DNA of 51,641 nucleotides. It comes from an uncultured Planctomycetaceae bacterium (GTDB lineage: Bacteria > Planctomycetota > Planctomycetia > Gemmatales > Gemmataceae). How positions within the stretch are numbered: position 1 is the stretch's first letter; each line of letters starts with the position of its first letter. Position numbers and translations under genes: made by a program. The notes beneath the pieces were generated by a model that was given only the letters and a program-made list of their open reading frames with translations, was not told the DNA's origin and searched no databases. The DNA lies in assembly GCA_937888715.1 (NCBI GenBank), contig CALARU010000381.1:1-51641 (forward strand), in the 5' to 3' direction. Shown piece after piece: positions 1 to 51,641 of the stretch.

Positions 1-744
1 ACGGGATTTTATATTCCATGTACATACTCGTTTCAAAATTACCAATCAGTTTTTGATATATATGGAGCAACCATATTAATTAATACTACTATTTTTGCAT
101 TAGAGGTTTCATTCTTTTCGATTTTATTTGGTTTTGGTTTTGCTATATTAATCCGCGAACTACCAAAACTATACCGAATTATCTGTTTTACCTGCTTACT
201 TTTACCAAAATTCATTAGCCCCCTAATAATTGTTTTTGGTTTACAACGACTATTTGGCAATCACGGTATAATCAATGCGTCATTAATTAGTACTCATCTA
301 ATCAATGAACCGGTAGATCTAATTAGGAATCATTTAGGTGCATTGATTGGAGAAATATTTTTAACTATTCCTTTCGTAACATTATTTTTATTTTCTCAAT
401 TAATCTCAATTGAGAAAGAAATCTATATCGCCGCTACAGGATTAGGCGCAAGTAATTATCAAGTTTTTAGAAAAATCACATTACCAATGTGCTACCCCGG
501 AATCATTACCATCTGGCAACTTTCCATCGCATGGAATTTAGGATCATTTTTAGGACCTTTATTTTTAGGTAACCCATCGAATACCACTATTTCTTGCGAA
601 ATTTATCACCAAGCATTTGAAATTGGAAATTGGCCCATGGCAGCAACTTGGTCAGTATTACTCACTGCAACCATAGTTGCATTTCTTATCTGTACAAAAC
701 TAACAATAGCATTGTGTTTAAAGAAACCTCAAAATGAAAAATAA
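1..744 (+). CDS. ABC transporter permease, PotB-like (5' end missing)
   Basis: Inner-membrane subunit of an ABC importer. The reading frame is open from the first base of the window, so the gene starts upstream and only about 247 residues are visible. Several hydrophobic segments are present. Near the end is the EAA loop that contacts the ATPase: it begins EIYIAATGLGAS and continues to the conserved LP...PGI part. This loop is the hallmark of binding-protein-dependent permeases. The gene overlaps the next permease by 11 bases, so the two are very likely translated together as a heterodimer. The split into two single-domain permeases with this spacing resembles the spermidine/putrescine, Fe(III) and thiamine importer group. 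The substrate cannot be told, because the binding protein and ATPase lie outside the window. Confidence 0.85.
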   Translation, partial: TGFYIPCTYSFQNYQSVFDIYGATILINTTIFALEVSFFSILFGFGFAILIRELPKLYRIICFTCLLLPKFISPLIIVFGLQRLFGNHGIINASLISTHLINEPVDLIRNHLGALIGEIFLTIPFVTLFLFSQLISIEKEIYIAATGLGASNYQVFRKITLPMCYPGIITIWQLSIAWNLGSFLGPLFLGNPSNTTISCEIYHQAFEIGNWPMAATWSVLLTATIVAFLICTKLTIALCLKKPQNEK

Positions 745-1531
745 GTTAAAAAGCATTATAATTACAAGCATTTCCTTCTTTTTAATTTTACCAATTATAA
801 CAAGCGCAAGTATTGCATTTTCACCTGACTCATTTTTAACCATTCCAACTAATAACTTGACTTTTAAATGGTTTTATGAATTTTTCAACCAAACACGTTG
901 GACCGATGCATTGCTACGTAGTTTAATAATGGCAATAGTTTCTACAATATTAGGTTTAACAACAGGATTACCATTAGCTTACGCAATGACAAGGTTAAAT
1001 ATTCCTTTGAAAGATATTATCCATGGAGTCATTATACTTCCGTTAATAATACCACCAATAATCATAGGTATAGGAGCACTTCCATTGTTTTATGCAATGC
1101 GACTTAACGGCACAATAATAGAAGTAGTTCTAATGCACAGTTGTTTGCTTTTACCAATCTTTTATTTAATATTAAAACACAAAATCCAGAGTATAAACCC
1201 AGAAATTGAAAAAGTCGCTATGGGGCTTGGTGCTGGAATATTCGAAACCTTGTGGCTCATCACTTTGCCATTATTATTACCAGCAATCGTAATATCTGGA
1301 ATATGTGGATTTTCCATTTCAATCAATGAAACAATGGTAGCGTTATTTTTAGCAGGGCCAACAAACGAAACAATCGCAACAATGACTTGGTCGCAATTAA
1401 AAGAAGCCCCAACACCAATAATCGTTGTGGCCTCGATAATTAATTTGATGGTTATTCTAATCTGCGCCTTGGCTATTAGATTTTTATTAATAAAATTTAT
1501 AAATAATAACAATCATACAAAAAGAATTTAA
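734..1531 (+). CDS. ABC transporter permease, PotC-like
   Basis: Second membrane subunit of the importer, 265 residues, the usual length for PotC-type permeases. The N-terminus is a signal-anchor helix ending near residue 28, followed by about five further hydrophobic segments. The EAA loop lies near residues 155-185 (EIEKVAMGLGAG, then LITLPLLLPAI), matching the family motif. The start ATG lies inside the end of the upstream permease gene, which suggests translational coupling. After the stop come about 50 bases and then the end of a convergent gene. The pairing with the upstream gene is clear; the transported compound is not. Confidence 0.88.
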   Translation: MKNKLKSIIITSISFFLILPIITSASIAFSPDSFLTIPTNNLTFKWFYEFFNQTRWTDALLRSLIMAIVSTILGLTTGLPLAYAMTRLNIPLKDIIHGVIILPLIIPPIIIGIGALPLFYAMRLNGTIIEVVLMHSCLLLPIFYLILKHKIQSINPEIEKVAMGLGAGIFETLWLITLPLLLPAIVISGICGFSISINETMVALFLAGPTNETIATMTWSQLKEAPTPIIVVASIINLMVILICALAIRFLLIKFINNNNHTKRI

Positions 1532-1583
1532 AGTCAATTCTATAGTTGTACAAATCACTAGAGGAAAATATATTACAATAGTC

Positions 1584-2693
1584 CTAATCAGCAGAAACTT
1601 TTTTCTGGTATTCAGACTTTAAATAAACAGGATCCAGTAATTTATCTTTAAATTGCCTAGCTCTAATTGGATCATTTTTAACTTTATCGAACAAGATAGA
1701 AAGATAGTAAAGCGACTTTGCATGCTCATCGGAATCTTGATTATAAAGTGTATCAACAATTAAAAATGCCCAAAAAGCTTCGGCCTCTTTATTTTTTTTC
1801 AAATAAAATTCGCCTAACAAATTAAAAGCTTTACCTCTAGTAAAAATCTCATCACTTAAACCAATAACTTTATTTAAATCAACTTCAATTGTATTTAATT
1901 TATCATTTAGTAAATTTGCTTGGGTTTTAACCAGAAGAACTTGGACTCGTCTTGGATCTCCTTCAGAAATCAAAGCTTCGACATCTTTTAATTTAGCTTC
2001 GGCTTCGGCCATCCTATTGGTCCGCAACAACAATTTAAGTACTAAAAAATCTGAATCAGTTTTAATATCTTTAGGAACATTAGGCAGTTTACCTATACCT
2101 TGATACAACTTTAACGCTGCATCAAAATTACCTTTAATTTCTTGCAATTCTGCTTCAATTTTAAACGAACTTAAAGTCATCCATGAATCTGGATTATCAA
2201 TTCGAACATTATTTAAAGACTTAATTGCATCAGGTAAAGCTTCAGGTTTTATTTTGGCTAAATCAGCTTTTATTTTTGCAATTCGAAAATTAAGATATTT
2301 TGAAAGTCTTAAATCAGATTTAACTTTTGGTAACAATTCCGATATATCTTTGATTGATTCTTCATAAAGTTTTAATCGATCAGACTCTTTTGTAGTTGAA
2401 AGATTAGCACGAACTTCTTTCCCTAATGCAATTTTTAATTCGATAGAACCAATTGCAGTGCTGGAGTAATTAACATTGATAATATCAACAGAAGGAATAA
2501 GCTTGGGGATGGGTTCTTTTTGAATTTTAATCAATAAACCTTTAATACTATCGCCTGTAATTAAACCGTTTAATTCGCTATCTCCTTTTTTAGTTTTATC
2601 AGCAAACTTCACAGAATCTTGGGCAAAGATTGAAAAAACAAAAAAGTTTAAAAAACAAAAACCCATGGTAAATCTAACAATAAAGCTTAACAT
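1584..2693 (-). CDS. Secreted TPR-like hypothetical protein
   Basis: Protein of 369 residues with an N-terminal signal peptide (hydrophobic residues about 3-23, cleavage likely after IFAQ). The mature part is almost entirely helical in character, with repeated Leu/Ala/Lys helices such as AEAEAKLKDVEAL and KNKEAEAFWAFLIVDTLY. This is typical of tetratricopeptide-like solenoids that hold protein complexes together outside the cytoplasm. The gene starts 2 bases after the stop of the larger TPR-like gene, and its Shine-Dalgarno site (GGGAG) lies inside the end of that gene, so the two form an operon. No catalytic motif was seen. The specific family was not recognised; a role in the cell envelope is inferred from export and fold only. 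Confidence 0.75.
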   Translation of the reverse strand: MLSFIVRFTMGFCFLNFFVFSIFAQDSVKFADKTKKGDSELNGLITGDSIKGLLIKIQKEPIPKLIPSVDIINVNYSSTAIGSIELKIALGKEVRANLSTTKESDRLKLYEESIKDISELLPKVKSDLRLSKYLNFRIAKIKADLAKIKPEALPDAIKSLNNVRIDNPDSWMTLSSFKIEAELQEIKGNFDAALKLYQGIGKLPNVPKDIKTDSDFLVLKLLLRTNRMAEAEAKLKDVEALISEGDPRRVQVLLVKTQANLLNDKLNTIEVDLNKVIGLSDEIFTRGKAFNLLGEFYLKKNKEAEAFWAFLIVDTLYNQDSDEHAKSLYYLSILFDKVKNDPIRARQFKDKLLDPVYLKSEYQKKVSAD

Positions 2694-2695
2694 TA

Positions 2696-5600
2696 TTATT
2701 TATCTCCCGTCTTGGTTGCTGATTTCCCAGCATCAGTTTTAGATCCAGAAATTACTCGTTTAGCTTTTAAAACTTCAAATGCTTCTTTAAGTTCTTTTTC
2801 ATTACCTAGCAAATCATCAAACCGTTTTTTAGAATCAATACTCCCAAAATCAGGTTGAGATATTTCAAGTTTTTCAATCAACCCAGCAGCATCTGAAATC
2901 CCTTTTGCCTTCCTTGCAGGATCAGTTGAAGTTGTACCGAATTTTAAAAGCCCAAAAACAACATGATAATAGGCTTCAAGATACTTCTCTTTAATTTGAT
3001 TGTCACTGGACCTACCTACCAAAGCCTTAACAATCCAATTCGCCATGGTTGATGAAAGACTGTACTTTTCTTGAGCCTCCACCAATTTTACTTTTTCCAA
3101 TAGGGTATCGATATCTTTGCCACCCCAACCAGGCATTTCTTTGGTACCAGTAATTTCATCCATCAATTTAGTAGCATCTTCATATTTTTTCAAATAGCGC
3201 AATTCTCTAGCTTGCTGGAGTTGAATCCCTCTATAAACAGCGGTCGCTTTAGCATCGTTGGGGTCCTTCGGTTTTTCGGCTTTTACAAGCAAATCCAAAG
3301 CTTTCTCATTCAGCCCCATGGTTGAATAGTTAAGAGAAATAAGTCTTAAAAGATCGTTAGCCATAGCCTTCTTTTTTGAAGAATCTTCCTTCGTTACATC
3401 GTCAAGAATAGTGGTAAACCCCTTGATTGCAATCTCCAGAGCTTTAGGGTCGCCTTTTTTACGAAGATCCTTGATTTGTTCGCCAATAAGAGAATTAAGC
3501 TGCAATAAAACAACATTTGCTGTTCCAGCAGCTTCGGCATCGGAAGTTAAATACTGGAGAGCTTTAACGACTTTACGCGCTTTTTCTGTATTCCCAATTG
3601 AAATATTCGCTTGTAAAGCCATGCCAAGCAATGCTGATCCAAGCTGCAAATTTTGTTTGATATCAGGCATTTTTCCTTCACTTGCCTTTTCAACCAAAGG
3701 GTCAAGTAATTTGGAAACGTCCGAAAGTTTTGATTGGCTAAAACTAGCATTCGCAAGGCCATAAAGTGCGAATAACTCAAGATTGCTAACATTGGTGGCA
3801 ATCGCTTTACGAATTTCCGTATCTTTAGTTTGATCCATATCAAGCCGATTATTAGGCTGGGCTAATTCAGCAGTCAAATTCAGTGAAAGTTTTTGTAAAT
3901 CAGCAAAACGTTTTGCAAGATAATATTCTCCACCAAGTTTTGCTTTGGCAATAAAGTAAACCTTGATCAACGAGGGATCCGAACCTTCTAAGGGTAAAAC
4001 AATTGATTCAAAAGCTTTAATAGCTTTGAGTCGATTTTTCCCGTCTTTAGTTTCCCCTTCTGCTGCAAGAGCTGCATTACCAAGCTCATACATACAAAAA
4101 GGAAATCCAGTATATGAAGGTGTAATCTGCTCTAATGTTGAAACTGCTTCAATGTATTTTTTATCCTTAACTAAAAACATTGCAATTTGATGACGAGCAC
4201 TATCGCCTGGTGTATCCGTTGGCCATCGTTCAATCATCATTTTTGCAAACAATGCCATATCATTTTTTGCAGATTTTATCATATCTTCTGTTGCGCCAGA
4301 TTTTTCTAATTCCCCAATTTTTTGAGTAAAAGAACCCAAAGCATAAAGAGAAGCGGTTGAAGCTTGAGAAGATCTAGGGTCATCAATAACAAATTGTTTA
4401 CCTACTGCAATTGCTTCATCAAATTGTTTTTCAGTAAAATAATAAAAAGTAAGCATTGCACGAGCGTTATTTACTTCAAACTGATTTAAGCCAGAACCTT
4501 TTTTCATGGTTTCTTTGGCTTCTTTAGTCTCAAGCCCTTGCTTAAGAGAAGCAATCACAGTCTCAGCATGTCCTTTTCTTTTCTTTTCTAAATCATCAGG
4601 ATTAGTATTTTTAGCCTCTTCAGCGACAATCTGAGAAATCTCATATTGGGCACGGATAAAACAATCTTCAAAAGATTTTAAATCTTGAACTTTTTTTGTA
4701 AAAGCACCTTGCTCCTTCATGAGACTAATCTTTAGATTTCTAGCCTCATCTGTATATTCATTTTCCGCCTGTTCAATTTCGGTTAACTGTTTACGAGCGA
4801 GCGTCAACAACTCGGATTTTCTTTGCGGATTGGTAGCAACCGCTTTACCCCGATATTGCTCAATATAACTTTTGGCAAGCAACATACGAATACCATAACC
4901 TTCAGGAGTTTTCACATACGCTTTATAATCATCAAGCCATTTGTTCCCATTAGTTTGAATAATTTTATCTACATCTTTTTCTGTAGGATCAGGGGCATCT
5001 TTAATTACTTGCAAAAAGAAATACTTTGCCAACCGTTTGGCATCATTAGCAGCTTTATTAGATGGAGAAACAGAAAGGATTTCGATTAATTTTGGTCTAG
5101 CTTTCTTGGGTTCACCATTTTCCATGAGAAAAAGGGCATACCATGCTTTAGCTATCCAAGTTTGAGCATCCGTCTCCCCACGATCAGCAAGTTTTTCCAT
5201 AGCCTTGATAGCTTCATTAATAATATTACCACGCAAAACCCGGTCTTTATCTTTACCAGTGTCAATAACTGACTTCGCTTCATCATAGAAAGAAAGAGCA
5301 AGATCCATTTCCCCGAGTGAAATTTTTTCGGCCAAAGATTTTGACTCTGCGAGTTCGGCAGGGGTCATCCCTGCAATAGTTATAAGTTTATCTTGCATTT
5401 CTTTGATTGCGCTTTTCATCTGCAACCTTGAATCAAGAATTAAAGCTTTTGCTTCGTTACCTTTAGCCACTTTTTCATCATTAGTTCGAAGTGAAGAAAT
5501 CTCAGAAATCTTTGTTTTCGCCATCTGAATAGATAACCTTGCAAGATCAAGTTTAGCTTCAGAAACCCTAGAACTCTTAGGATTGGCACTGATAAACTTT

Positions 5601-5890
5601 TTAATCTCAACCATTACTGCGAGGTAAAGTTTTTGTCTTCGGGCTTTATCTGGTTCCGCAATTGCTTTTGATAATTGAGTTTTAGCAATCTCAAGTGGAA
5701 TGATAACTTTTAATTCAGGAGAGGCCATTTTTTCAATAATTTTCAAATAATCCAAGGCGAGGTCAATATCTCCTCTCTTTCGTAATCCATCTACAAAATC
5801 CAAATCAATTCTATCTTTGACCGTTTGGGCAAAAACCAGAAAGGGTGTAATCAAAATCAAACAAAGAAAAATAGCAACAATTCGTTTCAT
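2696..5890 (-). CDS. Large secreted TPR-repeat protein
   Basis: Protein of 1064 residues with a clear signal peptide (MKRIVAIFLCLILITPFLVFAQ, given here as residues 1-22). The remainder is a long series of amphipathic helix pairs with TPR-like spacing, for example around residues 490-530, 570-610 and 850-880, including AIAVGKQF and YIEAVSTLEQI. Such solenoids act as scaffolds or chaperone-like docking surfaces. The C-terminus is Lys/Ser/Thr/Gly-rich and probably disordered. It is followed 2 bases later by the smaller TPR-like gene. No enzyme motif is visible. Long secreted TPR proteins are common in planctomycetes and mostly uncharacterised, so the function is left open. Confidence 0.75.
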   Translation of the reverse strand: MKRIVAIFLCLILITPFLVFAQTVKDRIDLDFVDGLRKRGDIDLALDYLKIIEKMASPELKVIIPLEIAKTQLSKAIAEPDKARRQKLYLAVMVEIKKFISANPKSSRVSEAKLDLARLSIQMAKTKISEISSLRTNDEKVAKGNEAKALILDSRLQMKSAIKEMQDKLITIAGMTPAELAESKSLAEKISLGEMDLALSFYDEAKSVIDTGKDKDRVLRGNIINEAIKAMEKLADRGETDAQTWIAKAWYALFLMENGEPKKARPKLIEILSVSPSNKAANDAKRLAKYFFLQVIKDAPDPTEKDVDKIIQTNGNKWLDDYKAYVKTPEGYGIRMLLAKSYIEQYRGKAVATNPQRKSELLTLARKQLTEIEQAENEYTDEARNLKISLMKEQGAFTKKVQDLKSFEDCFIRAQYEISQIVAEEAKNTNPDDLEKKRKGHAETVIASLKQGLETKEAKETMKKGSGLNQFEVNNARAMLTFYYFTEKQFDEAIAVGKQFVIDDPRSSQASTASLYALGSFTQKIGELEKSGATEDMIKSAKNDMALFAKMMIERWPTDTPGDSARHQIAMFLVKDKKYIEAVSTLEQITPSYTGFPFCMYELGNAALAAEGETKDGKNRLKAIKAFESIVLPLEGSDPSLIKVYFIAKAKLGGEYYLAKRFADLQKLSLNLTAELAQPNNRLDMDQTKDTEIRKAIATNVSNLELFALYGLANASFSQSKLSDVSKLLDPLVEKASEGKMPDIKQNLQLGSALLGMALQANISIGNTEKARKVVKALQYLTSDAEAAGTANVVLLQLNSLIGEQIKDLRKKGDPKALEIAIKGFTTILDDVTKEDSSKKKAMANDLLRLISLNYSTMGLNEKALDLLVKAEKPKDPNDAKATAVYRGIQLQQARELRYLKKYEDATKLMDEITGTKEMPGWGGKDIDTLLEKVKLVEAQEKYSLSSTMANWIVKALVGRSSDNQIKEKYLEAYYHVVFGLLKFGTTSTDPARKAKGISDAAGLIEKLEISQPDFGSIDSKKRFDDLLGNEKELKEAFEVLKAKRVISGSKTDAGKSATKTGDK

Positions 5891-6027
5891 GACTAACCCA
5901 ACCCTAGCATTAAAGGTAAAAACAACAGGATTGAAATCCGATTTTTCAAGAATATCTTCACTGTTTATTCATTATTTCAAACAGAAGTCCGCAGGTATAG
6001 CAAAAACCTGAAAAACATTTACAAAGT

Positions 6028-7923
6028 TTATTTCTTTTTAAAGTTTTTATCAGAGGAGATTGCGATACCAACATAACCAAAGGATTTTTCTGGTTCAGCA
6101 ACTTTGTACAAAGCATCCTTAAACCAAGTAAAATTTTTGGGATTCATACCAACATGGCGAAAAGCAATTGATTTGCTCAAAGAAGCAGATTCCATTTTGT
6201 TAGCATCCTCGAGGGTTGCAGAACTGATATCCTCTTTGGCAAGAAACGAAGCAAGTAAAAACCTGGATTTAATCTGTTTGTAATCTTTCATTGCCTGTGG
6301 GACTTTATCAGCAGCTTTTAACCAAGAATCAGATAAAATCTTTAAACTTTGAGAAATTTCAGTAAGTACTAAGTAGGATTGCACACTATCAACATTGGGC
6401 ATCACACCTTCACTAACAATACGATTCAATTCATCTTTAAGCACTAATACATCTTTGCCAAGAAATGATGCAAGTAATGAAACCTTGGACAAGCAATTTA
6501 AACGAAAAACCGCATCAGCGTTTTTAAAATTTGATGACCCAATTAAATTTTCCAATTTGTCATCGACCAAATTAACACAAAGCAAACAAAATATATCAAC
6601 ATCACTGTTCGAATCTTTAGAAAAAACAAAGGGCATAGGTTTTTCTTTTTCTGCGATAGTAAAAAATGCAGCAGCAAAAGGAGAAACAGGGGTACCTGGA
6701 GCAGAGGTGTAACGGGTTCGAATAGATTCCAAGATTTGCTTTGAAGCATCGATTTTCTGGGCATTAAACAACTCCATACCAACGACAGCTAAAAAATCAG
6801 AATGGTCATCAATTTTTTTATCTTTAGAAATAGCAGAACCAGAAAGAACTTGCGAAGCAAATGCAAGTGCACGATCTATTTCACCGCTAGCGATAAATGA
6901 AGCAGTGGCCTCTTTCAAAGCAATGAGTTTAATCTCAGGAATGGTAAAGGACTCGAAAGGTTGCTTTAAAAACTTCTGCACTTCATCCCATTTTAATTTT
7001 TTATTATCCCGAACATCATCTTTCCCCCCACCCAATTCGATTATGGCTCTGCATAATTCGAGTAATGCAAAATCTTTTTCATACAAAGAGCTAGCTTTAT
7101 CTAATGAAGCTAAAGCTGTTTGCAGAGTTTTTTTTATTTTTGAAGCAGGAATATCAGGAGATTCTGCCAAGCGATAAGTGGCAACACCAGCAAGGAGAAC
7201 AGCCTTAATTTCACCAGTAGAGTTAGCAAGTTCGCCACTTTTTATACTAAGTTCGATTTTGGCAATTTGTGCATCTTCATTAACTTTGCCACGATAGGAA
7301 CTATAATAAATAAACCCTAATAATCCAGAAATGATTAAAACTAAAACCATTACAGTGCGTTTAATTTTTTCAGCACGCGTTAAAGGCTCATACTCCTCGA
7401 CAATAGCACCAGCCTCGAGCAAGGCATCGCGGGAAACGGTATCCATGGTAGAATTCCATGTACCTTCAAGCTCGGGTTCTTCTTTTCTTAAAGCACCAGA
7501 AGGCCGTTTATCAGGTTGCTTTTTCCAATCTGGGCCAGATGTTTTTACAACTGCTGGCATAGGAACCTTAAGAATTCTCCTACAACCGGGACAGGGGGCC
7601 TGCTTTCCACCTAAATCGATTGGGAGCGAAACTTTTTCATCACAAAAAGTACATTCAAACTGAATGAATTGAGGAACTGCATCTTCTACTTGTTTAGTTT
7701 CTTCAAGTGCTAATGCCGCCATCGCTTCAATATCTTGTTCTGCCTGGCTTTTAGTTTTAACCGAAGTTTGGGGAGGGGGCATTTCGAGAAGTACACTACC
7801 TGCTGGTAAAGCAGGTACGATTAACGGAACTTTGCAAGTAGGGCAAGGAATAGTTTTACCTGCAAACTTATCTGCAGCTTTAAATTTTTTATTACAAGAT
7901 TTACAAGTAAACTGAACAGGCAT
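6028..7923 (-). CDS. Double zinc-ribbon, single-pass membrane protein
   Basis: Protein of 631 residues. Two zinc ribbons sit at the N-terminus: Cys7/Cys10 with Cys27/Cys30, and Cys91/Cys94 with Cys111/Cys114. Each has the pattern CxxC...PCPxC typical of the MJ0042-type ribbons frequent in planctomycete proteins. A transmembrane helix follows at about residues 190-207. The remaining 420 residues are helical with TPR-like character and would lie outside the cytoplasm if the ribbons are inside. The start ATG is preceded by GGGAGG about ten bases away. The domain order suggests a sensor or anchoring protein that links a cytoplasmic metal-binding head to a periplasmic helical region. No kinase or enzymatic domain is present, and the role is unknown. 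Confidence 0.72.
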   Translation of the reverse strand: MPVQFTCKSCNKKFKAADKFAGKTIPCPTCKVPLIVPALPAGSVLLEMPPPQTSVKTKSQAEQDIEAMAALALEETKQVEDAVPQFIQFECTFCDEKVSLPIDLGGKQAPCPGCRRILKVPMPAVVKTSGPDWKKQPDKRPSGALRKEEPELEGTWNSTMDTVSRDALLEAGAIVEEYEPLTRAEKIKRTVMVLVLIISGLLGFIYYSSYRGKVNEDAQIAKIELSIKSGELANSTGEIKAVLLAGVATYRLAESPDIPASKIKKTLQTALASLDKASSLYEKDFALLELCRAIIELGGGKDDVRDNKKLKWDEVQKFLKQPFESFTIPEIKLIALKEATASFIASGEIDRALAFASQVLSGSAISKDKKIDDHSDFLAVVGMELFNAQKIDASKQILESIRTRYTSAPGTPVSPFAAAFFTIAEKEKPMPFVFSKDSNSDVDIFCLLCVNLVDDKLENLIGSSNFKNADAVFRLNCLSKVSLLASFLGKDVLVLKDELNRIVSEGVMPNVDSVQSYLVLTEISQSLKILSDSWLKAADKVPQAMKDYKQIKSRFLLASFLAKEDISSATLEDANKMESASLSKSIAFRHVGMNPKNFTWFKDALYKVAEPEKSFGYVGIAISSDKNFKKK

Positions 7924-7980
7924 AGACCAAAAGCCTCCCGATTCAACTTAAATAAAAGAAAGACTCAAGGGGTTAAGTTT

Positions 7981-9135
7981 TCATCGAATCACAGGAAGTG
8001 CAAATTTCTTTTCATGGGTACCAAGCCCTTTTTCCACTATCAAGTTTCCACTTTGAGCTTCTTCAATTTCCCATTTTTCAACTTCTTCAAGAAGAGCATC
8101 CACCATTTCGCTTTCGAGGACATGGCGTACAATTTCGCCTCTTTTAAAGATAACGCCTTTACCATTACCAGCTGCAATACCTAAATCTGCTTCCCGAGCT
8201 TCCCCAGGGCCATTAACAATACAGCCAAGGATACTAATTTTAATCGGAGTCGTTTTTCCTGCGAGCCGTTTTTCAACTTGAGCAATAATTCCTTCGAGAT
8301 CAATTTCAAGCCGGCCACATGTAGGACATGCGATAAGTTCAGGTTTTCGGACGCGCCTTTGGGTTGCTTGAAGAATATCAAACGCTGCTTGAATTTCTGG
8401 AACAGGATCGCCCAATAAACTAATTCGAATGGTATCCCCTATGCCATCAAGCAGCAATGGAGCCAATCCACAGGCAGATTTAGTAACGGCGTAGGGCGGT
8501 TTGCCAGCTTCGGTTATACCAATGTGAGTTGGGTAATCTGCTTGTTTTGCAAACATGCGATAGGCTTCAACAGCCGTAAGAACATCGCTTGATTTTAAAG
8601 AAACAATAATATTTTTCACACCCTCAGATTCAGCTATTTCAAGATATCGAAGCGCACTTTCAACCATCGCAGGAGGGCAGGGGAACCCATATTTTTCAAC
8701 AAGTTCTTTTTCCAAACTTCCTGCGTTAACACCAATACGAATGGGTAAACCTTTATCCTTGGCTTTTCTAAGAACTTGCCTATATCGATCATAACCACCA
8801 ATATTACCTGGATTAATACGGATTTTATCAATCGGATGATCCATTGCTTGAAGGGCCATTTTGTAATCAAAATGAATATCACAGATCAGAGGGATACCAA
8901 TTTTTTTTCGAATCTCCCCTAAAGCATGAGCATCTTCAGCCTTAGGCACAGTAACTCGAACTAATTCACAACCAGCTTCTTCAAGGGCATGAATTTGCTT
9001 AATTACTTCTTCCACAAAGTGGGTATCGGGAGTGGTCATCGATTGAACAAGAATCGGATTATTACCACCAATCACACGATTGCCAATCATTACTTCACGA
9101 GTTTTATGCCTAGTAAAAGTATGCTTATAAGACAT
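7981..9135 (-). CDS. ispG: 4-hydroxy-3-methylbut-2-enyl diphosphate synthase
   Basis: Cytoplasmic iron-sulfur enzyme of the MEP isoprenoid pathway. It reductively opens 2-C-methyl-D-erythritol 2,4-cyclodiphosphate to HMBPP. The protein has 384 residues, close to the short bacterial form. The N-terminal TIM barrel is followed by the [4Fe-4S] domain with Cys270, Cys273 (ACPTCGR) and Cys305 (GCIVNGPGE), plus Glu312. These are the same positions as the cluster ligands known in the E. coli enzyme. Other signature stretches are IRINPGNIG and GITEAG. The start has AGGA ten bases upstream. It lies between mnmE and the zinc-ribbon gene, all on one strand, but gaps of 113 and 57 bases make a shared transcript uncertain. 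It indicates that the organism uses the MEP route. Confidence 0.97.
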   Translation of the reverse strand: MSYKHTFTRHKTREVMIGNRVIGGNNPILVQSMTTPDTHFVEEVIKQIHALEEAGCELVRVTVPKAEDAHALGEIRKKIGIPLICDIHFDYKMALQAMDHPIDKIRINPGNIGGYDRYRQVLRKAKDKGLPIRIGVNAGSLEKELVEKYGFPCPPAMVESALRYLEIAESEGVKNIIVSLKSSDVLTAVEAYRMFAKQADYPTHIGITEAGKPPYAVTKSACGLAPLLLDGIGDTIRISLLGDPVPEIQAAFDILQATQRRVRKPELIACPTCGRLEIDLEGIIAQVEKRLAGKTTPIKISILGCIVNGPGEAREADLGIAAGNGKGVIFKRGEIVRHVLESEMVDALLEEVEKWEIEEAQSGNLIVEKGLGTHEKKFALPVIR

Positions 9136-9248
9136 ATGAATGGAGTCCTTTCAATACGAATAGCCGCAGATCTTCCATAGCTTGAAGTATATACGAAAAT
9201 AAACATCATCCCAAACACAAACATAAGCTAAGTTGATGCAAGTACCAA

Positions 9249-10598
9249 TTATTTTCCAACACAAAACCGACTAAACATGCGATCTAAAAGATCATCCGTA
9301 AAAACATGCCCCGTAATCTGGCCTAAATTCTCAATTGCTTCCCTTAGCTCCAAGGCTAAAATTTCCAAAGGTTCTTCAAAAAGAACACAATGATGAGCCC
9401 TGCGTAAATTATCAAGACACAGATTGGCATACCCCTTTATTCTAGCAAGGCCTGACGCAGAAGCAGAACCATTTTTTTGATGCACAAGTTCAATAATATT
9501 TTTCTTTAAAAGTTCGATGCCCTGAGAAGTGACAGAACTAGTGTGAATCCAATCATCAGGCCCATTGGAAACATCAATTTTAGTAGCAACTTTAAGCAAT
9601 GATTTTTCATCAGCCTTTAAAAAAAGCTCTAGAACTTGCTGGTGCGCCTTATCGGCACAATAAACAATAACATCCGCAAAACCTATTTCTTTAATTGCTA
9701 AATTCTGAGCCTGTTGCTCAATAAAATCCCGTCCATCTTCAATGCCAGGCGCATCAACAAGCTCGAAAAAAGAATCGTCCCAATCAATTCTGGAAGTGAC
9801 CAGATCTCGGGTAGTACCTGGAATCGGGCTAACAAGTGATTTTTGCCCACTAACCAAAATATTGAACAATGAAGATTTTCCAGCATTCGGAGGTCCAACA
9901 ATTATAACTCGAATTTTTTCATCGCCAACTCCCCGTGACTGAAGTTTTTTGACCAAAACAATTATTTGGGCAAGCATATCGCCAATTGTCTTAAGTATCG
10001 CATCAGAACTGATAATCAGAATGTCTTCAGTTGAAAAATCTAGATTAGCTTCCACATCTGCAAGAAGATTAAGTAAATCATCTTTAACCTTATGCAAGGG
10101 ATCAAAAACACCCCCAGCAAGTTTGCCCAGAGCTTTATAAAGCCCATCTGGAGTAGAAGCTTCTATTACCTGATGAATTGCATCGACTTGCGCAATATCA
10201 ACTTTGCCATTGAGAAAAGCACGAAGAGTGAACTCCCCAGGTTTAGCAAGCCTGAAACCACATTCAAAGAGTTTTGAAAAAACTAAGTCAACAATCCAAG
10301 AATTGGATATTAGATGTAATTCAATTACATCTTGGCCAGTGTAGGAAGCAGGAGATTTCCAATAATAGAAATCAATTTCAACCGAACGAAAATCATCCAA
10401 CAAAAAATTGGCAGGAACAAGTCCTTTAGAAATGTGAAGGCCGGGAATTTTAAAATGAAGAAAAGAAGAAACGCAATCTATGGCATTATCGCCAGTGATA
10501 CGAATAATCTGCCTAGCACCATAACCCGCAGGGGAAGAGCAAGCGCAAATCAAGTCATGCGAAAGAAGTATTTCCCGTTTCAAAATAGGTAACCCCAA
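9249..10598 (-). CDS. mnmE: tRNA modification GTPase MnmE
   Basis: GTPase that works with MnmG to modify U34 in the wobble position of certain tRNAs. Length 449 is normal. The order is an N-terminal folate-binding domain (SYTGQDVIELH near 86-95; GEFTLRAFLNGK near 121-132), a helical domain, an inserted G domain and the C-terminal motif. G-domain motifs are GPPNAGKSS (235-243), TTRD (262-265), DAPG (282-285) and TKID (339-342). The protein ends FCVGK, so the catalytic Cys447 is in place. DAPG replaces the common DTAG. The listed start is a TTG 8 bases after the yidC stop; an in-frame TTG at 10583 is an alternative, so the first few residues are uncertain. The gene order yidC-mnmE is widely conserved in bacteria. 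Confidence 0.95.
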   Translation of the reverse strand: MGLPILKREILLSHDLICACSSPAGYGARQIIRITGDNAIDCVSSFLHFKIPGLHISKGLVPANFLLDDFRSVEIDFYYWKSPASYTGQDVIELHLISNSWIVDLVFSKLFECGFRLAKPGEFTLRAFLNGKVDIAQVDAIHQVIEASTPDGLYKALGKLAGGVFDPLHKVKDDLLNLLADVEANLDFSTEDILIISSDAILKTIGDMLAQIIVLVKKLQSRGVGDEKIRVIIVGPPNAGKSSLFNILVSGQKSLVSPIPGTTRDLVTSRIDWDDSFFELVDAPGIEDGRDFIEQQAQNLAIKEIGFADVIVYCADKAHQQVLELFLKADEKSLLKVATKIDVSNGPDDWIHTSSVTSQGIELLKKNIIELVHQKNGSASASGLARIKGYANLCLDNLRRAHHCVLFEEPLEILALELREAIENLGQITGHVFTDDLLDRMFSRFCVGK

Positions 10599-10605
10599 AC
10601 ATGGG

Positions 10606-12969
10606 TTATTTTTTCTCGGCTTGTTTTAGAATATCATTAAACCAATCACGCCAACGGTCGAGAACATTTTTTTCGGTATTACTCTTTTCTAAAGACTTAT
10701 TAGCGAGCTCTTTCCGTAAATTTTTAGCAGACTTCCCATTGTTATTGGAATCTAATTTGGAAATATCGGCGCCATTGGCCGATGCTAACAAAGGCTGTTG
10801 TCCAGTTTTGGTTTTAGGCAGCAATTTTCTTTCAGCAAGGCCCCACAAACTGCTAGCAATAAAATAAATGCAAAGGCCTGCAGCAACCTTGTAAAACATA
10901 AAACCCATAAAGACCATCATGTAGGTCATCATTTTTTGTTGTGCTTCTTGTTGCTCATCCGTGGGAGGAGGGGTAAACATTTTTTGCTGTAAAACCATCA
11001 AGCTAATGGCAAGAATGGGAAGAAGGTTAAAATAAGGCCCAAGATAAAAAAAGCCTCCATAGTCTTCTGGATTACTGATTAGAGGAATCGCGGCGCCCCA
11101 ATTAATGAGCATATCAGGTGCAGCAAGGTTGATAATCCAAGTAGGCCAGAAAGTGGCTAGGCGAAAATGGATGCTCTCCTGCAAGGCGAAATAAAGGCCC
11201 ATAAAAACAGGCATTTGAATTAGAACCACCCAGCAAGTGCCAAAAGGGTTGACATTATATTTGCGATATAATTCCATTTGGGCCAAGCCAATCGCTTGTT
11301 TATCACCCTTCAACTTTTCCTGCATCTTTTTCAACTCAGGAGCAAGTTCTTGCATCTTAATACTCATGATTGCTTGCTTCCTGCTTAAAGGAAACATCAG
11401 ACCACGAATTAGAATGGTAAGAAAAATGATACAAAGACCAAAGTTAGGGAGGACAAGATAAACTTTCCACAAAATCCAATGCATCATATTTGTGCATTTA
11501 ATAACAATATCAGTCCAAAAAATAGAGGCACAAAAAGAACCAATCCAACCAGGGGATTGATAATCTGTCATGGTGTTTAACCCGAGTTTAGTTGTATATC
11601 GGGAAACCTGATCAGAATTAACCATTGCGTTATTGCTAAAATCACCAAGCAGACTAGTTTTAACAGGGCCATTATAAAGCAAATATTTATGGGTTACAGG
11701 TTTTCCTACTACAAGATTAAACTGCTTGGAAGTAAGCCTTACGGTAATATCGTTACCAAATAATGGTTGGGCCTGAGTTTCTTTCCGAACATCAATAACA
11801 GCATACATGGGCTTTTTATCAGGAGTGGCAATATGCCTATAATAAATTGCTATTTGCCTGCCTAACCCAAACTGGGACTCCATCTTCTCGAAAGATTCTT
11901 TACTATCGAACCAAAAAGTTTCATCTTTACCGTCAACACGAAGATTAAGGCTCCGATTTACGGGATCAATTTTAGAAATAATCCCCCGTGCAAAAGTTGC
12001 ATCGAGTGTGGGACGAACTTTTTCAATGATTTTTTGATCAGGCTGATCTTCATCAACAACAACCATTGAAGAAAAATACTGGATAGCAACGCCTGCATAC
12101 CGAAACCAATGATTTAGCTGATTATTTACAAGAACTTCACTTCCGCCCATCCAACTAGCAATCTGCCTACCATCCTGAAGATCGCGATAAACATTATTTC
12201 GATCATCAACTTGTGCAATTAAAGCATTTCTAAAAATATTAGTATACCACTCACCTTCAACCGGAAGACTTCTAGGGCCAGTAATTTGGTATCTAAATGG
12301 AATAACAGCCGTGTCGTCAGTGGAAAAAACCAATTCCATGCCAACATGGTAATCGTTCTTCGAAAGAGTAAAAGTTTTAGAAATAAGAATGTTCTGCAAT
12401 TTCGTTTCAAAAACAAGTTTTTGAAATGCAATCCCTTTAGAGTCAACTTCTTCGGTGGGCCCTGAAACAATTTTCCAATCAGTTTTCCCTAAAAGATCCA
12501 TAGGTTGGTCGCCAAATTGATCTTTAAAATCAAAATGATAGAGGTAATTTGCGCCAGCATGCCAGCGGGATTCTAGGGGTATTAAATCCAAACTTTTAGG
12601 TATTTTCTCAGTTTGATTGATCCAAACAGGTCTGCCAAGATTATCAGCTTGCTGAAATTTATTAAGTACCACTTTGCGGACACAAGCACCAAACGAATCG
12701 AAAGTAATTCCCAGATGAAAACCTGATGTAGAATCTTCACTGCCAAGGGTTACGAAATTTCCTCGTTCCTTGAAAGGAGCAAGGGATAAACCATTATCAT
12801 TATCAATCGCATTATCATTTAATTTAATTGGGTTTTTTTCTACAAAAGGTTCAGTAACTTCAGGTTTTTTTTTAGGAGCAGGCCAAAGAGACTCACGTAT
12901 TTGAATCCATGCTGCAAAAAGCAGGAAAGAAGCTGTAAAAAACAAAAGGAAATTCTTATTATTCTTCAT
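10606..12969 (-). CDS. yidC: Membrane protein insertase YidC
   Basis: Inner-membrane insertase that places proteins into the lipid bilayer alone or with Sec. It has an N-terminal signal-anchor helix (about residues 6-22), a large periplasmic domain, and the conserved five-helix Oxa1/YidC core from about residue 500 to 715. The hydrophilic-groove arginine is Arg522 in the LIRG stretch, followed by PLSRKQ and the charged coiled-coil cytoplasmic loop. At 787 residues it is much longer than the E. coli protein (548). Part of the excess is an extra beta-rich stretch at about residues 310-410 in the periplasmic domain, and part is a Lys/Asn-rich tail after 720. No strong Shine-Dalgarno site precedes the ATG, and a terminator-like hairpin lies just upstream. 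mnmE follows after 7 bases. Confidence 0.95.
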   Translation of the reverse strand: MKNNKNFLLFFTASFLLFAAWIQIRESLWPAPKKKPEVTEPFVEKNPIKLNDNAIDNDNGLSLAPFKERGNFVTLGSEDSTSGFHLGITFDSFGACVRKVVLNKFQQADNLGRPVWINQTEKIPKSLDLIPLESRWHAGANYLYHFDFKDQFGDQPMDLLGKTDWKIVSGPTEEVDSKGIAFQKLVFETKLQNILISKTFTLSKNDYHVGMELVFSTDDTAVIPFRYQITGPRSLPVEGEWYTNIFRNALIAQVDDRNNVYRDLQDGRQIASWMGGSEVLVNNQLNHWFRYAGVAIQYFSSMVVVDEDQPDQKIIEKVRPTLDATFARGIISKIDPVNRSLNLRVDGKDETFWFDSKESFEKMESQFGLGRQIAIYYRHIATPDKKPMYAVIDVRKETQAQPLFGNDITVRLTSKQFNLVVGKPVTHKYLLYNGPVKTSLLGDFSNNAMVNSDQVSRYTTKLGLNTMTDYQSPGWIGSFCASIFWTDIVIKCTNMMHWILWKVYLVLPNFGLCIIFLTILIRGLMFPLSRKQAIMSIKMQELAPELKKMQEKLKGDKQAIGLAQMELYRKYNVNPFGTCWVVLIQMPVFMGLYFALQESIHFRLATFWPTWIINLAAPDMLINWGAAIPLISNPEDYGGFFYLGPYFNLLPILAISLMVLQQKMFTPPPTDEQQEAQQKMMTYMMVFMGFMFYKVAAGLCIYFIASSLWGLAERKLLPKTKTGQQPLLASANGADISKLDSNNNGKSAKNLRKELANKSLEKSNTEKNVLDRWRDWFNDILKQAEKK

Positions 12970-12992
12970 ATTTATATTGAATGGAATTAAGG

Positions 12993-13022
12993 AAAAAAAA
13001 GTATAGGAATTCGCCTATGCTT
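12993..13022 (-). terminator. Terminator-like hairpin between phosphoesterase gene and yidC
   Basis: Read on the minus strand, AAGCATAGG and CCTATACTT can pair around the loop CGAATT with one mismatch (C against A). The stem runs straight into eight U residues (A run at 12993-13000 on the plus strand). It starts 3 bases after the TAG stop of the phosphoesterase gene. Only 23 bases then remain before the yidC ATG. It may end the upstream transcript or act as an attenuator for yidC. Confidence 0.6.
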
Positions 13023-13025
13023 AAA

Positions 13026-13787
13026 CTAGCGACCTTCTTTAAGACGATCACCCAGAAAATTTTCCAACTCGGGAATCGCATAGATTTTTTTGGCAGTAAT
13101 CTCAAAGTCGTAAGGTACTCTGCGATAGCTGATTCGATTATTTTCAAGAATTACATAACAAGATTTTGGATTGCTATCGCGAGGTTGGCCCACCGAGCCC
13201 ACATTACAAAGGGTTTTACGATTATCTAGCAAATAGGAGAAATCAAATTCTTCTGGACTTTGAAATTGATAAAGATCGGTACCTTCCTGCTGCACGAAAA
13301 TTCCAGGCACATGAGTGTGGCCTTGAAAACAATATTTTCCAACGAGGGAAAAGATTCTTTCCATTTTTCTGTTGTTATAAATATCTTCTGGAAAAACATA
13401 TTCATTTAAAGGGTTTCGAGCGGAACCATGAACAAAAAGAAGTTCTTCTTCACGGTGCAACCGAGGACGAGCAGAAAGAAAATTCCAGCGTTTGGAGCGT
13501 TCCTCTGGAGAACCCCCGGTTTCTAATTGTTTTCTTGTCCAAAAGATGGCACGCTCAGCCGAAGGATTAAATCCATCGGGATCAAATAATGCGCCTTGAT
13601 CATGGTTCCCTAAGAGAACCACCTTGCAATTCATGACTAAATCCACACATTCACAAGGGTTAGGGCCATAGCCCACAACATCCCCGAGGCAATAAATCTC
13701 GTCAACACCTTGAGATTCGATGTCTATAAGTACATTACGAAAGGCTTCAATATTTCCATGAATATCACTAATAATCGCTTTTTTCAC
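13026..13787 (-). CDS. Calcineurin-like metallophosphoesterase
   Basis: Two-metal phosphoesterase of about 253 residues, in the group related to diadenosine tetraphosphatases and YfcE-like enzymes. Metal-binding motifs appear in the normal order: SDIHGN at the N-terminus, [15 protein letters not shown], then [15 protein letters not shown] and [10 protein letters not shown]. The open frame reaches upstream to a TTG at 13802, but the GTG at 13787 gives the canonical beginning [12 protein letters not shown] and has GGTGA just upstream, so it is preferred. The physiological substrate cannot be assigned from sequence. The gene lies upstream of yidC on the same strand with a terminator-like hairpin between them. 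Confidence 0.9.
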
Positions 13788-13916
13788 ATTTTCACCAACC
13801 AAATTAGAAACAAGTGCAATTCGGGATCAATTCTGTACAAACACTTATCTTAGCTGATTTATACTGTTATGCCATCGTTTTAAACACAATAAGTCGAGAC
13901 TTCCCTTTAAGTTGCA

Positions 13917-16142
13917 TTAATTCCCTATATTAAATCTAGTTCCTTGCTCAAAAGATTCGAAAATAATTTGAGGAAAAATCTCGGTTACCTTATGGGAATC
14001 TAACGTACTTAAGTCGTTTCTATTAGGTACTTTACCTTCAATTGCAAGTGCATATACCCCTTCAATTGGGGAATCCAATTCAATTAAGTGTTCAAAAATA
14101 GCAAAGGTCTTGCTTCGAAAAATGCAATAAGAATCAATTCCAGTTTCTTTAACAACAGAAAATTGATCTGCAAGATTACGACCTGATAAAGGCTTCTCAT
14201 TAAGAAGCAATAAAATATTAAGCTTAGCTTTAGCCTTCGGGGCGGTTTCGCCCTCAACCGTAGCGGTAGACCACTCCACCCCTTCCCGCCAGCGAACCCG
14301 GACTCTGATCTTTTTTCCTTGTGGAATTTTATCCAATATTTTCCCATCTTTTTCAAATTGAATTACGATTCTTTCATCACGCCATCGGTCATTTGATTTA
14401 CTATTTCGAAATTCCATCATTCCATTGTGATTAGAATCGGAAAAAGGCCCACGCCATGAAACTCGTTCGAATAAAGAATCGGGCATAAGCCAAGCTGCGG
14501 TTTTAAATTTTGAATCATCTGAAAATAAAGAGAGGGCCAAATTCTGATACGCAGGAAGTTGGGATGAAACATTTTCTAGAACAACAAACAATTTGTGTGA
14601 TTTAAACTCCATTAATTGCTCTCGGAGTTTCAGAATACGATTAATTTTTTCATGAAGTTCAAAGTTATCCTTATCCCATTTAGATTTATTTTCTTTATAA
14701 ACTTCTCTTCGTTTTACAATTTCAGGTTCTTCGCCAAATTGATCAATTAAAAATGCTCTTTCAGATTGAAGGTATTGATTAAGCCCCTGAAGAAATCTTT
14801 TAGAAACATCAGTTTCAGAATAGCGACTTAACAAAGCATAAGAAGCTTTTAAATCACGGTTAGCAAACCCAGCAACTTCATCCAACATAGTTGGAATTGC
14901 AGGATCAATTCTTACTAGAACGATTTTTGTACCAGGATATATCTTGGAAATTTCAAGTGCTTTTTTCGTATGAAACCCAATGTTTTCTTGGTTTTTTGAG
15001 TAGGGCATTTCTTCCATTGCGAAATCTCTCGTCCGCGTAAGATCAACTAATTCGGCATGTGTTTGAATTTCACCAAAAGCTTTTTCCCACCCTAAAAATT
15101 CAGTCCCAACAATGGCAATGGATGCTGGTGCCCCAACTCCACGCAAATTACGCGCTGGTTGCGATGCCCCTTCATTAGAAAAAATATTCAACAGATTATT
15201 CTGCTTGATCGAGTAATTTGTTTTAATTTGGGTTTCAGCAGTGGTGACAAACATAACCGACGGAAGTGCTGCAAGATTTTTAATGGATGCAGGGGTTGCA
15301 AGGATTTCAAATAACGCACCATTAGCACCTTCAACAACGGCATCATTCAGATTGGAGAATAGTTCATTAATTTCGTTTTGGCTAGGAGGTTGATGATTTA
15401 AAACTAACAGCCATTTTTCAAGTTTCGGTTCAGTAGCTTCCAATTTTTTCTTAGCAGCAGGGCTCATTTTTCGCAATGAACTTTCTTTGATGTCTTCAAT
15501 AACTCTTGCCTTAACCAATGGCCAATCAGGATGCACCTTGACAATGCGGGGGAAAGCAAAAGGAGTAACAAAAACGCCAGCGGTTTTTAATGCTTCGGGA
15601 AATATTTTGGTATCAATGATGGGCAATGATTTTCCAATGAGATTTCCTGTAATTCGTGTAAACAATTCTGGGTTATAAGAAACAGCATCAATAAAACCAA
15701 CTTTAAGAAGACTGCTTTTAAGATCATCCCAAAATTCAAGTTGTTTCTTAGCTTGCATGTATTGTGGGAACTCAATTTCAATTCGAACTGGATCTTCAGA
15801 CTTATACGGATCCTCACTTCCAACCGGCCAACTTGTTACAGAATAAATCCACCTCGGATTGATACACTTGCTTACCTTGCCTATTGGTACAGTTCCATCA
15901 AACGAGCTAATAGTTTCATCTTGTAATTTTTCAAACAGATTTTCATCAGTAGAAGTGAAGCCAGTTGCTTTAAGAAATTTAAGCAACTCATCGACTTGCC
16001 TTAGTCTTTCAACACCATAAACTTGAATTCTAAATTTGACCCTAACATTAACTTTATCTACCGAAACGGGCGTATCTTGCCCCATCAACGAAATTGGCAA
16101 AACAAGTAGAATCAGAAGAAAGCTTATTAATTTCTTATTCAT
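13917..16142 (-). CDS. Exported protein, possible degenerate subtilisin-like fold
   Basis: Protein of 741 residues with a signal peptide (residues 1-21, MNKKLISFLLILLVLPISLM). No family was recognised with certainty. Residues about 340-415 resemble the start of a peptidase S8 domain: a beta strand SIAIVGTE where subtilases have the catalytic Asp (V-x-V-x-D-T-G), then IGFHTKKALEISKIYPGTKIV, which recalls the HGTxVAEI...APxAxL segment. The catalytic Asp appears replaced and no GTSxAxP serine motif was found later, so a protease activity is unlikely. A charged helical stretch follows at about 455-520, and the C-terminal 200 residues look beta-rich with a segment like SDSNHNG. The subtilase reading is tentative. 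Confidence 0.7.
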   Translation of the reverse strand: MNKKLISFLLILLVLPISLMGQDTPVSVDKVNVRVKFRIQVYGVERLRQVDELLKFLKATGFTSTDENLFEKLQDETISSFDGTVPIGKVSKCINPRWIYSVTSWPVGSEDPYKSEDPVRIEIEFPQYMQAKKQLEFWDDLKSSLLKVGFIDAVSYNPELFTRITGNLIGKSLPIIDTKIFPEALKTAGVFVTPFAFPRIVKVHPDWPLVKARVIEDIKESSLRKMSPAAKKKLEATEPKLEKWLLVLNHQPPSQNEINELFSNLNDAVVEGANGALFEILATPASIKNLAALPSVMFVTTAETQIKTNYSIKQNNLLNIFSNEGASQPARNLRGVGAPASIAIVGTEFLGWEKAFGEIQTHAELVDLTRTRDFAMEEMPYSKNQENIGFHTKKALEISKIYPGTKIVLVRIDPAIPTMLDEVAGFANRDLKASYALLSRYSETDVSKRFLQGLNQYLQSERAFLIDQFGEEPEIVKRREVYKENKSKWDKDNFELHEKINRILKLREQLMEFKSHKLFVVLENVSSQLPAYQNLALSLFSDDSKFKTAAWLMPDSLFERVSWRGPFSDSNHNGMMEFRNSKSNDRWRDERIVIQFEKDGKILDKIPQGKKIRVRVRWREGVEWSTATVEGETAPKAKAKLNILLLLNEKPLSGRNLADQFSVVKETGIDSYCIFRSKTFAIFEHLIELDSPIEGVYALAIEGKVPNRNDLSTLDSHKVTEIFPQIIFESFEQGTRFNIGN

Positions 16143-16259
16143 CTTAACTTCTCGTTATCAGTACAGAACAAACCAATCTATTATGACATGTGATTTTAAA
16201 GTAGAGGTGTCTTAATTCCGGTAATCACAAAGTAATTTAACATTTAAAAAGGAAATACC

Positions 16260-17054
16260 ATGAAATTCGGTCAGGGACAAAAAGTTATTATCACCGGTGC
16301 TTCAACAGGCATAGGAAGGGCAATAGCTATAGAATTAGCTAAAGGTGGAGCACAGGTAGGGCTTATTGCAAGAAGAGAAGAACTACTTTTAGAACTTGTA
16401 AACGAAATACAAACCCTTGGTGGTAAAGCTTTTTACAGGGTTTCAGACATATCAGAACGAAAAGAAACACTAATTGGGATTTCGGAATTAATAAACTGCA
16501 TGGGCGGAATAGACATACTTGTTGCCAACGCTGGGGTTGGGGCCCCAACAACGATCCAACCCTTTAATGTTGAAACTCAAGAAAAAATGATCAAGGTTAA
16601 TTTGCTAGGTGTTATTTATTGCATTGAAGCTGTTTTACAAACCATGCTTGATTCAGAAAAAGGACATATCGTTGCAATTTCAAGCCTAGCAGGGTTTAAA
16701 GGGTTACCAGGCGAGTCGGGTTACACCGCATCGAAAGCAGGCTTAAATACATTCATGGAAGGAATGCGAATACAATTGCGCCCGAAAAACATTTTTGTAA
16801 GCACCATTTGCCCAGGATTTATTAAAACACCCATGACAGAAGTTAATGATGAAAAAGACATGCCTTGGCTAATGGATGCAGAAACCGCAGCAAATATAAT
16901 AATAAAAGCAATTCAACGAAAAACAAAAGTTCTTAGATTTCCATGGCAAACTTCGCTGCTTATGCGAATTGTAGGTTTCCTTCCAGACTGGTTGATCGAG
17001 CGGGTCATGAAAAAGTACAACGAAAACCCGCCCATGCCTAAAACCCCACTATAA
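16260..17054 (+). CDS. Short-chain dehydrogenase/reductase
   Basis: NAD(P)-dependent oxidoreductase of the classical SDR family, 264 residues. The cofactor motif TGASTGIG is at residues 12-19, the NAG motif at 90-92 (VANAGVG), and the catalytic triad is Ser142, Tyr155 and Lys159 (YTASK). After the core comes PGFIKTP, the usual substrate-loop region. The tail from about 225 to 250 is hydrophobic (LLMRIVGFLPDWLI), suggesting membrane association as in some lipid-acting SDRs. The start has AAGGA six to seven bases upstream. It is alone on this strand, divergent from the exported-protein gene and convergent with the peptidase gene 11 bases on. The substrate is unknown. Confidence 0.92.
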   Translation: MKFGQGQKVIITGASTGIGRAIAIELAKGGAQVGLIARREELLLELVNEIQTLGGKAFYRVSDISERKETLIGISELINCMGGIDILVANAGVGAPTTIQPFNVETQEKMIKVNLLGVIYCIEAVLQTMLDSEKGHIVAISSLAGFKGLPGESGYTASKAGLNTFMEGMRIQLRPKNIFVSTICPGFIKTPMTEVNDEKDMPWLMDAETAANIIIKAIQRKTKVLRFPWQTSLLMRIVGFLPDWLIERVMKKYNENPPMPKTPL

Positions 17055-17065
17055 AAATCAGGCCT

Positions 17066-18472
17066 TTATTTAGCAGATCGAGATGCGATTTCACCAAACA
17101 AATGAGCCATCGACTTTATCAGTTTTATCCAGTCGCCTTCATGCAAACTTTCGTTAGGGGCATGAGCGTTACTATCCGGGTCTTCAATACCTAGCAATAG
17201 AGCAGGGGCCCCGCCAAGCAATTCAACTAATGGTCGGACAAACCCAATTGTTCCGCCACACCCTATGCCTACAGGTTTGGCTTTAAAGCCTTTTTCAAGA
17301 GCAGCAATTGCAGCTTCAAAAGCGGGCCCTTTAGGGTCGGTCATCCACCAATCAACGGAACTTCCATGAGCAGTAACCTTAACCTCCACGCCCCAAGGAG
17401 AATCGGCAGAAAGAGCTTTGCACAATAATTCTTCAACATGCTTTGGGTCCTGATCTGGAACAATCCTACAACTTACGAGAGCTGAAGCAGTAGGGAGAAC
17501 TTGATTAGATGCACCTTTAATATTGCTGGCTTCAATGGCAATAACGGTAACCGCAGGGTGGCGCCAAGTTTGCTCATAAATACTTTTCCCTTTTTGCAGA
17601 GCAAACTTAACATGATCCGGAACGCCCAAAGATTTTCTTAAGGCATCTGCATCTACGGGTAAAGATTCAATCACTTTTCTTTCTGAATCAGTCAAGGGTT
17701 TAACAGAATCATTAAAACCTGGAATTGGAATAGGGCCATCTTCCCAGCAAAGCCTTGATAAAACCTTGGCGAGTGCAAGTGCGGAATCAGCAAAAGCTCC
17801 ACCTGCCATTCCAGAATGCACAGGAATCAATGCACTTTTAACTTCTACAAGCAAAGTTACAACACCACGAAGGGAATAAGTGATCGATGGTAAACCCACC
17901 CTGATATTTTCGGTATCACAAACAACGATAATATCCGCCTGGATACGGCTACGGTTTTCGCTGAAGAATTTGACAAGGTTTTTGGAACCGACCTCTTCTT
18001 CGCCCTCAACAAGCATTTTCACATTTACAGGAAGTTTACCAGCAGTTTTAAGCCATGAAGCAATAGCTGCGAGTTGAGCAACTGAAGCGCCCTTATCATC
18101 AGCAGCGCCCCGGCCAAAAAGCCGACCTTCTCTCGAGGTTAATTCCCAAGGCGGGCTAAGCCAAAGATGTTCATAATTGATGGGTTGTACATCATGATGT
18201 GAATAAAGGAATAAAGTAGGCTGATTTGGAGCACCCAACCATTCGCCATAAGCAAAAGGATTGGAATCCCCTGTTCTAAGAATTTCAACATTATTAAGGC
18301 CAGCTTTTTTCATTTGCAGGCAAACAGCTTCGGCAGAAAGTTCAATTTCTTTTTGATGCTCACCATCAGTACTAATACTAGGAATCTTGACCAAATCTCT
18401 TAGATCAGAAATAAGGCTAGCTTGATTATTATCGATCCATGCTTCAGCATTTTTCAACTCAGTTTCAAACAT
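17066..18472 (-). CDS. M20 family metallopeptidase (dipeptidase-like)
   Basis: Zinc peptidase of the M20 family, 468 residues, the size of carnosinase/DapE-like dipeptidases that include a lid domain. Metal-site motifs are visible: SHHDVQP (His93 and Asp94), GRGAADDKG with the bridging Asp near 125-126, and the acid motif EGEEEVGS near 156-163 with the general base. A later His is expected in the ending stretch DSNAHAPNE, which matches the family. There is no signal peptide, so it acts in the cytoplasm. AGGA precedes the ATG by 7 bases. It starts 15 bases after the DgkA-type kinase gene and probably shares its transcript. Confidence 0.92.
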   Translation of the reverse strand: MFETELKNAEAWIDNNQASLISDLRDLVKIPSISTDGEHQKEIELSAEAVCLQMKKAGLNNVEILRTGDSNPFAYGEWLGAPNQPTLFLYSHHDVQPINYEHLWLSPPWELTSREGRLFGRGAADDKGASVAQLAAIASWLKTAGKLPVNVKMLVEGEEEVGSKNLVKFFSENRSRIQADIIVVCDTENIRVGLPSITYSLRGVVTLLVEVKSALIPVHSGMAGGAFADSALALAKVLSRLCWEDGPIPIPGFNDSVKPLTDSERKVIESLPVDADALRKSLGVPDHVKFALQKGKSIYEQTWRHPAVTVIAIEASNIKGASNQVLPTASALVSCRIVPDQDPKHVEELLCKALSADSPWGVEVKVTAHGSSVDWWMTDPKGPAFEAAIAALEKGFKAKPVGIGCGGTIGFVRPLVELLGGAPALLLGIEDPDSNAHAPNESLHEGDWIKLIKSMAHLFGEIASRSAK

Positions 18473-18487
18473 CTTAGATTCCTGTAG

Positions 18488-18877
18488 TTAAAGTCCAAGC
18501 ATTGCGAGGATCTTTGGAATAAAAACCATACACCCAATAATAGAAGTAAAAACACTAGCAAGCAAAACGGCTCCTGCCGCAATATCTAAAACCTGAAAAT
18601 GGTTTGCACGGATATCTTCAGGCAATATTGCATAAAGCATCTCGATCGAACTATTCAAAAGTTCTACCACCAGTACAAACCCAATGCAACCAATCAGCAA
18701 CGACCACTCAACCAAATCACATCTTAATACAACTGAAAAAGCTACAACCATAGACGCAAAAAAGAAATGAACAAAGAAACTGGAATGGCCCCGCATTCCA
18801 AGTTTCATGCCCTTAAAAGCGCAATGAAATTTATCTTTCCATGGCCTTTTCAAATTTTTTCGTTCATCAGCATGCAC
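18488..18877 (-). CDS. DgkA-family lipid kinase (diacylglycerol or undecaprenol kinase)
   Basis: Small integral-membrane kinase of 129 residues with three hydrophobic segments (about 35-55, 58-75 and 98-120). The family motif ELLNSSIE is present with Glu72, Asn75 and Glu79, corresponding to E. coli Glu69, Asn72 and Glu76, followed by LDIAAGAV with Asp98. The lysine that normally precedes this aspartate (Lys94 in E. coli) is a leucine here, which is unusual for a catalytic position. The start codon is GTG. The enzyme would phosphorylate diacylglycerol or undecaprenol for lipid recycling. The M20 peptidase gene follows 15 bases downstream, but no functional link is evident. Confidence 0.87.
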   Translation of the reverse strand: MHADERKNLKRPWKDKFHCAFKGMKLGMRGHSSFFVHFFFASMVVAFSVVLRCDLVEWSLLIGCIGFVLVVELLNSSIEMLYAILPEDIRANHFQVLDIAAGAVLLASVFTSIIGCMVFIPKILAMLGL

Positions 18878-18982
18878 AAGTAAATTATCCCATAATTATT
18901 GGCGTGAAATACGACTCCCACAAACAAATAAAACAATTAACAAATAGTAACAGATGATTCACGAAAAAGAAATGACTGCAAT

Positions 18983-21900
18983 TTACCGAGCAAGAACGCT
19001 ACCATTATTACTAAAATTACTGGATGGGCCAACATAGCGCCCACCACCTGAAGCAATAGTAGGAAGAATTTCAAAAGTAAAACCAAAATTATCTTGCATT
19101 GCGTTATAGGTAAAACCAAGGCTGACCTGAAGATCCGTACCAACCCTGGTAAGCACAAGAGAATTGCTCACACTTTGAAAAGTGGCAAAATCATAAGTAC
19201 TACTTCCAGTAACAGCATACTTGGGGCTAAAAATGTAAGTTGCAGCGCCAGTCAGCGCCTTACTTTCCACTGGTTCAATACTTCGATAACCAAGATAAAA
19301 ATTAGTGCGGTCAGATCGATTTAAGTAGCCACCGAGAGTAAATACTTTTGCACCGTTATCCATTGGGTCAACCCATCCGGTGCTTGTAAAACTGGTACGG
19401 TCACCAATATTCCAAAGGTAATCGTATTGGAGAAAAGCGAGGTAGTTCCCAAAGTTGTTCTGGTTTTTTTCAGGAAAAAACGAACCGGAAAGATCAAGGA
19501 CCATCCAATCCACAATATGCTGGCTACCAGGAAAACCACGCTTAGTCTGCAAGCGCTGCCTGATATCCCCTTGAATAACTTGAATCTGATTAAGCGTATC
19601 AATGCGCGTATCAATGTTTCTGCGAATTGCATAAATCTGGGGATCAAAATAAGGATTGTTAGTCGTAAGAAGGTTACTGTTAAACGCATTCGGATAGATC
19701 GTTGGTTGATTGCGAATATCACGCAAAGCCTGATCAGAAGCGTCATCATTCAATCGATCAAGCTGTGCAAAATTCGAATATTGAGCAGAAGAAGAAGCAT
19801 TGAAGTAGTTGATACTATTTACAACTTTATGATTAATCCCATTAACATTAAACAGCTCAGATTTAAATTCTGGATATGCTGCAGTAAAAGGCAAGCTGGC
19901 ACGAATACCACCACCACCCCAAGCTCTGCCTAATGTATCCCCTGAAAGATCGTTAGTATAAAGCGCAAGATCACCCTTGATGTATGGGGCTATTTTCAAG
20001 CCGCCCAAATTAAATGGGGCGCTTAATTCTTCACTAACATTAAATCTTCCTGTACTATTTTCAACATCTGTTAATGGGCTAACAACTGGTGTTCCATCAT
20101 TAGTAATCAACAAATTGGCGTAAGCAGCTCCGCCCCAAGTGCTGGAAGTAAAAATATCAAATAGCGGCTGGCCTAAAATAAATCCATCAAGCCGGGGCAA
20201 CCAATTCGTTTCATTTATCCAAGGGCGAGTTCTGACTTCCCCCATAACATACCAACCCATATTCTGATCTGTCTGCCTAAGATATGCCCAAGTATCTTGA
20301 TTTATCCCGTTATCCCATTCAGGTTTAAAAAACTGTTCAATGTAGTTGCGGTCACTTATCCCAGCAGCCTGTCCAAGAAAAGTAAATCCGTTTGACATAT
20401 CAGAAATACCCTGACGCCAAAGAATCCTTCCTCGATACTCTGGATGCGGTTCACCAACTGTACGGCCACCACCAAGATTATCTGGTCCGTTGTCAATGAT
20501 GCCATAAACTTTTGCGAGGCCGTTGACTTTACCTGGAATGCCAAAAAAATCTGGTGCCAGATAATCAAAATCAGAACCCAAACCAGGGCCCCGTTTGGTC
20601 AAATAATCGATATCGAAACGCCATCTTGTATTTTCGTAAGGCTGAATACCTAAAAGGTCAAACGCATTGAGTGTAAGACCGAACTGACCACCAAAGATGT
20701 TGTTAAAACCTAAATTAACCCCTTCAATCGGGCCTAAAGGATCACGTCCATCACCCTGAAGGTAAGGAAGATAAAAGATTGGGAAGTTTTCCAACTCAAT
20801 AAACATGTTTTTGGCACGAACATAACTTTCTTTCTGATCAAGTTCCTGCTCTGTATTCCTATCAACAAATCGTTTACCAAAGATAGAAAACTTAGGAATT
20901 GTACGTTCTTCGATCGTGGCTTCTGCAACATAAATCTTTAAGCCAGGATCCGCAGGCATCTTGCTTGAAAAAACTTCTGCTTTAACAACTTTGTATTGAT
21001 TGGCTGCAAGTTGTTGTATTTCCTTGGCCCGAACAAATAATGGATCCGTAAGTTTTGGTTGATAAAATTCTAACTCGCCGTTCAACGCAACAGCAGTATT
21101 ACGACCAATATCGTAGTAAACTTCGTCAGCGCGTATAATCCGAATTTCGCCCGCATCAGATCCTGTTTTATTCCCTGGCTTTGCAGGGTCTTGCTGTCTG
21201 ATTTCAACATGGCCTGACAAATACAGCTCTAATTCCTTGCCCGATTGATTAGTTTGCTTCTTAAGATTTCCGATAATCTCTTGTGGATTTGCACCTTTAG
21301 TCCAAATAACCAAACGATCTGCTTCAATATCAACCAAGCCAATCCCTGCAACATCCTTGACATTCATGATAACACCGCCCGAAACAATTACCGCTTGCTC
21401 ACCATTTCCCAAAGGCTCCATCCTGATGTTGAACCCAGATGAACCACGCGGAGAAACGCTGTACTGACGAGCAGGTGTATCAATACCTGGTGCTGTAATT
21501 GGTAAGGTAACACCACCCGGAATGCCAATAGGGGGTGTAACTTGAACAGTGCCAGGAAGTGGGTTCTGCAAAACCGGGGCAGGATTAACAGGAACAACTC
21601 CTGGATTATTCTGATAAGAAGTTGTGACTAGTGCAGGGGCAACAATTGGCGCAATAACCGGCAAAGCAATCTGGGGAACATTTTCCGGAGGAAGCTGAGA
21701 TACCGGCTTGGGCTTTTCTTCACTAGGCTTGGCTGGAGGAATCACTTTCTCAGGAATAATCTTTTGCGATTTTTGCTGCTCAGCAACAGATTTAGCTTTT
21801 CCTTCCTGAGCTGCTTTAAAAAGCGGACCCGCAGAACAATCTTTTTGTTCAACTTTACTTTTAACTGCATTAAAACGAAACTCGCCTCGAGTCGCCAAAT

Positions 21901-22327
21901 CAATATATGCAGTTTTGGCATTTCGCACCTCCACGGAACTATCTATTTTAACATTCCCATCCACATACATTCCAAGTTCCCAAATGCCACGCATTTTGTA
22001 GGATTCTATATCAGCTACAATTAATGCTTGATCCCCTCGGATTTGCAAAACACTTTGCTCGAGGAAGACATGACCTTTTAACAACAAATAATACTTAGAT
22101 TTATCCGACCAAGAAGAAATGGAATCGGCATCGACTCGAATAGGCTTTGAATCACCTGGGATTTTGCGTTGAAAAGTGGCGAAAGGTTCAATTTGAGCCG
22201 AAGTCTTACCTTGAGCTGTTTTTTTATCAGGTGCAATAACCTGAAATGCCTGCAACTGCCCAAAGCAGTAAAAAGCAGCAAGCAAAAAAGCAGAAAACAG
22301 CAAGTAAGGCTTTTGTCGCAACAACAC
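18983..22327 (-). CDS. LptD-like outer-membrane LPS assembly protein
   Basis: Large exported protein of 1114 residues. Domains in order are a signal peptide (about 1-27), an OstA/LptA-like beta-taco region (about 38-165, with VDADSISSW and LKGHVFLEQSVLQIRGD), a Pro-rich linker (about 190-290), a second OstA-like region (about 320-470) and a C-terminal beta-barrel from about 480. The barrel contains the LptD-like PIFYLPYLQGD stretch and many alternating aromatic strands. LptD delivers LPS to the outer surface. The cysteines that form the interdomain disulfides in E. coli LptD are absent from the barrel. The start is GTG with GGGGGAGG nine bases upstream. lpxD and lpxI elsewhere in the window support an LPS-making envelope. 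The homology is confident at family level; LPS transport itself is inferred. Confidence 0.85.
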   Translation of the reverse strand: MLLRQKPYLLFSAFLLAAFYCFGQLQAFQVIAPDKKTAQGKTSAQIEPFATFQRKIPGDSKPIRVDADSISSWSDKSKYYLLLKGHVFLEQSVLQIRGDQALIVADIESYKMRGIWELGMYVDGNVKIDSSVEVRNAKTAYIDLATRGEFRFNAVKSKVEQKDCSAGPLFKAAQEGKAKSVAEQQKSQKIIPEKVIPPAKPSEEKPKPVSQLPPENVPQIALPVIAPIVAPALVTTSYQNNPGVVPVNPAPVLQNPLPGTVQVTPPIGIPGGVTLPITAPGIDTPARQYSVSPRGSSGFNIRMEPLGNGEQAVIVSGGVIMNVKDVAGIGLVDIEADRLVIWTKGANPQEIIGNLKKQTNQSGKELELYLSGHVEIRQQDPAKPGNKTGSDAGEIRIIRADEVYYDIGRNTAVALNGELEFYQPKLTDPLFVRAKEIQQLAANQYKVVKAEVFSSKMPADPGLKIYVAEATIEERTIPKFSIFGKRFVDRNTEQELDQKESYVRAKNMFIELENFPIFYLPYLQGDGRDPLGPIEGVNLGFNNIFGGQFGLTLNAFDLLGIQPYENTRWRFDIDYLTKRGPGLGSDFDYLAPDFFGIPGKVNGLAKVYGIIDNGPDNLGGGRTVGEPHPEYRGRILWRQGISDMSNGFTFLGQAAGISDRNYIEQFFKPEWDNGINQDTWAYLRQTDQNMGWYVMGEVRTRPWINETNWLPRLDGFILGQPLFDIFTSSTWGGAAYANLLITNDGTPVVSPLTDVENSTGRFNVSEELSAPFNLGGLKIAPYIKGDLALYTNDLSGDTLGRAWGGGGIRASLPFTAAYPEFKSELFNVNGINHKVVNSINYFNASSSAQYSNFAQLDRLNDDASDQALRDIRNQPTIYPNAFNSNLLTTNNPYFDPQIYAIRRNIDTRIDTLNQIQVIQGDIRQRLQTKRGFPGSQHIVDWMVLDLSGSFFPEKNQNNFGNYLAFLQYDYLWNIGDRTSFTSTGWVDPMDNGAKVFTLGGYLNRSDRTNFYLGYRSIEPVESKALTGAATYIFSPKYAVTGSSTYDFATFQSVSNSLVLTRVGTDLQVSLGFTYNAMQDNFGFTFEILPTIASGGGRYVGPSSNFSNNGSVLAR

Positions 22328-22443
22328 TTAAATCAGCCTCCCCCGAGATATCGCAAACGCAAGGCAATCCGAATCTACCGAAAAAATACTCTGCGTTGGG
22401 GGGCGTAATAACTTGGAAAAGAAAAGATGGCAAGCTCAAAAGT

Positions 22444-22481
22444 AAAAGAAAAAAGCTAGGAGCGAGAATATCACCCCTAGC
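22444..22481 (-). terminator. Rho-independent terminator after rne
   Basis: On the minus strand GCTAGG...CCTAGC extends through further pairs (including two G-U) to an 11-base-pair stem with loop UAUUC, followed immediately by UUUUUUC and UUUU. It begins 28 bases after the RNase E stop and separates that gene from the LptD-like gene. This is the clearest terminator in the window. Confidence 0.85.
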
Positions 22482-22508
22482 CATTCAACCTATTGCACCA
22501 AAACCTAA

Positions 22509-25010
22509 TTATCGATCCCGACTACTTCTTCCTCTGCGGAAAGGAGCTTCACCTTGAGGCCCCCTGTCTGAATTGGAAGGAATAAATCGCCCGCCTCTGC
22601 GCAATGGTGGCGGTTCAGGAAGAGGATGAATTTTAAGCTCGTTACCATTGGCATCAACACAAAAGACTTCGAGCAATTCAGGGGGCACACCAATTTCGCC
22701 TCGAACAGAAATGCCCACTTTAGCATCGTCCTCGAGTTTGCCCAGCTCTTTTCTTTTGTTATTTAAAAGATAGTCAGCGGTTTCAGCAGCCACGCGTACT
22801 CGAACCGTAGCAACGGCTTCTTTAAAGGCCGCAAGTTGCACCAAACGCATAACTTCAATCCCCATGCTTTCACTTGTTTTAACTTGAGCCATGCCTTTGC
22901 AATAAGGGCAATCATGGTAGACACTGCGCTTAAGCGAAGGCCTGATTCTTTGCCTAGTCATTTCGATAATGCCAAAAGGTGAAATCCTAAGGATTTTGGT
23001 TTTAGCACGATCCCGCATAACATTATCCCGCATGGCATTTTCAACAGCCCTACGGTGTTTTTCGTCCCGCATGTCAATAAAGTCATTGACAATAACGCCC
23101 CCAAGATCTCGAAGCCGAAGTTGCCTGGTGATCTCTCGTGCCGCCTGCATATTCATACGGAAAGCAGTATCTTCAGCGTTACTTTCAGATCTAAAATTCC
23201 CACTATTCACATCAATTGCAACCAAGGCCTCGGTTTGTTCGATGACAATAGATCCACCCATAGGAAGGGGGATTTTTTTCATTTGAATTTTAGCGAGTTC
23301 TTCCTCAATCGCATAGTGATGAAACAAAGGCCTTTTGTTGTCGTGAAATTTAACCCTATCAGCAAATCTAGGCATCACAAACTGTAGAAATTCCTGTGCG
23401 TGCTCAAATGCAGTTTTCTCATCCACAACAATTTCGTCTATATCACTAGTAAAAGTATCGCGTATGGTACGAGTGACCATGTCGCTTTCTTCGTATATTC
23501 CAGCAGGGCCTTTTACCTTTACAATACGCTTAGCAACAACTTGCCACAGCCTTGCAAGATAAGCCAGATCTCGCTGAAGTTCGGTTTTATTACGATCAAT
23601 TCCAGCGGTACGAATAATAAACCCAACACCTTTAGGTGGTTTAAGGTCTACAAAAATATCTTTAAGCCTTCTGCGCTGATCTTCATCAGTAATTTTTCTT
23701 GAAACGCCAACCCTATGCAATCCAGGCATAAGAACCAAATACCTGCCAGCAATACTAATATAGGTGCTAAGCGTGGGGCCTTTATTGCCAATGCCATCTT
23801 TAATTACCTGAACAAGAACTTCCTGCCCCTTCTTGAAAATTTCCTGAATCATGGGCTTGGGATTACCCAAAAGCCTTCCGCCTCGGGTGTTACCTCGCAT
23901 CGGTTTTCCGCTACTTCTACCCTGATCGCGAGCGCCTTCCCTAGAACCGGAAGAATAGCCACCACCCGAAGGCCTGCGCTGATTTCCGCCTCTACTACCA
24001 CCCCGGTTACGATTATCCCCACCGCGTTGATCGCGCTGTGGACCGCGAGAATCACGCTGCCCGCGGGCGTCGCGAGACTGGGGATCTTGGCCGTCTTCAT
24101 CCTGATTATCGTCATCATGTTCAACATTTTCATCTGCGTCAAATGATTGGTCAACCTCTTGTGTATCCTCTTCAACATCATCATCAAAGTTATCATTTGG
24201 GGTAAGAGGTTGCTGGTTTTGCTGAAAAACAGGTTCCTCGAATGAATCTGATTTATCGGGAGAAGATTTATGAGCGGGAGGATTGGACCGAGTTGGCCTC
24301 GAGAAAAGTAGATCATCACTTTCGGTTTCTCCCGGCCCATCGGAATCAGAATCGCCATCGCTTGTGATTCTATTTGCAGAAGGCATCACCGAAGTATCGT
24401 TATCATCGGGCCCAAAATCGTCTTCATCAGGTTCATCATCAGACAACCCAGCACCAAAAGTAACCGAGTCATCAGAATTCGAACTAATCGAAGAATCCGA
24501 ATCATGGTCTATAAAATCACTTCTATTTTCAAATGCAAGATCGTCTTGCTCTTCGAATAACTCGCCGCCAAATTCAGGAGCATTGGAAATGGGAAGTTGA
24601 TCTTCTAAAGGCAAGTTTTCAACATCTGGAATATTACCCTTATCAAAGGGCTTGCTTCGTGGCCCACGGCTTGAACCGCCATTGGAGCCACCGCCATTGG
24701 AACTCCCACGCCTTGGCCTGCGATCTTCGCGCTCTTCGTCTTCGTTATCTTCTTTGAACCCATCAAGATGCTTGTAATAGGTTGGCTCCACATCGGAAAC
24801 ATGCAAGAAACCATTCCGACCAATACCAAAATCAACAAAGGCAGCCTGAATACTGGGTTCAATATTTACGATCTTTCCTTTATAAATATTTCCCACATAA
24901 CTTTCATGAGTATTTCTCTCAACATAAAGCTCTTCGAGGATACCATTTTCCAGAATTGCAATACGGCACTCTTCGGGCTGCAAAACATTGATCAACATAA
25001 CTTTTTTCAT
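22509..25010 (-). CDS. rne: Ribonuclease E/G with a large S1-domain insertion
   Basis: Endoribonuclease that starts mRNA decay and processes rRNA. The S1 domain begins at about residue 35 (VGNIYKGKIVNIEPS, FVDFG, FLHVSD), is interrupted after about 84, and resumes near 386 (FKKGQEVLVQVIKD, GPTLSTYISIAGRY). Catalytic Asp600 (AIDVNSG) and Asp643 (VNDFIDMRD) and the zinc-link Cys701/Cys704 (CPYCKG) are spaced 43, 58 and 3 apart. This equals E. coli RNase E residues 303, 346, 404 and 407, each shifted by exactly 297. The insertion is acidic in its first two thirds and Arg/Gly-rich at the end. There is no long C-terminal scaffold region; only a short basic Pro/Arg tail follows. It lies downstream of a small hypothetical gene. 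Confidence 0.95.
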   Translation of the reverse strand: MKKVMLINVLQPEECRIAILENGILEELYVERNTHESYVGNIYKGKIVNIEPSIQAAFVDFGIGRNGFLHVSDVEPTYYKHLDGFKEDNEDEEREDRRPRRGSSNGGGSNGGSSRGPRSKPFDKGNIPDVENLPLEDQLPISNAPEFGGELFEEQDDLAFENRSDFIDHDSDSSISSNSDDSVTFGAGLSDDEPDEDDFGPDDNDTSVMPSANRITSDGDSDSDGPGETESDDLLFSRPTRSNPPAHKSSPDKSDSFEEPVFQQNQQPLTPNDNFDDDVEEDTQEVDQSFDADENVEHDDDNQDEDGQDPQSRDARGQRDSRGPQRDQRGGDNRNRGGSRGGNQRRPSGGGYSSGSREGARDQGRSSGKPMRGNTRGGRLLGNPKPMIQEIFKKGQEVLVQVIKDGIGNKGPTLSTYISIAGRYLVLMPGLHRVGVSRKITDEDQRRRLKDIFVDLKPPKGVGFIIRTAGIDRNKTELQRDLAYLARLWQVVAKRIVKVKGPAGIYEESDMVTRTIRDTFTSDIDEIVVDEKTAFEHAQEFLQFVMPRFADRVKFHDNKRPLFHHYAIEEELAKIQMKKIPLPMGGSIVIEQTEALVAIDVNSGNFRSESNAEDTAFRMNMQAAREITRQLRLRDLGGVIVNDFIDMRDEKHRRAVENAMRDNVMRDRAKTKILRISPFGIIEMTRQRIRPSLKRSVYHDCPYCKGMAQVKTSESMGIEVMRLVQLAAFKEAVATVRVRVAAETADYLLNNKRKELGKLEDDAKVGISVRGEIGVPPELLEVFCVDANGNELKIHPLPEPPPLRRGGRFIPSNSDRGPQGEAPFRRGRSSRDR

Positions 25011-25031
25011 CAGATTCTAAGCCTTTCGTTT

Positions 25032-25649
25032 TCAAATTAAAATTCGGGATTCAACCCCAACTGCTTCCAAAGGGGAATCAGTGAGGTTCTGGGCATCAAG
25101 GCCCAACAAGGAAAATATTTCAGAAGGCTTCACTGTTCCTTTGTCAGTAAGTTGAAGCCCCGCAGATGATTGGTCATGAAAAACCATGGTCGAATGAATA
25201 CCGTGGCGAATGCTGCAATTATGTTTCCCTGCGCTCTGAAAAAAGCAAAGGGAAGGTTTTGCAAACACAATCGATCTAACAAGGGATTTTTTTTTATAGT
25301 TTAAAGAAGCTTTAAAAGAAACTGCGCAAATAAATTCGCCAATCTTTTTGCACTGCTTATTTCGCAAACCAAACAAGCTTATCTCGTTTGGATTCAAACC
25401 TATTTTTTGTTTTAGGGGGCCGGTATTGTTTTTTTTAATAAAGCCATCATTAATATTTAAATTCTTATCTATAAAATCAGATTGCAAAGAGAGAGGCTTA
25501 ACAACCTTGGATTGAAGAGCAAAGTGCTTTAAAATACCTTGACAGCGTAAAGGATTGAAATCATTTTGATTTAGCAAACGAGCAGAAACTTTAAAAAAGT
25601 TTTTCTGCTGGCTCGCTAGGGGTAAAGAAATCCCCAATAATAAGTTCAT
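25032..25649 (-). CDS. Hypothetical protein upstream of rne
   Basis: Open frame of 205 codons in an AT-rich stretch with no competing gene on the other strand. That is long to occur by chance here. It ends 21 bases before the rne start and has the same strand, so it is probably co-transcribed. The N-terminus (MNLLLGISLPLASQQ) is mildly hydrophobic. The rest is basic and Ser/Leu/Asn-rich with several Cys, including CSIRHGIH, and a more ordered C-terminus (GTVKPSEIFSLLGLDAQNL). No family, membrane helix or catalytic motif was recognised. It could be a fast-evolving gene or a decayed remnant. The exact start is uncertain. Confidence 0.5.
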   Translation of the reverse strand: MNLLLGISLPLASQQKNFFKVSARLLNQNDFNPLRCQGILKHFALQSKVVKPLSLQSDFIDKNLNINDGFIKKNNTGPLKQKIGLNPNEISLFGLRNKQCKKIGEFICAVSFKASLNYKKKSLVRSIVFAKPSLCFFQSAGKHNCSIRHGIHSTMVFHDQSSAGLQLTDKGTVKPSEIFSLLGLDAQNLTDSPLEAVGVESRILI

Positions 25650-25845
25650 GCAAAATATTTCCGCACAAGGCGGGAATAAACATTGCAGAAGCTGAAGTAA
25701 TCCAGAGTTTCTGCACCGTCAGCATTAATCTGCCTGAAAATCATCGTCCATTAAGAAAACAGTATCTGCCTAAAATCTTTGGTAACAAAATCTTGATGCT
25801 CTCGAGGCAAATAGAAGGTTTCCTTGGTACAAACTCATTGCTTGT

Positions 25846-27597
25846 TTAATACATCAATGAGTCAGGCATAAGCTTCCGGGTCTGTTCCCGCAAATAATTG
25901 TTTACATCACGCGCAGTCTGTTGGCGCATAGCTTCTTTGGCAACATTTTCGGCATCTTTAAGGTTCACCATCCGGATAAATTGCTTTATCTCCGGTATAC
26001 TATGCGGTGAAACACTCAACTGCCTAATTCCTAAGCCAAGAAACAACATTGTATATATCAGGTCTCCACTCATCTCGCCACACACATTCAAGGCAACATT
26101 GGAGTGTTTCGCAGACTTAACAACCATTTCAATCAACCGCAAAACGGCAGGATCTCCTGGATTGTATAACGAGGCAACATCCTCGTTGGACCTATCTGCT
26201 GCTAGAGTGTACTGTACCAAATCATTTGTGCCAATGGAAAAGAAACTCACTTCTTTTGCCATTAATTCTGAAAGAATGGCAGCAGAAGGAACCTCAATCA
26301 TAGTTCCAATAGGAATATCCTTATTAAAGGGCACTTTTTCCTCAAAAAGGTCTTCTTTAACCTCTGAAACGATCATTTTGGCCTGTCGAAGCTCCAAAAC
26401 CGTGGAAATCATAGGGAAAAGCAACTGAATATTACCATAAACACTAGCGCGCAAAATCGCCCTAAGTTGGGTTTTAAATAAGCCAATATTTCTAAGACAA
26501 AGCCTAATACTTCGAAGACCAAGGAACGGATTCTTTTCGGGGGCGTGCAAATTAGAAAAAGCAGATAATTTGTCGCCACCTAAATCCAAAGTCCGGATCA
26601 CCACCGGCCTATCCTTTCCCATGGCTTGAACCACTTCCTTGTAAGCCGCAAATTGCTCATCTTCAGTAGGAACAGCATCTTTTCCCATGAAAAGAAATTC
26701 CGTTCTATAAAGCCCTATTCCCTGGGCCCCTTTATCAAGACAATGCTTGGTTTCATGTGGAAACTCAATATTTCCAAGCAACTTAATCTCAACACCATCC
26801 TGAGTAATTGCAGGAAGATCACGAAGACTTTCAAGGGAAGCATCTAGCGAAACTATATCCGTTTGCGTTTTTTGGTACCTACGCAAGGTTTCGGCATCGG
26901 GGTCGATGATAAGGAGACCAGCATTACCATCCACAATCACAATATCCCCGCCAGTCACCTCGGAAATAAATCTCCCCAAGCCAACAACAGCTGGTATTTC
27001 CAAGGCACCAGCCAAAATAGAGGTGTGACTTGTCCTACCACCCGCCTCCGTCGCAAAAGCATGCACCAGTTTGGTGTTTAACTTTGCAGTCTCACTGGGG
27101 GAAAGATCATGTGCAAGAATAACGACGGGCTCATTCAAGGAATTAAGGCCTTCCTTACGTTGCCCGATCAACTTCCCAAGAATTTGTTTTTCAATGTCAA
27201 ATAGGTCTGTGACGCACAATGCCATTCTTGCATCAGGAAGACTTTGTATTTCTTTAATATGCTTACGCATTACCAGACTGAGTGCGTATTCTGCGGTAAA
27301 GAATTTTTTCGAAATCAATGATTCAATTTCGCCAAGAAGAAAAGGATCTTCAATCATTTGGGCATGGGCACCTAAAATAGCACCGTACTGCGTACCAACT
27401 TTGGCAGCAATTATAGCTTGATTTGAACGCACCTCGATTGCTGCGTCTCGAATCCCAATCTTAAGCCGTTCAAATTCAGCTACTACTTCAGAAGCACTGA
27501 TCGACCTTTGGGGAATCAAATACCCTTCGGTGTCAAGCAACAAAGCAGGGCCTATGACAACCCCAGGATAAACGGGTATTCCTCGATAAACTTCCAT
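25846..27597 (-). CDS. ptsI: Phosphoenolpyruvate-protein phosphotransferase (EI)
   Basis: Cytoplasmic Enzyme I, which takes phosphate from PEP and passes it to HPr. It has the usual length. The phosphohistidine lies in GGRTSHTS (His191 counting from this start; His189 in E. coli), after the HPr-binding helical region. The PEP-binding barrel shows IGLYRTEFLFM, VVIRTLDLGGDK, GLRSIRLCL, GTMIEVPSA, SIGTNDLVQY and the catalytic VCGEMSGD. There is no N-terminal GAF domain, so it is the ordinary EI form and not PtsP. The ATG at 27597 was chosen because AAGG lies five bases upstream; a GTG two codons earlier is possible. It closes the hpf-ptsN-ptsH-ptsI run. Confidence 0.96.
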   Translation of the reverse strand: MEVYRGIPVYPGVVIGPALLLDTEGYLIPQRSISASEVVAEFERLKIGIRDAAIEVRSNQAIIAAKVGTQYGAILGAHAQMIEDPFLLGEIESLISKKFFTAEYALSLVMRKHIKEIQSLPDARMALCVTDLFDIEKQILGKLIGQRKEGLNSLNEPVVILAHDLSPSETAKLNTKLVHAFATEAGGRTSHTSILAGALEIPAVVGLGRFISEVTGGDIVIVDGNAGLLIIDPDAETLRRYQKTQTDIVSLDASLESLRDLPAITQDGVEIKLLGNIEFPHETKHCLDKGAQGIGLYRTEFLFMGKDAVPTEDEQFAAYKEVVQAMGKDRPVVIRTLDLGGDKLSAFSNLHAPEKNPFLGLRSIRLCLRNIGLFKTQLRAILRASVYGNIQLLFPMISTVLELRQAKMIVSEVKEDLFEEKVPFNKDIPIGTMIEVPSAAILSELMAKEVSFFSIGTNDLVQYTLAADRSNEDVASLYNPGDPAVLRLIEMVVKSAKHSNVALNVCGEMSGDLIYTMLFLGLGIRQLSVSPHSIPEIKQFIRMVNLKDAENVAKEAMRQQTARDVNNYLREQTRKLMPDSLMY

Positions 27598-27627
27598 CAG
27601 CACCTTGTTCCAAACAAATAAACAGCA

Positions 27628-27921
27628 TCAATCCAAAATAGATACATCATCCTCTGCGAGAACTTTTTCAAGTTCTTGCAAGGCCAAATGTGAGTCAGAT
27701 CCAAAAACTTCGAGAGTCACTTCGCTATCTTCACCTGCAGCAACAAGCATAAGTTCGAACATGCTTTTGCCATTAAAAACCTGACCTTCCCAGATCAATT
27801 TAACTTCAGAAGCAAAACGGGATGCGGCCTCAACAAATGCAGCTTTAGGCCGCATATGAAACCCGTTTGGGTTTTTAATTTTAACAACGCTCTTCAGAAG
27901 TTCATGGCTCGCATCTTCCAC
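27628..27921 (-). CDS. ptsH: Phosphocarrier protein HPr
   Basis: Small phosphocarrier between EI and EIIA proteins, about 97 residues. The active histidine is in NPNGFHMRPKAAF. The serine in NGKSMFEL lies 31 residues after that histidine, exactly as His15 and Ser46 do in classical HPr, so both the catalytic and the regulatory phosphorylation sites are present. A longer frame reaches a TTG at 27960 that lacks a ribosome site. The GTG at 27921 has GGAGA seven bases upstream and gives a near-normal length, so it is used here. It sits between ptsN and ptsI. The final residues are acidic (LAEDDVSILD). Confidence 0.93.
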   Translation of the reverse strand: MEDASHELLKSVVKIKNPNGFHMRPKAAFVEAASRFASEVKLIWEGQVFNGKSMFELMLVAAGEDSEVTLEVFGSDSHLALQELEKVLAEDDVSILD

Positions 27922-27928
27922 CAAAAGA

Positions 27929-27933
27929 TCTCC
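27929..27933 (-). promoter_or_regulatory. Ribosome binding site deciding the ptsH start
   Basis: GGAGA on the minus strand, seven bases before the GTG at 27921. The upstream TTG in the same frame has no such site. Confidence 0.65.
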
Positions 27934-27961
27934 AATAATTTCCCCAACCAAAACTGGCAAA

Positions 27962-28426
27962 CTACATTTTTGAGTACTGATTCATCTGCTCAAACAATTG
28001 ATCGGCAGTGGTACAGGCCCTTAAAGCCTTTACCAAAGGATCATCGCGAAGTACTCTCGAAACAGTTTCAAGTGCTCTCAAATGGACTACAGGTTGATCA
28101 ACAGGGGAAATGATCAGTACAAACACAAAGACTGGTTCTCCATCTCTGCTGCCAAAACTAACCCCCGAAGGAGAAATTCCCAAAACCCCAACTAATTTGT
28201 CTACGCCACTGTATTTCGTATGAGGAATGGCAATTCCATCACCAATACCAGTTGACCCTAGCAATTCTCGTTTTAGAACGGCTTTGATTATGTCTTCAAC
28301 ATCCACATCCTTAAAGCAACCATTGCGACAGAGGCTTTCTAAAAGCTCTCGAATCACGCCTTCTTTATCGGTGGCATTAAGTTCTGGAACAATGGCAGAA
28401 CGCACTATGAAGTCCGACATTCGCAT
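27962..28426 (-). CDS. ptsN: PTS-Ntr EIIA domain protein
   Basis: Single-domain EIIA of the nitrogen/fructose type, 154 residues. It receives phosphate from HPr and acts as a regulator, for example of potassium transport or stress responses in other bacteria, and not in sugar uptake. The phosphohistidine is in the conserved GSTGIGDGIAIPHTK stretch. SPVDQPVVHLRALETVSRVLRD is the other well-known block (shown as two parts, SPVDQPVVHL and LETVSRVL). The ATG is preceded by GGTGA six bases away. It lies between hpf and ptsH, the arrangement of a PTS-Ntr operon. No membrane EIIB or EIIC component is in the window. Confidence 0.95.
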   Translation of the reverse strand: MRMSDFIVRSAIVPELNATDKEGVIRELLESLCRNGCFKDVDVEDIIKAVLKRELLGSTGIGDGIAIPHTKYSGVDKLVGVLGISPSGVSFGSRDGEPVFVFVLIISPVDQPVVHLRALETVSRVLRDDPLVKALRACTTADQLFEQMNQYSKM

Positions 28427-28462
28427 TTTGATTCACCATCCCTCTCATCTAAAATGCAATAT

Positions 28463-28792
28463 TTAAAGTGATTTGGGAAGTTCACCCATTGGCGGTGTTT
28501 TACGATGGTCTTGTATCTTTTCCTTGTACTTCCGAATCTGATGCTCAACCTTATCGATCACTAAATCCACAGCCGTGTAAAGGTCTGGATTTTCTTCCTT
28601 CGCAAAAAAATCATGTTTATGCTCGGCATTAACAGCAAGTTCAACCACTTTCATATCTTTTTGATGATCTAATGTTACTTCAATCATGGATATACGGGCA
28701 AAAAAGTGGAGAAGTTTCCCTGCTTTTTCTTGGATATGCTTTTGAACTTCCTCACTAACATGGCCATGTCGAGTCGAAATTTTAATTTGCAC
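28463..28792 (-). CDS. hpf: Ribosome hibernation-promoting factor (short form)
   Basis: Ribosome-associated sigma-54 modulation/HPF family protein of 109 residues, which parks inactive ribosomes under starvation. It starts with QIKISTRHGHV, has the beta-alpha-beta pattern with EVTLDHQKDMKVVELAV and ends its domain with AVDLVIDKVEHQIRKYKEKIQ. There is no C-terminal dimerisation domain, so it is the short type. A longer frame begins at 28855, but AGGAGA six bases before the GTG at 28792 and the standard family N-terminus support the shorter start. It heads the ptsN-ptsH-ptsI run, as hpf does next to ptsN in many bacteria. Confidence 0.94.
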   Translation of the reverse strand: MQIKISTRHGHVSEEVQKHIQEKAGKLLHFFARISMIEVTLDHQKDMKVVELAVNAEHKHDFFAKEENPDLYTAVDLVIDKVEHQIRKYKEKIQDHRKTPPMGELPKSL

Positions 28793-28798
28793 AATGAT

Positions 28799-28804
28799 TC
28801 TCCT
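28799..28804 (-). promoter_or_regulatory. Ribosome binding site deciding the hpf start
   Basis: AGGAGA on the minus strand, six bases before the GTG start at 28792. It is the strongest Shine-Dalgarno match near the gene. Confidence 0.8.
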
Positions 28805-28879
28805 AGGTTCAGAGTTGCCCAATTCTCTAATATGCGGGCTTTCATATAAGCTCAACCCTATTAACTTACAATCTATGCC

Positions 28880-28908
28880 ATCTTATTGCGAAACCGCTTA
28901 CAATTCAA
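28880..28908 (-). promoter_or_regulatory. Possible sigma-70 type promoter of the hpf-pts operon
   Basis: Minus-strand TTGAAT and TAAGAT are separated by 17 bases, each matching four of six consensus positions. The site lies about 90 bases before the hpf start and just after the terminator of the preceding gene, where an operon promoter is expected. AT-rich DNA gives such matches easily, so this is tentative. Confidence 0.35.
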
Positions 28909-28929
28909 TTCTTAACAATATAAACCCAA

Positions 28930-28962
28930 AAACTCTTTCCTCAATTCGGGAAGAAAGAGTTT
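28930..28962 (-). terminator. Terminator-like hairpin after the Gfo/Idh/MocA gene
   Basis: AAACTCTTTC pairs with GAAAGAGTTT and three more inner pairs extend the stem to 13 with loop CCGAATT. On the minus strand the stem ends in a run of five U. It lies about 42 bases after the oxidoreductase stop and before the hpf promoter region. Confidence 0.65.
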
Positions 28963-29004
28963 CATCTTTAGCACCTTATCCTAAACCTATAAAAGATAAA
29001 ATCA

Positions 29005-30195
29005 TCAACTTCTACAAGCGGAATTATTAAGATTTACCCAATTACCATTTTCAATTGAACTAGAAACACATCTGGTAATAAAATTCATACCATCCACCCC
29101 ATCATAAACATTAGGGTAAAGGGTGTTCTTTCCTGCAAATTTATCACCATTCAATTTGCGTATAATATCATCGTATGTCGCATTGTAGATGTTGGCAAAT
29201 GCCTCTAAAAAAGCTTCCGGATGGCCACTAGGAAGCCTACACGAGGCTTTCGCCATATCTCCCATAAACGGCGCATTTGGATCTCGTGTAAACAAACGAT
29301 GCGGCTGACCGTTAGTTCTTACCCACATTTTATTTGGCTCTTCTTGGTGCCACTCTAACGACCCTTTAGTTCCGTCAACCTCGATGAAAAGATCGTTTTC
29401 ACGACCATGGGAAATCTGCGAAGCCGTTACGGTTCCCAAGGCACCATTCTGAAAACGAATAACAGCAGTGCCATAATCATCCAAAGCCCGGCCAGCTTCA
29501 AAAACTTTTAAATGGCAGGAAATCTGCATGGGCAAAAGGCCAGTCATATAGCGTGCAAGGTTATAGGCATGAGTTGCGATATCACCAAAACAACCAGATG
29601 CGCCGGATTTTGCTGGGTCAGTCCGCCAACCAGCTTGCTTCTGGCCAGAAACTTCCAACCGGGTTCGAAGCCATCCCTGAATATAAAAAGCCCGGATAGC
29701 ATTAATCTCACCTAATTCACCAGAAAGTATCATTTCTCGAGCTTGGCGAACAAGGGGATAGCCCGTGTAGTTATGAGTCAAAGCAAATACCACATTCGAC
29801 TTCTCAACCACCTTGACCAGCTCCTCTGCTTGCGCCAGATCAAAAGTCATGGGCTTATCACAAATCACATTAATGCCAGCCTCTGCAAAGCTTTTTGCAA
29901 TTTCAAAATGCGTATGATTAGGAGTAGCAATGGAAACAAAATCGATTCTCTGGCCAACAGGTAATGCCAACTCTTTTGAAATCATTTCCTGGTAGGAACC
30001 ATAAGCCCTTTCAGGCTTGATATCGTAAACGGAAGCAGAATCTTTGGCTCGCTCTGGATTTGAAGATAAAGCACCCGCAACAAGTGAAGCCCTATTATCC
30101 AAAACACCAGCAATACTGTGGACTTTGCCAATAAATGAACCTTGACCACCGCCCACAAGCCCCATGTTTAATTTTCTGTTCAATGGTCCATTCAT
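29005..30195 (-). CDS. Gfo/Idh/MocA family oxidoreductase
   Basis: NAD(P)-dependent sugar or inositol dehydrogenase type protein, 396 residues. The N-terminal Rossmann motif is GLVGGGQGSF, followed by VSIATPNHTHFEIA and the CDKPMTF segment that corresponds to the conserved E-K-P of the family. The C-terminal alpha/beta domain has GDIATHAYNLARY, in which the His aligns with the catalytic region. It has no signal peptide, unlike many planctomycete members. AGGA lies about eight bases upstream of the ATG. It is downstream of the dimethylformamidase-like gene on the same strand, with 87 bases between. The substrate cannot be deduced. Confidence 0.9.
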   Translation of the reverse strand: MNGPLNRKLNMGLVGGGQGSFIGKVHSIAGVLDNRASLVAGALSSNPERAKDSASVYDIKPERAYGSYQEMISKELALPVGQRIDFVSIATPNHTHFEIAKSFAEAGINVICDKPMTFDLAQAEELVKVVEKSNVVFALTHNYTGYPLVRQAREMILSGELGEINAIRAFYIQGWLRTRLEVSGQKQAGWRTDPAKSGASGCFGDIATHAYNLARYMTGLLPMQISCHLKVFEAGRALDDYGTAVIRFQNGALGTVTASQISHGRENDLFIEVDGTKGSLEWHQEEPNKMWVRTNGQPHRLFTRDPNAPFMGDMAKASCRLPSGHPEAFLEAFANIYNATYDDIIRKLNGDKFAGKNTLYPNVYDGVDGMNFITRCVSSSIENGNWVNLNNSACRS

Positions 30196-30282
30196 AACTA
30201 CTTCCTTTAATTAAAGTTCATGACGATTCATTAGCACATTTGCATATCTTGCGATTTTCAGATGCGACTTGCAACAGTGGAA

Positions 30283-31788
30283 TTACCTCTTTTCGAGGAA
30301 TTTCTCAAACAGATTTTTTGTAATTTTCTGCACCCTCTCATCAGGGCCCTGTGGCCTGCCATGATGAGAAATAGGCGGCATGTGACCTGGCGGTTGGGTT
30401 AACCCCTGTGCCCAGAAAATAGTGGAAGCATTGAATACAAGGTTCCCCTTTTGCCCCGGATAAATGGTGGAGGTGTAATGCGATTCCACATCATTTCCCG
30501 TATAGGTGGGTCCTTCTGCTATCACTTCCAGCCCAGTGATTGCCGCTGGTTCGCCATGGAACTCCCAACCCACCAAGCCTGAAATTTTATCCCCTTTTTT
30601 CATTCCGGTACCATTAAAAAGCCAGTGTTCTGGCTTGGTTACAATCCAATCACCAGAACCATTAAAAGGGGTTACCGTCTGGGCACCAATAAGCGTGGCC
30701 TCATTTGGGCCATCAAGATTCAAATCAACCATGAAAGGTTTTTCTTTGGGCCTGACACCGCCATACCTTCCCGCACGGGTTAAAGTCCTGTTAGCAACAT
30801 TTTTTGTGGAAGCAGAGTAGGGGGTTACAAAACAAACAGAATTCCCAGAAAGAAAAGCTGCATGAATTCCTTTATTCACAGCATTTTTGACATTATTAAA
30901 TTGTTCCAAACTCCAATATTCATCATGCCCAACAGAAAGGAAAGCTTTAACACGGTGCAACTCCTCAGCATTGCAATGAACATCTGAATTTGAACAATAA
31001 GTAAGATCGTATCCTTCTTTTTCCATCCAAAAAGCTAAAGGAAACTCCCAAAGCAAAAACTCACCAGAACCCTGCGACAATGGATTATCAAATATTTGTG
31101 CATATTTGCCATAAGGCCTGTCAAATGAAACTTTAACCCCCGAAACCAGCACTTTTTTGTCAGGCCTATCGTTGGTGTAAAGCGAATAACCATCAGGCCA
31201 CTGGTTATAAGCCTGCCAAGTGTTATCACTACATTGAAAGAGAAAATCTGCTTTCCGATTATCTTTAACAATAAACACGATGTAACTTTGATAGCGATGT
31301 TGATTGCTAGAAATCTTGGCAAGGTAGACACCACTAAGCCAGCCTTCTGGAATTTTTAGGGATGCGGATTCTTTCCAATTACATTCCCTTAATCGTTGCT
31401 CGCCAACTGCGGGAGTTTCTTGTTTAAAAATTTCGAAAGGGCCAATTTGCTGAACCAATCTTCCACCTTTTCCAGCATAGAATCCCAGGCGATATATATC
31501 GAGAGTTCCTTTACCAGGTGATAAGGCACTGACAAAAAAAGTAATTGTTTCGCCAACAGAAACACTAGTGCGGGAAGCATACCCTTCAATAAGCGGGCAA
31601 CGAAGTTTATCCTTGGTATCGGTTCGCGTATAAGTTAACTGCCAATCCAGTGTTCCCGGTTTAAGATTTTCAAGCACGATTGCATTTTGCTTGGAATCCT
31701 TAAGGGCAAAGGCTTCATCGGCAGCACAAAGCGCACCACCTGCCAATAAACTCTTAGCAAGAACTTCCCTACGATTTAAGGGCGACAT
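30283..31788 (-). CDS. Dimethylformamidase large-subunit-like protein with RR signal
   Basis: Protein of 501 residues with a probable twin-arginine-like signal (LNRREVLAKSLLAGGAL), implying export of a folded, perhaps metal-containing protein. Residues 70-180 form a beta-rich domain (VSVGETITFFVSA, LDIYRLGFYAGKGGRLV). The rest matches the C-terminal domain of the N,N-dimethylformamidase beta subunit. It has TWQAYN (Tyr194), SFDRPYG (Tyr226) and GHDEYWS (His288, Glu290). In the Paracoccus enzyme the iron is held by two tyrosines and a glutamate with a nearby histidine two residues before it, and the same pattern is seen here. Activity on dimethylformamide is not implied; the natural substrate is unknown. 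It lies upstream of the Gfo/Idh gene. Confidence 0.82.
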   Translation of the reverse strand: MSPLNRREVLAKSLLAGGALCAADEAFALKDSKQNAIVLENLKPGTLDWQLTYTRTDTKDKLRCPLIEGYASRTSVSVGETITFFVSALSPGKGTLDIYRLGFYAGKGGRLVQQIGPFEIFKQETPAVGEQRLRECNWKESASLKIPEGWLSGVYLAKISSNQHRYQSYIVFIVKDNRKADFLFQCSDNTWQAYNQWPDGYSLYTNDRPDKKVLVSGVKVSFDRPYGKYAQIFDNPLSQGSGEFLLWEFPLAFWMEKEGYDLTYCSNSDVHCNAEELHRVKAFLSVGHDEYWSLEQFNNVKNAVNKGIHAAFLSGNSVCFVTPYSASTKNVANRTLTRAGRYGGVRPKEKPFMVDLNLDGPNEATLIGAQTVTPFNGSGDWIVTKPEHWLFNGTGMKKGDKISGLVGWEFHGEPAAITGLEVIAEGPTYTGNDVESHYTSTIYPGQKGNLVFNASTIFWAQGLTQPPGHMPPISHHGRPQGPDERVQKITKNLFEKFLEKR

Positions 31789-31798
31789 GACAACCTGC

Positions 31799-31831
31799 CT
31801 TTAGATATAATTATAATTCATGTATCTAAAG
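31799..31831. other. Inverted repeat upstream of the dimethylformamidase-like gene
   Basis: CTTTAGATA and TATCTAAAG form a perfect 9-base dyad with a 15-base loop. It lies between the end of the GlmU-like gene and the start of the dimethylformamidase-like gene. No U tract follows on either strand. It could be an operator, a weak terminator stem, or chance. Confidence 0.3.
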
Positions 31832-31840
31832 AAAGAATAA

Positions 31841-33127
31841 TCAAGCTGATTTGCGATTAAAAGGAATTTCCGGTTCGAAGGGAATTTTCTTCCGATGTGA
31901 AGCAGTGAGATGAAATACATTTTGATATAATCGTTCAAGTTCTGCAGTTAATTCCCGCTGCCTGCGTTGCATAACGATGGAAGCAATCTGCATCAAAATT
32001 TCCCACGAATTGCCATGAACTAGCTTTCCATTCTTAGAAGAAGCAAAAGCGGGGACATTACGAGGTAGCAATCCCCCTGGCAAAAGATTGGCGAAAGCAC
32101 CAATATTCGAACCAGTATTCAGCAAAACTCCAATAGAAGTTCGAGAATGGTCACCAAAGAAAACTCCAACTTTATTAAGTCCAGTATTAATTAATTGCCC
32201 ATCAACTTGAACCCTGACCAAACCATAATCATTACGCAAGTCACTGGCATTAGTTGCTGCGCCCCAATTAACCCACTCTCCAAGATATGAATGACCTAAA
32301 AACCCATCATGATATTTGTTGGTATAACCAAGAATAATGGAGTTTTCAATTTCGCCACCAACTCTGCAATTTGTACCAATCGATGTACCTGCGCGAATTT
32401 TCGCCCCAAAAACTTGAGTGTCTTTACCTATAAAACAGGGGCCTTCCAATCGAGTGAAAGCTTGTATTTTTGCGCCACTTTCAATAACGACTGGCCCCTT
32501 CGTAGTATCAAAAGCTACTAAAGGTTCCACTTCAGCTTCAGGATGAATGAACAACTGATCTAGAGGACCAAACAAACCAGCAGGGCATTCAATTGGGCTC
32601 GAAAACCCGGAAAAGCCTTTCATATCCGCAATAATTTGTGCGCCATTATTCCCAACTAAATCCCACAAATATTCAAGTACAACACCTTCAACCTTTTTTT
32701 CAGGCAAATCCAACGATCTTAAACTTTCGACCAAATCAAGATTATCTTGTATTTCAGTGATTGAAGTCAGTTTGTTTCGTTTGCAGTAATAGTAAACAGG
32801 CTTGCCAGAACAAATTCCAGCATGAGAAACATCGGGGGCGAATCGAAAACCAACAGGTGGAATCCATGCCCCATCAATAAAAAGAATGTTTTCTCTACCT
32901 TCTAACCAACCGGATGAATTTACAATTAAATCCAAATAGGAAGAACGGACTGTTTCTTGCAAATAGTTGCGAACAAAACAGGCACTGGGTGTAATGCCAA
33001 CCGTTGCTGAAATTTTTTCAAATAGATTTTTCGTACCGCAAAGTAGTGAAAAAACAGGCCTAGTTAAAGCCAAAGGCTCTAACTTTTTAGCGTTTTCATT
33101 TTCATACAGGCACAAATCAATTTTCAT
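31841..33127 (-). CDS. GlmU-like nucleotidyltransferase / acyltransferase protein
   Basis: Protein of 428 residues with two parts. The N-terminus (LCLYENENAKKLEPLALTRP, then VFSLLCGTKNLFEKI) matches the divergent GlmU-like family found in Bacteroidetes and planctomycetes, in which the usual nucleotidyltransferase signature is altered. Residues about 190-380 carry hexapeptide repeats of a left-handed beta helix (VVIESGAKIQAFTRLEGPCFIG, given in part) with GAKIRAGTSIGTNCRVGGE and GVFFGDHSRTSIGVLLNTGSNIG. A His-rich acyltransferase loop (YHDGFLGHSYLG) is present. It may make UDP-N-acetylglucosamine or another activated sugar. The gene is divergent from the MFS gene with 208 bases between, in which no clear promoter was identified. 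Confidence 0.8.
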   Translation of the reverse strand: MKIDLCLYENENAKKLEPLALTRPVFSLLCGTKNLFEKISATVGITPSACFVRNYLQETVRSSYLDLIVNSSGWLEGRENILFIDGAWIPPVGFRFAPDVSHAGICSGKPVYYYCKRNKLTSITEIQDNLDLVESLRSLDLPEKKVEGVVLEYLWDLVGNNGAQIIADMKGFSGFSSPIECPAGLFGPLDQLFIHPEAEVEPLVAFDTTKGPVVIESGAKIQAFTRLEGPCFIGKDTQVFGAKIRAGTSIGTNCRVGGEIENSIILGYTNKYHDGFLGHSYLGEWVNWGAATNASDLRNDYGLVRVQVDGQLINTGLNKVGVFFGDHSRTSIGVLLNTGSNIGAFANLLPGGLLPRNVPAFASSKNGKLVHGNSWEILMQIASIVMQRRQRELTAELERLYQNVFHLTASHRKKIPFEPEIPFNRKSA

Positions 33128-33335
33128 TCGCTGACAAAACCTTGCGGATTCTTTAAAGGCTAACGAAGCAAACTTTATATAGATCCGATCAAATTAAATC
33201 TATAGCAACCACTTAAAAAATGGGGAACATGGGGCAAATAGGACAGAGACCTTGAAAGCCCGGCTAGCTTGTATTATCCATTTTTGTTTAAACATAAATC
33301 TGATTAATGCTTCATTTAATTTTTAGAAGGCTATC

Positions 33336-34706
33336 ATGCTGATCAATCCCAAGGCCAAGGCAGCTTTAACGCTTCTTTTGGCAATCAATCTTTTTAACTA
33401 CATTGATCGATATATACTTTCCGCAACCATCGCTGGAATCGAAAGCGACTTATTACGCAATCATTCGCCGGACAATAAAAAAGCCTTATTGGGAATACTA
33501 GCAACATGCTTCATGGCAAGTTTCATGATATTTGCACCAATTTTCGGGATATTTTGCACAAAAATCAAGCGCTGGCACCTTATTGGTTACGGTGTGATCT
33601 TTTGGTCGCTTGCCAGTGGATTAAGTGGGCTTTCGGGCACGGTTGCAAAGTTAAACGAGGGCTCTACTATCAGTGGACTGCCTGTAGGAATAATTATGGC
33701 TTTTGTAGGTTCTTATGCATTTCTTGCACTAACCCGATGCATGGTGGGGGTTGGTGAAGCTGCGTATGGCCCAATAGCGCCTACGATCCTTTCTGATTTA
33801 TACCCTGAAAAAAACCGGGGTATGATCATGTCTATTTTTTATGGAGCGATACCTGTTGGCAGTGCACTTGGCTATGCTTTTGGGGGCATAGCAGGCTGGC
33901 CCAATGCGTTTTACTGGGTAATTCCACCTGGCATACTTTTAGGTGTTCTTTGTTTTTTAATGCCAGAACCTGAGATCGGGGCCCAAGAATCATCTCACCT
34001 GCCACCAAAAAAAATTCAGATCAAAGATGCTTTAATCCTTTTAAAAACACCCTCCATCATATTTAACATCCTTGGCATGACCGCCAACACTTTTGCAATT
34101 GGCGGGATCGCCTACTGGTTCCCTTACTATGTGTCCATTTTCAGGCAGAACGGTACCGAACAAGAAGCTGGAATTATTATGGGCTTGCTCATTGTTATTT
34201 CCGGATTACTAGCAACATTATGTGGGGGATTTGCTGCAGATTACTTTTCTCGTTATCACAAAGGTGCGTATTTCCTTGTATCTGGCATTGGGATGATTAT
34301 AGGTTTCCCGGTGTTTCTTGCTGTTCTTTATGTTCCTTTTCCTTTCGCCTGGGTTTTAATTTTCATAGCTTGTTTCTTCACCTTTTTGAATACTGGCCCC
34401 ACAAATGCAATCCTTTTAAATGTTTCGCCCCCTTTACTACGCCCCATGGCCTTTGCAATCACTATTTTCGTGATTCACGCATTGGGAGATGCCATCAGTC
34501 CTTGGATTATTGGGGGAATTGCAGATAGTTTTCCATTTGAAAGAACTATCACAGTTGATGGGCAAGATATTGTTGAAAAAGTAGGCAACTTAAACGCTGG
34601 TTTCGTAGCCGTATCCGTCATGTATTTTCTAGCAGGGGTATTTTGGCTACTAGGGGCAAAACATTTGGAAACCGACACTCTAAAAGCCCATTCAATAAAC
34701 CTTTAA
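33336..34706 (+). CDS. MFS transporter (spinster-like)
   Basis: Polytopic inner-membrane transporter of 456 residues with about 12 hydrophobic helices. The first helix contains NLFNYIDRYILSATI, a sequence characteristic of the spinster/hexuronate-like branch, and the loop between helices 2 and 3 has GIFCTKIKRWHLIGYG. The conserved GVGEAAYGPIAPTILSDLYPEKNRG follows (helix 4-5 region). The ATG is preceded by AGAAGG seven bases upstream. It is the first plus-strand gene after the divergent GlmU-like gene and precedes the propeller cluster by 170 bases. The substrate is unknown. Sugar, lipid or organic acid are all possible for this branch. Confidence 0.9.
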   Translation: MLINPKAKAALTLLLAINLFNYIDRYILSATIAGIESDLLRNHSPDNKKALLGILATCFMASFMIFAPIFGIFCTKIKRWHLIGYGVIFWSLASGLSGLSGTVAKLNEGSTISGLPVGIIMAFVGSYAFLALTRCMVGVGEAAYGPIAPTILSDLYPEKNRGMIMSIFYGAIPVGSALGYAFGGIAGWPNAFYWVIPPGILLGVLCFLMPEPEIGAQESSHLPPKKIQIKDALILLKTPSIIFNILGMTANTFAIGGIAYWFPYYVSIFRQNGTEQEAGIIMGLLIVISGLLATLCGGFAADYFSRYHKGAYFLVSGIGMIIGFPVFLAVLYVPFPFAWVLIFIACFFTFLNTGPTNAILLNVSPPLLRPMAFAITIFVIHALGDAISPWIIGGIADSFPFERTITVDGQDIVEKVGNLNAGFVAVSVMYFLAGVFWLLGAKHLETDTLKAHSINL

Positions 34707-34876
34707 CATCTGGAATTTTTAATCATACACTTTGATTACTGGTTAATCCCAACTAAACCACACACTAATTCATAGGCTGAAAAGATCTTATAACTCATCA
34801 CTTTTACTTGCAGCAGTCTTATCTTTCCACTATTCTTAAGCTAATGGTATAAGTTCCCACCTAAGAGAAAGTTATT

Positions 34877-36151
34877 ATGTTTCGAGTTCCTGCATTTACT
34901 TTAATTAGTGCTACTTTTTTATTAGTTTCATATTCAATGGCTGAAGACTGGCCTCAATGGCGTGGGCAAAATCGTGACAATATTTCCACTGAAAAAGGAT
35001 TACTTCAATCATGGCCATCCGAAGGCCCGAAATTGCTTTGGACTTTCAAAGATGCAGGCATCGGTTATTCTGGCCCCGCAGTGGTTGGCAATAATCTTTT
35101 CTTGATGGGGGTTCAAAACGATTCTGAGTCGATCTTTGCCCTCGATACCAATACAGGCAAACAACTTTGGTCCACTCCAATTGGAAAACCTTATCCAAAT
35201 AAATGGGGAGGCGGACCTAGAAGCACTCCTTCTTTTGATGCTGGCAAAGTTTATGGTATCAGTGGGGAAGGTGACCTTATTTGCGTTGACGCAAAGTCTG
35301 GCAAAAAAGAATGGCTCGTATCACTTGCCAAGGAACTCGAAGGCAAAGTCATGAAAATATGGGGATTCAGCGAATCGCCTCTGATTGATGGAGATAAAGT
35401 TGTTTGCAGCCCGGGCGGAGCAAAGGGTTCGATTGCAGCCTTAGACAAAACCACTGGCAAGCTGATTTGGCGTACCACAGATATCATAGATGAAGCATCT
35501 TATTCTTCCATCATCAAAGCCAAGGTTGGCAAGCACGATGTCTACATTCAAATGACGGCAGGTGGGTTGGTGGGTGTTGATGCTAACACCGGTAAAAAAT
35601 TATTTTCTGAAAAGGTTGGGGTTAATGGTATCGCGATTATCCCAACACCCATATTCCATGACAACAAGGTTTATGTCACCTCTGATTATGGCACTGGTTG
35701 CGGTTTGGTTACCCTTACTCCCACCGATTCAGGTATCGTTTCGAAAATTGTTTATGAAAACAAGGTAATGGAAAATCATCATGGCGGCGTTGTTTTATTG
35801 GATGGCCATATTTATGGCGCATCGGGCAATTGCAATGTTCGTTCTGCACGCTGGAAATGCCAGAATATGCTAACCGGCGAAGCTAAGTGGGAATCGGAAA
35901 AACTGAATCAAACGGGTTCTCTTACCTTCGCAGGCGGCAGGCTCTATATTTATGGCCAAAATGATGGAACCGTTGTACTTGTCGAACCAAGTACTAAAGA
36001 ATGGGTTGAAACCGGAAGGTTCAAAATCCCTGAAACAACCAAGATTGAAAGGCAATCTGGCAAAATCTGGACCCACCCTGTCGTTAGCAATGGCAAACTT
36101 TTCCTACGCGACTTCGACCTTGTCTTTTGCTTCGATGTATCCTCTAAATAA
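34877..36151 (+). CDS. Secreted PQQ-like beta-propeller protein 1
   Basis: Protein of 424 residues with a signal peptide (about 1-21, ending SMA) and a PQQ-type beta-propeller. The start of the mature part, EDWPQWRGQNRDN, is a motif common in planctomycete propellers. Repeats of the form GKVYGISGEGDLICVDAKSG and GNNLFLMG...LDTNTGKQLW recur along the chain, each blade ending in the Trp docking pattern. No cytochrome or PQQ-dependent active-site Cys pair is visible, so an enzyme function is not supported; structural or binding roles like BamB are more likely. It is a close relative of the next gene, which starts 24 bases later, and appears to be one copy of a tandem duplication. Confidence 0.85.
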   Translation: MFRVPAFTLISATFLLVSYSMAEDWPQWRGQNRDNISTEKGLLQSWPSEGPKLLWTFKDAGIGYSGPAVVGNNLFLMGVQNDSESIFALDTNTGKQLWSTPIGKPYPNKWGGGPRSTPSFDAGKVYGISGEGDLICVDAKSGKKEWLVSLAKELEGKVMKIWGFSESPLIDGDKVVCSPGGAKGSIAALDKTTGKLIWRTTDIIDEASYSSIIKAKVGKHDVYIQMTAGGLVGVDANTGKKLFSEKVGVNGIAIIPTPIFHDNKVYVTSDYGTGCGLVTLTPTDSGIVSKIVYENKVMENHHGGVVLLDGHIYGASGNCNVRSARWKCQNMLTGEAKWESEKLNQTGSLTFAGGRLYIYGQNDGTVVLVEPSTKEWVETGRFKIPETTKIERQSGKIWTHPVVSNGKLFLRDFDLVFCFDVSSK

Positions 36152-36175
36152 TTTTTCCTCTCCCGGAGATCTGCA

Positions 36176-37468
36176 ATGATAAGTAATTATAAAATCCCAT
36201 TTAGTTTTTTGATCTTATTTTCCGCTAGTAGTTTTTTGCTTGCGGAAGACTGGGCGGGTTTTAGGGGTTCAGATCGTTCGGGGCATTCAAAGGAAACCAA
36301 ATTGCTTGCAACCTGGCCCAAAGATGGCCCAAAGCAAGCTTGGATTTTTAAAGACTGCGGCACGGGTTACTCCTCACCTGCAATTGTTCAAAACAATATT
36401 TACATCATGGGAGCACGCAAAGGAGAGGAGCTTCTTTTAAAAATTGACGCTACCGGCAAAGAACTTTGGAATGCCAAAATTGGCCCTGTTTTCGACTTTA
36501 GTGGCAACACCTTCAGTGGTGGGCCAAATGGGTCTCCTACCGTTGACGATAATCTTGTTTTTGCTCTCGGTAGTCAGGGGACTTTGATTTGTTCGGACAC
36601 AAAAACTGGCCAAATAGTTTGGAAGAAAAATCTTCCCAAAGATTTATCTGCGGAAGTTAACCCTGTTGGTGGCGGACCCGAAAAATTTGGATGGGGATAC
36701 TCTTGGTCACCGATTGTTGACGGCGAAAAGCTTATCATTGTTCCTGGTGGATCACTTGGTCTACTCGCAGCACTCAATAAAAAAACCGGCGAACCTCTTT
36801 GGCGCTCTGCTGATGTAAAACTTCAAGCGCCTTATGCTTCTCCAACTTTGGCTATTATCAATGGTCAAAAAACTATTGTTCAAATCACCCAAAAGGGCTG
36901 CGTTGGCGTCAACCCTGAAGATGGCAAACTCCTTTGGGAATACAAACGCGAAGCTGAGTATCATGATGTCGTCTGCACCTCACCTGTTATTTCAGGTAAT
37001 CTGATAGCAACTTGTATCGGTTTTGGCGACGGGATGGATTGCTTCAAAATCGAAAAATCTGGGGCTTCTTTCCAAGCCAAGCAGGTTTACAGCAAAAAGG
37101 AAATCGCCAATGATAATGGCGGCATCGTATTAGTTGGAAAGCATGTTTATGGTTTCCATCTAAAAAGAGCATGGGAATGCATTGACCTTGAAACAGGTAC
37201 TGTTGCTTGGACTTCGCCCAGAAAGGCTGTGGGCGCTGGATCTGTTATTGCTGCGGATGGCAGGCTTTATGTTTTAGCTGAAGATTCCGGTGAAGTTGCA
37301 ATGCTTTCTGCTTCTCCAGACGGATACAAAGAAATCAGTAAGTTTATGATTCCCGAACTTTCAAGTTTAAAGAAAAGTAGGGGAAGGCTTTGGGCTCATC
37401 CTGCAATTTCGGATGGTAAACTTTTCGTCCGAGATCAAGAACTTCTTTATTGTTTCGAAATACGATAA
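36176..37468 (+). CDS. Secreted PQQ-like beta-propeller protein 2
   Basis: Protein of 430 residues with a signal peptide (about 1-22, ending FLLA) and the same propeller architecture as the preceding gene. The two align from the first mature residues: EDWAGFRGSDRSG, then LLATWPKDGPKQAWIFKDCG, here against LLQSWPSEGPKLLWTFKDAG. The similarity continues to the final FDV/FEI strand. The ATG has GGAG eight bases upstream. The gap to the ligase gene is 32 bases. A duplication of a single ancestral gene explains the pair. No active-site motif was seen. Confidence 0.85.
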   Translation: MISNYKIPFSFLILFSASSFLLAEDWAGFRGSDRSGHSKETKLLATWPKDGPKQAWIFKDCGTGYSSPAIVQNNIYIMGARKGEELLLKIDATGKELWNAKIGPVFDFSGNTFSGGPNGSPTVDDNLVFALGSQGTLICSDTKTGQIVWKKNLPKDLSAEVNPVGGGPEKFGWGYSWSPIVDGEKLIIVPGGSLGLLAALNKKTGEPLWRSADVKLQAPYASPTLAIINGQKTIVQITQKGCVGVNPEDGKLLWEYKREAEYHDVVCTSPVISGNLIATCIGFGDGMDCFKIEKSGASFQAKQVYSKKEIANDNGGIVLVGKHVYGFHLKRAWECIDLETGTVAWTSPRKAVGAGSVIAADGRLYVLAEDSGEVAMLSASPDGYKEISKFMIPELSSLKKSRGRLWAHPAISDGKLFVRDQELLYCFEIR

Positions 37469-37500
37469 TCTAGACTTTCTTTTAATCGTATCAAAACCAT

Positions 37501-38751
37501 TTGAAAGAACTTCTTTTGTTAACCGATGCGTTTTTGACTTTCTGGGAATCAGTTCTACCTCTGAATGCTTTTTATCTTAGAAAGCTTCGCATCGGTGCCG
37601 GTAATGTCTCCAAATCTTGGATCAAAGACAACTTTGATTCTTTTGAATTTACCTCGAAACTCGAACTGCAAAACAGCCAATCTTCCTATCCCCCTTATGG
37701 GGATTTTCATTATTTAAATCTTGCTCAGTACAATCGTTTTCACCAAACTTCCGGGTCTTCAGGGAAACCCTTACTTTTTTTAGACTCCAAAGAGGGGTGG
37801 GAATGGCTTCTAAACAACTGGTTGAAAATATTTGCATTAGCAGGCATCGAAAAGAGTGATCGGCTTTTCTTCCCTTTCTCTTTTGGTCCATTTCTTGGAT
37901 TTTGGACAGCCTTTGAAGCTGCATGCAAGGTGGGCTGCTTAAGCTTTCCCGGTGGGGGAATGAGTTCCGAATCCAGACTTGCATTAATTCAAAATCAAAA
38001 AATTAATGTGGTATTTACCACACCAAGTTATGCTCTTAGACTTGGTGAGGTTGCTCGAAGCCAAGGTATAAACCTCAAAGATTTGCAACTAAAAAAACTA
38101 GTTCTGGCGGGAGAACCAGGCGCTAATATTCCTGCTACTCGCTTAAGAATTGAAAAAGAATGGGGCCCAATTGTTGTAGATCATCACGGCATGACAGAAA
38201 CTGGGCCTGTGACAGTTGAATGTTCAACCACGCCTGGGCTTTTACACATCATTGAAAATGCTTTTATTGCCGAAGTTATTGATCCAAATACACAAAAAAA
38301 GCTAAGCCTTGGCTCGATCGGAGAGCTTGTTCTTAGCTCAATTGGCAGGGTAGGGTGCCCGCTTTTACGCTATCGAACTGGTGACATTGTGCATTTAAAT
38401 TTGCAAAAATGTGCTTGTGGTTTTAACGGGCAAAGTCTTAAGGGTGGAATTTTGAGCCGGGCGGACGAAATGATATTTCTTAAGGGTAACAACATCTATC
38501 CTTCTGTTTTGCAAAACATGCTTCATACAATAGGAGAATTACTGGATTTTAGAATCACTTTTTACAAGACCAATGGTAATCCACACCTATTATTTGAAAT
38601 TGAAACTCTCCAAACTGATTCCGAATCAATTAAAAATATGCTTGAAAAAATGATTCAAACTATGTTTTTATTCAAACCAGTCATTAAAATAGTACCCAAA
38701 GGTACCTTGCCCAGACAAGAAATGAAATCTAAAAGATTTATACAAATCTGA
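37501..38751 (+). CDS. Phenylacetate-CoA ligase-like adenylate-forming enzyme
   Basis: Member of the ANL superfamily, PaaK branch, 416 residues. The ATP loop is TSGSSGKP (83-90). The A5-type motif is HHGMTETGP (218-226), and LLRYRTGD (288-295) is the A7 motif. Cys304 and Cys306 (CACG) resemble the metal-binding pair seen in PaaK proteins. The C-terminal domain includes LKGNNIYPS and ends PRQEMKSKR, which holds the likely catalytic lysine. The enzyme would activate a carboxylic acid as an acyl-adenylate and probably transfer it to CoA. The TTG start lacks a clear ribosome site, so the N-terminus is uncertain. It lies inside the propeller cluster, 32 bases after propeller 2. Its substrate is unknown. 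Confidence 0.88.
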   Translation: MKELLLLTDAFLTFWESVLPLNAFYLRKLRIGAGNVSKSWIKDNFDSFEFTSKLELQNSQSSYPPYGDFHYLNLAQYNRFHQTSGSSGKPLLFLDSKEGWEWLLNNWLKIFALAGIEKSDRLFFPFSFGPFLGFWTAFEAACKVGCLSFPGGGMSSESRLALIQNQKINVVFTTPSYALRLGEVARSQGINLKDLQLKKLVLAGEPGANIPATRLRIEKEWGPIVVDHHGMTETGPVTVECSTTPGLLHIIENAFIAEVIDPNTQKKLSLGSIGELVLSSIGRVGCPLLRYRTGDIVHLNLQKCACGFNGQSLKGGILSRADEMIFLKGNNIYPSVLQNMLHTIGELLDFRITFYKTNGNPHLLFEIETLQTDSESIKNMLEKMIQTMFLFKPVIKIVPKGTLPRQEMKSKRFIQI

Positions 38752-38893
38752 CAAATATCCTAGGTGCAATTTTAATGATTTTTGTTAAAACATAGTTTAC
38801 TGTGATATCCTACCGTTGGCTTTTTGCATGGCCTAAGTTGATTCAAATACAATTTACCATGAAAAGTCTGCTGATTTACGCTTTGCTTGTTGT

Positions 38894-38898
38894 AAGGA
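38894..38898 (+). promoter_or_regulatory. Ribosome binding site deciding the lipoprotein start
   Basis: AAGGA eight bases before the ATG at 38907. It supports this start over the ATG at 38802 of the longer frame. Confidence 0.65.
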
Positions 38899-38906
38899 AT
38901 TTAAAC

Positions 38907-41393
38907 ATGAATAAGATTCTTCGAACTTTGGCTCTTTCTGCTTTTTTTGCAACTTGTTTTACAGGTTGCGGTGGAGAAACATCTGCACCAAAGCAAGAAA
39001 AGAAAACCGATTCGACTCCAACTAACAAACCTGAAGACAAAAAAACTGCTGCTTCAACACCTGCTGTAAAAGAGGATATCAAGACAGATAATAAGGTTGT
39101 TAAATCTTCGGCCCCTTTACCTGTGGAATGGAGTCACTGGCGAGGCCCTACACAAAATGGTGTTTCCACTGATAAAAATCTCCCAGAAAAGTGGTCTCCA
39201 AACCCTGCAACCGCTGACAACAACTTGGTTTGGAAAACCCCTTTTGGCGGTCGTACTACCCCTATTGTTCAGAATGATCGCATTTACATTATCAATAAAG
39301 TTGGCAAAGGTATTTCCGAACAAGAAAGAGTCATGTGCTTTTCCATGAAAGATGGCAAGCTTCTTTGGGAATACAAGTTTAATGTTTTCCTCACCGATAT
39401 TGTTAGTGTTCGCCTTGGCTGGACCAATATGACTGGAGATCCAGAAACTGGCAATGTTTATGCCCACGGTACCCAAGGCTTGCTGTTTTGTTTTGATAAA
39501 GATGGCAAAGTTCTTTGGTCGAAATCATTGACAGAAGAATATGGCAGAATCACTGGGTATGGTGGTCGTGTCACTAGCCCGATTGTTGAGGGCGATCTCC
39601 TTATTATTGGAATGATCAATTCAAGCTGGGGCAGTCAAGGCATAGGGCGAAATAGGTTTGTTGCATTCAATAAAAAAACCGGGGTAATACAGTGGTGGTC
39701 TTCCACCGGAGCCCCCGTCAAAGACACTTATTATTCTTACCCTGTTGTAGCCAACATCAACGGGCAACGCTTACTTATTAGTGGTGGTGGTGATGGTGGC
39801 GTACACGCCTTCAAAGTAAACACTGGCGAGAAAGTTTGGAGCCATATTTTCGGTAGTGGATCCATCAATTGCTCCCCTGTTGTTCAAAATAATTTCGTTT
39901 ACATCGGGCAGGGTGAAGAAAATATTGGTGCAAATACTCAGGGCAGGGTGCTTTGCCTTGATGCTGCAAATGTAACCAATGGTCAGCCTAAAGTTGTTTG
40001 GCAAACTGATGGAATTAAAGCAAAATTTGCATCACCTATTATTAACGATGGGATTCTTTACATGTGTGGTGAAGTGGGTTCCCTACATGCATTGGATGCT
40101 GCTTCAGGCAAAGAACTTTGGAAGTTCCAATACGGTCGAAATACTAAAGGTTCTCCCGTTCTTGCAGATGGCAAAATTTATATTGCTGAAGTTAACTCCA
40201 AATTCCACATCCTTCAACCTTCCAAGGATGGTTGCAAACGACTTCACGCACAACTTTTCAAAGGTAAACCAGGCGAAGACGGTAACGCAGGAGAGGATGT
40301 TGAAATCAACGGCAGTCCTGCAATTATTAACGGTAAAATCATTTTCATGACCAGTGAAGATCTTTACTGCATTGGAAAACCAGATTGGAAACCTTCTGTC
40401 ACCGAAGTTAAAACTGAAAGCAAAGTGGTTACTTTAGGAGAACCTGCCCATTTGCAAATTGTTCCTGCTGACTTTGTTCTAAACCCTGAAGCAAAACAAT
40501 CCCTTACTGCTTTTGCATACGATGCCAATGGCAACAAAATTGGACCTGTTGAAGTAGAGTGGTCGCTTGCTGGAGTAAGGCCGCCAGATGGCCTGCCACC
40601 TGCACCTCCTGCCGCACCTGGAACTCCTGCTCCTACACCTCCCCCCCCTTTAAATGGGAAGCTTAGTAATGCAAAGGGAATGGAGACTATTCTCGAAGTT
40701 AGCAAATCTCCTCCTCCAGCACAGTTTGGCAGAGTAGTTGCAAAGGCTGGGAAGTTGACTGCTGAAACTAGGGTCAGAGTTTCTCCGATTCTTCCTTATG
40801 CACCAAACTTTGCAAATATTCCTGAAAAGCGAACTCCCGGTGGATGGATCAACTGCCAAGGCAAGTTTGAAATGGTTACTGTTGATGGAAAAAAGCTTTT
40901 GAAGAAACTAGCAGTAAACCCAAGCCCATTGTTGGCTAGGGCTAATACTTTCATCACGATGCCAGATCTTACTGAATACACCGTTCAGGCGGATATAATG
41001 GGAACAAAAGTGCGCGATGGTCTTCCAGATATGGGTGTTGTTGCAAATCGATATTCATTTATGTTAACAGGAAAAACCAAGTCATTAAGGCTTATTTCTT
41101 GGGATGCATTACCTAGGGTTGACAAGACTATTTCTTACCCATGGGAGCCCAATGTTTGGTATACTTTTAAATTATCTTTTGAAAAAGCAACAGGTACGGA
41201 AGGTACCATTCGTGGCAAAATCTGGCCCAAAGATAAGCCCGAACCGGCTGCATGGACTATTGAATTCAAGGATCCAGTTGCAAACCTTGAAGGTAGCGCT
41301 GGAATTTATGGCTACGCTGCTGGTATACTTGATAAGCAATCTGGGGCTGAAATCTTTTACGATAATGTAAAAGTTCTCCCAAACAAAAAGTAA
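38907..41393 (+). CDS. Lipoprotein with PQQ-like propeller and C-terminal lectin-like domain (propeller 3)
   Basis: About 828 residues. The chosen ATG gives a lipoprotein signal (KILRTLALSAFFATCFTGC) with Cys at the lipobox and a Thr/Lys-rich tether before the fold, so the protein would be anchored to a membrane. The propeller starts with SHWRGPTQNGVST and runs to about residue 490 with repeats such as GILYMCGEVGSLHALDAASG. A beta-rich Ig-like region, a Pro-rich linker containing a run of eight C bases in the DNA, and a C-terminal concanavalin-like region (GWINCQGKFEM, YTVQADI, WYTFKLSFE, IFYDNVKV) follow. This last part resembles the DUF1080-type lectin domain. The domain combination suggests binding to a polymer or wall. 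The start replaces an earlier in-frame ATG at 38802. Confidence 0.85.
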   Translation: MNKILRTLALSAFFATCFTGCGGETSAPKQEKKTDSTPTNKPEDKKTAASTPAVKEDIKTDNKVVKSSAPLPVEWSHWRGPTQNGVSTDKNLPEKWSPNPATADNNLVWKTPFGGRTTPIVQNDRIYIINKVGKGISEQERVMCFSMKDGKLLWEYKFNVFLTDIVSVRLGWTNMTGDPETGNVYAHGTQGLLFCFDKDGKVLWSKSLTEEYGRITGYGGRVTSPIVEGDLLIIGMINSSWGSQGIGRNRFVAFNKKTGVIQWWSSTGAPVKDTYYSYPVVANINGQRLLISGGGDGGVHAFKVNTGEKVWSHIFGSGSINCSPVVQNNFVYIGQGEENIGANTQGRVLCLDAANVTNGQPKVVWQTDGIKAKFASPIINDGILYMCGEVGSLHALDAASGKELWKFQYGRNTKGSPVLADGKIYIAEVNSKFHILQPSKDGCKRLHAQLFKGKPGEDGNAGEDVEINGSPAIINGKIIFMTSEDLYCIGKPDWKPSVTEVKTESKVVTLGEPAHLQIVPADFVLNPEAKQSLTAFAYDANGNKIGPVEVEWSLAGVRPPDGLPPAPPAAPGTPAPTPPPPLNGKLSNAKGMETILEVSKSPPPAQFGRVVAKAGKLTAETRVRVSPILPYAPNFANIPEKRTPGGWINCQGKFEMVTVDGKKLLKKLAVNPSPLLARANTFITMPDLTEYTVQADIMGTKVRDGLPDMGVVANRYSFMLTGKTKSLRLISWDALPRVDKTISYPWEPNVWYTFKLSFEKATGTEGTIRGKIWPKDKPEPAAWTIEFKDPVANLEGSAGIYGYAAGILDKQSGAEIFYDNVKVLPNKK

Positions 41394-41452
41394 CCTTTGT
41401 TAAGTTGATTTCATTATCTCTTTAATCATTGATTTTTTAACGGAAAGTAGAC

Positions 41453-43129
41453 ATGACCAGCAAAAACAAAACCATCAGGCGGCTTTCTATTCTTGGTATT
41501 ACCGCTGCAATTCTTACAGGAGCTGCCTCCCAATATTTTTGGGTCGAACCAAAAGTAGAGGCTGTTGCTCTTCAAGATGCGCCTGCACCCGCTGCAACTA
41601 CCAAAGATTGGGCACTTTTCGGCGGCTCTGTTAGCAGAAATCTCGTTAATCTCGTTGAAAAAGATCTTCCAGAATCTTGGAGTTACGAAGAAGGTAAGAA
41701 GAAAAATATTAAATGGGTGGTCGATTTAGGCTCCAAAGCTTATGGTGGACCAATCATTTATCGCGGAAGAATTTATTTAGGCACCAACAATGATGCGCCT
41801 CGTGATCCTAGTATCAAAGATGATAAAGGAATCATCATGTGCCTGGACGAGAAAACTGGTGAACTACTTTGGCAATCTGTTCACGACAAATTGCCCGCTG
41901 GCAGGGTTAACGATTGGCCTCGCGAAGGTATCTGCTCAAGTCCCGTCGTTGAAGGCAACCGCCTTTATTATGTTAGCAACCGCTGTGAAGTTATCTGCGC
42001 GGACACCGAAGGTTTGATGGATGGAAAAAACGATGGCGTAACTGATGAAAAATACACTTCAAAAAAAGATGCGGACATCATTTGGCGCTTGGATATGATC
42101 AAAGAGCTTAATGTTTTTCCTCATAACCTTGCAACTTGCTCCCCTTTAATTGTTGGTGACACTTTGTTTGTTATCACATCCAACGGGGTGGATGAAGGCC
42201 ATATTAATGTGCCCCAACCCGAAGCTCCAAGCTTTTTGGCTATCGACAAGAAAACCGGAAAAGTCAAGTGGTCGAGCAATCTTCCTTCTAAAAGCCTTGT
42301 TGAAGCTAAGAAAAACGGCGAAAAGGTCGAAATCAAAACCCTTATCAATCAGGGAAAACTCTTAATGCATGGCCAATGGTCTAACCCCGTTTATGCTGAA
42401 CCAAACGGCAAACCAATGATCATTTTCCCAGGTGGCGATGGATGGATTTATACTTTCAATCCTTCCAACGGCGACCTGCTCTGGAAGTTTGATTGTAATC
42501 CCAAAAAATCTGTCTACGAACTTGGCGGCAAGGGCACCCGTAACGACTTTGTTTCCACTCCCGTTGTTTATGATAACAAGCTTTATATTGGCGTTGGCCA
42601 AGACCCCGAACATGACAAAGGTGTTGGGCATCTTTGGTGCATCGATATCACTAAGGTTCCTGCGAATTCTGAAAAAGATTTGTCACCTGCTGCTGAAAAT
42701 TACAACCCTGATGCCCCAGAAAATAAAGCTTCCGGACTTGTGTGGCATTACGGTGGGCCTGCTGACAAAGACTACGATCGTAATTACTATTTCGGCAGAA
42801 CCATGAGCACTGTTGCTGTTCATGATGGCATGCTCTTTACTGCTGAGTATGACGGTTTTGTTCACTGCCTTGATGCCAAGACCGGTAAAAAACTTTGGCA
42901 ACACGATTTGGAAGCGGACACTTGGAGTTCAACCTATATCGTTGATGGCAAGGTTTATATTGGCAACGAAAACGGTACCATGCTTGTGTTTGCTGCTGCG
43001 AAGGAAAAGAAACTGATTAGCACCATCGAAATGAAGGGCAAAATCAGGGCTACACCTGTTGCTGTCAATTCCACGATCTTCATAATTACGGAAAACCCCT
43101 GCAGGCTTTACTCCATCACCAAGAACTAA
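41453..43129 (+). CDS. Secreted PQQ-like beta-propeller protein 4
   Basis: Protein of 558 residues with an N-terminal hydrophobic signal (about 9-27, LSILGITAAILTGAA). The fold begins DWALFGGSVSRNLVN, a variant of the common N-terminal motif. Blades show IYLGTNNDAPRDP, YYVSNRCEVICADTEG, MIIFPGGDGWIYTFNP and VHCLDAKTGKKLW. An acidic loop, LMDGKNDGVTDE, looks like a calcium-binding EF-hand-type segment. It is strongly similar to the next gene over its whole length. No catalytic residues are evident. The ATG has GGAAAG about seven bases upstream. The role is likely structural or ligand binding outside the cytoplasm. Confidence 0.87.
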   Translation: MTSKNKTIRRLSILGITAAILTGAASQYFWVEPKVEAVALQDAPAPAATTKDWALFGGSVSRNLVNLVEKDLPESWSYEEGKKKNIKWVVDLGSKAYGGPIIYRGRIYLGTNNDAPRDPSIKDDKGIIMCLDEKTGELLWQSVHDKLPAGRVNDWPREGICSSPVVEGNRLYYVSNRCEVICADTEGLMDGKNDGVTDEKYTSKKDADIIWRLDMIKELNVFPHNLATCSPLIVGDTLFVITSNGVDEGHINVPQPEAPSFLAIDKKTGKVKWSSNLPSKSLVEAKKNGEKVEIKTLINQGKLLMHGQWSNPVYAEPNGKPMIIFPGGDGWIYTFNPSNGDLLWKFDCNPKKSVYELGGKGTRNDFVSTPVVYDNKLYIGVGQDPEHDKGVGHLWCIDITKVPANSEKDLSPAAENYNPDAPENKASGLVWHYGGPADKDYDRNYYFGRTMSTVAVHDGMLFTAEYDGFVHCLDAKTGKKLWQHDLEADTWSSTYIVDGKVYIGNENGTMLVFAAAKEKKLISTIEMKGKIRATPVAVNSTIFIITENPCRLYSITKN

Positions 43130-43168
43130 CGATCCCTCCAAGAACCTTTCTTTTGTGAGAACGCTCTG

Positions 43169-44674
43169 ATGAATCTTTCCAGCCTTTCTTTTGGGGTGCT
43201 AGTTCTTGGTTTGTCTAGTGTCTTCGGGTTTCCCCCCCCCATTGAACCTATCAAAGAATGGCCTTTCCTTGGTGGATCCATTGAACGAAACCAATCCAAC
43301 CCAACAGAAAAAAACATCCCTGCATCTTGGAGCATCAAAAAAGATGCACGCAAGAATGTAAAATGGGCTGCGGAAATGGGTACGGTTTCTTACGGCGGTC
43401 CTACCATTGCTGATGGCAAAATCTTCGTAGGCACCAATAATGAGCGCCCTCGTGATCCCAAAGCAATGGGCGATCGTGGCATTATCATGTGCTTTAACGA
43501 GGCTGATGGTTCCTTCCTTTGGCAAATCACCCACGACAAACTTCCTGAACCTGAGTTAAATGACTGGCCTAAGCAAGGCATTGGTTCTTACCCTGCTTAT
43601 GATCAGAAAAAAATCTATTATGTTTCCAATCGTTGCGAGCTTGTTTGTGCTTCCACAGAACTTGCAAAAGGTAAGACCGAGCCTGCTATCCTTTGGAAAA
43701 TTGACATGATGAAAGACCTAGGCGTTTTTCCATGCTTTCTTGCAATTGGATCTCCACTAGTTCTGGGTGATAATGTTTTTGTTGTAACCGCAAACGGTGT
43801 GGATCCCAATCAACACAAGTTGCCTGCCCCTGATGCTCCTAGTTTTATTGCTGTTAATAAAAATACTGGAAAGCTTGCTTGGAAAAGTAATCTTCCGGGT
43901 AAAAATATCATGGAAGGCCAATGGTCTAATCCTGCGGCTTTCACTATGAATGGCAAATCGCAAGTTATTTTCCCAGGTGGCGATGGCTGGGTTTACTCTT
44001 TCGAACCGGTTTTAGGAACTCTCCTCTGGAAGTTTGATTGCAATCCAAAGGGAACTGAATTTAAACCAGGTGGTAGGGGTAATAAAAGTTACATCATGGC
44101 TACGCCGGTTATTTTTGAAGGCAGAGTTTATGTTGGTACGGGCAACAATCCTGATGATGGGCCTGGGGAAGGGCATTTCTGGTGTATTGATGCTACCAAA
44201 ACACCTGACAATCCTGAAAAAGATCTAAGCCCCAAGGATGAAAAGTTCAACCCTAAAGCTGATATCAATAAGAATTCCGGCTTGGTTTGGCATTACGGTG
44301 GCAAGGTTATTCCAAAACCAGAACAAGGTAGAGAAATCAGTTTCGGAAGAACGCTTAGTACTCCTGCAATTCATGATGGCATTATTTACCTTGCTGAATT
44401 AGATGGATATCTGCATTGCTTAGATGCCAAGACTGGCCAAAAATTCTGGGATCACGATCTCCGGGATGGAACTTGGGCTTCCCCATACTATGTTGATGGT
44501 AAAGTTTTCATCGGGACTGATAGTGGGGACCTTTATGTTTTTACTCATGGAAAAACCAAAGCTGAGCCGACTAAAATAGAAATGGATCAACCGATTAAAG
44601 GTCCGATCACTGTTATCAATGGGTGCTTGTTCGTTAATACAGGAACGACTCTTTTTGCTATCTCTGGAAAGTAA
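43169..44674 (+). CDS. Secreted PQQ-like beta-propeller protein 5
   Basis: Protein of 501 residues, paralogue of propeller 4, which ends 39 bases upstream. A signal peptide occupies about residues 1-20 and is followed by PPP encoded by nine consecutive C bases (43232-43240). The two proteins share GGSIERN/GGSVSRN, IFVGTNNERPRDP, YYVSNRCELVCA, IFPGGDGWVYSFEP and GLVWHYGG. The acidic EF-hand-like loop of propeller 4 is missing here, replaced by a short LAKGKTEP stretch. The next gene begins 24 bases later. The homopolymer gives a possible slippage site: one extra C leads to an immediate TGA. Function as for its paralogue is unknown. Confidence 0.87.
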   Translation: MNLSSLSFGVLVLGLSSVFGFPPPIEPIKEWPFLGGSIERNQSNPTEKNIPASWSIKKDARKNVKWAAEMGTVSYGGPTIADGKIFVGTNNERPRDPKAMGDRGIIMCFNEADGSFLWQITHDKLPEPELNDWPKQGIGSYPAYDQKKIYYVSNRCELVCASTELAKGKTEPAILWKIDMMKDLGVFPCFLAIGSPLVLGDNVFVVTANGVDPNQHKLPAPDAPSFIAVNKNTGKLAWKSNLPGKNIMEGQWSNPAAFTMNGKSQVIFPGGDGWVYSFEPVLGTLLWKFDCNPKGTEFKPGGRGNKSYIMATPVIFEGRVYVGTGNNPDDGPGEGHFWCIDATKTPDNPEKDLSPKDEKFNPKADINKNSGLVWHYGGKVIPKPEQGREISFGRTLSTPAIHDGIIYLAELDGYLHCLDAKTGQKFWDHDLRDGTWASPYYVDGKVFIGTDSGDLYVFTHGKTKAEPTKIEMDQPIKGPITVINGCLFVNTGTTLFAISGK

Positions 44675-44698
44675 TTTTTTATTTTTAAGGAATCGACC

Positions 44699-45856
44699 GT
44701 GGCAGAAACTAAATCTCTTGAAGTTTTAATCAAAGATGCAAAAACCAAGCTTGATGCACAAGTAAGGGAAGTTGTGCAATGGCACTTCAGTCCGGATACT
44801 GGTACTCCCTTTTGGCTCGATAAAGCCAAGGAATATAAGTTTAACCCTCTCAAAGATGTTCACACTTTTGAAGACTTGCGCTTATTTGGAACATTCGAAG
44901 ACGAGTGGTTGCGTGGCGGGCCTGTTCAACGCTGGATTCCTAAAGGTTATGCTGGAAAACCCGCCTATGTTTTTGAAACCGGTGGTACTACCGGCCTTCC
45001 TAAAACTCGCATCGTTATAGATGACTTCCGTATCGATTATGAAATGATGTCGGACACTCTTCCAGACAAATACTTCCCCAAAGGCAGCAACTGGCTCATG
45101 CTTGGGCCTTCTGGGCCTAGGCGACTTCGATTAGCTATCGAACATCTTGCCCAACATAGGGGCGGGATTTGCTTCTGTATCGATCTTGATCCTAGATGGG
45201 TCGTTAAGCTTATTAAAATGCGTGAAATTGGCATGGCTAACCTTTATAAAGAGCATGCTATCGAACAAGTTTTGACCATTCTTGCTGGTGGTCACGATAT
45301 CAAATGTATGTTTACTACTCCCAAGCTTCTTGCAGCCTTGGATGAAGCATTACGATCCGGCAAACTCGAAGACAAATTCCGCCAGCTTGGTAAAAAAATC
45401 CCTGCAGGCGGTTTAAAATCCATCAAGTCTGCGGGTATTACTGGTATCTTCTCTGGTGGCACTGAATTTACTCCTCAGTTCACACGCGAAGCTTACGAAG
45501 AGATGCTTGATAACGGTGATGTTTACATGACTCCTACCTATGGTAACACCCTGATGGGGCTAGCTTGCTCCAAACCTATTTGCCCTGAAGATGGGTTTAA
45601 AATTTCTTATTATGCGCCTCAGCCTAGGGCTGCTATTCAGGTCGTTGATCCCAAAAATTTTGACAAGCTCGTTGAGTATGGTCAAACTGGAAGAGTTCTT
45701 CTTACCACTCTTACCAAGGAATTCTTTGTTCCTCGGTTTCCTGAACGCGATGAGGGTGAGCGCGAGCTTCCTTTTGAAACCTATCCTTGGGATGGAGTTA
45801 GTGGTGTTCGTACTTTCAGTGAATTTGCTGCAACTACCGTTGTTGGTGTCTATTAA
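44699..45856 (+). CDS. EhpF-like adenylate-forming protein without C-terminal domain
   Basis: ANL-superfamily protein of 385 residues. The ATP loop is ETGGTTGLPKT (93-103). FSGGTEFTP (251-259) and TYGNTLMG (280-287) are the other active-site stretches, and VPRFPERDEG (344-353) stands where the RYRTGD motif of ligases lies. Only about 30 residues follow, so the mobile C-terminal domain that completes thioester formation is missing. This resembles the phenazine-biosynthesis protein EhpF, which works with an aldehyde dehydrogenase, and LuxE-like proteins. The GTG start has AAGGA seven bases upstream. The aldehyde dehydrogenase gene follows after 43 bases. Role inferred: activation of a carboxylic acid for reduction; the substrate is unknown. 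Confidence 0.82.
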   Translation: MAETKSLEVLIKDAKTKLDAQVREVVQWHFSPDTGTPFWLDKAKEYKFNPLKDVHTFEDLRLFGTFEDEWLRGGPVQRWIPKGYAGKPAYVFETGGTTGLPKTRIVIDDFRIDYEMMSDTLPDKYFPKGSNWLMLGPSGPRRLRLAIEHLAQHRGGICFCIDLDPRWVVKLIKMREIGMANLYKEHAIEQVLTILAGGHDIKCMFTTPKLLAALDEALRSGKLEDKFRQLGKKIPAGGLKSIKSAGITGIFSGGTEFTPQFTREAYEEMLDNGDVYMTPTYGNTLMGLACSKPICPEDGFKISYYAPQPRAAIQVVDPKNFDKLVEYGQTGRVLLTTLTKEFFVPRFPERDEGERELPFETYPWDGVSGVRTFSEFAATTVVGVY

Positions 45857-45899
45857 TACTTGAGTGTTTATTTTACAAGGATTTTAAAGGGTTTTATAC

Positions 45900-47324
45900 A
45901 TGCTTCACATTCCTGCTTTGCGATTAGGAAAACCTTACACCAGTTTGAACAAAACCCAGCTTGTTCATCATGTTACGGGTGAAACAATTGCAGAAGTTAG
46001 TCAAGTTAATGGCAGTCAAATTGTCAGGGATATCTCCAAAATGGAAGAAGCCCGCAATGAACTGCAAGCCATTCCCATGGCTAAACTCATGCATATGGTC
46101 AAGGAAGCAGGGCGAATATTTGCAACCGATTCTCTGCCATGTGGTGATCAGATGCAAAGTTTCGATGATTACATTCGGAACTTATCTTCCACCACGGGAT
46201 CTCCCATGGTTTTCTGCAGAAGAAATGCGGGCAAGGTTGAGTATGTACTCAGGAACATCGATACGATTATTGCTGGTTTAACTCGTGGTTTAGACATGTC
46301 AATTTTGGACACAGGCCATGGCACGCAAGATGGTCGGACATTATGTTTTGTTCCTACTTGCAGTTCTTTTGGGGCAATTCTTCCTAGCAATTCCCCAGGC
46401 GTACATTCTTTGTGGGCGCCTACTCCTGCTTTAAAAATACCCCTCATTTTAAAGCCAGGTAGAGAAGAGCCTTGGACACCATTCAGGGTTATACAAGCTT
46501 ATTTGAAGGCTGGTATTCCACCTGCTGCTGTAAACTTCTGCCCAACCGATCACGCTGGAGCAGGTGAGATCCTTCGAGGCACAGGCCGTAGTATGCTTTT
46601 TGGTGACAGCACCACTACCGATCCTTACAAGAACGATCATCGGGTTGAACTTCACGGACCGGGATATAGCAAAGTCTTGATAGGCGAAGATAAGATTGCT
46701 CATTGGAAAGATTACATTGATATCATTGCAGAGTCGATTGCAGCCAATGGCGGTAGATCTTGCATCAATGTATCAGCTGTTTGGGTACCCTCTCATGGGA
46801 AAGAAATAGCCCATGCTCTTTCTGAAAAACTCTCAAAAATTCAAGTTCGGGCTTACGATGATCCTAATGCAGAACTTGCAGCTTTCGCTAATCCTGATGT
46901 TCCTGACAGAATTTCTGGCATGATCGATAATTTGCTCAAAACACCGGGGGCAACTGATGTTACCGAGAAAGTTAGAGGAACTCCAAGGCTTGTTAAAGAA
47001 GGAAGATGCGCTTGGTTGCTTCCCGCAATTGTTCATTGTGAAACCTACGACCACGCTCTTGCTAACAAAGAATTCCTTTTCCCTTACGCAAGCGTTGTTG
47101 AGTGTCCACAAGCTGATATGATAAAATTAATTGGGCCAACCCTTGTTGCAACTGCTATCACAGAAGACAAGGATTTCGCTCATGTGTTATTAAACAGTAC
47201 CAATGTCGACCGGCTGAATCTTGGGCCTATCCCAACGAATCGCCTTACTTGGGATCAGCCTCATGAGGGTAACTTATTCACCCACCTCTACAAGCAAAGA
47301 GCTTACCAGCAAAGCGGATTCTAA
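45900..47324 (+). CDS. Aldehyde dehydrogenase superfamily protein
   Basis: NAD(P)-dependent enzyme of 474 residues with the ALDH fold. The catalytic cysteine is Cys288 (NGGRSCINVSAVW). Asn164 in LPSNSPG lies where the conserved oxyanion asparagine is found, and ILKPGREEPWTP carries the cofactor-binding lysine. The general-base glutamate motif ELGGK reads ELHGPGYSK. Loss of that glutamate function is common in acylating aldehyde dehydrogenases or acyl reductases, which would suit conversion of an activated acid to an aldehyde. It sits between the EhpF-like gene and the Fe-alcohol dehydrogenase, whose GTG start is one base after this stop. It is most like the EhpG/LuxC-type partner of an adenylating enzyme. 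The direction is inferred. Confidence 0.85.
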   Translation: MLHIPALRLGKPYTSLNKTQLVHHVTGETIAEVSQVNGSQIVRDISKMEEARNELQAIPMAKLMHMVKEAGRIFATDSLPCGDQMQSFDDYIRNLSSTTGSPMVFCRRNAGKVEYVLRNIDTIIAGLTRGLDMSILDTGHGTQDGRTLCFVPTCSSFGAILPSNSPGVHSLWAPTPALKIPLILKPGREEPWTPFRVIQAYLKAGIPPAAVNFCPTDHAGAGEILRGTGRSMLFGDSTTTDPYKNDHRVELHGPGYSKVLIGEDKIAHWKDYIDIIAESIAANGGRSCINVSAVWVPSHGKEIAHALSEKLSKIQVRAYDDPNAELAAFANPDVPDRISGMIDNLLKTPGATDVTEKVRGTPRLVKEGRCAWLLPAIVHCETYDHALANKEFLFPYASVVECPQADMIKLIGPTLVATAITEDKDFAHVLLNSTNVDRLNLGPIPTNRLTWDQPHEGNLFTHLYKQRAYQQSGF

Positions 47325-47325
47325 G

Positions 47326-48474
47326 GTGACTTCATTTGATTTCAGCCCTCTCAACCGGGTTATTTTTTCACCCGGTTGTTCTGCTCATGCAGGTGCCTTG
47401 GTTCGAGAACTTGGGGGTTCCCGCGTTCTTTTAGTTTCCGATCCAGGTCTTAAAAAAGCAGGGCATACGGATCTTGTTTTCTCATCTTTAGAGAAATCAG
47501 GAGCACAAGTTTTTCTCTTTGATGGGGTCGAAGAGAATCCAGAAGAAATTCATGTCGACAAAGGCAAAAATTTCGCCCAACTTCACAATATTGATTTTAT
47601 TGTTGCTCTTGGCGGTGGCAGTGCCATGGATTGCGCCAAGGGGATTAATTTTTTGCTGACAAACGGCGGCAAAATGTCGGATTACAAAGGCGTCGGGTTG
47701 GCTAAGAAACCCATGCTTCCTTCAATTGGCATACCCACCACATCTGGTACAGGAAGTGAAGCACAATCTTTTGCACTGATTACCGATTCAAGTACACACT
47801 TAAAGATGGCATGTGGCGATAAGAAAGCTGCCTTTAAAATATGTCTTCTTGACCCAGAACTTACCCTTTCACAACCCCACATGGTGACTGCAGCCACTGG
47901 GATTGATGCAATTTCCCACGCCTTGGAATCTTATGTTTGCACCAAAAAGAATACCATCTCGCAAACTTTTGCGAGGCAAGCTTGGAGTATGTTGGCCGAA
48001 AATCTCCCCACGGTTTTAAAAAACCCTTTGGACATTAATGCTAGGGCTGCCATGCAACTTGGGGCACATTTTGCTGGGGTTTCCATCGAAAACTCAATGC
48101 TGGGCATATGCCATTCCTGCGCAAATCCTTTGACTGCTCACTACGGCATACCCCATGGAATTGCAATTGGCATTCTATTACCCCATGTTTTGCGATTTAA
48201 TAGTCATCATGTAGGCAATTGCTACCAAACTCTTGTTACGGACATTGGTAGAACCACAAACAACAATACTGATTCCGGTGAAATCCTTGCTGATATCATC
48301 ACTGGTTTTCTTTCCCTTGCTGGAATCCCAAAAAACCTTCATGATTGCGGTGTATCTCACGGAATTCTTGAAGTATTAGCTGAGGAGGCTTCTGAACAAT
48401 GGACTGCCAAATTCAACCCAAGGCCAGTACAGGAAAAAGACCTTCTCGAAATTTATCAACTCGCTATGGTATGA
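47326..48474 (+). CDS. Iron-containing alcohol dehydrogenase
   Basis: Group III metal-dependent alcohol dehydrogenase. The cofactor motif is ALGGGSAMDCAKG, then GIPTTSGTGSEA, and metal ligands lie in GIDAISHALESYV and in NPLTAHYGIPHG. The frame opens at a TTG at 47221 and has an ATG at 47263, but both overlap the end of the aldehyde dehydrogenase gene and encode an unnatural extra N-terminus. The GTG at 47326 starts at the normal family beginning (SFDFSPLNRVIFSPG) and is preferred, with a weak CGGA ribosome site. The stop overlaps the ATG of the next gene as ATGA. It would reduce the aldehyde from the preceding enzyme to an alcohol, or the reverse. Confidence 0.9.
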   Translation: MTSFDFSPLNRVIFSPGCSAHAGALVRELGGSRVLLVSDPGLKKAGHTDLVFSSLEKSGAQVFLFDGVEENPEEIHVDKGKNFAQLHNIDFIVALGGGSAMDCAKGINFLLTNGGKMSDYKGVGLAKKPMLPSIGIPTTSGTGSEAQSFALITDSSTHLKMACGDKKAAFKICLLDPELTLSQPHMVTAATGIDAISHALESYVCTKKNTISQTFARQAWSMLAENLPTVLKNPLDINARAAMQLGAHFAGVSIENSMLGICHSCANPLTAHYGIPHGIAIGILLPHVLRFNSHHVGNCYQTLVTDIGRTTNNNTDSGEILADIITGFLSLAGIPKNLHDCGVSHGILEVLAEEASEQWTAKFNPRPVQEKDLLEIYQLAMV

Positions 48475-49577
48475 TCTACCTGACTTTTTTCGCTTTGGCT
48501 TTTCTTGGTAGTGCTCTCTTTGCAAAAGATATTAATGCTGTTTCTTCTTGGCTTCTTTTTAGAGGAAACCCACAGCAAGACGGTTTTTTGCCCATAGCAA
48601 TCAAAGTGCCATTCGAAATCCAATGGAAAATATCTCTTAAAGATTCAATTGAAGGAACGGCCGTTGTTCACGATGGGAAGGTCTATTTTGGCTGCATGGA
48701 TGAAAAAGTCTACGCATTGGATTGCAAAGACGGAAAAGAAATTTGGAAATACAAAGGCGGGTCTTTCAAGGCCCCTCCTAGTATCCAGGATGATGTAATT
48801 TACATCGGAGACATTGATGGCACATTGCACGCAATTGATTTGAATACAGGTGTTAAAAAATGGGTATTTGCAACCAATGGCGAGATTTCTGGTGGAGCAA
48901 ATTTCTTTAAGAAAAATATCCTTTTTGGAAGTCAGGACGAAAACCTTTATTGCTTGAATGCTGCAGGAAAAGAACTGTGGAAATTCAAAATGGAAGGGCC
49001 TTTTTTCGGATCTTGCGCAATAATCGAAGGTAAAACTTTTGCTGCGGGTTGCGATAGCACCTTGCATGTTCTTGATGCTGAAACAGGAAAAGAACTTTCG
49101 AATCTTGACCTAGGAGGACAAACCGGCGCCACTCCTTCCATTGCGGGTGACGATTTGTTTGTTGGTACCATGTCTAACAATGTACTTGGTATCAACTGGA
49201 AAAAACCCAAAATCAATTGGAACTATAAACCCGAAAAAAGATCCCAGCCATTTTTTAGTTCTTGTGCCATTGCCAAGAATCTTGTTGTAGTTGGTGGAAG
49301 AGATAAAAAAATCCATGCCATAGACCGAGAAAAAGGTTTGGAGATATGGGGAATTCAAACGGATGGAAAAGTTGATGCTTCACCACTTATTTTAGGCAAT
49401 ACTGTGGTTTCGGGTTCCTTTGATGGTTACCTCTATTTCCTTAATCTAGAGGATGGCAAATTGATCCAAAAACTGAACCTCGGGGGCGAAATTTCAGGTT
49501 CGCCTGTTTTCTATGAAAATTCAATTTACCTTGGAACTTCTAAAGGCGATTTCTTTAGACTTAAGCCTAAAGACTAA
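48471..49577 (+). CDS. Secreted PQQ-like beta-propeller protein 6
   Basis: Protein of 368 residues with a signal peptide (MIYLTFFALAFLGSALFA, residues 1-18). The start ATG overlaps the stop of the alcohol dehydrogenase gene by four bases, so the two are translationally coupled. A longer in-frame ATG at 48399 would lie inside that gene and add a basic leader with no family support. The propeller blades are regular, with VYFGCMDEKVYALDCKDG, IYIGDIDGTLHAIDLNTG and YLYFLNLEDGKLIQKL. Its size and plain repeats make it the most BamB-like of the six. lpxD follows after 78 bases. Confidence 0.88.
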   Translation: MIYLTFFALAFLGSALFAKDINAVSSWLLFRGNPQQDGFLPIAIKVPFEIQWKISLKDSIEGTAVVHDGKVYFGCMDEKVYALDCKDGKEIWKYKGGSFKAPPSIQDDVIYIGDIDGTLHAIDLNTGVKKWVFATNGEISGGANFFKKNILFGSQDENLYCLNAAGKELWKFKMEGPFFGSCAIIEGKTFAAGCDSTLHVLDAETGKELSNLDLGGQTGATPSIAGDDLFVGTMSNNVLGINWKKPKINWNYKPEKRSQPFFSSCAIAKNLVVVGGRDKKIHAIDREKGLEIWGIQTDGKVDASPLILGNTVVSGSFDGYLYFLNLEDGKLIQKLNLGGEISGSPVFYENSIYLGTSKGDFFRLKPKD

Positions 49578-49655
49578 ACCTTTTAAAACTAGGGTTGTCC
49601 ATTTAAAAGACAAAGATTACGATCTCTGCTATTAATTCTGTTTGTCAATTACTTC

Positions 49656-50702
49656 ATGGAAGGTCAGGTGCGAAAGGTGTCTGCTAAAGTTTCTGAGATT
49701 GCTAGTTTGATTTCAGGTAAAGTAATTGGTAATGATACTGCCATTATTTCTGGTACATCCAATTTAAAATATGCAGATCTTGGACATATTACCTTTGTTG
49801 ACAATCCAAAGTACGAAAAACAATTCATTGAATCCAAAGCCTTGGTCGCTGTTTGTCAAAACGAATTTAATGCACCGGGAAAAACCTTAATTCTGGTAAA
49901 TGATCCTTTGCTTGCTTTTATAGTTATTGTTGAACATTTTAAAGGTAAACCTGAACCCTATCCTCTTGGAGTTGACTCTTGCGCTTGGGTTTCACCTAGT
50001 GCTAAAATTGGCGCTGGAACTTCCGTTTTGCCTTTTGCTCGCATTGGAAATAATTCCATTATCGGCAACGATTGTATTATTCATGGCGGAGTTTCCATCG
50101 GACGGAATTGTACCTTAGGAAACCATATCGTTCTACATCCCAATGTTGTTATTTATGACGATTGTGTCATTGGCGACCATGTCACCATACATGCTAATAG
50201 CGTGATTGGTGCGGATGGTTTTGGCTATAGGTTGACTGATGGGGTTCACAAAAAGATACCACAGACAGGCAATGTCGAATTAGAAAATCATGTCGAAATT
50301 GGTGCAGGGTCCACTATTGATCGCGGCACCTTTGGCCCCACGCGAATCGGGGAAGGCACCAAGGTTGATAATTTGGTTCAAATTGGGCACAATTGCGAAA
50401 TAGGCAAACACAATTTATTAGTCGCCCAAGTTGGTATTGCTGGATCGTGCACGACGGGAAATTATGTGGTGGTTGCTGGGCAAGCAGGCCTTGCAGACCA
50501 TGTAACTCTTGCGGACGAGGTTGTTGTTGGTGCAAAAAGTGCTGTAATGCGGACTGCTGGCAAAGGCGAGCGTTTACTTGGCATCCCAGCTCGCCAAGAA
50601 CGAGATGAAAAGCGAATTCTAATAAGTATGGCTAGGCTTCCTAGTATTTGCAAAGACATCAAAAAAATCAAAAAACAATTAAACATCCCGGATGACGAAT
50701 AA
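49656..50702 (+). CDS. lpxD: UDP-3-O-acylglucosamine N-acyltransferase
   Basis: Lipid A biosynthesis enzyme that adds the second acyl chain, on nitrogen, to UDP-3-O-acylglucosamine. It has 348 residues, the family length. The N-terminal uridine-binding domain (LGHITFVDNPKY) is followed by about ten hexapeptide repeats of the left-handed beta helix. The catalytic histidine is His245 in QIGHNCEIG (His239 in E. coli), and GADGFGY precedes it. A C-terminal helix ends in KDIKKIKKQL. No ribosome site is seen before the ATG; GTG codons at 49668 and 49677 could be the start. lpxI follows after 50 bases, showing a lipid A gene pair. Confidence 0.95.
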   Translation: MEGQVRKVSAKVSEIASLISGKVIGNDTAIISGTSNLKYADLGHITFVDNPKYEKQFIESKALVAVCQNEFNAPGKTLILVNDPLLAFIVIVEHFKGKPEPYPLGVDSCAWVSPSAKIGAGTSVLPFARIGNNSIIGNDCIIHGGVSIGRNCTLGNHIVLHPNVVIYDDCVIGDHVTIHANSVIGADGFGYRLTDGVHKKIPQTGNVELENHVEIGAGSTIDRGTFGPTRIGEGTKVDNLVQIGHNCEIGKHNLLVAQVGIAGSCTTGNYVVVAGQAGLADHVTLADEVVVGAKSAVMRTAGKGERLLGIPARQERDEKRILISMARLPSICKDIKKIKKQLNIPDDE

Positions 50703-50752
50703 AACGCAATTAACAAAAGTTTATGCTACATGGAAGCTGAGTAATCTAATTG

Positions 50753-51625
50753 ATGACCTCTACAACACTCATTGAAGGGCCAATTGGGTTATTAGCAGGC
50801 TATGGCCAATTTCCTGTTGTTTTTGCACAAGCGGCACGCAGGTTGGGTTTACATGTTGTTTGCGTTGGAATTACTGAAGAAGCAGGGCCTGAACTAAAAG
50901 ACCTCGTTGATCATTTTTACTGGTCTGGCCCTGCGCAGTTGGGAAAAATGATCAATCGGTTTAAAAAACATGGTGTTAAAAATGTAGTGATGGCAGGCAA
51001 GATTCACAAAGCGAATTTACTTCACAAGCCTTGGAAAATATTTAATCTTGCACCTGATTTACGAACGTTGATCTTCTGGTATCTTCGCAAAAGAACTGAC
51101 AACAAAGACGACACACTATTATTATCCATTATCAAAGAATTCGCAAAAGATGGTATAAATTTCGCATCCGCCCTTGATTACATACCGGAGATTCTCGTGC
51201 AATCAGGAACATTAACCCGCAGGGGACCAACTAGTTCGGAAATGCAGGACATTTATTTTGGTTGGGAACTTGCCCGTGAAATGGGCCGCTTGGATGTAGG
51301 GCAAAGTGTTGCGGTGAAAGATCGTGCAGTTTTAGCCATCGAAGCCATTGAAGGCACGGATAAAAACATTATTCGCGCCGGGGAATACTGTAAATCTGGG
51401 GGATTCGTTGTTGTTAAAGTGGCAAAACCAAATCAAGACCGCAGGTTTGATGTGCCAACTATTGGAATCGATACGATTCAAACACTTCATAAAGCCCGAG
51501 GGAAAGTACTAGCGATAGAAGCGGGGCAAACAATTTTCTTAAGCGAAAAAGATGCAGTAAACCTTGCAAATGAACTTGGGATTACCATCATTGCACTAAC
51601 GGACAAAGATATACCTTCGTTGTAA
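50753..51625 (+). CDS. lpxI: UDP-2,3-diacylglucosamine pyrophosphatase LpxI
   Basis: Enzyme that hydrolyses UDP-2,3-diacylglucosamine to lipid X and UMP, the LpxH-replacing type (DUF1009). It has 290 residues, which is family length. The N-terminal domain has IGLLAGYGQFPVVFAQAA and GVKNVVMAGKIHK. The C-terminal catalytic domain has RRGPTSSEMQDIYFGWELA, in part, then AIEAIEGTDKNIIRAGEYC and FDVPTIGIDTI. Start: a TTG precedes an ATG by three bases; the ATG at 50753 is taken. It directly follows lpxD on the same strand, in keeping with a lipid A operon. The window ends 16 bases after the stop. Confidence 0.95.
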   Translation: MTSTTLIEGPIGLLAGYGQFPVVFAQAARRLGLHVVCVGITEEAGPELKDLVDHFYWSGPAQLGKMINRFKKHGVKNVVMAGKIHKANLLHKPWKIFNLAPDLRTLIFWYLRKRTDNKDDTLLLSIIKEFAKDGINFASALDYIPEILVQSGTLTRRGPTSSEMQDIYFGWELAREMGRLDVGQSVAVKDRAVLAIEAIEGTDKNIIRAGEYCKSGGFVVVKVAKPNQDRRFDVPTIGIDTIQTLHKARGKVLAIEAGQTIFLSEKDAVNLANELGITIIALTDKDIPSL

Positions 51626-51641
51626 TTATCGTTGATTTCTT

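Follow-up and report, generated by a model that had tools for sequence, protein, structure and literature searches.

A long insert of predicted disorder within the S1 domain of a planctomycete RNase E carries a conserved linear motif and may serve as an internal degradosome scaffold

The window analyzed here, a stretch of 51,641 nucleotides from a freshwater planctomycete, encodes the main RNA-cutting enzyme, RNase E, with an excess of about 300 residues within its S1 domain. This raises the questions of whether the additional sequence is genuine, how it is placed within the fold and which role it may play. The gene (22509..25010, minus strand, stop codon included) encodes an RNase E/G protein of 833 aa, which was matched by the Pfam models RNase_E_G (residues 419-688, E=2.9e-100) and RNase_E_G_Thio (residues 701-772), and the assignment was also backed by NCBIfam. 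The Pfam S1 match was partial and covered model positions 4-40 of 74 at query residues 39-77; the S1 domain is present and is split by the insert. In a Foldseek comparison, the model matched structures of E. coli RNase E and, over its S1/5'-sensor part, also the Caulobacter structure 4OXP. As judged by eye from the translations, the genes located upstream in the window (25846-28855, minus strand) resemble those of phosphotransferase enzyme I-, HPr- and EIIA-type proteins and of a ribosome hibernation factor. Downstream (18983-22327, minus strand), a 1114-residue open reading frame has, likewise by eye, the appearance of an outer-membrane protein of the LptD/OstA type.

In a phmmer comparison, similarity to the E. 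coli enzyme ends at query residue 79 (E. coli 78) and starts again at query residue 384 (E. coli 86; the E. coli chain 2bx2 is numbered +7), which places a net excess of 297 residues between E. coli residues 78 and 86, within S1. The catalytic residues D600 and D643 (E. coli D303 and D346) and the zinc-link residues C701 and C704 within DCPYC (E. coli C404 and C407), all located at 22899..23213 on the minus strand, are each offset by +297, and for the 5'-sensor region the offset is 298 rather than 297. The N-terminal core (residues 1-78; 24777..25010, minus strand) comprises core strands together with S1 strands 1-3 and ends in GFLHVSDVEPTYY, and the chain re-enters the S1 fold at residues 383-386 (NPKP; 23853..23864, minus strand), equivalent to E. 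coli residue 86 onward. As S1 strands were predicted at residues 41-51, 56-60 and 66-70 before the insert and at 397-403 after it, the insert represents the loop between the third and the fourth strand (residues 78-382; 23865..24779, minus strand), with a length of about 297-303 residues. A preliminary description of the locus had assigned an excess of about 300 residues to the S1 fold from an offset of exactly 297 at the catalytic and zinc-link positions and had noted it at 23856-24758 (residues 85-385); the alignment to the E. coli enzyme and the four residues above bear this out.

No known domain was identified within the insert by Pfam or NCBIfam. Its composition (13% hydrophobic or aromatic residues, 25% Asp plus Glu, a Lys plus Arg fraction of 0.11) and the AlphaFold2 model agree in predicting intrinsic disorder, as had been expected from the sequence: pLDDT was about 27-38, and thus below 50, over residues 78-382, and neither a helix nor any other secondary structure was predicted past the edge of the core. 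Most of the core was folded at moderate confidence, with a mean pLDDT of 55.9 over the whole chain. Because the input alignment was shallow (16 sequences), the low pLDDT is to be taken as support for disorder and not as proof. With regard to charge, the insert starts with a modest Arg/Gly-bearing block (about residues 94-123; 24642..24731, minus strand), which is tandemly duplicated in some sister species, continues with a strongly acidic center (about residues 135-312, limits approximate; 24075..24608, minus strand) and ends with an Arg/Gly-rich last fifth (about residues 313-382, limits approximate; 23865..24074, minus strand). The order given in the preliminary description, acidic first and then Arg/Gly-rich, therefore holds in outline and omits the first Arg/Gly block. 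As also proposed there, the C-terminal scaffold is missing: the only C-terminal extension is an Arg/Gly-rich tail (22512..22631, minus strand) of about 40 residues, which leaves no room for a long disordered region after the catalytic core. By inspection, short of a systematic search, no membrane-targeting helix was recognized.

To place the insert in a wider context, related RNase E genes were compared, using one or two per genus with both halves readable in one frame. The resulting 43 genes from 41 genera represent the Gemmatales-type order plus one genus (g13) of an outside family. RNase E/G matches were obtained in 90 of 95 genomes of the order, 84 of them above the family cut-off, the remainder being missing or fragmentary. 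All 43 readable genes had an insert at this position of the alignment, with no loss among them, and its length ranged from 151 to 775 residues (median 387). Five congeneric assemblies also contain it, with length differences that are in frame. The preliminary description had considered an insert restricted to this one genome, which is contradicted by the five congeners and the 41 genera; instead, both position and charge layout are kept across the order. The mean composition along the 43 inserts is rich in Arg and Gly in the first and the last tenth and acidic in the center. The middle carries a net negative charge in 42 of 43 inserts and the last tenth a net positive charge in 39 of 43. In 42 of 43 inserts, the density of RG/GR pairs is higher in the last fifth than in the middle, by 0.114 on average, compared with an s.d. 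of 0.004 among shuffles.

Outside the order, the same loop differs strongly in length. A model of the short planctomycete RNase E splits at about model position 80/95 in the long-insert relatives. In many other planctomycete families, RNase E has about 500 residues, matches the model in one piece and has neither scaffold nor insert. Sister families of the class have 25-80 residues in this loop, often already acidic and then Arg-rich, which indicates that the loop has grown. In the planctomycete families f24, f27, f34, f43, f47 and f73, 51-357 residues are found at the same site, and family f27 has both the insert and a C-terminal tail of 228-361 residues. The earlier suggestion that the scaffold had been moved from the C-terminus into S1 is thus not upheld, given the families with neither element, the short loops of the sister families and the co-occurrence of both in f27. 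By sequence comparison, repeated and gradual growth of one S1 loop would fit the distribution better than transfer of a C-terminal scaffold.

Several genes of these other families showed unusual reading frames. In both genomes of genus g81 of family f47 (L100 in G070 and L114 in G157), the S1 and catalytic halves are encoded in two overlapping frames at an offset of +1, and the switch falls inside the insert; the sister genera (G145 and G086) have a single frame. As the g81 assemblies consist of few contigs, uncorrected long-read errors are the simplest reading, with a programmed frameshift or a split gene as alternatives. One f27 gene (L101 in G140) is similarly split between frames within the insert, and the other f27 genomes have a single frame. 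In family f34 (L055, L057, L059 and L060), the frame reaches about 480 residues N-terminal of the core, in addition to the S1 insert.

Strings resembling MPSAERRT were first spotted by eye within the otherwise unalignable inserts, at about 0.4-0.75 of the insert length. The order-wide consensus reads PRxM[DE]SAERRT (as a peptide, PRLMDSAERRTEE). Using patterns written after the data had been viewed, the motif was present in 7 of 13 representatives (0.03 expected) and, with a slightly wider pattern, in 22 of 43 inserts (0.09 expected). A leave-one-out matrix, which is independent of the tested sequence, was compared with 200 local shuffles per insert, and 35 of the 43 inserts (33 of 41 genera) scored above all of their own shuffles. 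The top motif of an unsupervised search was again M[DE]SAERRT, recovered from 36 of 41 genera (weakly from one or two), with a total score of 1019 vs. about 660 for shuffles; later rounds yielded Arg/Gly repeats only. In about six genera the motif was not found. The gene in the window has the version MPSANRITS (residues 209-217; 24360..24386, minus strand), a degenerate yet recognizable form of the consensus that is identical in all six congeneric sequences. The genus fell just short in the leave-one-out comparison, with a score of 7.8 vs. 9.3 for the largest shuffle. A second and less widespread motif, DDLLFSRP (residues 232-239; 24294..24317, minus strand), occurred in 9 of 43 inserts with 1.2 expected. 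Two further candidates did not pass: LxDILxLPE, suspected by eye, was present in 2 of 13 representatives only, and FGAG in 3 of 13 genera only.

When a profile of the motif was run against all six frames of 61 whole genomes, the matches below E=0.01 were to RNase E with one exception, and RNase E was also recovered from genera outside the training set of the profile. The exception (G329, E=4.8e-4) is located in the C-terminal tail of an unrelated protein, ATPase-like by eye, and most likely represents a chance match. MxSAERRT was absent from the inserts of the other planctomycete families tested. The f27 inserts have a string of their own, FLDKL..GHxVTDSPL, which is unrelated to the Gemmatales motif and was found in 8 of 8 sequences (L056, L077, L078, L080 and L102-L105).

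The conserved linear motif within the insert fits the recruitment of a partner, which the preliminary description had raised as an option alongside condensate formation. In proteobacteria, the C-terminal scaffolds of RNase E bind PNPase and RhlB through short motifs and RNA through Arg-rich stretches (PMC4435900; PMC11964227), and a Caulobacter RNase E fragment with the S1 insert binds RhlB, part of this insert being located over the RNA channel (PMC4245959). Based on these two precedents, we read the insert, at roughly even chances, as a greatly enlarged disordered loop between S1 strands 3 and 4 that acts as an internal degradosome scaffold. The PRxM[DE]SAERRT motif would dock one conserved protein partner, for which PNPase and a DEAD-box helicase are candidates; according to family searches both are encoded in this genome (frames of 758 and 473 residues, respectively). 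The Arg/Gly block adjoining the S1 fold would bind RNA and feed the channel, and the acidic center may act as a spacer, repel, or self-associate with the Arg/Gly blocks. Condensation of the insert is conceivable and would not be required. In a broader version, which we put forward tentatively and regard as somewhat improbable, the loop between strands 3 and 4 is a recurrent site for building a degradosome scaffold beside the RNA channel. In Gemmatales, it would hold PRxM[DE]SAERRT as a docking motif specific to the order, to which a dedicated partner binds; other planctomycete families would have built different motif-bearing scaffolds in the same loop.

The main rival explanation, unlikely in our view though to be taken seriously, is that the insert regulates the RNA access of its own enzyme and needs no partner. 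The acidic center would mimic RNA and occupy the S1/5'-sensor channel, and the Arg/Gly blocks would capture RNA and thereby relieve the autoinhibition. The insert is indeed located where a helix with acidic side chains protrudes from the Caulobacter S1 insert into the RNA site, and the Arabidopsis enzyme becomes less active when its insert is deleted (PMC4245959); in nearly all genera, moreover, positive and negative charges occupy separate parts of the insert. However, this explanation accounts neither for a conserved motif of 8-13 residues amid unalignable sequence nor for the five-fold differences in length. Autoinhibition by the acidic center would be compatible with a role of the insert as a scaffold.

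Alternatively, the exposed loop may have expanded mostly neutrally by tandem duplication of low-complexity DNA and been tolerated as the barrel is left undisturbed. Sister species are distinguished by in-frame tandem copies within their inserts (EEREDRRPRRGSSNGGGSN, DRSSN), and lengths range from 151 to 775 residues, both in line with such growth. In contrast, none of the sampled genera with a readable gene lacks the insert, and its charge layout and motif are conserved. Moreover, four comparisons between congeners with unsaturated dS yielded a pairwise dN/dS of 0.11-0.13 in the insert vs. about 0.01 in the core; at the protein level, the insert is clearly under purifying selection, which is much weaker than that on the enzyme core. 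Mostly neutral growth therefore appears improbable. It is also rather improbable that the insert drives condensation as the counterpart of the C-terminal charge-patch region in the RNase E of alpha-proteobacteria. The formation of BR-bodies is driven there by alternating charge patches (PMC12691583), and the insert has acidic and Arg/Gly blocks, but the position in the protein is another one and the charge alternations are apparently fewer; condensate formation would be compatible with an internal scaffold, which does not depend on it. An assembly or frame error, an origin that the preliminary description had considered, can practically be ruled out by the five congeneric assemblies with in-frame insertions and deletions, the 41 sampled genera and the codon-level constraint just described.

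S1-domain inserts as such have already been published for alpha-proteobacteria and plants (PMC4245959). Within the open-access literature that we searched, nothing specific was found on the RNA degradosome or the RNase E of planctomycetes, and, as far as this search extends, the occurrence in planctomycetes, the much greater length, the missing C-terminal scaffold and the conserved motif are new. If the insert is a degradosome scaffold, the motif provides a precise handle for finding the partner. In that case it would also be clear that a central RNA-decay enzyme can carry its scaffold away from the C-terminus, grown from a loop in the RNA-binding domain.

Among the known systems, the C-terminal scaffold of gamma-proteobacterial RNase E is likewise disordered and combines Arg-rich blocks with short motifs that are conserved amid otherwise little-conserved sequence (PMC4435900, PMC11964227). 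It follows the catalytic core, whereas the insert described here is located inside S1 and has other motifs. The BR-body region of alpha-proteobacterial RNase E shares segregated charge within a disordered region (PMC12691583); that region is C-terminal and condensation has been demonstrated for it. Closest in position are the S1 inserts of alpha-proteobacteria and plants, which comprise about 50-150 charged residues predicted to be disordered (PMC4245959). This range, which is descriptive and not a functional criterion, is exceeded here (about 297-303 residues; 151-775 in the relatives). The S1 insert of the Arabidopsis chloroplast enzyme is, according to the same study (PMC4245959), likewise charged and predicted to be disordered, and its deletion lowers the activity of the plant enzyme; plant inserts are described there as highly diverse in sequence and about 50-150 residues long, and it is by this description that they are set beside the insert studied here. 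For Caulobacter crescentus RNase E (4OXP), the comparison extends to the structure, as both chains rejoin the fold at equivalent positions (query residue 385 aligns with chain residue 164). The Caulobacter insert is also charged and was predicted to be disordered, although the crystal structure shows it to be partly helical (PMC4245959). It comprises about 60 residues, as estimated from alignment positions, compared with about 300 here, and the Caulobacter enzyme has a long C-terminal scaffold, whereas the planctomycete enzyme ends in a tail of about 40 residues.
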